Notes under the pieces: model-generated | What the model was told of the DNA's origin: nothing | The model's database searches: none | The model's input: the letters and a program-made list of their open reading frames with translations, nothing else | Position numbers and translations under genes: made by a program | Source of the DNA: Actinomycetota bacterium | GTDB taxonomy: Bacteria > Actinomycetota > Acidimicrobiia > Acidimicrobiales > Ilumatobacteraceae | NCBI GenBank assembly: GCA_009927665.1 | Contig: RFMM01000126.1 | Span: 1 to 35,261, forward strand | Length of the DNA: 35,261 nucleotides | Direction: 5' to 3' | Shown here: positions 1-35,261 of the stretch, piece by piece | Layout: every line of letters begins with the position of its first letter | Position numbering within the stretch: position 1 is the first letter of the stretch

Positions 1-44
1 AACAGCGACGCGGCGAGACGACTCGCCTTGCTGTGTTTCTTCAT
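1..44 (-). CDS. Start of a secreted or membrane protein (partial, runs off the window)
   Basis: Only the first 14 codons are present, reading MKKHSKASRLAASL. The basic start (KKHSK, then R) followed by small hydrophobic residues looks like the beginning of a signal peptide or signal anchor. A Shine-Dalgarno-like GGGAGGT lies about 9 nt upstream of the ATG on the minus strand. The gene sits 86 nt downstream of tpiA on the same strand, where many actinobacteria carry secG; these residues do not resemble the start of SecG. Function cannot be assigned. The call rests on the start codon, ribosome-binding site and residue character only. Confidence 0.45.
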   Translation of the reverse strand, partial: MKKHSKASRLAASL

Positions 45-63
45 GTATTCGACCTCCCCGTCG

Positions 64-86
64 AAAAGGTGGGGCGTCACCCCCAC
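64..86 (-). terminator. Possible intrinsic terminator after tpiA
   Basis: On the minus strand a 6-bp stem GTGGGG/CCCCAC with a 6-nt loop is followed by CTTTT. It lies between the tpiA stop and the next minus-strand start codon. The U-run is short, so it may be a weak or partial terminator. Confidence 0.4.
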
Positions 87-130
87 AAATGATGACCCCT
101 CTACCTTAGCCACCCCATGTGACGATCGGC

Positions 131-916
131 TCAATAGGCGTGGCGGCGATACTGCACAATGCGAGCGAATTCGGTCGGGTCAAGGCTCGCCCCGCCCACC
201 AGCAGGCCATCGATATCGGGTTGGCGCATGAACTCGGCCGCCGTGCCCGCCTTGACGCTGCCGCCATATTGAATGCGCACCGCCTGGGCTGCCGGTCGTG
301 ATACCACCGATGCGACCTCTTCACGAATCGCCGCCACCACTTCTTGGGCGTCTGATGCGGTTGCGTTCTTCCCGGTGCCGATCGCCCAGATGGGCTCGTA
401 GGCAATCACCAACGACTTCACCTGCTCGCTGGTGCGCTTGGCAAGTGCAACCTGCACTTGACCTCGCACCTTGTCGAGCGTGACGCCCGCTTCGCGCTCA
501 GCGAGGGTCTCACCGACACAGACGATGGGGTTCATGCCAAGCCTCTGCACCGCGACGATCTTTCGCGCAACAAACTCGTCGGTCTCACCGAACAGTTCTC
601 TTCGCTCACTGTGACCGACGATGACGTACTGCACACCGAGCTTGGCCAAGAACGCAGGCGACACTTCACCGGTGAAGGCGCCCTTTTCTTCTGCGTGACA
701 GTTCTGCGCGCCGAGCTTCAAGCGCAACTGGTCGGCGTCAATCAGGGTTTGAATGCTTCGCAGATCGGTGAACGGTGGGTGCACCGTTACTTCAACCGCC
801 TCAAAATCTTCTTTCTGCAAGAGGTATGCCAACTTCTGCACGCACTGAATCGCCTCAAAGTGGTTGTTGTTCATCTTCCAGTTGCCGCTGACGATCGGCG
901 TTCGCTCACCTGACAT
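131..916 (-). CDS. tpiA: Triosephosphate isomerase
   Basis: Interconverts dihydroxyacetone phosphate and glyceraldehyde 3-phosphate in glycolysis and gluconeogenesis; cytoplasmic. The 261-residue protein has the N-terminal GNWKMN with the substrate-binding Asn and Lys, the catalytic-His motif VGHSERR, the catalytic-Glu motif AYEPIWAIGTG with the flexible loop, and the C-terminal phosphate-binding GGSV and GLLVGGASL. Length is normal for the family. The ATG at 916 is chosen because the protein then begins MSGERTPIVSGNWKMN, as expected; the open frame extends upstream, but that part lies inside pgk. The start overlaps the pgk stop by 11 nt, so translation is probably coupled in the rapZ-gap-pgk-tpiA unit. 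Confidence 0.97.
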   Translation of the reverse strand: MSGERTPIVSGNWKMNNNHFEAIQCVQKLAYLLQKEDFEAVEVTVHPPFTDLRSIQTLIDADQLRLKLGAQNCHAEEKGAFTGEVSPAFLAKLGVQYVIVGHSERRELFGETDEFVARKIVAVQRLGMNPIVCVGETLAEREAGVTLDKVRGQVQVALAKRTSEQVKSLVIAYEPIWAIGTGKNATASDAQEVVAAIREEVASVVSRPAAQAVRIQYGGSVKAGTAAEFMRQPDIDGLLVGGASLDPTEFARIVQYRRHAY

Positions 917-2018
917 TGGGGGCCCCACGCAGTGCTTGCAAACCAGGCAGGTCGCCAAACTCGATGAACTCAAGCGAGGCGCCTCCACCAGTCGACACAT
1001 GATCGACGTCGTCGTTCAACCCAAACTGCGCGAGCGCCGCCGCCGAGTCGCCACCACCGACCACCGTGAACGCCTTTGTGTCTGCCATCGCTTGAGCAAC
1101 AGTACGGGTTCCCTTGGCAAAGCGTGCGTCTTCGAAGACTCCCATCGGGCCGTTCCAAAACACCGTGCGAGCCTCCATGATCTCATCACTGAATGCAGCC
1201 GCCGTGCCCGGCCCGACATCCATGCCCTTCGCGCCGTCGGGCAAACGCACGCCAAATGTTGCATACACGCCGTCAGCATCGAGACCGATGATGTCTTCGG
1301 GCAGAACAATGTTGCTGTGCCGTGCGAGCAACTCGCGACAATGATCAGTCTGGTCTCGTTCGCATAGCGAATCACCAATCGGGTAACCCTTGGCGGCAAG
1401 AAAGGTGAAGCACATTCCCCCACCGATGAGCAATCGGTCAACGATCTTCACCAACGCGTCGATCACACCCAACTTGTCGCTCACCTTCGCCCCACCAAGC
1501 ACTGCTACAAACGGTCGTTTGGGGTTGTTGCGCAGTCGCTCGACTACTTCGACTTCGCGTTGCACCAGCCGACCAGCCGCCGACGGCAGGGTCTTGGGCG
1601 GGCCGACGATCGACGCATGGGCACGATGAGCTGCACCGAAGGCGTCGTTCACATAGGCATCAACACCATGCACAAGTTCGGCGACAAACGCAGGATCATT
1701 GCCTTCTTCACCGGGTGAAAACCGCAGGTTCTCGCGCAACTCGACCCCGGGTGCGAGTTCCGCGAGGCGCGCCCGCACTGGTGCGAGTGAATACTTCGGG
1801 CTCGGCGCACCTTTCGGTCGACCCAGATGGCTCGCGCAGACGACCTTTGCGCCATGTTCGACCAACCACTCGATCGTCGGGAGTGCAGCACGAATGCGAA
1901 AATCGTCAGCGATCACCCGAGCATCATCGGCACCCGACATCGGAACGTTGAAGTCAGTGCGCACGAGCACCGTCTTGCCGCGCACGTCACCGAGGTCTTC
2001 CAATACGGGCAGCTTCAT
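906..2018 (-). CDS. pgk: Phosphoglycerate kinase
   Basis: Transfers phosphate between 1,3-bisphosphoglycerate and ADP, the first ATP-forming step of glycolysis. The protein has the N-terminal signature VLVRTDFNVP, the substrate-binding SHLGRPKG, the lysine loop GGAKVSDK, FWNGPMGVFE before the nucleotide site, and GGGDSAAA and STGGGASLEF at the C-terminal domain. At 370 residues it is somewhat shorter than the usual 390-415, but no catalytic block is missing. The ATG at 2018 is preferred; a TTG at 2036 overlapping the gap stop would add six residues. Neither has a clear ribosome-binding site. It lies between gap and tpiA, the standard actinobacterial order. Confidence 0.96.
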   Translation of the reverse strand: MKLPVLEDLGDVRGKTVLVRTDFNVPMSGADDARVIADDFRIRAALPTIEWLVEHGAKVVCASHLGRPKGAPSPKYSLAPVRARLAELAPGVELRENLRFSPGEEGNDPAFVAELVHGVDAYVNDAFGAAHRAHASIVGPPKTLPSAAGRLVQREVEVVERLRNNPKRPFVAVLGGAKVSDKLGVIDALVKIVDRLLIGGGMCFTFLAAKGYPIGDSLCERDQTDHCRELLARHSNIVLPEDIIGLDADGVYATFGVRLPDGAKGMDVGPGTAAAFSDEIMEARTVFWNGPMGVFEDARFAKGTRTVAQAMADTKAFTVVGGGDSAAALAQFGLNDDVDHVSTGGGASLEFIEFGDLPGLQALRGAPNVR

Positions 2019-2028
2019 GAGAGGTGCG

Positions 2029-3904
<1,876 letters not shown>

Positions 3905-3914
3905 GAGGCGAAGG

Positions 3915-5783
3915 CTACTGAGGGGTCGCGAATCGGCGATGCACTTCGTCTGCCACGCTTGCCGGTAACCAGTCGAGCGCCGCCAGGCGTTCGCGGGTCA
4001 CACCGCGCAGGGCACCAATGCCACCTACTTCGTTCAGCAAACGTTCACGCCGTTTGGGGCCGAGCCCTGCGATGCCGTCTAGCTCACTCGCCTTCATTCG
4101 TTTGCCGCGTCGCTCGCGGTGGAAACTGTTGGCGAAGCGATGCGCTTCGTCACGAACCACCTGCAACATGAACAACGCATCGCTGCCCCGCGGCAAGAGC
4201 ACTGGTTCGGTTCGGTCGGGCAGGTACACCTCTTCAAATCGCTTCGCCAATGCCGCAACGTCAATCTCGTCTTCGAGCCCAAGTTCATGCAGCACGTCGA
4301 CGGCAACACCGAGCTGCCCCTTGCCTCCATCGACGAGTAGCAGTTGGGGCGGATACGCGAAGCGCCCCGGCTTCTCGCCACGCTCACTGGCGGGCGTGTC
4401 ACGTTCGTGAACGTACGCCGACAGCCGGCGGGTGAGCACTTCTCGCATCGCGGCATAGTCGTCGTTGCCTGAAACATTGCGCACGGTGAACTTGCGGTAT
4501 TCACGTTTGGCGGGAAGACCGTCTTCGACCACCACCATCGACCCGACATAGTCGGTGCCTTGCAGGTGTGCCATGTCATAGCACTCGATGCGCAGCGGGG
4601 CTTGCGACAACCCGAGTTGGTCTTGCAGTTCCGCGATTGCCCGGCTTCGCGCGTTGTGATCGCTAGCTCGCTTCAAGCGGTGTCGCACGAGCGCATCGCT
4701 GGCATTCTTCGTGACCATCTGTAGCAGTTCACGCCGATCACCACGTTGTGGTTGCCGAACGTCGACCTTGCTGCCGCGGCGCACCGCCAGCATCTCGGCA
4801 ACCACCGACGCTTCTTCGGGTTCGCTCGACACCATTACTTCCTTTGGCCAGCCAAGTGCCGGTTCTTCGGCGTACAAATCGACGAGCACTCGTTGCATCA
4901 GCTGCGCCGTCGTCAGTGGTTCAGATTTGTCAACGACATAGCCGTTGTTGCCGAGCACCCGACCCTTGCGCACGTAGAAAACGTGCACCGCTGCTTCAAG
5001 CTCTGATTCGGCAAGAGAAACAACGTCGAAGTCGTCACCGCGCTCGCCCACCATCTGCTGCCGCTCGAGCGCTCGATCGATGGCGCCAACTCGGTCGCGT
5101 AGTCGGGCTGCATCTTCGAACTGTTCGTTGGTCGAGGCCAAAGTCATTTGTTCGACGAGCGATGTTCGCACGTCATCGGTGTCGCCCGACAAAAATCGCT
5201 GCAATCCGTCGACGTGGCTCGCATAGGTGCTGGGTGCTACCTCGTTGACACACGGTCCGGAGCACTTTTCAATGTGAAACAACAAGCAGGGTCGACCAAG
5301 TCGTTCGTGCTGGCGAAACTTTGCGGGTGAACACGTGCGAACGGGGAAGGTACGCAGCAACGCATCGAGCGTGTCGCGAATCGCCCAGGCGTGCGCGAAG
5401 GGCCCGAAGTACTTCGTGCCCTTTCGCTTGCGGCCGCGCATTACGACCGCCCGGGGCCACGGCTCGTCGAGCGTGATCGCCAAGAACGGATAACTCTTGT
5501 CGTCGCGCAGACGCACGTTGAAGCGCGGGCGGTGCTGCTTGATGAGGTTGTACTCCAACATCAACGCATCGACTTCGCTCTTCACTTCGATCCAGCGCAC
5601 ATCGCTGGCTGCCGCCACCATTGCCACCGTGCGACTGTGCAAGAGCCCGGGGTCGGCAAAATATGACGTGACTCGAGCGCGCAGGTTGGCTGCTTTGCCA
5701 ACGTAGATGATGCGGCCGTGCACGTCGACGAATTGATACGAACCTGGCCCGGTCGGAATCACCGCGAGATTCGGGCGCTCCAT
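3915..5783 (-). CDS. uvrC: Excinuclease ABC subunit C
   Basis: Makes the two incisions around a DNA lesion in nucleotide excision repair, acting on the UvrB-DNA complex. The 622-residue protein has an N-terminal GIY-YIG-type nuclease domain (PGSYQF, then IIYVGKAANLRARV), a Cys-containing segment around residues 155-180 with CLLFHIEKCSGPC, a UVR domain (NEQFEDAARLRDRV) that binds UvrB, an RNase H-like nuclease domain (IECYDMAHLQG and LLLVDGGKGQL), and tandem helix-hairpin-helix motifs at the C-terminus (LDGIAGLGPKRRERLL). It follows uvrA by 3 nt, so the two are almost certainly translated together. Length is normal. Confidence 0.97.
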   Translation of the reverse strand: MERPNLAVIPTGPGSYQFVDVHGRIIYVGKAANLRARVTSYFADPGLLHSRTVAMVAAASDVRWIEVKSEVDALMLEYNLIKQHRPRFNVRLRDDKSYPFLAITLDEPWPRAVVMRGRKRKGTKYFGPFAHAWAIRDTLDALLRTFPVRTCSPAKFRQHERLGRPCLLFHIEKCSGPCVNEVAPSTYASHVDGLQRFLSGDTDDVRTSLVEQMTLASTNEQFEDAARLRDRVGAIDRALERQQMVGERGDDFDVVSLAESELEAAVHVFYVRKGRVLGNNGYVVDKSEPLTTAQLMQRVLVDLYAEEPALGWPKEVMVSSEPEEASVVAEMLAVRRGSKVDVRQPQRGDRRELLQMVTKNASDALVRHRLKRASDHNARSRAIAELQDQLGLSQAPLRIECYDMAHLQGTDYVGSMVVVEDGLPAKREYRKFTVRNVSGNDDYAAMREVLTRRLSAYVHERDTPASERGEKPGRFAYPPQLLLVDGGKGQLGVAVDVLHELGLEDEIDVAALAKRFEEVYLPDRTEPVLLPRGSDALFMLQVVRDEAHRFANSFHRERRGKRMKASELDGIAGLGPKRRERLLNEVGGIGALRGVTRERLAALDWLPASVADEVHRRFATPQ

Positions 5784-5786
5784 CGG

Positions 5787-8633
5787 TCAGCGACCGCGCA
5801 GCACCTCGGCAAGAAATCTGCCGGTATGACTGCCCTTGACTTTGGCGACCTGCTCAGGAGTTCCCTCGGCCACGATGGTGCCGCCACCCTCGCCACCTTC
5901 AGGGCCGAGATCGATCAACCAGTCGGCTGTCTTGATGACATCGAGGTTGTGTTCGATGACGAGCACCGTGTTGCCTTGGTCGACGAGTCGCGCGAGCACG
6001 ACCAAAAGACGGCGTACGTCTTCGAAGTGCAAACCGGTGGTGGGTTCATCAAGCAGATAGATGGTGTGGCCGGTGCCACGACGCGCCAACTCACTGGCGA
6101 GCTTCACGCGTTGCGCTTCGCCGCCTGACAACGTGGGCGCTGACTGTCCGAGACGCACGTAACCCAGACCGACATCGACCAGGGTCTGCAGATGGCGCGC
6201 GATGCGTGGCTGATTGGCGAAGAACTCGAGAGCCTCAGTGATCGGCATCTCGAGCACTTCGGCGATGTTTTTGCCCTTGAACCGAATCTCCAGGGTGTCG
6301 CGGTTATATCGCGCGCCTTTGCACACTTCGCACGGCACGTACACATCGGGCAAGAACTGCATCTCGATACGAATCGTGCCGTCGCCCGAGCACGCCTCGC
6401 ACCGACCGCCCGACACGTTGAACGAAAAGCGTCCCGGCTGGTAACCGCGCACCTTGGCATCGGGCGTATTCGCAAACAGCTTGCGAATGTCGTCGAAGAC
6501 TCCGGTATAGGTCGCTGGGTTCGAACGTGGTGTTCGCCCGATCGGCGATTGGTCCATATCAATGACCTTGTCGAGCTTGTCGATGCCACTTACCGAGGTG
6601 TGACGCCCGGGCGATTCTTTCGATTTGTAGAGCTTCTGCATGAGTGCCGGCAAGAGGATGTCGCGCACCAGCGTGCTCTTGCCACTGCCCGACACACCGG
6701 TCACCGCCACGAAACACCCAAGCGGGATGCGCACGTCGATCTTCTTCAGGTTGTGTTCTCGCGCTCCGCGCACCACGAGCGCTTCGGTTCCGATTGCTCG
6801 GCGCTTCGTCGGCACGGCGATGCGTTGGCGGCCCGCCAGATAGGCGCCAGTTACCGAGTTCGACACCTTGTTGATGCCAGCAACAGGTCCGTTGTAGACC
6901 ACATTGCCACCGTGCTCGCCCGCCCCGGGGCCGATATCTACGATCCAGTCGCTGGCACGAATGGTGTCTTCATCATGTTCGACCACGAGCACGGTGTTGC
7001 CGAGATCGCGCAATCGATGCAACGTGTCGATCAGGCGATGATTGTCGCGCTGATGCAGACCAATCGACGGCTCATCGAGCACATACAACGTGCCGACCAG
7101 ACCCGAGCCGATCTGACTCGCCAGGCGAATGCGTTGCGCCTCACCACCGGCCAATGTGCTCGCTGAGCGCGACAGCGTGAGATAGTCGAGGCCCACGTCA
7201 AGCAAGAAGCCGAGTCGAGCGTTGATTTCCTTCGTGATGCGCTCAGCGATGATTTTCTCGCGCTTGTTGAGTCGCAGGTCAGCGAGAAATTTCGCAGATT
7301 CTCCGATGGCCATATCGCAGACATCTGCAATGGTCTTGTCGTTCACCTTGACGGCGAGTGATTCGGGTTTCAGTCGAGCACCGTCACACGCCGAGCACGG
7401 CTTTTCACGCATGTAACTTTCGAACTGCTCGCGCTGATGGTCGCTTTCAGAGGTCTCGTGACGCCGCTTCAACCACGGAATTACCCCTTCGAACGTGGTG
7501 CTGTACTCGCGCACTCTGCCGTATCGATTGCGATACTTGACGACGACGTTGTCGCCGAGACCGTGCATGATGACCTTCTGCTGTTTGGCGGTGAGCTTTG
7601 ACCAGGGGCGATCGGTGTCGATGCCTTGCTCTTCAGCGACCGACTCGAGCATGCGCGTGAAGTACATCGTGTGCGCGCTGCGCCAGGGCGCAATCGCCCC
7701 TTGAGTAATGCTGAGCGTCGGGTCGGGCACCACGAGCTCTTGGTCAACCTCATAAGTGGTGCCAAGACCAAGACACTTCTCACACGCGCCGTAGGGCGTA
7801 TTGAACGAGAAGTTGCGCGGCGCCAATTCTTCATATGACGTGCTGCACTTGGGGCATACCAATTGTTGGCTGAAGTTCAGCACCTCGGTGGCAGTGTCGT
7901 TCTTGCCCATCACCTCGACGGTGGCTACCCCATTGGCGAGCCGCAGAGCAGTCTCCATCGAGTCGGTCAAGCGCCTGGTGATGCCGTCTTTGCGCACGAG
8001 CCGATCGACGATCACATCGATGCTGTGCTGCTCATAGCGCGCCAGTTTCTTACCACTCTTGATGAAGTCGGCGATCTCGATGACATCGCCATCAACCCGA
8101 GCGCGTGTGAAGCCTTGGCTCAGCAGGTCGCCGAGTAGCGAGTCGTACTCACCCTTACGCCCACGCACGACCGGAGCCAACACCTGAAATCGGGCGCCCT
8201 CTTTCAGGTCGAGCACCTGGTCGACGATCTGCTCGGGCGTTTGCTTGGTGAGGCGCTCACCATCGGCCACGCAGTGCTGAATGCCGATTCGCGCATACAG
8301 CAAGCGCAGGTAGTCGTACACCTCGGTGATGGTTCCCACCGTCGAGCGGGGATTCCGTGATGCTGACTTTTGATCGATCGAGATTGCAGGCGACAGACCT
8401 TCGATGACGTCGACGTCGGGCTTGTCCATCTGACCCAAGAACTGACGGGCGTATGCGCTCAGACTTTCGACGTAGCGACGTTGACCCTCGGCATAGATGG
8501 TGTCGAAGGCGAGACTGCTCTTGCCGCTGCCCGATAAGCCGGTCAGCACGATCAGTCGGTCGCGCGGCAGCTCGAGGCTGATGTTCTTCAGGTTGTGCTC
8601 GCGCGCTCCCCTGATGACGATCGATTCAGGCAC
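5787..8633 (-). CDS. uvrA: Excinuclease ABC subunit A
   Basis: Damage-sensing ATPase of nucleotide excision repair, which loads UvrB at lesions. The 948-residue protein has two ABC ATPase modules: Walker [10 protein letters not shown] near residue 32 and GVSGSGKST near residue 650, signatures LAGGEAQR and LSGGEAQR, and Walker B with [10 protein letters not shown]. Zinc-binding cysteine pairs are seen in CPKC...CEKC of the first half and CEAC...CEVC of the second half. The start codon is GTG at 8633. A hairpin whose stem includes the first base of that GTG lies just upstream. uvrB is 35 nt upstream and uvrC 3 nt downstream. Confidence 0.97.
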
Positions 8634-8655
8634 GGTGCAACGCTAATCTGCACCG
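8633..8655 (-). promoter_or_regulatory. Hairpin at the uvrA start codon
   Basis: A perfect 7-bp inverted repeat CGGTGCA/TGCACCG with a 9-nt loop fills most of the uvrB-uvrA intergenic space. On the minus-strand RNA the 3' arm ends at the G of the uvrA GTG. It could limit ribosome access to uvrA or mark an RNA-processing site. It has no U-run, so it is not an obvious terminator. Confidence 0.35.
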
Positions 8656-8668
8656 CGCTGCTCGCAGC

Positions 8669-10720
8669 TCAACGTGCTTCTCGCACCTCACGGCGCAGTT
8701 GGCGAATTTCGTCACGCAGTCTGGCTGCCTGTTCAAAATGCAGGTCGGCTGCAGCCTGGTGCATTTCTTCCTCCAGCGTTTGCACCAACCGCTCGAGTTC
8801 GCTCGCCCCGAGCGCCTTCAGGTCGCGAATCACCTTGTCGCGTTCACGCGACTGGCGCTTGCCCTTACCGGGATACGGCGCGGTCTCGTCGGGCCGCAAG
8901 ATCGACAAGATGTCACCGACGGCCTTGCGAATCGTCTTGGGTTCGATGCCGTGCTCGAGGTTGTAGGCCATCTGCCGTTCACGTCGCGCATTGGTCAGAC
9001 CGATCGCAGCCTCCATTGCTTTGGTGCGCTGATCTGCATACATGATGACTTGACCATCAACGTTGCGAGCTGCTCGACCAATGGTCTGAATCAGCGAGGT
9101 TTCGCTGCGCAAGAACCCTTCTTTGTCAGCGTCGAGAATCGCGACCAGCGAAACCTCAGGCAGGTCAAGTCCTTCACGCAGCAGGTTGATGCCAACGAGA
9201 ACGTCAAACTCACCGAGACGAAGTGCGCGCAAGATCTCGATGCGTTCGATGGTGTCGATGTTCGAATGCAGGTATCTCACACGCAAACCCTGCTCGAGCA
9301 GGTACTCGGTGAGATCTTCGGCCATCTTCTTGGTCAGCGTCGTGATGAGCACACGGTCACCCTTCTCGACCCGCTGATTCACGTTGACGATGATGTCGTC
9401 AATCTGCCCTTTCGTTGGCTTGACGATCACCTCGGGGTCGATCAAACCCGTCGGTCTCACGATCTGTTCAACCACTTGCGTCGAGTGCTGAATCTCGTAC
9501 TTGGCCGGCGTCGCCGACATGAACACGCACTGGTTGACTCGTTCGAGCGTCTCTTCGAACTTGAGCGGCCGATTTTCACGTGCACTTGGCAGACGGAACC
9601 CGTGCTCAATGAGCGTGTCTTTGCGCGCTCGGTCGCCAGCGAACTGTCCGTACAACTGCGGCACCGCCACGTGGCTTTCGTCAATGACGAGCAAATAGTC
9701 GTCAGGAAAGTAGTCGAGCAAGGTGAATGGTGGGTCGCCGAACGTGCGGTCGTCGATGTGCATCGAGTAGTTCTCGATGCCGTTGCAGTACCCCATCTCT
9801 TGCATCATCTCGATGTCATATCGCGTACGCATGCCCAATCGCTGCGCCTCGAGCAATTTGCCGTTGGCGTTGAACCAAGCCAACCGATCGGCCAGTTCGG
9901 CTTCAATGCGAACGATTGCGTCGCGCATGCGATCGTCACCCGCCACGTAGTGAGTCGCGGGGAACACCAGAACTTCGGTCGGGGTCGACAACGTCTCGCC
10001 CGTTACTGGGTCGACGACGGTGATGCGATCAACGGTGTCACCGAACATCTCAATGCGGGTCACCGTCGACTCGTATGCCGGTTGAAGTTCGATGGTGTCG
10101 CCGCGCACCCGAAAATTGCCACGACCCAGGGCCGTGTCGTTGCGTTCGTATTGCAGGTCAACCAACCGCCGCAAGATGCTCTGCTGGTCGTAGTCGACGC
10201 CCTGATGCAGTTCGAGTAGGTGCCCCTTGTATTCCTCAGGGTTGCCCATGCCGTAGATGCAACTGACCGACGCCACGACGATGACATCACGTCGAGTCAA
10301 CAACGCTGCCGTCGCCGAGTGGCGAAGACGATCGATCTCGTCGTTGATCGACGAATCTTTCTCGATGTACGTGTCGCTCGAAGGAATGTAGGCCTCGGGT
10401 TGGTAGTAGTCGTAATACGACACGAAGTACTCCACGCGATTTTCCGGAAAGAACTCGCGCATCTCTTGTGCCAACTGTGCCGCAAGGCTCTTGTTCGGCG
10501 CCAAGATCAAGGTCGGGCGCTGTACGCGCTCGATGGTCCACGCGATGGTCGCCGACTTACCTGAACCCGTGATGCCAAGCAGCGTCTGAAAGCGATCACC
10601 CCGCTCAATGCCGGCTGCAAGTTCGGCGATGGCGCGAGGCTGGTCGCCGGCGGGCGAATACTCTGACACCACTTTGAAGGCGTGTTTGGCCCGCGTGTCA
10701 GACACGTTCTGCCTCGTCAC
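8669..10720 (-). CDS. uvrB: Excinuclease ABC subunit B
   Basis: Helicase-like damage-verification subunit of nucleotide excision repair. It has Walker [10 protein letters not shown], the beta-hairpin region [20 protein letters not shown], the DESH box in [18 protein letters not shown], helicase motif [11 protein letters not shown], and a C-terminal UVR domain ([20 protein letters not shown]) that contacts UvrC. With the GTG at 10720 the gene overlaps the coaE stop by 4 nt (GTGA) and encodes 683 residues; an ATG at 10750 would add ten residues and overlap coaE by 34 nt. I prefer the GTG because the family core [15 protein letters not shown] begins soon after it. The coaE-uvrB-uvrA order matches other actinobacteria. 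Confidence 0.95.
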
Positions 10721-11316
10721 ACATGCGGCAACGTTTGCATCCACCGCCATGCTCGTGCCACTTCGTGCGCGAGGTCAAGCCGTGAACCCGAATTGTCGAT
10801 GATCCAGTCGGCAATCAGCCGTCGTGCCGACCGTGATGCCTGTCGTGCCACCCGGGCGCGAGTGTCGGCCTCGTCACCGCCGCGTTGTGCGACCACCCGC
10901 GCCACTGCGACACCAGGGTCAACGTCAACGACCAACGTGGCGCTGAGGCCACGGCGCGGATTCTCGACCAACAGCGGGATGTCGAGAATCACCACCTTGC
11001 GTCCGCTGCGCTGCGCTTCGATGCGGCGAGCCATCTCGGCTTGCACCGCCGGGTGCACGATGGCATTCAGCCTTGTGAGTCGCTCGGCATCACCGAACAC
11101 CACGGCAGCCAATGCCGCACGGTCGAGCGTGCCGTTGGGTGTAACGACACCGTCGCCGAATTCGGCCACGATGCGCTCAAACACTTCGGTACCCGGGCGT
11201 TGCAACTCGCGCACGATCAAATCAGCATCAATGAGCACCGCACCGTGGGAAACGAGTTGCGCCCCAACGGTTGACTTGCCTGAACCGATTCCGCCTGTCA
11301 AACCAACGAGGATCAC
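10717..11316 (-). CDS. coaE: Dephospho-CoA kinase
   Basis: Phosphorylates dephospho-CoA at the 3' hydroxyl of ribose, the last step of coenzyme A synthesis. The 199-residue protein begins [16 protein letters not shown], the family P-loop, followed by the DAD motif ([11 protein letters not shown]) and the lid segment with HPAVQAEM. It lacks the long C-terminal extension seen in some mycobacterial CoaE proteins. It is 23 nt downstream of rpsA and overlaps uvrB. The rpsA-coaE pairing is conserved in actinobacteria. Confidence 0.96.
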
Positions 11317-11339
11317 GTGGTCACCTCGCGCGACTCAGG

Positions 11340-12608
11340 TCAGGTGGTCGGTGTCTCGCCGGCTCCGTACATCTCGCTCCACGCTGCTTCGCGAGAGGCA
11401 TCGTCGGCGCCGACCCAGTTGCCTTGTTCGTCGGCTTTGAACTGGTCGCGATATTCGGGGGCGAGTTCGCCGCCTTCGGCCGCTTGTTTGATCGACAGGC
11501 TGATGCGACGACGCGCGAGGTCAAGATCAATGATCTTCACCCACAACTCTTCGCCCGGTGTCACCACCTGTTCAGGAGCCTCAACGTGGTGCGTTGACAT
11601 CTCCGAGATGTGTACGAGGCCCTCGATGCCGTCGCCCACCTGCACGAACGCACCGAAGGGCACGATCTTGGTGACGCGGCCGTAGACCAGTTGGTTGACG
11701 GCGTGACCAGCGGCGAATGCCTGCCACGGGTCTTGCTGCGTGGCCTTGAGCGACAGGCTGATGCGTTCGCGCTCGCCGTCGATTTCCAGAACCTTCACCT
11801 CAACCTCATCGCCGATCTTCACGATGTCTGCAGGGTTGTCGACGTGCTTCCACGAGAGTTCTGACACGTGGATGAGACCATCCATGCCGCCGAGATCGAC
11901 GAACACACCGAACGCAACGATGGACGACACGCGACCCTTGCGCACTTCGCCAACCTTGAGATTGACGAGGAAGCCATCGCGGTTCTCGCGGTGGGTGGCC
12001 TCGAGCACGGCACGACGCGACAACACCACGTTGTTGCGGTTGCGATCGAGTTCAAGAATCTTGGCCTGAATCTTCTGACCGACGTAGGGCGTAAGTTCCT
12101 TGACGCGACGCATCTCGACCAGTGATGCGGGCAAGAATCCGCGCAGCCCGATATCGACGATGAGCCCGCCCTTCACCTCTTCGAGCACGACGCCTTCAAT
12201 GATGCCGTCTTCATTCTTGATGCGCTCGACGTCACCCCATGCACGCTCGTATTGAGCACGCTTCTTCGACAGCAGCAGACGACCTTCTTTGTCTTCGAGC
12301 GTCAGCACCAAGGCTTCAACGGTCTCGCCGAGTTTGACCACAGTATTGGGGTCGACGTCTTGGCGAATCGTGAGCTCACGGTTGAGGATGACGCCTTCGG
12401 TTTTCCAACCAATTTCCAACAGCACCTCTTCACGGGTGATGCGAGCAACGGTGCCCTTGACGAGTTGGCCTTCCTTGATTGGTGGGAAGGTGCTTTCGAT
12501 TTCTTCGGCGAACGAGGCGTCGCGTTCAGTGACTTTGCGGGGAACGTAATTGCCGTTCTGATCGAACGTGCCCATCGGTGACGATGGGGCGAGAGTGGTT
12601 TCGGACAC
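11340..12608 (-). CDS. rpsA: 30S ribosomal protein S1
   Basis: RNA-binding ribosomal protein that helps mRNA bind the 30S subunit. The 422-residue protein holds four S1 (OB-fold) repeats, beginning at about residues 45, 130, 215 and 300; typical segments are EGQLVKGTVARITREEVLLEIG, GEVRKGRVSSIVAFGVFVDLGG and GRVTKIVPFGAFVQVG. Four repeats, rather than six as in Escherichia coli, is the usual actinobacterial form. The start is GTG at 12608. The short acidic C-terminal tail ends SEMYGAGETPTT. Upstream are 58 nt separating it from polA, with a possible -10 box TACTCT 20 nt before the start. Confidence 0.97.
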   Translation of the reverse strand: MSETTLAPSSPMGTFDQNGNYVPRKVTERDASFAEEIESTFPPIKEGQLVKGTVARITREEVLLEIGWKTEGVILNRELTIRQDVDPNTVVKLGETVEALVLTLEDKEGRLLLSKKRAQYERAWGDVERIKNEDGIIEGVVLEEVKGGLIVDIGLRGFLPASLVEMRRVKELTPYVGQKIQAKILELDRNRNNVVLSRRAVLEATHRENRDGFLVNLKVGEVRKGRVSSIVAFGVFVDLGGMDGLIHVSELSWKHVDNPADIVKIGDEVEVKVLEIDGERERISLSLKATQQDPWQAFAAGHAVNQLVYGRVTKIVPFGAFVQVGDGIEGLVHISEMSTHHVEAPEQVVTPGEELWVKIIDLDLARRRISLSIKQAAEGGELAPEYRDQFKADEQGNWVGADDASREAAWSEMYGAGETPTT

Positions 12609-12628
12609 GGTGACTTTCGGTGGATGGA

Positions 12629-12634
12629 AGAGTA
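12629..12634 (-). promoter_or_regulatory. Possible -10 box for rpsA
   Basis: TACTCT on the minus strand, 20 nt upstream of the rpsA GTG, in the 58-nt gap after polA. No convincing -35 element is visible at the right spacing. Confidence 0.25.
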
Positions 12635-12666
12635 GGGATAGGACAGCCCGCCTTACGACGGACTCG

Positions 12667-15396
12667 TCAGGCTACCTTCGCTCCGGCCCAACTCGTCGCC
12701 CACGACGCGTTGACCACGAGCGGCACGGCGAGGTGTGCCGCCGCCATCATCCGCTCGGTCACGAGCGGGCCGACCTCATCGCGTTCGTTCTTTGGCACTT
12801 CGAGGATGATCTCGTCGTGCACCTGCAAGACAATGCGCGTTGCCAAATGGCGATCTTCGAGCGCTCGGTCGACTGCGACGAGCGCCAGCTTGAAGATGTC
12901 GGCCGCCAAACCCTGAATGCCGGCGTTCATCGCCATGCGCTCGGCGGCCTTACGCGCAAAGAGTGGCCCGTCGGTGATACCGGGAATTGGTCGGCGACGA
13001 CCAAAGAGGGTCGTCGTATAGCCCGCCGTTCGCGCTTCGGTGATTGATTCATCCATCAACCACTTCACGCGTGGGAACGCGGCAAAGTACGCATCAAGAA
13101 TCTCTTTGGCTTCACCCACGTCGATTGCCAAACGTTGACTGAGACCGTAGGCCTCCATGCCATATGCCAGACCGTACGACACCATCTTGGCCCGCGACCG
13201 TTGCTCGCCCGTCACGGCCTCAGGCGACACCGAAAAGACTCTCGCCGCAACGGCACGATGAATGTCGGTTCCGGCGCGAAATGCCTCGAGCAGCCCGGTG
13301 TCATTCGACAAGTGGGCGATGCAACGCAACTCGATTTGGTTGTAGTCGGCAACCAAGAACTCATGCCCCGCGTCGGCGACGAACACTTCGCGAAACACTC
13401 GACCTGCGTCAGAGCGAACGGGAATGTTGTGCAGGTTCGGTCGATCGCTCGACAGACGACCGGTGCGTGCCACCGTCTGGTTGAACGAAGCATGAATGCG
13501 TGAGTCAGGCTCAACGGTCGCCAGCAATCCTTCTGCATACGTTGAGCGAAGCTTTTCGACCTCGCGATACTCGAGCAACGGTGTGATGAACTCGGGCCAT
13601 TCGTCGCGAAGTTTCTCGAGCGTGGCGGCGTCGGTGCTCATCTGCCCAGACTTCTTGCCGCCCTTCGTCTTCTTGCCAGGCGACAACAGTTTTTCGACAA
13701 ACAGCAACTTCGAGAGTTGCTGCGGTGAGTTGACGTTGATCTCACGCCCCGCTACAGCGTGCAACGTCGTGACGAGTGCCTGACTGCGGGTGCGCAACTC
13801 GGCCTCAATCTCTGTGAGGCGTGCGCGATCGACACCGATGCCGCGGTGTTCCATCTTTGCGAGCACTCGCACCAGCGGTAGTTCAGCGTCGGCGTACAGT
13901 TGTGCAACTTTGCCATCTGCGAGTGCTGCGCGCAGAGGTGCTTCGGCGAGCACCGCCACGCTCGCAGCAACGGCTGCGTCATGGCTGGCGAGCTCAGCGG
14001 GTTCGGCGTCGAAATCAAGCTGCCCCTCGGGTGGTGCCGATGCCCCTGTCGACTCAGCGACGTCGCGCCCGAGCCAGCGTCGTGCGACACGGCGAGCGTC
14101 GTAGGCCCCTGCATCAGCATCGACCAGATATGCGGCGATCGCACTGTCGAACCGCAACGCGGCTATGTCAATGCCGCAGCCGAGCAATGATCGAAGAAGG
14201 TTGCGACCATCGTGCACCACGAAGTGCTGGCCTGTAGCAAGTGCTTCGGCAACCGTGCCCGTGAGCAGAGCCGCGGCGATCTCGGTCACCGACGCGTTCG
14301 ATGCGACGACGACCCCAACAAGCGGGCTGCGGCCTGCATCGCCCGACCAGACCCCGGCGAGGCCGCGCGACGCTGAGCCATCACCGAGCGCGCGCAGCGC
14401 ATCGGTGGCGTTGGCCGCCCGCACGAGGTCGATGGCGAGCGCTGCTGGTGCCGTGTCACTCGATGCGGCAGCGGCCGTGTCGCTCGCCCCCGCTGGTGTG
14501 GTGCCGCTCGACGCGGCGGGTGCCCCTGCACCGAATCGCTCAACGAAAAACGCCCAGCGCTGCCCCATCGTTGAGAACTCGAGCCTCGAAAACAGCGCCT
14601 TCAGTGCAGCCGCGTTCGGTGTTGGCACCCAGGCGGCCACGTCGGTCTTCACCGGAACATCGACCCGCAGTCGCATGAGGCCGGCATTTCGCACGACACG
14701 CTCACGCGCTTCGTGCAGAGACGCTCGCAGTTTCGGCGTTTGTTCATCTGCGTGCTCGAACACCGAGATGAGCGAGCCGTACTGGTTGATGAGTTTTGCA
14801 GCAGTTTTCTCGCCGACTCCGGGCACGCCATCGAGGTTGTCGCTCGGATCACCGCGCAATGCGGCGTAGTCCGGATACTGCGCTGGCGTCACCCCTGTTC
14901 GCTCTTTGATGCCCGCCTCGTCATACAAGGCGTAGTCGCTGACACCCCGCTTGTTGTAGAGCACGCGAACGGCCGGATCTTTCACGAGTTGGTATGCGTC
15001 ACGGTCGCCGGTCACGATCATCAGTTCATGATCGGCGATGCCAGCGGCGATGGTGGCAATGATGTCGTCTCCTTCAAAGCCGGCGCACTCAAGGGTGACG
15101 ACACCAGCCGCAGCGAGCAGTTCTTTCACCGTGTCGATTTGCGAATACAAGGTGTCGGGCTGCTTTTCGCGCTGCGCCTTGTATTCGGGGGCTGCTTCGT
15201 GTCGAAACGTCTTCTCTTTGCGGTCGAACACCACGACGATCGCGTCGGGTGAGTGATCACGCAGCAGCGTGGCGAACATCGAGCAAAAACCGAAGACGGC
15301 GTTCGTGACCTCACCACTTGCCGTGGTCATCGTGTCGGGCAGTGCGAAGAACGCCCGATAGACGAGCGAGTTGCCGTCGAGGGCCATCACTTTCAT
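12667..15396 (-). CDS. polA: DNA polymerase I with degenerate proofreading domain
   Basis: Repair and Okazaki-fragment polymerase, 909 residues. The N-terminal 5'-nuclease domain is intact: ALDGNSLVYRAFF, VFDRKEKTFRHE, GFEGDDIIA, VTGDRDAYQLV and DNLDGVPGVGEKTA. An Ala/Ser/Thr-rich linker (about residues 290-325) leads into a 3'-5' exonuclease-like domain that lacks the DxE and other metal-binding acids, so proofreading is probably absent. The polymerase domain has motif A DYNQIELR, motif B RAKMVSYGLAYG and motif C QVHDE. The residue four after the motif B Lys is Tyr (about 741), where Escherichia coli has Phe762. The ATG overlaps the upstream response-regulator stop by 4 nt (ATGA). Confidence 0.97.
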   Translation of the reverse strand: MKVMALDGNSLVYRAFFALPDTMTTASGEVTNAVFGFCSMFATLLRDHSPDAIVVVFDRKEKTFRHEAAPEYKAQREKQPDTLYSQIDTVKELLAAAGVVTLECAGFEGDDIIATIAAGIADHELMIVTGDRDAYQLVKDPAVRVLYNKRGVSDYALYDEAGIKERTGVTPAQYPDYAALRGDPSDNLDGVPGVGEKTAAKLINQYGSLISVFEHADEQTPKLRASLHEARERVVRNAGLMRLRVDVPVKTDVAAWVPTPNAAALKALFSRLEFSTMGQRWAFFVERFGAGAPAASSGTTPAGASDTAAAASSDTAPAALAIDLVRAANATDALRALGDGSASRGLAGVWSGDAGRSPLVGVVVASNASVTEIAAALLTGTVAEALATGQHFVVHDGRNLLRSLLGCGIDIAALRFDSAIAAYLVDADAGAYDARRVARRWLGRDVAESTGASAPPEGQLDFDAEPAELASHDAAVAASVAVLAEAPLRAALADGKVAQLYADAELPLVRVLAKMEHRGIGVDRARLTEIEAELRTRSQALVTTLHAVAGREINVNSPQQLSKLLFVEKLLSPGKKTKGGKKSGQMSTDAATLEKLRDEWPEFITPLLEYREVEKLRSTYAEGLLATVEPDSRIHASFNQTVARTGRLSSDRPNLHNIPVRSDAGRVFREVFVADAGHEFLVADYNQIELRCIAHLSNDTGLLEAFRAGTDIHRAVAARVFSVSPEAVTGEQRSRAKMVSYGLAYGMEAYGLSQRLAIDVGEAKEILDAYFAAFPRVKWLMDESITEARTAGYTTTLFGRRRPIPGITDGPLFARKAAERMAMNAGIQGLAADIFKLALVAVDRALEDRHLATRIVLQVHDEIILEVPKNERDEVGPLVTERMMAAAHLAVPLVVNASWATSWAGAKVA
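14444..14520. repeat. Imperfect 48-bp tandem repeat in the polA linker
   Basis: Two imperfect copies starting at 14444 and 14492 share GCTGGTG and then a GTG-C-CTCGA-GCGGC pattern. The 48-bp period is 16 codons, so the repeat keeps frame. It encodes the AASSGTTPAG / AASSDTAPAA part of the low-complexity linker between the 5'-nuclease and exonuclease-like domains. Confidence 0.55.
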
Positions 15397-15971
15397 GAGG
15401 CCGGAACGATGTCACCCTTCAGAATTTGTTCAGCGACAGCACGCATCGTGCTGCGTGCACTCATCGCACTGCGCTGAATGAAGTGGAATGCTTCGGCTTC
15501 CTTCATTCCGTGTTGATCGGCAAGCAAGCCCTTGGCACGGTCGAGAATCTTGCGCGCCTCGAGTCGTTCTTGCAGCTCGCCCACCTCGGCGACGAGTGCC
15601 CGAGTCTCGGCAAAGCGCGCAGACGCCAGCTCAATAGCCGGCACCAAGTCGCTCTTTTGAAACGGCTTCACGAGGTAGGCAAGAGCACCCGCATCGCGTG
15701 CCTGCTCGACGATTTCACGCTGGCTGAATGCCGTCAGCATCAAGACCGCACTGTGACCTTGCGCGCAGATCTGTTTGGCGGCTTCGATGCCGTCCATGCC
15801 TGGCATCTTCACATCGAGAATCACAACATCGGGTCGCAGCTGCTCGGCCAGGGTCACGGCCTGGTCGCCGCGACCGGCCTCACCCACCACTTGGTAACCC
15901 TCTTCTTCGAGCAGCTCACGTAGGTCGAGCCGAATGATGGCCTCGTCTTCAGCAATGACGATCTTGGTCAC
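15393..15971 (-). CDS. pdtaR: Response regulator with ANTAR RNA-binding domain (PdtaR-like)
   Basis: Probably a phosphorylation-controlled antiterminator. Residues 1-120 form a receiver domain with acidic residues at 8-10, phospho-acceptor Asp53 in VVILDVKMPGMDG, and the conserved Lys in YLVKPF. Residues about 130-185 form an ANTAR domain (ILDRAKGLLADQHGMKEAEAFHFIQRSAM), the RNA hairpin-binding fold that prevents transcription termination. The architecture and position next to polA match PdtaR of mycobacteria. The cognate kinase PdtaS is not in the window. The stop overlaps polA by 4 nt; a small coiled-coil gene ends 9 nt upstream. Confidence 0.93.
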   Translation of the reverse strand: MTKIVIAEDEAIIRLDLRELLEEEGYQVVGEAGRGDQAVTLAEQLRPDVVILDVKMPGMDGIEAAKQICAQGHSAVLMLTAFSQREIVEQARDAGALAYLVKPFQKSDLVPAIELASARFAETRALVAEVGELQERLEARKILDRAKGLLADQHGMKEAEAFHFIQRSAMSARSTMRAVAEQILKGDIVPAS

Positions 15972-15980
15972 GGCAGAACT

Positions 15981-16301
15981 CTACGACGCGGCGTTGCCAT
16001 GCAACCGGTCGAGCAGGTCGTTCTGCTCTTGCTCGAGCTGGGCTATGCGCTCTTCAAGATGTGCCACATGACGCCCAAGTGCGGTGGAGTGCGCCTTTGA
16101 TTCACGCAAGTGCGCGTCGGCGAGCGGAGTCTCTGATACCAAGGCGCGCAATTCCGCATCGGTGGTGTCGTCGTTCATGACGTCGAGTTGAGCCATCGTG
16201 ATTTGCAAATCGTCGCGCAGTTCTCGCAAGGTCGCGGTGCAACGACGCAATCGAAGCGAGAGAAGTCGATCAGAGATACCCACCGGTAACTGCACGGCCA
16301 T
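15981..16301 (-). CDS. Small coiled-coil protein of unknown function
   Basis: A 106-residue protein starting MAVQLPVGISDRLLSLRLRR. The first half is basic and helical; residues about 70-102 have strong heptad character (HVAHLEERIAQLEQEQNDLLDRL), indicating a coiled coil and probable oligomer. No signal peptide, membrane segment or catalytic motif is seen. The frame is open further upstream but runs into tRNA-Leu, so the ATG at 16301 is the sensible start. It lies 9 nt upstream of the pdtaR-like gene on the same strand, so the two are likely co-transcribed. I do not recognise the family. Confidence 0.7.
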   Translation of the reverse strand: MAVQLPVGISDRLLSLRLRRCTATLRELRDDLQITMAQLDVMNDDTTDAELRALVSETPLADAHLRESKAHSTALGRHVAHLEERIAQLEQEQNDLLDRLHGNAAS

Positions 16302-16311
16302 TGGATTTTTT

Positions 16312-16317
16312 AGCCTA
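16312..16317 (-). promoter_or_regulatory. Possible -10 box for the coiled-coil gene and pdtaR operon
   Basis: TAGGCT on the minus strand ends 10 nt before the ATG. Transcription would begin only a few bases upstream of the start codon, giving a leaderless or nearly leaderless mRNA. No good -35 box is seen. Confidence 0.35.
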
Positions 16318-16354
16318 CGACCGTGCCGCGAACGCCTCTTGCTCGCAGTTGCTG

Positions 16355-16441
16355 TGGTGCCCGAGGTGGGAGTCGAACCCACACGCCCTTACCAGGCAAC
16401 GGATTTTGAGTCCGTCGCGTCTGCCATTTCGCCACTCGGGC
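16355..16441 (-). tRNA. tRNA-Leu (anticodon CAA)
   Basis: The minus strand folds as a class II tRNA. The acceptor stem is GCCCGAG/CTCGGGC with discriminator A and an encoded CCA end. The anticodon stem ACGGA/TCCGT encloses the loop CTCAAAA, giving anticodon CAA for the codon UUG. A long variable arm follows. The T arm is GTGGG-TTCGACT-CCCAC. The length of 87 nt including CCA fits leucine tRNA. It reads divergently from fabD. Confidence 0.95.
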
Positions 16442-16464
16442 ATTGCGCACGCGCAAGGCTACCG

Positions 16465-16493
16465 CCGACAGCACCACCTCTTTCTCGTAGTCT
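16465..16493 (+). promoter_or_regulatory. Possible promoter of the fab operon
   Basis: CCGACA (4 of 6 matches to TTGACA) at 16465-16470 is followed after 17 nt by TAGTCT at 16488-16493, in the 72-nt gap between tRNA-Leu and fabD. A perfect AGGAGG ribosome-binding site follows at 16501-16506. Confidence 0.35.
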
Positions 16494-16513
16494 CGTTCGC
16501 AGGAGGTTGACGG

Positions 16514-17689
16514 TTGCTCGCGTTCTTGTTTCCTGGTCAAGGCTCGCAACGACCTGGCATGGGTCGCCCGTGGGTCGGTCACGACAGTTGGGAACTCGTC
16601 GACGAGGCATCGGCAATCACCGGTCGCGACGTTGGTGCACTGCTGCTTGATGCAGATGCAGACACGCTGAAAGACACCCGCAACGCCCAACTCACCACCT
16701 TCGTCAGCAGCCTGATGGTGCTCGATGCGGTCGAACGACTCGGCATCGAACCAAGTTTCTGCGCCGGGCACAGCTTGGGCGAATACACCGCTCTCACCGC
16801 CAACGGCGCACTCGGCTATGACGACGGTGTACGCCTCGTGCTCGAGCGTGGTGACGCAATGCACCAAGCAGGTCTCGAGTCGCCCGGTGCGATGTCGGCC
16901 GTGCTCGGCCTCGACGACGATCTGGTCGAAGTGGCATGTCGTCGCGCCGACGACCAGGTGTGGGTCGCCAACTTCAACGCGCCAGGGCAAGTGGTGATTG
17001 CAGGCTCGCCGAGTGGCATCGAGAAGGCCAGCGGTCACGCCAAAGAACTCGGCGCCAAACGTGTCATGACGTTGCCGGTCTCAGGCGCATTCCACACGCC
17101 CTTCATGACCGCCGCACGCGATCGGCTTCGGTCTGCGATCGCAGCGGCCAAGCCGCGTGACGCCGACGTGCCGATCGTTTCGAATGTCGACGCCCTCAGC
17201 CATCAACGCGGCGACGAGTGGGCGTCGCTGCTCTCGGCGCAACTTTGCAGCCCAGTGCGCTGGAAGCACTGTCTGCTTGAGTTGTCGCGACTCGGCGTGG
17301 CGGGCTATGTCGAGCTCGGACCAGGTGGCGTGCTCACGGGAATGGTGAAGCGCACGATCGAAGGTTCGCGTTCACTGAGCGTCTCGACACCCGATGAACT
17401 TGATGACCTGCTTACCTTCGTGTCGTCGGTCAGCCCTGAAAAAGCGCCGGTGCATGAGGGCGAGCACCTCTTTGTCGCCGAACGACTCGTCGTAAGCCCG
17501 GCTGCTGGCATCTTCACGCCCCATGCGGCGGCCCACGATGGCATGCGCATCGCAGTAGGTACGGTCATCGGCACGGTTGGTGACGTTGAGGTGCGATCGC
17601 CGTTCGATGGCATCTTGCAGAACTTCATCGCCGCCAGCGGCGAACGCTTGGCGATGCGCGAACCAGTCGCGTGGTTGCGCACCCACTAA
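16514..17689 (+). CDS. fabD: Malonyl-CoA:ACP transacylase with a C-terminal biotinyl/lipoyl-like domain
   Basis: Loads malonyl groups onto acyl carrier protein for type II fatty-acid synthesis. Residues 1-303 are a complete FabD: GQGSQ at 8-12, active-site Ser87 in GHSLG, Arg112, His194 in SGAFHTPFM, and the C-terminal LGPGGVLTGMVKR. The protein is 391 residues instead of about 310. Residues about 318-391 resemble the barrel-sandwich fold of biotinyl/lipoyl carriers (VVSPAAGIF, then RSPFDGILQNFI, then GERLAMREPVAWL). That region contains no lysine and the modified-Lys hairpin is replaced by GTVGDVEV, so it cannot be biotinylated. The start is TTG at 16514 with AGGAGG 7 nt upstream. It is the first gene of the operon. 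Confidence 0.93.
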   Translation: MLAFLFPGQGSQRPGMGRPWVGHDSWELVDEASAITGRDVGALLLDADADTLKDTRNAQLTTFVSSLMVLDAVERLGIEPSFCAGHSLGEYTALTANGALGYDDGVRLVLERGDAMHQAGLESPGAMSAVLGLDDDLVEVACRRADDQVWVANFNAPGQVVIAGSPSGIEKASGHAKELGAKRVMTLPVSGAFHTPFMTAARDRLRSAIAAAKPRDADVPIVSNVDALSHQRGDEWASLLSAQLCSPVRWKHCLLELSRLGVAGYVELGPGGVLTGMVKRTIEGSRSLSVSTPDELDDLLTFVSSVSPEKAPVHEGEHLFVAERLVVSPAAGIFTPHAAAHDGMRIAVGTVIGTVGDVEVRSPFDGILQNFIAASGERLAMREPVAWLRTH

Positions 17690-17714
17690 CCATGTTGCGC
17701 ACCCACTGACCATG
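17675..17714. repeat. 20-bp tandem duplication at the fabD/fabH junction
   Basis: Two adjacent 20-bp units, 17675-17694 and 17695-17714, differ at one base. The first contains the fabD stop (TAA); the second turns it into TGA and ends with the fabH ATG. The copy also creates a five-codon frame MLRTH-stop (17692-17709) that echoes the last four residues of FabD. Confidence 0.8.
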
Positions 17715-18644
17715 ACGTTCGGCGGCGTGATTCGAGGTTGGGGCACTGCCCTGCCCGAAAAGGTGCTCACCAATGACGACCTGTCGGCGATGATGGACAC
17801 CAACGACGAATGGATCACCGAGCGAACCGGCATCAAGCGTCGGCATGTGGGTGGCACGACGTCATCGCTGTCGATTGAGTCAGCACGCAAGGCGCTGGCG
17901 ATGTCTGGCCTGCCGCTTGAATCCATCGACGGTCTCGTGCTCTCGACCACCACGCCCGACCGCACGGTGCCTGCCACCTCGGCATCGGTGCAAGACGCGC
18001 TCGGTTTGCGCTGCGGCGCGTTCGACCTGAATGCCGCATGTTCCGGTTTCGTTTACGCCTACGTCGTAGCGCACGGCCTGCTTGCCATCGGAGCCAAGCG
18101 ACTGCTGGTCATCGGCACCGATACGTTGTCGCGCATCACCGACTGGAGCGATCGTGGCACCGCAATCTTGTTCGCTGATGGTTCAGGTGCGTGCGTTGTC
18201 GAAGCTGTTGACAACGGCGGACAACTGCTTGGTTGGGACATCGACGCCGACGGTTCCCTCGAACGCCTGTTGTACGCCGACGTCGGCGGCTACATCCACA
18301 TGGATGGCAAAGAGGTGTTCCGCCGCGCAGTTCGCATCATGGTTGACTCGGCCCAGAAGTCACTCGCGAAGGCCGGTGTATCAACCGACGACGTTGCGCT
18401 GTGTGTGCCACATCAAGCCAACGCGCGCATCATTGATGCGGCCTGCCGTCAGCTTGGTATTCCACTTGAACGCACCGCGGTGGTCTTGCATGAGACCGGC
18501 AACACGTCGTCAGCCTCGATACCGCTCGCGCTATTCGACGCCGCAGATCGTGGTCGCTTACACAACGGCGACCTCGTGTTGATGGTCGGTTTCGGTGCTG
18601 GCATGACTGCCGCCAGCGCGGTGATTGAGTGGAAGCAGCCATGA
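17712..18644 (+). CDS. fabH: Beta-ketoacyl-ACP synthase III
   Basis: Starts type II fatty-acid synthesis by condensing an acyl-CoA with malonyl-ACP. The 310-residue protein has the Cys-His-Asn triad: Cys110 in NAACSGF, His234 in VPHQANARI and Asn264 in HETGNTSSAS. The C-terminal GFGAGMTA is also typical. Length is slightly below the usual 315-330. The ATG at 17712 gives the standard start GGVIRGWGTALPEKVLTNDDL and lies 22 nt after the fabD stop, within a tandem duplication. The stop overlaps the fabG start by 4 nt (ATGA). Confidence 0.96.
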   Translation: MTFGGVIRGWGTALPEKVLTNDDLSAMMDTNDEWITERTGIKRRHVGGTTSSLSIESARKALAMSGLPLESIDGLVLSTTTPDRTVPATSASVQDALGLRCGAFDLNAACSGFVYAYVVAHGLLAIGAKRLLVIGTDTLSRITDWSDRGTAILFADGSGACVVEAVDNGGQLLGWDIDADGSLERLLYADVGGYIHMDGKEVFRRAVRIMVDSAQKSLAKAGVSTDDVALCVPHQANARIIDAACRQLGIPLERTAVVLHETGNTSSASIPLALFDAADRGRLHNGDLVLMVGFGAGMTAASAVIEWKQP

Positions 18645-19345
18645 GTCGCGTCGTGCTCGTCACTGGTGCCAGTCGCGGTATCGGTTTGGCGATAGCCGAT
18701 CGATTCGCGGCACTTGGCGACAAGGTCGCTATCACCTACAACTCGACTCCACCGTCAGGCAATCATCTCGCCGTCAAGTGCGATGTCACGAATGCCGACG
18801 AGGTCGAAGCAGCGTTCAGCAAGATCGAAGGCGAATTCGGGGCGGTCGAAGTGCTGGTGTCAAACGCCGGCATCACAAAAGACGGCCTGCTCTTGCGCAT
18901 GAAAGAAGCCGACTTCACCAGCGTGGTCGACACCAACCTGACTGGTGCATTTCGAGTGGCCAAGCGGGCAACGGCAGGCATGGTTCGTGCCCGAGCGGGG
19001 CGCATCGTGTTTGTTTCGAGCGTCGTGGGTCTGCTCGGTCAAGCCGGCCAGGCGAACTACGCCGCGTCGAAAGCCGGCCTCGTCGGCTTTGCACGGTCGC
19101 TTGCCCGCGAACTCGGCAGTCGCAGCATCACCGTGAACGTCGTCGCACCGGGCCCGGTTGACACCGACATGACCCGCGCACTTGGCGATGAGAAGCTTGC
19201 AGCGTTTGCCAACCTGGTTCCGCTTGGCCGCATCGCTACCGCCGACGAGATCGCCGGCGTCGTCACCTTCCTCGCCTCAGCTGACGCCGCCTACATCACC
19301 GGTGCGGTGATTCCCGTCGATGGCGGTCTCGGCATGGGGCACTGA
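18641..19345 (+). CDS. fabG: 3-oxoacyl-ACP reductase
   Basis: NADPH-dependent reduction of 3-oxoacyl-ACP in fatty-acid elongation; a short-chain dehydrogenase/reductase. The 234-residue protein has the cofactor motif TGASRGIG at residues 8-15, NAG near residue 75, and catalytic Ser127, Tyr140 and Lys144 (YAASK). The C-terminal GAVIPVDGGLGMGH is typical and resembles the mycobacterial MabA form. ATGA overlap with fabH indicates coupled translation. The stop codon lies at the start of a 20-bp tandem duplication. Confidence 0.95.
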   Translation: MSRVVLVTGASRGIGLAIADRFAALGDKVAITYNSTPPSGNHLAVKCDVTNADEVEAAFSKIEGEFGAVEVLVSNAGITKDGLLLRMKEADFTSVVDTNLTGAFRVAKRATAGMVRARAGRIVFVSSVVGLLGQAGQANYAASKAGLVGFARSLARELGSRSITVNVVAPGPVDTDMTRALGDEKLAAFANLVPLGRIATADEIAGVVTFLASADAAYITGAVIPVDGGLGMGH

Positions 19346-19378
19346 ACCACACAGCGAAGCACTGAACCACGCAACGAA
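19339..19378. repeat. 20-bp tandem duplication after fabG
   Basis: Units 19339-19358 and 19359-19378 match at 18 of 20 positions. The first unit includes the fabG stop TGA, and the second repeats that TGA in another frame. The unit length is the same as at the fabD/fabH junction, although the sequence is unrelated. Confidence 0.75.
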
Positions 19379-19384
19379 GTAGAC
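19379..19384 (+). promoter_or_regulatory. Possible -10 box upstream of acpP
   Basis: TAGACT lies 23 nt before the acpP GTG, right after the tandem duplication, and would allow extra transcription of acpP-fabF. No clear -35 box is seen. AAGGAGG at 19396-19402 is a strong ribosome-binding site for acpP. Confidence 0.25.
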
Positions 19385-19407
19385 TCAATGCAGCCAAGGA
19401 GGCCCAG

Positions 19408-19647
19408 GTGAGCCAAGAACTGTTCGATCGTTTCAGCAAGTGTGCTGTCAGCATTCTCTCGGTGGATGCAGCAAAGGTCACGCGAGAAGCCCGTTTCAAA
19501 GAAGATCTCGAAGCCGACAGCCTCGACCTCGTCGAATTCGTGATGGAACTGGAGACGGAGTTCGGCGTCGAGGTGCCCGAGCAAGACCTCGAAGGCATCA
19601 CCACCGTCGGTCAGGCTTTCGACCTCATCGTCGCCAAGACCAAGTAG
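19408..19647 (+). CDS. acpP: Acyl carrier protein
   Basis: Carries growing acyl chains as phosphopantetheine thioesters. The acidic 79-residue protein has the attachment motif ADSLDLVEFVM with Ser38 and the helix-3 segment FGVEVPEQDL. The start is GTG with AAGGAGG five bases upstream, the strongest ribosome-binding site in this cluster and consistent with the high expression expected of ACP. It lies between fabG and fabF, as in many type II fatty-acid operons. It does contain one Cys (residue 12), which is unusual but not diagnostic. Confidence 0.96.
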   Translation: MSQELFDRFSKCAVSILSVDAAKVTREARFKEDLEADSLDLVEFVMELETEFGVEVPEQDLEGITTVGQAFDLIVAKTK

Positions 19648-19656
19648 CGCTCCCCG

Positions 19657-20844
19657 ATGCAGGGGGCGGGTTATCGAGTAGCCATCACGGGCTACGGCGT
19701 CGTCGCGCCGTGCGGCGTTGGCAAGCAGGCCTTCTGGCAAGGATTGCTGGGGCCTGGCATTCGCGGCGCCAAGACCGTCGAGTTGGCGAACTGGGACCCG
19801 CAACCGTATTTCGCGAACCCAAAAGAAGCGCGGCGTGCTGACCGCGTCGAACAATTTGCGCTCGCTGCGGCGCACGAAGCCCTCACCCAGTCGGGCGAAC
19901 TTCCCTATGACCACGCCCGCATCGGCACGATTTTCGGCACCGGCATCGGCGGTTTGCGCACCCTCGAAGATTCGGTAGTAACGCGGGTCGAAAAGGGCGA
20001 GCGCCGCGTCTCGCCGTTTCTCGTGCCGATGATGATGGCGAACGCCTGTGGTGCCGCCATCTCGATGCGCTACGGCTTGCGCGGGCCGGCCGAAACGATC
20101 TGCACCGCCTGTGCCGCCGCGACTCACGCCATTGGCGCTGCCGCTCGACAGATTGCGTGGGGTCGCTGCGACGCCGTTATCACGGGTGGATCCGAATCAG
20201 CAGCGACCATCACCGCGGTAGCGGGGTTCGCCAACATGACGGCGTTGTCGTCATCAGGCGAGAGCAAGCCGTTCGATGCAACGCGAGATGGTTTTGTGTT
20301 TGGCGAAGGCGCAGCCGTCTTCGTGCTTGAGCGCTACGACCTGGCGCAGGCGCGAGGTGCGACGATTCTTGGCGAAATTCTTGGCGCGGCAAGCAATGCC
20401 GATGCACACCACATCACCGCCCCGTCACCGGGCGGCGTTGGCGCGATCGCCTGCATGCAACTGGCACTTGATGATGCCGGGCTCTCTGCGAGCGACATCA
20501 AGCAAGTGAACGCTCACGGCACCTCGACCCCACTCAACGACCAAGCCGAGGCACAAGCGGTTGCTGCCGTGTTCGGCAAGCCGACTCCGCCCGTCACGTC
20601 AATCAAGGGCGTTACTGGTCACCCGCTCGGCGCCGCTGGTGCTCTTGAAGCGGCGGCCGTGCTGCTGTCGTTTGAGCACGGCGTGATTCCGCCCACGGCA
20701 AACACCACCATGTTGGGAGACGACATCGAATGCGATGTCGTTTTCGGTGCGCCACGCCCGTGGACACCGGGGCCCACGATCAGCAACAACTTTGGCTTCG
20801 GCGGACACAACGGTTCGGTGATCATCGCGCCACCGCGCGCGTAG
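19657..20844 (+). CDS. fabF: Beta-ketoacyl-ACP synthase II
   Basis: Elongating condensing enzyme of type II fatty-acid synthesis. The 395-residue protein has the Cys-His-His triad: Cys152 in TACAAATHA, His287 in NAHGTSTPLND and His322 in KGVTGHPLGAAGA, with the Lys at 317, and the C-terminal NNFGFGGHNGS. It begins 9 nt after the acpP stop with no clear ribosome-binding site, so it probably depends on coupling to acpP. It is the last gene of the operon and converges on fabZ with only 6 bp between. Confidence 0.95.
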   Translation: MQGAGYRVAITGYGVVAPCGVGKQAFWQGLLGPGIRGAKTVELANWDPQPYFANPKEARRADRVEQFALAAAHEALTQSGELPYDHARIGTIFGTGIGGLRTLEDSVVTRVEKGERRVSPFLVPMMMANACGAAISMRYGLRGPAETICTACAAATHAIGAAARQIAWGRCDAVITGGSESAATITAVAGFANMTALSSSGESKPFDATRDGFVFGEGAAVFVLERYDLAQARGATILGEILGAASNADAHHITAPSPGGVGAIACMQLALDDAGLSASDIKQVNAHGTSTPLNDQAEAQAVAAVFGKPTPPVTSIKGVTGHPLGAAGALEAAAVLLSFEHGVIPPTANTTMLGDDIECDVVFGAPRPWTPGPTISNNFGFGGHNGSVIIAPPRA

Positions 20845-20860
20845 CGACGCTTAGGCGTCG
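20845..20860. terminator. Hairpin between convergent fabF and fabZ
   Basis: A perfect 6-bp stem CGACGC/GCGTCG with loop TTAG lies at the fabF/fabZ convergence and overlaps the fabZ stop codon. It could act on both strands. There is no U-run on either side, so classical intrinsic termination is uncertain. Confidence 0.35.
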
Positions 20861-21279
20861 ACGAGCACAAACATCAGGTCGCACTCACACGCGGTTTCGC
20901 CACCAACGCTGGCTCGACCTGAACCCTTGCCCGCACGCGCACTCATGCGCCCAAGGGTGACTTCGAGCAGCAGCTCGTCACCGGGCACCACCTGACGGCG
21001 AAAGCGTGCGGAGTCAAGGCCACCGAACAAAGGCAGCTTGCCGACCCGCGACGAATCACTCAGCAGCGCATATGCGCCAACTTGCGCGATCGCCTCGCAC
21101 ATCAGCACGCCTGGCAAGGTTGGCCGACCCGGAAAGTGCCCTGCGAAGAACCACTCGTCGCCGGTCAATCGCCAGCGCGCCACGGCGCGTTCACCGACGA
21201 CGAGTTCATCAACGACGTCAACGAACAAGAACGGAGCACGATGCGGAATCACCGACGCAGGTGTCGGAAACGCCGTCAC
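20851..21279 (-). CDS. fabZ: 3-hydroxyacyl-ACP dehydratase (FabZ)
   Basis: Dehydrates 3-hydroxyacyl-ACP to trans-2-enoyl-ACP, the step missing from the neighbouring fab operon. The hot-dog-fold protein of 142 residues starts VTAFPTPASVIPHRAPFLFVD; the catalytic His48 is in AGHFPGRPTLPG and Glu62 in MCEAIAQ. The GTG at 21279 overlaps the bcp stop by 4 nt (GTGA) and matches the family start; the open frame upstream lies inside bcp. It is last in the minus-strand run ending bcp-fabZ and converges on fabF. It is also shorter and more divergent at the C-terminus than Escherichia coli FabZ. Confidence 0.9.
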   Translation of the reverse strand: MTAFPTPASVIPHRAPFLFVDVVDELVVGERAVARWRLTGDEWFFAGHFPGRPTLPGVLMCEAIAQVGAYALLSDSSRVGKLPLFGGLDSARFRRQVVPGDELLLEVTLGRMSARAGKGSGRASVGGETACECDLMFVLVDA

Positions 21280-21728
21280 TTCTCCAGCGCCTCGAGCAAG
21301 AACTTCGGTGTGTCTTTCGGCGAGATCTTGTACCACGCGTTCAGAATCTTGCCGTTGCCATCGATGAGAAATGCCGAGCGCTCGATGCCCATGTATTCGC
21401 GCCCGTACATCGACTTCTTCTTCCACACCTTGTAGGCCTTGGCAACGGTGTGCTCGGTATCGGCGAGTAGTGGAAAGCCCAGCGAATACTTCGTGTCAAA
21501 CTTGAGTTGCTTCTTGGGTTCGTCGGGACTGATGCCAATGATCGCCGTGCGGCCGATGTCGTCTTTGATCTCCGACAAGAGGCATGACTGCTGCGTGCAA
21601 CCCGGCGTGTCTGCCTTCGGATAGAAGTACACCAGCACTTTTCGCTTCGCAAATTCTTTCAGCGTGCGCTTCTTGCCATGTTGATCGAGCAGGGTGATTG
21701 CGGGGGCTTTGTCTCCAACTTTCAGCAT
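21276..21728 (-). CDS. bcp: Thiol peroxidase, BCP/PrxQ-type peroxiredoxin
   Basis: Reduces hydrogen peroxide and organic hydroperoxides using thioredoxin-like partners. The 150-residue protein has the BCP motif YPKADTPGCTQQSC: peroxidatic Cys44 and resolving Cys49 five residues on, the spacing of atypical two-Cys PrxQ enzymes. The ATG overlaps the trpA stop by 7 nt and the stop overlaps the fabZ GTG. It is likely co-transcribed with the trp genes, though unrelated in function. Confidence 0.95.
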   Translation of the reverse strand: MLKVGDKAPAITLLDQHGKKRTLKEFAKRKVLVYFYPKADTPGCTQQSCLLSEIKDDIGRTAIIGISPDEPKKQLKFDTKYSLGFPLLADTEHTVAKAYKVWKKKSMYGREYMGIERSAFLIDGNGKILNAWYKISPKDTPKFLLEALEK

Positions 21729-22573
21729 GTCGCCAAGTTACTCGCCGCACCTGCTCGACTGCCAAGGTGCTCGCCCGCACTCGCATGGCGACGAAAGAAC
21801 TCGGCGTCGAGGGCGCCACGCACCTCGGCCACGAACTGTGCGACCGACTCGACTCCTTCGTCTAACAGGCGACGCACGACGGCCGCACCTTGAATCACAC
21901 CATCAGCAACACGACTGGCCTCGCACGCCTGCTCGGCGTTCGAGACGCCGACACCGACCAGCGTCGGCAGATCGGTCTGGCGCTTGACGCGACCGGCTAT
22001 CGCCACCGCAGTCGAGGCGAGGGTGGCTCGTTCGCCGGTGATACCGAGCAGACCCACCGCATACACGAACCCGCGCGCGCGATGCACGATGCGCGCCAAG
22101 CGATCATCAGATGCCGTCGGAGCCGCGAGCATGATGGTTTCCACACCAGCCGAATCGGCTGCTGCACACCAATCGACTGCCTCTTCGAGCGGCAGATCAG
22201 GCACGATCACACCCGCGATACCTGCCTCAGCAACATTGTGGGCGAATCGTTCGTGACCCGCACGAAACACGGTGTTGTAATAACACATCGCGACGAGTGG
22301 CACCGAGACCTGCAGCCGCCGCACACCGTCGAGAATCTTCGCCGGTGTCGCCCCGCGCTGCAGCGCTCGCGTTGAGGCACGCTGAATGACGGGGCCGTCC
22401 ATCACCGGGTCAGAGAACGGCAGACCAATCTCCACTGCATCAGCACCGTTGGCGACGCAGGCCATCACTGCTTCTTCCCAATCGTCCATGTATCCGGTGA
22501 TGTAGGGCACCAGCAGTTTGCGACCTGCGGCGCGTTGTGCGCGCAGGTGCGACTCAAGTCGACCTGTTGTCAT
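21722..22573 (-). CDS. trpA: Tryptophan synthase alpha chain
   Basis: Cleaves indole-3-glycerol phosphate to indole, which passes to TrpB. The 283-residue TIM-barrel protein has catalytic Glu48 in VEIGLPFSDP and Asp59 in PVMDGPVIQ, and the C-terminal GVGVSNAEQ phosphate region. The last 15 or so residues (SAGEHLGSRAGAASNLATC) go beyond the usual end. The ATG shares one base with the trpB stop (TGATG), so translation is coupled, as expected for subunits of one complex. Confidence 0.96.
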   Translation of the reverse strand: MTTGRLESHLRAQRAAGRKLLVPYITGYMDDWEEAVMACVANGADAVEIGLPFSDPVMDGPVIQRASTRALQRGATPAKILDGVRRLQVSVPLVAMCYYNTVFRAGHERFAHNVAEAGIAGVIVPDLPLEEAVDWCAAADSAGVETIMLAAPTASDDRLARIVHRARGFVYAVGLLGITGERATLASTAVAIAGRVKRQTDLPTLVGVGVSNAEQACEASRVADGVIQGAAVVRRLLDEGVESVAQFVAEVRGALDAEFFRRHASAGEHLGSRAGAASNLATC

Positions 22574-23739
22574 CAGCCGTTGTTGCCGAGCACGTTCATC
22601 ATCTGTGCCACATCTTTGTCGCCGCGCCCCGACAGGTTCATGAGCACGGTCGCCCCTTGCATAGCCGGTGATTCACGCACGATCCAGGCGAGTGCGTGCG
22701 CACACTCAAGTGCAGGAATGATGCCTTCGCTGCGCGCCATCAACTGAAAAGCACTCACCACTTCGTCGTCGGTAACGTTCGGATACTCAGCGCGTCCCGT
22801 CGCCGCCAGGTGCGAATGCTCGGGGCCAACACCCGGATAATCAAGCCCCGCCGAGATCGAATGGGCCTCGCGCACCTGGCCCTCTTCGTCTTGCATGAGG
22901 AAGCTCTTCATGCCGTGTACAACGCCAGGGATTCCATTGCCGATTGCTGCCCCGCCCGCGGGCTCGACACCAACGAGTCGAGTGTGTGCGTCGATGAAAC
23001 CGCTGAAGATGCCGATGGCATTCGAACCACCACCCACACACGCGACGACCACGTCAGGAGCTCCCCCAACGAGGTGCTGCATTTGTTCTCGTGCTTCGTC
23101 GCCGATAACGCTCTGAAACTGACGCACCATGTAGGGGTATGGGTGTGGACCCATCACTGACCCGATGCAGTAATACGAGTGTTCGACATTGGCGACCCAG
23201 TCACGCATTGCCTCGTTGACCGCGTCTTTCAGCGTGCGACTGCCCGACTGTGCGGCCTCGACCTCGGCGCCCAAGAGCTTCATGCGAAACACGTTCAATG
23301 CCTGCCGCTCGACGTCAACAGCGCCCATGTACACCTTGCAGTCCATGCGCAACAGGGCGGCCACCGTCGCCGACGCCACGCCATGCTGACCCGCACCGGT
23401 CTCGGCGATAAATCGTTGCTTACCCATGCGCTTGGCCAACAGACCCTGGCCGAGCACGTTGTTGATCTTGTGTGAACCCGTGTGGTTCAGATCTTCTCGC
23501 TTCAGAATGAGCCGCACGCCAAGTTCGCGGCTCAGGTTGTGGCACTCGGTGAGCATCGATGGTCGACCGGCATACTCCGAGAACAATCGGCGCAGTTCAC
23601 CACGAAACGCCGCATCTGCCCACGCGTCGTTGAATGCTGCTTCGAGTTCTTGACACGCTGGTACCAGCGTCTCGGGCACGTAGCGCCCGCCAAAGTCGCC
23701 AAATCGACCCGTGTTACTCGGGGCTTCGAGCGCGGTCAC
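22573..23739 (-). CDS. trpB: Tryptophan synthase beta chain
   Basis: PLP enzyme that joins indole and serine to make tryptophan; works as a complex with TrpA. The 388-residue protein starts [15 protein letters not shown] near residue 11, has the PLP Lys at about residue 91 in [10 protein letters not shown], and the phosphate-binding GGGSNAIG. The GTG at 23739 fits the family start and leaves 4 nt after trpF; the open frame continues upstream but that stretch lies inside trpF. Confidence 0.96.
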
Positions 23740-23743
23740 CGCT

Positions 23744-24367
23744 TCACGATACCGATGACAGGTCGTCGAACGCCTTGAGCGCGGCCTGTACGAAACGACG
23801 AACTTTGCTCGCATCTTTCTTTCCGGGTTCACGCTCGACGCCAGAACTCACGTCAACGCCGAATGGTCGCACCGTCTCGATCGCTAACGCCACGTTGTCG
23901 GGCGTGAGACCGCCCGACACGACACAGCGAATGTCTTTGGGCACATCCGCCAACAGCCCCCAGTCGTAGGGCACACCCGAACCAGGTTCCGGTGAATCAA
24001 AGAGCACGAGATCGGTGCGATAGCGATTGCACCTTTGTGCGTCTGGCGAGCCGGCAACGACCGCCTTCATCACCCAACCGAGTTCGGCAACCACCTCATC
24101 AACCTGTGCCACGCTCTCACGACCATGCAACTGAGCGCCGCGCAACCCCGCTTCGCGCACCGTCCGCAAGACCGTCTTCGGGTCACTGTCACGAAACACC
24201 CCGACCGTCAGCACCCCAGGCGGCAATCGTTTGACGATGTCAGAAACTTTGCCTGGCGACACTTGACGACGCGACGGGGCGAAGACGAAACCGAGTGCGG
24301 TAGCCCCCATCGCGACGCTCAGCAGGGCATCTTCTTCGTTGGTGATGCCGCAGATCTTGATCAACAT
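23744..24367 (-). CDS. trpF: Phosphoribosylanthranilate isomerase
   Basis: Converts phosphoribosylanthranilate to the carboxyphenylamino-deoxyribulose phosphate used by TrpC. The 207-residue TIM barrel has the catalytic Cys6 in KICGIT and catalytic Asp in [10 protein letters not shown], plus GGLTPDNV. Many actinobacteria (Mycobacterium, Streptomyces) lack trpF and use the dual-function isomerase PriA instead; here a separate trpF sits in the expected place between trpC and trpB. Spacing is 5 nt from trpC and 4 nt to trpB. Confidence 0.95.
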
Positions 24368-24372
24368 CGTGC

Positions 24373-25209
24373 TTACGAAGGTAGTGCGAGCCTCAAGTCA
24401 GCTAGCGACGCTTCCACGTCGCGGCTTGTCACGAGATGCTCACCAACCAGCACCGCGCGATAGCCGGCGGCGGCCAATCGGGCAGCGTCGGCCATACCGG
24501 TGATACCCGACTCGGCGACACCCACCACGCCCTCGGGAATCTCCCCCGCCACGCGCACGGCTCGTTCACGATCAACCTCAAAGGTGCGCAGATCGCGCTG
24601 ATTCACCCCGATGAGTCGAGGCTCGATGCGCAGGGCACGCCGCAGTTCTGACTCATCGTGCACTTCGACAAGAACCGCCAAACCAAGTTCGAGAGCAAGC
24701 GCGTTGAACGTCGCTAGTTCGTCGTCGCTCAGCGCCGCGACAATCAACAGCACGGCATCGGCGCCCATGGCGAAGGCATCGACGACGTCGAGTGCCGACA
24801 CCGTGAAGTCTTTGCGCAATACCGGCAAGGTGGTGGCTGCCCGGGCGTTCTGCAGATCTGCCGCGCTACCCCCGAAGTGTGGCCCGTCAGTGAGCACCGA
24901 CAAACACGCCGCTCCTCCGGCTGCATAGCGCTTCGCCAACTGTCGCGGATCAAGCGACTCGTTCAACGCCCCGCGCGAAGGTGAACGACGTTTGATCTCG
25001 GCGATCACCATGAGTGAATCACCCTGCAGTGCAGCGGCGAAGTCACGCAGTGCCTTACCACCGCGCCCCGAACCTGGCGCACCCGACGACGCATCAACCG
25101 CAGCCCGTTGCGACTCGGCCGCAGTTCGAGCTTGCGACAATGTTCGTTGGTCGGCAGCAGCACGCTGTCGGTGATGAGCGATGATCGCGTCGAGATAGGT
25201 CAAGGTCAA
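24373..25209 (-). CDS. trpC: Indole-3-glycerol phosphate synthase
   Basis: Closes the indole ring to give indole-3-glycerol phosphate. The 278-residue protein has AEIKRRSPSRG with the catalytic Lys, the second Lys in LRKDF, the VLLIVAALSDDEL segment and the C-terminal VAESGI and VLVGEHL. The start is TTG at 25209, overlapping the glyS stop by 4 nt (TTGA); a second in-frame TTG follows two codons later. trpE, trpG and trpD are not in the window, so the pathway is split between loci. Confidence 0.95.
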   Translation of the reverse strand: MTLTYLDAIIAHHRQRAAADQRTLSQARTAAESQRAAVDASSGAPGSGRGGKALRDFAAALQGDSLMVIAEIKRRSPSRGALNESLDPRQLAKRYAAGGAACLSVLTDGPHFGGSAADLQNARAATTLPVLRKDFTVSALDVVDAFAMGADAVLLIVAALSDDELATFNALALELGLAVLVEVHDESELRRALRIEPRLIGVNQRDLRTFEVDRERAVRVAGEIPEGVVGVAESGITGMADAARLAAAGYRAVLVGEHLVTSRDVEASLADLRLALPS

Positions 25210-26513
25210 AACCCGAAGCGTGCTGCCAGATGCGCTTCGAGTGATGCGAGTGGCACGCGTTCTTGCACGGTGGTGTCGCGGTCGCGCACGGTTACGGCGT
25301 GGTCAGTGAGCGAGTCGAAATCAATCGTCACGCACACTGGGGTGCCAATCTCATCTTGCCGACGGTATCGACGGCCAATGGCCTGCGTCTCGTCATAGTC
25401 ACACATGTATCGCTTCGCGAGCGTCGCATACACCTCTTCAGCAAGCGGTGTGAGCGTGTCTTTCTTCGACAACGGCAACACTGCAACCTGATACGGGGCG
25501 ATGCGTGGGTGCAGACGCAACACCGTGCGCGGTTCATCGTTGACGATGTCTTCGTCGTAAGCAGCCAATAAAAAGGCCGCCATCGTGCGGTTGACTCCGG
25601 CCGCCGGCTCGACAACGTACGGCACATATCGCTCGTTGGTGGTCTGATCGAAATAGTCGAGACGCTGACCTGAGTGCTTGGCGTGCTGCGTGAGGTCGTA
25701 GTCGGTGCGTTGCGCGATGCCCTCGAGTTCTCCCCATCCCCACGGAAACAGAAACTCGATGTCGCACGTGCCCGCTGAGTAGTGCGACAGTTCATCGGCA
25801 GCATGTTCGCGAAGTCGCAGCATCTCGCGCGGAATTCCATGCGACACGTACCACTCGAGACGTTCGCGTTTCCAGAAGTCGTACCACTGCGGGCCTTCTG
25901 CAGGTGGAACAAAGAATTCAAGTTCCATCTGCTCGAACTCGCGCGTGCGGAAGATGAAATTGCCAGGGGTGATTTCGTTGCGAAACGACTTGCCGACCTG
26001 AGCGATGCCGAATGGAGGCTTCTTGCGACTGGTCGCGAGCACATTCGCGAAATTCACGAACATGCCCTGTGCAGTTTCCGGCCGCAGATACACCTCGGTG
26101 CCTGCTCCCTCGATCGGGCCGGCGTGAGTCTTGAACATCAGGTTGAATGCGCGCGCCTCGGTGAACTGGCAATCCTTCATCTTCTGCGGGCAGTCACGCT
26201 GCTCGAGTTGATCGGCACGAAACCGTCGCTTGCAGACGGTGCAGTCGACAAGCGGATCGCTGAAGTTGGCGAGGTGTCCACTCGCTTCGAACGTCTGCGG
26301 CGGGTTCAAGATCGCTGCATCGATAAGCACCACGTCATTGCGCATCTGCACGATGGCGCGCACCCAGGCGTCTTTCACGTTGCGCAACATCAATGCTCCG
26401 AGCGGGCCGTAGTCGTAACTCGAGCGGAAGCCCCCATAAATCTCGGCACTGGGGAACGCAAACCCGCGACGCTTGGCAAGGTTGACGATCTGCTCGAGAT
26501 CTTTCGCCGGCAT
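25206..26513 (-). CDS. glyS: Glycyl-tRNA synthetase (class II, homodimeric type)
   Basis: Charges tRNA-Gly. The 435-residue protein is the single-chain eukaryote/archaeon-like type used by actinobacteria, not the alpha2beta2 GlyQ/GlyS type. Seen are the N-terminal GFAFPSAEIYGGFRSSYDYGP, a Cys cluster (CTVCKRRF...CPQKMKDC), motif 2 FRNEITPGNFIFRTREFEQME, the acidic FLFPWGWGELEGIA, motif 3 GVNRTMAAFL, and a C-terminal anticodon-binding domain. The ATG at 26513 is preceded by a TAGCCT box 7 nt upstream. trpC overlaps its 3' end. Confidence 0.97.
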   Translation of the reverse strand: MPAKDLEQIVNLAKRRGFAFPSAEIYGGFRSSYDYGPLGALMLRNVKDAWVRAIVQMRNDVVLIDAAILNPPQTFEASGHLANFSDPLVDCTVCKRRFRADQLEQRDCPQKMKDCQFTEARAFNLMFKTHAGPIEGAGTEVYLRPETAQGMFVNFANVLATSRKKPPFGIAQVGKSFRNEITPGNFIFRTREFEQMELEFFVPPAEGPQWYDFWKRERLEWYVSHGIPREMLRLREHAADELSHYSAGTCDIEFLFPWGWGELEGIAQRTDYDLTQHAKHSGQRLDYFDQTTNERYVPYVVEPAAGVNRTMAAFLLAAYDEDIVNDEPRTVLRLHPRIAPYQVAVLPLSKKDTLTPLAEEVYATLAKRYMCDYDETQAIGRRYRRQDEIGTPVCVTIDFDSLTDHAVTVRDRDTTVQERVPLASLEAHLAARFGF

Positions 26514-26520
26514 TGCGTCA

Positions 26521-26526
26521 AGGCTA
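26521..26526 (-). promoter_or_regulatory. Possible -10 box for glyS and the trp genes
   Basis: TAGCCT on the minus strand ends 7 nt before the glyS ATG, in the 48-nt gap after recO. A start site there would give a leaderless mRNA. No T-box or attenuator fits in so short a gap. No good -35 box is visible. Confidence 0.35.
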
Positions 26527-26561
26527 CTGAGGCATGCCGTGACTGCTGAGCAATATCACCT

Positions 26562-27302
26562 CTAGATAGCTCTGTCACTCTGCTGAGCAACGAAGAGCGA
26601 CGACGACTTGATGCGGCGTTCGAGATGATGTTCCATCAGCGCTCGAGCGAGCCGCACGAATTGCTCAACGGCAACTCGATCTTCTTGTGGCGTGGCCAAC
26701 ACGTGAGCGACCCGACCACCGAGCACCGCCTGCAAAAGGGCCAGCACGGCAGGGCTCACTGCGGCGCCACGGCGACACGCTTGGCATTGAACTCCGCCCG
26801 CGCGAACATCGAAGGCCACAAGGTCTGAGCGGGTGCCGCAGGCAACGCATTGCTCGACCACCGGCCCGACACCCTCGGTCTCAAGCAGGCGCAGTTGCAG
26901 TGCTGGCAACACCAAAGCGTTGCGCCGCAACTCGAGTTGTCGCAGTGCGCCAACGAGCATGCGATAGAGCTGCGGCGCTGGTGCGCGATCGTGTGAGAGC
27001 TGATCAACGATCTCGCACATCGCCAAGGCATCGGTGGTGAGGTCGAGGTCGGCACGAATTGCAGTGGCAGTTTCGACCAACTCAACCTGGTTGACGATGT
27101 CGAGTTCTCGACCGCGATACAGCTGCAGTTGCACGTGGCTCATCGGTTCGAGTCGCGAGCCAAACCGAGAACCGCTCTTGCGCACTCCTTTGGCTACCGC
27201 TTTCACCTTGCCTGAATCTTGCGTAATGATCGTGATGATGCGATCTGATTCACCGAGTTTGTGGGTGCGCACCACCACCCCAACATCGCGATACAACGGC
27301 AT
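26562..27302 (-). CDS. recO: DNA repair protein RecO
   Basis: Mediator that helps load RecA onto single-stranded DNA in the RecFOR pathway. The 246-residue protein has the N-terminal OB-fold start MPLYRDVGVVVRTHKLGESD, KGVRKSGSRFGSRLEP, and a zinc site made by CVAC...CQAC in the C-terminal helical domain. The ATG shares one base with the stop of the upstream cis-prenyltransferase-like gene (TAATG), so the two are co-translated. In many actinobacteria recO lies directly next to uppS; here a degenerate relative of uppS occupies that position. Confidence 0.95.
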   Translation of the reverse strand: MPLYRDVGVVVRTHKLGESDRIITIITQDSGKVKAVAKGVRKSGSRFGSRLEPMSHVQLQLYRGRELDIVNQVELVETATAIRADLDLTTDALAMCEIVDQLSHDRAPAPQLYRMLVGALRQLELRRNALVLPALQLRLLETEGVGPVVEQCVACGTRSDLVAFDVRAGGVQCQACRRGAAVSPAVLALLQAVLGGRVAHVLATPQEDRVAVEQFVRLARALMEHHLERRIKSSSLFVAQQSDRAI

Positions 27303-27871
27303 TAGGAATCGACCCCACCGAATCGACGGTCGCGGCGGGCAAAGTCGGCAATCGCAATCTCGAAGGCGTCGGCATCAAGTTCTGACCACGGCACATTGAG
27401 AAACACCAGTTCGGCATAAGCGAGCTCCCACACCAGCGAGGCAGGCATCTGTGATGTAGGGCCGAGCACCACAACCAAGTCGGGCTCAGACGGGGCTGGT
27501 GCGCACACTGCCGCAGCGAGTGCATCTTCGGTGATCGACTGACCGTGCAGCGATGTCGCAGCCGCAGCAATTCGTTGCACGGCGTCGGTGTGCGGGTCGA
27601 CAATCACGTTGACCATCTGGTCACTGTTCATCACGACTCGCGCACCGAACTTCGAACCACCACAATCGTCGACCAACGTGTCGATGATCGCTTGCGCACC
27701 CTCGGCCGTGCCCGCCGAATACGGCACCAGCGTGACCCAAACGGCTCCGTCATTGCGCGCCGCCGTGGCAACGAGTGTGATTCTCCGCCGCCACTCGTCA
27801 GATGACATCGCCGCCCATTCGGCCACTGATCCACCACACACCATGACGTGTGACAATCCGTTTGCAGTCAC
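27302..27871 (-). CDS. Non-catalytic cis-prenyltransferase subunit, NgBR/Nus1-like (proposed)
   Basis: A 189-residue cis-prenyltransferase homologue without a working active site. HVMVCGGSVAEWA (8-20) aligns without gaps to UppS HIACIMDGNGRWA, with the catalytic Asp changed to Gly. The diphosphate-binding RTSGExR-SN block is LGPTSQMPAS (136-145). The rest of the C-terminal half still matches: LVWELAYAELVFLNVPWSELDADAF corresponds to FLLWQ...YFTDAAWPDF of UppS. It ends FARRDRRFGGVDS, retaining the R-x-G motif (Arg183-Gly185) that the neighbouring UppS lacks. This is the pattern of NgBR/Nus1. The start is GTG with GAGG 8 nt upstream; the gene is divergent from uppS and coupled to recO. Family membership is read from residues; the heterodimer role is inference. 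Alternative: a decaying paralogue. Confidence 0.8.
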   Translation of the reverse strand: MTANGLSHVMVCGGSVAEWAAMSSDEWRRRITLVATAARNDGAVWVTLVPYSAGTAEGAQAIIDTLVDDCGGSKFGARVVMNSDQMVNVIVDPHTDAVQRIAAAATSLHGQSITEDALAAAVCAPAPSEPDLVVVLGPTSQMPASLVWELAYAELVFLNVPWSELDADAFEIAIADFARRDRRFGGVDS

Positions 27872-27872
27872 C

Positions 27873-27900
27873 GTTACATCCTCGCACTACGAAGTAGGTT
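27873..27900 (+). promoter_or_regulatory. Possible uppS promoter in the divergent intergenic region
   Basis: GTTACA at 27873-27878 (4 of 6 matches to TTGACA), a 16-nt spacer, and TAGGTT at 27895-27900 lie upstream of the uppS ATG at 27913. Transcription would start about 5 nt before the ATG. Only 41 bp separate the two divergent start codons, so regulation of both genes is likely linked. Confidence 0.4.
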
Positions 27901-27912
27901 CAGAACGCCACT

Positions 27913-28608
27913 ATGCCAGCCCTTGCACCGCACATCGCCTGCATCATGGACGGCAACGGTCGTTGGGCGAAACGTCGCGGTCTGCCTCGCACCGCGGGTC
28001 ACACCGCGGGTGAAGAAGCTCTTGCCACCGTCGTGCGCGAAGCGGCACATCGCAACGTTGGCTGGCTGACGGTGTTCGGTTTCAGCACCGAAAACTGGGT
28101 GCGACCGCCTTCGGAGGTGCGCCACATTCTCGGGCTGCACCGCAAGCTCTTTGGCCGCATTGACGAGTTGAATGCCAACAATGTGCGTGTGCGCTGGATC
28201 GGTCGACCATTCGACGAGCCAGGCTCGCGCACTCCGGCCCCGATTCAGAAGGCAATTCGAGATGCGATTCGCGACACCAGCACCAACACCGGCATGGTGC
28301 TGACCGTTGCCTTCGACTACGGCTCACGAGCCGAGATCGCGCGAGCCGCTCGACTCGCCGCACTCGAAACCGCTAGCTCAGCCGACGCTGCGAGCAATGG
28401 TGCACACGTCTCGCCCGCTGCCATCGCCCGACACCTCTACGACCCCAACCTGCCGCCCGTCGACGTGCTCGTACGCACCTCAGGCGAGACGCGCATCTCG
28501 AACTTCCTCCTGTGGCAAGCCCGCCACGCACGTGTGTATTTCACCGACGCGGCCTGGCCCGATTTTGGCGCCGATGAACTCGACGCCGCCCTCGCCCTCG
28601 TTTCATGA
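27913..28608 (+). CDS. uppS: Cis-prenyltransferase catalytic subunit (UppS family, lacks C-terminal RxG tail)
   Basis: Makes the long-chain polyprenyl diphosphate carrier for cell-wall synthesis by adding isoprene units to an allylic primer. The 231-residue protein has all catalytic motifs: HIACIMDGNGRWAKRRG with Asp13, FSTENWVRP (about 58-66), AFDYGSRAEI, and RTSGETRISNFLLWQ (188-202), then FTDAAWPDF. It ends soon after, at DELDAALALVS. Single-chain family members continue with a helix ending in R-x-RRFGG, which supplies the R-x-G motif. Here the stop codon overlaps the dinG start (ATGA). The missing tail is present in the divergent neighbour, so I infer the two act together. Confidence 0.92.
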   Translation: MPALAPHIACIMDGNGRWAKRRGLPRTAGHTAGEEALATVVREAAHRNVGWLTVFGFSTENWVRPPSEVRHILGLHRKLFGRIDELNANNVRVRWIGRPFDEPGSRTPAPIQKAIRDAIRDTSTNTGMVLTVAFDYGSRAEIARAARLAALETASSADAASNGAHVSPAAIARHLYDPNLPPVDVLVRTSGETRISNFLLWQARHARVYFTDAAWPDFGADELDAALALVS

Positions 28609-30479
28609 TTTCTGCCGCCGATCGTGCCGAGGCCCTGCTGCAGGTCGTTACTGAATCGTTGCCACGCGCCGAACACCGCCCCGGTCAAATTCGCATGGCC
28701 CGACGCGTGGCCGAAGCGATTGCCGCCGGTGAACGCCTCGTGGTGCAAGCCGGCACGGGCACCGGCAAGACGCTCGGCTACCTCGTGCCTGTCATCGCTT
28801 CCGGGCTCACCACGGTTGTGGCGACCTACACCAAAGCGTTGCAAGACCAGCTGGCTGAGGTCGACCTGCCGCTCTTGCAGAAGGTGCTCAACGACCGGCA
28901 TCTGGCCGACCCGTTTTCGTGGGCCGTGCTGAAGGGGCGCAACAACTATCTCTGCCGTCAGCGACTACACGAAATCGAAACTCGCGGTGAAGAACTCGAA
29001 CTCGAAGACGCCTCACGCGGTGTTCGCAACGAAGTGCGCAAACTCGTCAACTGGTCGGCGGAGACCGACTCTGGCGAGATGTCAGAGGTGCCGTTTCCGG
29101 TTTCTGACTCGGCGTGGCGCTCAGTCAGCGTTGGTTCAGATGTCTGCCCCGGAAAACTCAAGTGCGCATTCGGCGACACGTGCTACACCGAGTTGGCACG
29201 CGACGCTGCGCGAGCTGCCAACGTCGTGGTCGTCAACTTCTCGCTCTACGGTCTCGACCTCGAAGCCGAACGTGAGTTTCTGCCCGAACACGATGTTGTG
29301 GTGTTCGATGAGGTGCACGAACTCGAAGATGTCATCAGCGATACCGCTTCGGTGATGCTGGCCGGTGGTTCGGCTGCAAACGTCGCCGAAGCCGTGCGCA
29401 AGGTGTTGCCATCAAAGAAGGTGGCGAATGCGCTTGCCACGAGCGGACGCGACCTCGACACGGCACTGACTGACCGCAAAGACCAGCGACTGTCGAACCC
29501 GTTGCCCACCGATCTCGACATCATCTTGCGGGGCATGAAAGAACAGGCACTGCTGCTGGCCGATGCATTGGCATCAGTTGCCGACGAGACACCTGAACTC
29601 TTGCGGGCAAAGTCGGCCACCAAGCGACTCTCTGACGCGCTGCACGAGAGTTTGTCAACCGACAGCAACCGCGTTGCGTTTGTAACCGGCGGCGACCACC
29701 CGCGTCTCGTCTCAGCACCGCTGAGCGTGGCCCGCGTTCTGGCACCGGTGTGGCTGTCGCAAACGGCGATTCTCACCTCGGCCACCATCCCACGGTCGTT
29801 GCCCGATCGACTCGGGCTCGCCATCGACGCCGAAACCCGCCTCGACGTCGAAAGCCCGTTCGACTATGAGACCAACGCCTTGTTGTACCTGGCCGACGAC
29901 CTGCCCGACCCCGATGCTCCCGGCCGAAATCGGGCGCTGCATGCACGAATTCGTCAACTCGTGCAGTATTCCGACGGTTCAGCGCTCGTGCTGTTCACTA
30001 GTCGCAAAGCAATGCGCGAGGCGGTAGATGAACTGCGCGGCGCACTCGACGACATCGCGGTCTTGTCGCAAGACGACATGGGCAAAAAGGCGCTGCTTGA
30101 TGCGTTCAAGACCGACATTCGCTCGTGCCTTTTTGCGACACGAAGCTTCTTCCAAGGTGTCGACGTGCCGGGTGATGCACTGCGCCTGGTGATTCTCGAC
30201 AAGGTGCCGTTTCCGATGCGCACCGACCCGTTGCTCGAAGCTCGACGCGAGTTGTTGGGTCAACAGGCATTCATGCAGATTGACGTGCCGATTGCGGCAG
30301 CCACCTTGGCGCAGGCGGCGGGTCGACTCATCCGTTCGGCTACCGATCATGGCGTCGTCGCGATCCTCGACTCGCGTCTCGTCAAGCGCCGCTACAAGAA
30401 CGCCGTGCTTGAAGGTGTGGCGCATTTTCGTGAGACTTCACAGCTCGACGATGTGAAGTCGTTCTTCCGCCGCCGCTAG
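28605..30479 (+). CDS. dinG: DinG/XPD-type ATP-dependent helicase with Fe-S cluster
   Basis: Superfamily 2 DNA helicase of the XPD/DinG group, probably 5'-3', used in repair or resolution of R-loops and stalled forks. In the 624 residues: Walker A AGTGTGKT (49-56), four cysteines at about 118, 181, 187 and 193 spaced as for a 4Fe-4S cluster, Walker B in VVVFDEVHEL (DEVH at 235-238, where DEAH is usual), and C-terminal helicase motifs FATRSFFQGVDVPG and QAAGRLIRS. The ATG overlaps the uppS stop by 4 nt. The 3' end runs into a threefold CTAG repeat. Confidence 0.93.
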   Translation: MISAADRAEALLQVVTESLPRAEHRPGQIRMARRVAEAIAAGERLVVQAGTGTGKTLGYLVPVIASGLTTVVATYTKALQDQLAEVDLPLLQKVLNDRHLADPFSWAVLKGRNNYLCRQRLHEIETRGEELELEDASRGVRNEVRKLVNWSAETDSGEMSEVPFPVSDSAWRSVSVGSDVCPGKLKCAFGDTCYTELARDAARAANVVVVNFSLYGLDLEAEREFLPEHDVVVFDEVHELEDVISDTASVMLAGGSAANVAEAVRKVLPSKKVANALATSGRDLDTALTDRKDQRLSNPLPTDLDIILRGMKEQALLLADALASVADETPELLRAKSATKRLSDALHESLSTDSNRVAFVTGGDHPRLVSAPLSVARVLAPVWLSQTAILTSATIPRSLPDRLGLAIDAETRLDVESPFDYETNALLYLADDLPDPDAPGRNRALHARIRQLVQYSDGSALVLFTSRKAMREAVDELRGALDDIAVLSQDDMGKKALLDAFKTDIRSCLFATRSFFQGVDVPGDALRLVILDKVPFPMRTDPLLEARRELLGQQAFMQIDVPIAAATLAQAAGRLIRSATDHGVVAILDSRLVKRRYKNAVLEGVAHFRETSQLDDVKSFFRRR

Positions 30480-30519
30480 GCGCCATCAACACGGCAGCTA
30501 GGCGGCGTCTCCACCGCTG

Positions 30520-30526
<7 letters not shown>
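30475..30526. repeat. Three GCTAGGCG units at 22-bp spacing between convergent dinG and the mtrA-like gene
   Basis: GCTAGGCG occurs at 30475-30482, 30497-30504 and 30519-30526. The first two 22-bp units match at 16 of 22 positions. CTAG gives TAG on both strands, and 22 bp shifts frame by one each time, so all six frames are closed. dinG ends at the first CTAG and the mtrA-like gene at the last. A hairpin (AGC-GGCGG / CCGCT-GCT, with a 2-nt bulge) can form between the second and third units and may help termination. Confidence 0.75.
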
Positions 30527-31209
<683 letters not shown>

Positions 31210-31305
31210 AGCTGAGCAGTCTGCCAAAGAGCTGCGAAGTGTTACACAAAACGCACACAACGACAGGCTTGCCGTCATCTGGCTAGCCCACGCTTGCACT
31301 GTCGA

Positions 31306-31346
31306 GAACCGGCGGGCGCCATGCTCCCCCTTGGCCCCGCCGGTTC
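31306..31346. repeat. Inverted repeat between divergent mtrA-like and mtrB-like genes
   Basis: A perfect 11-bp inverted repeat, GAACCGGCGGG at 31306-31316 and CCCGCCGGTTC at 31336-31346, can be extended inward by GCC/GGC after a single-base bulge. It sits near the middle of the 227-bp intergenic region. It could be an operator for a dimeric regulator, or an RNA hairpin in the leader of either gene. A second, smaller stem (GCGGC/GCCGC, 31404-31418) lies nearer the kinase gene. No other gene was seen in this gap. Confidence 0.6.
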
Positions 31347-31436
31347 CACAACACCTGCCGGCGCCAACCCTGCACTACCGCTCGCCCTAGACCCGCGCAG
31401 AGTGCGGCGCGTAGCCGCCATGCTTGAGGTGTGGCA

Positions 31437-32819
31437 GTGCAGTGGTCGACGTTCCGTGTCGGTTTGCGCAGCCGCATGGTGCTCTATTTCGCGCTCGCAT
31501 CGTTTGCCGGAGCCGTGTTGCTCAGCGTCGTTACCTTCGCTGCGACTCGGTCGTATCTGCTCGACAAGGCGACCTCGTCGGCGCGCTCGCAGGCGATTGC
31601 CAACGCACAGGTCGTGCGCACCGTCGTCGGCAGCGAACGCACCAGCGCCGGAGAGTTGGTGACGTCACTGCGCACCGAAACCGGTGGGTTCGCAGTTCTG
31701 CACCTCGGCAGCGAAGACCTGTTCTACGCCCAAGCACCTTTGCGTTTCACGCAGAGCAACCTGCCCGCCGATTTCGTCTCGCGAGCCATCGACGGTCGCA
31801 GCGGCGTGCTGCGGGTCAACTTCGCTGGTCGCCCGTATGAGGCGGTGGCCGTGGCGATTCCGGCAATTGATGCGACGTACTTCGAGGTGTTCCCCATCAG
31901 CGATGTTGCCGACACGCTTGGCACCGTGCGATCGACGCTCGTAGCCGCAGTACTCGGCATCACCGTGGTGGCCGGAGTTCTCGGCTTCTTGCTCACCGGC
32001 ACGGTGCTGCGCCCGCTGCGTCGCGTCAGCGATGTGGCGTCAACCATCGCCGATGGCTCGCTCGACACGCGTCTCGAACCCGAGAGCGACCCCGACCTGC
32101 AGCAGCTCGTCGAATCGTTCAACGGCATGGTGCAAGCCGTGCAAGATCGCATTCAACGCGAAGAACGCTTTGCCAGTGACGTGAGCCACGAGCTGCGTTC
32201 ACCCATCACTTCGCTTGGTGCGGCTGTCGACGTGCTCACCGGTCGGGCTGACGAATTGTCAGATCGCAATCGCACTGCCCTCGCCATCATCGCCACCCAA
32301 GTGCGCCGCTTCGATCGCACCGTACAAGACCTGCTCGAACTCAGCCGCCTCGACGCGCGCGCCGGCCAAGACCAGCCCGAAGAAGTAGGTATCACCTCGC
32401 TCATCGAGCGCATTGCAAGTCGCTACGGCTACGGCGATGTGCTCGTGGTATCAGACCTGGGCGACGACGACATCGTGCTGCTCGATCGTCGTCGTGTCGA
32501 AAGAATCTTGGTGAACCTGCTCGACAACGCTCGTGACCACGCTGGTGGCGCATCAGAGATTCTTCTTTCGTCGAACGACGACGGTGCGGTGTTGCTGATC
32601 GTTGACGACAATGGCCCTGGTGTCGGGGTCAGCGAACGCGAACGCATCTTTGAACGCTTCGCCCGCGGCACCGCATCGCGCAACAGCGTGGGCAGCGGCC
32701 TCGGGCTGGCGATCGTTGCCGAGCATGCGCGAGCACTCGGGGGCCGCGCTTACGTCGACGGTTCACCGAGCGGCGGCGCGCGATTCGTGGTCGTCATCCC
32801 ACGTGCGGAGGCTTCGTGA
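31437..32819 (+). CDS. mtrB: Sensor histidine kinase, MtrB-like
   Basis: Membrane sensor that probably phosphorylates the divergent MtrA-like regulator. In the 460 residues: a transmembrane segment at about 13-36, an extracytoplasmic domain, a second transmembrane segment at about 168-190 (STLVAAVLGITVVAGVLGFLL), a HAMP linker, the H-box FASDVSHELRSPITSL, N-box LVNLLDNARDHA, G1 VDDNGPGV, F-box IFERFARG and G2 GSGLGLAIV. GTG at 31437 is chosen because GAGGT lies 6 nt upstream; another in-frame GTG at 31431 is too close to it. The stop overlaps the lipoprotein start (GTGA). Confidence 0.9.
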   Translation: MQWSTFRVGLRSRMVLYFALASFAGAVLLSVVTFAATRSYLLDKATSSARSQAIANAQVVRTVVGSERTSAGELVTSLRTETGGFAVLHLGSEDLFYAQAPLRFTQSNLPADFVSRAIDGRSGVLRVNFAGRPYEAVAVAIPAIDATYFEVFPISDVADTLGTVRSTLVAAVLGITVVAGVLGFLLTGTVLRPLRRVSDVASTIADGSLDTRLEPESDPDLQQLVESFNGMVQAVQDRIQREERFASDVSHELRSPITSLGAAVDVLTGRADELSDRNRTALAIIATQVRRFDRTVQDLLELSRLDARAGQDQPEEVGITSLIERIASRYGYGDVLVVSDLGDDDIVLLDRRRVERILVNLLDNARDHAGGASEILLSSNDDGAVLLIVDDNGPGVGVSERERIFERFARGTASRNSVGSGLGLAIVAEHARALGGRAYVDGSPSGGARFVVVIPRAEAS

Positions 32820-33442
32820 GGCTTCGCCCTATCGCCACGAGTCTGGTGGCCACCGTCTCGCTGCTGGGTTGCGGGGTTCCCGACGAAGGACGCTTTGTGC
32901 CACTGGACGTCAGCGAGATTCCCTCTGCATTGATTGAAACGACCACGACGAGTTCGACCACGACGGTGCCCGCACTGCCAGAGTCAGCAACTACCACCGT
33001 CGTCGAAGTGCTTACCGAAAAGGTAGACCTCTTTTATGTCAGCGCGAATCGCGTCGTGCGCACCGAACGTTTCATCGTGAGCCCTGCCACCCCCACGCAG
33101 GTGCTCGACACACTGCTCGCGGGTCTTGACCGTCAGGTAGAGAACACTGGGCTGCGCAGCGCTCTGCCGACTCGAGTCACTGCGACGATTGAAGTGCGAC
33201 GAGGTATCGCCCGAGTGGCGAGCACTGCCCCGTTCTTGTCAGAACTCGAGCCGCTCGATCAGCGTCTCGCCATTGCGCAGATTGTCTTGACGCTCACGCG
33301 TCGCCCCGGCATCGGGCAGGTGATCTTTTCGGTTGACGGTGTCGAGATCTCGATACCTCGCGGTGGTGGTGACCTGACCACACCCGGCACCGCAGTGACC
33401 TACGACGACTACGTTTCTGTGCTCTCGTCACGCGACTCGTAA
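32816..33442 (+). CDS. GerMN-domain lipoprotein (short LpqB-like)
   Basis: A 208-residue predicted lipoprotein. The signal peptide ends in the lipobox SLLGCG with acylated Cys19. A Thr-rich linker (about 42-62) leads to a GerMN-like domain (about 68-190: VDLFYVSANRVVRTERFIV, PTQVLDTLLAGL, GQVIFSVDGVEISIPRG). In mycobacteria lpqB follows mtrB and encodes a larger lipoprotein with a GerMN domain and a propeller-like C-terminal part; this gene has the same position but only the GerMN part. It starts with GTG in a 4-nt overlap with the kinase. Likely extracytoplasmic and possibly modulates the kinase. Confidence 0.8.
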   Translation: MRLRPIATSLVATVSLLGCGVPDEGRFVPLDVSEIPSALIETTTTSSTTTVPALPESATTTVVEVLTEKVDLFYVSANRVVRTERFIVSPATPTQVLDTLLAGLDRQVENTGLRSALPTRVTATIEVRRGIARVASTAPFLSELEPLDQRLAIAQIVLTLTRRPGIGQVIFSVDGVEISIPRGGGDLTTPGTAVTYDDYVSVLSSRDS

Positions 33443-33456
33443 CACGTGTGATCTGA

Positions 33457-34296
33457 TCAATACCCGAGTCGCTGCACCCGACTGTCGTCGTGCTGCCACC
33501 CGGGGTCGACCACTACCGCCAATTCGAGATACGCACCCTGCGCGAGCTGCATACGCACTTCGGTGCCAACTGCCTTCAACATCGCACCACCCTTGCCAAT
33601 GACCATGCCCTTTTGGCTCTCGCGCTCAACCACGATCTCACAACGAATTCGCGGCCATTCATATTCGGTCACTCGCGTTGCTATCGAGTACGGCAGCTCT
33701 TCTCGTGTGCGTGCCAGCAACGACTCGCGCACAAGTTCCGCCACCCACTGGGTATCTGGGGTCTCGCGCACCACTTCGGGCGGAAACAGTGCTGGACCTT
33801 CGGGCATCTGCGCACTCAACCACTGCATCCACACCGCAACGCCTTCACCCGTGCGGGCCGACACCGGGAAATACGCGAGCGCATCGAGCTCGGCGAGTGC
33901 CGAAAGTTGTTTCGCGATCTTGGCATGCGACGTTGCATCGGTCTTGTTCAGTACCACCGCCGAACGCTTCATGTCCATGCGTTCGGCGACGAACTTGTCA
34001 CCGGTGCCGAAGGTTTGCGTCGCATCAATCACCAGGCACGCAACGTCAACCTCTGAAAGTGAGTCGACCGCCGTGGCGTTCACGCGCCGCCCAAGTGCAC
34101 TCACGGGCTTGTGAATGCCCGGTGTGTCGACGAACACCACCTGAGCATCGGTTTGATTCACGACGGCTCGCACCCGCGTACGGGTGGTCTGCGGCTTGTC
34201 GCTCACGATGCTGACCTTTCGACCGCACACCGCGTTGATGAGACTTGATTTTCCGACATTGGGGCGGCCGACCAGGGTGACAAAACCGCTGCGCAT
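33457..34296 (-). CDS. era: GTPase Era
   Basis: Ribosome-assembly GTPase that binds the 3' end of 16S rRNA. In the 279 residues: G1 GRPNVGKSS, G2 QTTRTR, G3 DTPG, G4 NKTD, G5 SAR, and a C-terminal KH domain with KGMVIGKGGAMLK. Length is slightly below the usual 295-300. Its usual neighbours (ybeY, recO) are not adjacent. A TAGCGT box 9 nt upstream of the ATG could be a leaderless promoter. It converges on the lipoprotein gene with 14 bp between. Confidence 0.96.
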   Translation of the reverse strand: MRSGFVTLVGRPNVGKSSLINAVCGRKVSIVSDKPQTTRTRVRAVVNQTDAQVVFVDTPGIHKPVSALGRRVNATAVDSLSEVDVACLVIDATQTFGTGDKFVAERMDMKRSAVVLNKTDATSHAKIAKQLSALAELDALAYFPVSARTGEGVAVWMQWLSAQMPEGPALFPPEVVRETPDTQWVAELVRESLLARTREELPYSIATRVTEYEWPRIRCEIVVERESQKGMVIGKGGAMLKAVGTEVRMQLAQGAYLELAVVVDPGWQHDDSRVQRLGY

Positions 34297-34305
34297 CGTT
34301 CTGGC

Positions 34306-34311
34306 ACGCTA
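34306..34311 (-). promoter_or_regulatory. Possible -10 box for era
   Basis: TAGCGT on the minus strand ends 9 nt before the era ATG, at the same position relative to the start as boxes upstream of glyS and the coiled-coil gene. No clear -35 box is seen. Confidence 0.3.
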
Positions 34312-34372
34312 CCGAGCGACGCTTCGGCGCTCGACAGGCATCTGGTCGTCGCATCTGACAGACTCAACGGCA

Positions 34373-34787
34373 ATGTTGAACTTTCGCAAGTGGTTTGACC
34401 GCATGCAACCCCAGACCCTGCAGATTGCGACGTGGTTGCTCTACATCAATGGCTTCTTCGCCCTCGCCGATCTGCTTGACGGCGGTGGAGTGCTCTCGTA
34501 CTTTCGCTATCGATACACCTTTGGGTTCGTGTGGTCTGATTGTGGTAGCCGCCCATGTAGCGGGGCCCTTTCTGATGGCCAACGAACGACGCGTCGGATG
34601 GCAACTGTCGGTGGCTGCGGCTGCCGCACCCATGGTGTTGAACTTCGTCGCCTACAGCCAAATCGGAGCTTCGTGGCGGCTTCGCATCATCGGCTCGAGC
34701 CTCATTTCCTTCGCTTTCGACGTGGCGGTGTTGGCGTTGCTTCTGCATAACCAGAGCCGCGAGCACCAGCGAATCTGGTATCACTAG
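34373..34787 (+). pseudogene. Membrane protein gene with a frameshift
   Basis: The frame starting at ATG 34373 reads MLNFRKWFDRMQPQTLQIAT and continues with a hydrophobic segment to about 34534 (YTFGFVW). The sensible continuation is then in the +1 frame from about 34536: LIVVAAHVAGPFLMANERRVGW, two more hydrophobic segments, and a stop at 34787. In the first frame the residues after the shift become Cys/Arg-rich and non-hydrophobic. Joined, this would be a four-segment membrane protein of about 138 residues. One extra base (or two missing) near 34520-34536, beside CCTTTGGGTT, explains it. Causes could be a real mutation, an assembly error or, less likely, programmed frameshifting. The family is not recognised. 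The MaoC gene follows by 3 nt. Confidence 0.6.
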
Positions 34788-34790
34788 AGC

Positions 34791-35252
34791 ATGGCAAAAA
34801 CGATTATGAAGGGTGCCGAAGGCATCAAGGCTCACGTCGGTCAACACCTCGGCTACAGCGACTATCTCACCGTTACCCAAGAGATGGTCAACACGTTTGC
34901 AGATGCGACCGGTGATCATCAATGGATTCACGTTGACGTCGAAAAGGCGAAGAAGGGCCCCTTCGGCGCGCCAATTGCGCACGGCTATCTGACGTTGTCG
35001 CTCGGGCCATCGCTCTTGCCGCAGGTCTACGGTGTCGAAGGTGCTGTCATGGGTGTCAACTACGGCACGAACAAGGTTCGGTTTCCATCGCCCGTTCCCG
35101 TCGGTTCACGTCTTCGCGTTGGCGCAAAACTGCTCGCCGCAGAAGATGTCGCGGGTGGAGTTCAGATGACGCTTGAGGCAACCTTCGAGATTGAAGGAGC
35201 CGCCAAGCCCAGTTGCGTGGCCGAGCTGGTGTTTCGCACCTACTTCGGCTGA
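34791..35252 (+). CDS. MaoC-like (R)-specific enoyl-CoA hydratase
   Basis: Hot-dog-fold hydratase acting on enoyl thioesters. The 153-residue protein has the hydratase 2 motif FADATGDHQWIHVD, which holds the catalytic Asp and His, followed by GPFGAPIAHGYLTLSL. Length is normal for single-domain MaoC proteins such as PhaJ or actinobacterial Htd-type enzymes. It begins 3 nt after the frameshifted membrane-protein gene. The exact substrate cannot be told from sequence; fatty acid or polyhydroxyalkanoate metabolism are both possible. Confidence 0.92.
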   Translation: MAKTIMKGAEGIKAHVGQHLGYSDYLTVTQEMVNTFADATGDHQWIHVDVEKAKKGPFGAPIAHGYLTLSLGPSLLPQVYGVEGAVMGVNYGTNKVRFPSPVPVGSRLRVGAKLLAAEDVAGGVQMTLEATFEIEGAAKPSCVAELVFRTYFG

Positions 35253-35261
35253 GCGAACGTC

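Follow-up and report, generated by a model that had tools for sequence, protein, structure and literature searches.

A lysine-free biotinyl-like domain fused to FabD and encoded beside fatty acid synthesis genes in Actinomycetota

Introduction

The biotinyl domain of the biotin carboxyl carrier protein (BCCP) of acetyl-CoA carboxylase (PF00364; PDB entries 1bdo, 4hr7 and 2d5d) is a barrel-sandwich domain with its biotinyl lysine, within an MKM motif, at the tip of a hairpin. The barrel-sandwich fold has been reused for unrelated jobs, and lysine-free domains of this general fold occur in RND/HlyD adaptors, YqeB, BesA and RnfC_N. BCCP homologues without the biotinylation motif, named BADC, are known from plants, where they are held to help assemble the plastid acetyl-CoA carboxylase or, in another model, to inhibit it (PMC11926652). 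Whether the route of malonyl-CoA from acetyl-CoA carboxylase to the bacterial type II fatty acid synthase (FAS-II) involves physical coupling is an open question.

The subject of this study is a FabD (malonyl-CoA:ACP transacylase, MCAT; EC 2.3.1.39) with a C-terminal tail, encoded by a freshwater actinobacterium of the family Ilumatobacteraceae (Acidimicrobiales). Its gene lies in contig RFMM01000126.1 of assembly GCA_009927665.1, of which the whole analysed stretch of 35,261 nt is referred to as the window. The tail belongs to a compact and apparently undescribed actinobacterial family, whose fused form current Pfam and NCBIfam models fail to detect. A search of the open-access literature, weak evidence by its nature, returned neither a FabD of this kind nor a lysine-less BCCP in bacteria or bacterial fab operons, and the initial sequence-only reading had likewise known of no such FabD. 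The module would make the question of physical coupling directly testable.

Results and Discussion

The enzyme part and the gene cluster

The enzyme part of the protein is an ordinary FabD with a tail appended. The NCBIfam model for FabD, TIGR00128, matches residues 1–282 with 276.7 bits, above its curated cut-off of 260.9, and the catalytic set, consisting of Ser87 within GHSLG, Arg112, His194 and Gln243, is invariant across a 42-row alignment. In the AlphaFold2 model of the whole chain (mean pLDDT 90.5), residues 1–308 show the MCAT fold and match solved FabD structures with Z scores of about 42, the match to Salmonella FabD having a Z of 42 over 301 residues. Whereas an ordinary FabD stops near residue 305, the window protein adds a linker and an 80-residue domain. 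Residues 312–321 are the only segment with a pLDDT below 50 and are disordered in the full-length model; the tail domain is therefore presumably tethered by a flexible linker.

The TTG start codon is supported by the Shine-Dalgarno-like sequence upstream of it. The genes of the cluster are collected in Table 1; a FabZ-like gene lies on the opposite strand.

Table 1. Features of the fabD fusion gene and the genes downstream of it (window coordinates).
Feature	Position	Strand	Remarks
Shine-Dalgarno-like AGGAGG	16501..16506	+	7 nt 5′ of the fabD TTG start; from sequence
FabD-tail open reading frame	16514–17689	+	391 aa; translation matches that of the sequence-only reading
FabD (malonyl-CoA:ACP transacylase) catalytic part, residues 1–308	16514..17437	+	TIGR00128, structure match, catalytic residues
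Linker, residues 306–321	17429..17476	+	low model confidence; substitution pattern about neutral
Predicted lysine-free biotinyl-like barrel-sandwich domain, residues 314–391 (78 residues)	17453..17686	+	conservation, profile, model
Shortened hairpin GTVGDVEV, residues 353–360, turn Gly356-Asp357	17570..17593	+	replaces the biotinyl-lysine hairpin
fabH, next gene	17712..18644	+	ATG start at 17712
fabG	18629..19345	+	downstream of fabH
acpP (acyl carrier protein)	19408..19647	+	downstream of fabG
fabF	19657..20844	+	downstream of acpP

Fold of the tail domain

The tail is predicted to be a barrel-sandwich hybrid nearest to biotinyl domains. An AlphaFold2 model of the domain alone has six strands and a core pLDDT of about 97. 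A Foldseek search of the PDB with this model gave BCCPs as the best matches (E 4e-5), and VIA aligned it with E. coli BCCP, taken from the BC–BCCP complex (4hr7_G), with a Z of 12.1 and 1.0 Å over 67 residues. The profile comparison pointed in the same direction. When a profile of 37 homologues was compared with all PDB chains, it matched Pyrococcus BCCP (2d5d) with an E of 3e-5 and E. coli BCCP (1bdo) with an E of about 1e-3, and the alignment covered almost all of the domain, a gap falling at the AMKM/MKM of BCCP. The family profile also matched the BCCP of the same cell (hhalign E 8e-5). A Pfam search with the tail alone gave no match at E up to 10, and the window protein scores below the PF00364 cut-off; at E up to 1, PF00364 was matched by 20 of 27 family members, the best with an E of 3e-7.

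Compared with the biotinyl domain of BCCP, the tail has no biotinyl lysine and no MKM motif, its hairpin tip is deleted, and it lies outside any carboxylase polypeptide. Resemblance to the other lysine-free barrel-sandwich domains (RND/HlyD adaptors, YqeB, BesA and RnfC_N) is confined to the general fold and weak profile matches, whereas the gene context differs, the tail does not have a long insert between its two halves, and its best matches are BCCPs.

Loss of the carrier site

Residues 311–391 contain no lysine, the last one (Lys310) being located in the linker. The hairpin is shortened by 4–5 residues in the fused proteins of Acidimicrobiia relative to the separately encoded homologues, which have a Gly-rich turn of BCCP length in place of the tip motif. 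With the register set by hhalign against the cell's own BCCP, the column of the carrier lysine holds a lysine in 0 of 61 homologues; it is a gap in 13 and mostly Gly or Ser in the others, and the residues of the hairpin tip around it are variable, with none conserved. Elsewhere, the genome encodes a biotin carboxylase–BCCP protein with the motif EAMKMEN, two carboxyltransferases and two enzymes of the BPL_LplA_LipB family. Since the tail has neither the lysine nor the hairpin tip, and since a normal BC–BCCP is encoded elsewhere, the tail is evidently not the carrier of the cell. Judged by its sequence, it is unable to carry biotin, lipoate or another group.

These results bear out what the sequence-only reading had observed, namely that the chain runs on past FabD to residue 391, that the extension is a biotinyl/lipoyl barrel, and that it is lysine-free with a hairpin reading GTVGDVEV. 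AlphaFold2, Foldseek, VIA and the profile comparisons agree on the barrel, with neither a different fold nor disorder in the modelled core. The start of the domain, placed by that reading at about residue 318, agrees to within a few residues with the conserved part, which begins with HEGEHLF at residue 314.

Selection on the tail

The pN/pS of the tail domain against relatives of the window is about 0.15–0.25, close to that of FabD (about 0.13–0.2), and that of the linker (residues 301–313) is 0.6–1.0. Against close relatives, pN and pS are 0.12–0.17 and 0.69–0.80 for the tail domain and 0.08–0.11 and 0.54–0.70 for FabD, while the pN of the linker, about 0.55, is near its own pS. Nine columns are invariant in an alignment of the domain from 37 sequences of the order. 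These substitution patterns indicate that the tail is under purifying selection and is not a chance extension of the open reading frame.

Distribution and operon position

The fused form occurs in all full-length-matching relatives in the family of the window and in many families of the order. Relatives of the window that carry a name are Ilumatobacteraceae, Acidimicrobiaceae and Microthrix-like MAGs. A short separate gene encodes the domain in at least seven additional families of the order; it is located directly 3′ of fabD and 5′ of fabH wherever both neighbours lie in the sequence, and in the phylum sample several more groups have this gene in the same position, between the two fab genes. 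The separate proteins of sister Acidimicrobiia and many other Actinomycetota are 85–130 residues long. In the survey, which covered Actinomycetota, strong matches (E below 1e-18) were found in about 54 of 396 sampled genomes, the weaker ones grading into true biotinyl/lipoyl domains, which leaves the full count of the family uncertain. The sequence-only reading had seen one instance of the fusion; the fusion is real and is present throughout the family of the window and in a clade within the order, but the domain family is much wider and includes the many separate genes. A tblastn search with the tail against plasmids gave no match.

The domain adjoins or lies inside fabD and/or adjoins fabH at 58 of 60 loci (with fabH as neighbour at 57 and fabD at 52), where both the 60 loci and the 61 sequences above still count one locus, L091, that probably belongs to another subfamily and was otherwise left aside. 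At L091 (about 4873–5290), the domain-like short gene stands beside sulfotransferase and aminotransferase genes of the polysaccharide type, with no fab genes near. In two families, f61 and f68, the domain gene accompanies fabH, with fabD located elsewhere; the partner could therefore be FabH or the FAS-II set as a whole. Among domain-free genomes of the phylum, some have only a short gap between adjacent fabD and fabH genes (for example L198–L202 and L204), some have fabG next after fabD (L194–L196, L208 and L211–L213), and in the others no fabD was detected. In five genomes from the window's order or class (G037, G054, G057, G371 and G076; completeness at least 96% in four), neither a FabD match nor a strong match to the domain was seen, so that one may ask how fatty acids are made there.

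Repeated fusion to FabD

In a tree built from FabD, FabH, FabG and FabF, the fused proteins of Acidimicrobiia group in a single clade; another fused group (f43) is located elsewhere, and f81, on a long branch, is probably a third. A single clade of all fused rows was rejected by the AU test (p 8e-5, and p 3e-5 after removal of f81). By this tree, FabD acquired the domain by fusion at least twice; the count of two or three events is approximate, given the quick, simple model of the four-protein tree. Repeated fusion of one pair is commonly read as a sign of functional contact. The f81 case, a protein of 416 residues encoded at L187 4566–5813 in a complete 7.0-Mb genome, is apparently an independent fusion of FabD with the domain. 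At L178, one open frame spans both parts, but their reading frames differ, and this locus was counted as separate.

Linkage to carboxyltransferase genes

A carboxyltransferase gene follows 3′ of fabF in the eight separate-gene loci of Acidimicrobiia with enough sequence (L047, L050–L054, L174 and L175), and it also ends the operon in all five fab loci of f39, f61 and f68 (L093, L188, L189, L191 and L192). At a further locus of f68 (L190 4636–6456), the gene of the lysine-less domain directly precedes a carboxyltransferase gene, at a distance of 3 bases, and fab genes are absent from the surroundings. In the lineage of the window and several other groups, the carboxyltransferase gene lies outside the fab operon; the window genome has, on another contig, a relative of this carboxyltransferase that is 54% identical to the one of L050. 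The linkage may predate the domain, because M. tuberculosis has accD6 after fabD-acpM-kasA-kasB in an operon that is not known to encode the domain. As far as gene order can tell, the neighbourhoods favour FabD, FabH and carboxyltransferase as candidate partners, and the carboxyltransferase neighbourhood supports the carboxylase as a partner, short of proof.

Possible role of the domain

What could a BCCP-shaped domain that carries nothing do beside FabD? With no conserved tip residue and a true BCCP elsewhere in the genome, a docking or structural module, as proposed by the sequence-only reading with acetyl-CoA carboxylase or ACP as possible partners, is the best remaining reading. The domain may descend from a BCCP-type biotinyl domain and be a non-carrier accessory module of FAS-II, vertically inherited in Actinomycetota. 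Its ancestral state was probably a separate protein of ~90 residues encoded between fabD and fabH, and in the lineage of the window this domain would have become fused via the flexible linker to the C-terminus of FabD. The BCCP-like surface might then engage acetyl/acyl-CoA carboxylase, through its carboxyltransferase or BC–BCCP subunits, and such docking could hold malonyl-CoA production beside FabD/FabH, or could tune the carboxylase as plant BADC does. We tentatively favour this proposal of a docking or assembly piece that engages the carboxylase and couples it to FabD/FabH, or tunes it, at a probability somewhat short of even, because of the non-carrying BCCP shape, the selection on the domain, and its ties to the malonyl-CoA-consuming enzymes and, in some groups of the phylum, also to the enzyme producing malonyl-CoA. 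More generally, the tail probably serves bacterial fatty acid synthesis as an assembly or control part that has been overlooked, since the same domain is a separate gene beside fatty acid genes across much of the phylum.

The fold of the domain is that of carriers, but attachment of biotin, lipoate or another group to a residue other than lysine is barely conceivable, and we rejected a carrier role altogether, given the missing lysine in all 61 homologues, the free variation of the tip residues and their deletion in the fused proteins of Acidimicrobiia, and the normal carrier in the genome. The loss of the lysine and the hairpin tip might also suggest a decayed, functionless remnant of AccB. 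This is very improbable and was likewise rejected, because the domain is under strong purifying selection and is kept across many families with a fixed place in the operon and repeated fusion.

A different arrangement, in which the domain contacts FabH, FabD or ACP and organises the hand-off of malonyl-ACP as an internal FAS-II scaffold without touching acetyl-CoA carboxylase, is rather unlikely but deserves serious consideration. It fits the prevalence of fabH and fabD as neighbours, the recurrent fusion to FabD, and the location of the carboxyltransferase gene outside the operon in many groups; however, the nearest relatives in both fold and sequence are the biotinyl domains of carboxylases, and at L190 the domain gene is paired with a carboxyltransferase gene alone. 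Less probable by a good measure is that the domain is a decoy that competes with holo-BCCP and throttles malonyl-CoA synthesis, with the abundance of FabD setting the brake. The close fold match to BCCP and the BADC model of BCCP replacement and inhibition (PMC11926652) would suit such a decoy, but the hairpin tip that enters the active sites is deleted, so that competition could occur only via other surfaces.

Like BADC, the tail resembles BCCP, lacks the biotinylation motif and is tied to fatty acid synthesis. Different from BADC, it is bacterial, short, and encoded with or fused to FabD/FabH, and the two are likened by fold and motif loss. By this analogy, the tail perhaps works like BADC, and its family would offer a bacterial parallel to a plant protein whose role, glue or brake, is debated. 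An extension of the docking proposal, possible though held with less confidence than the proposal itself, is that a whole family of lysine-less BCCP mimics, a regular part of FAS-II in much of Actinomycetota, physically couples the carboxylase to FabD/FabH and channels or meters malonyl units, as a bacterial counterpart of BADC that became welded to FabD in Acidimicrobiia.

Other features of the locus

A tRNA-Leu gene upstream of fabD (16355–16441) is conserved in the relatives, unlike a minus-strand tRNA-Tyr that ARAGORN called inside fabD (16729–16818), which is absent from five relatives and was discarded as a probable false call. The junction of fabD and fabH (17674–17713) carries a 20-bp tandem duplication (GTTGCGCACCCACT[A/G]ACCAT), by which the codons of the last residues of the tail (LRTH and stop) are repeated just 5′ of the fabH start. 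In one relative (L041 3669–6724), the fused fabD is flanked by two fabH-like genes.
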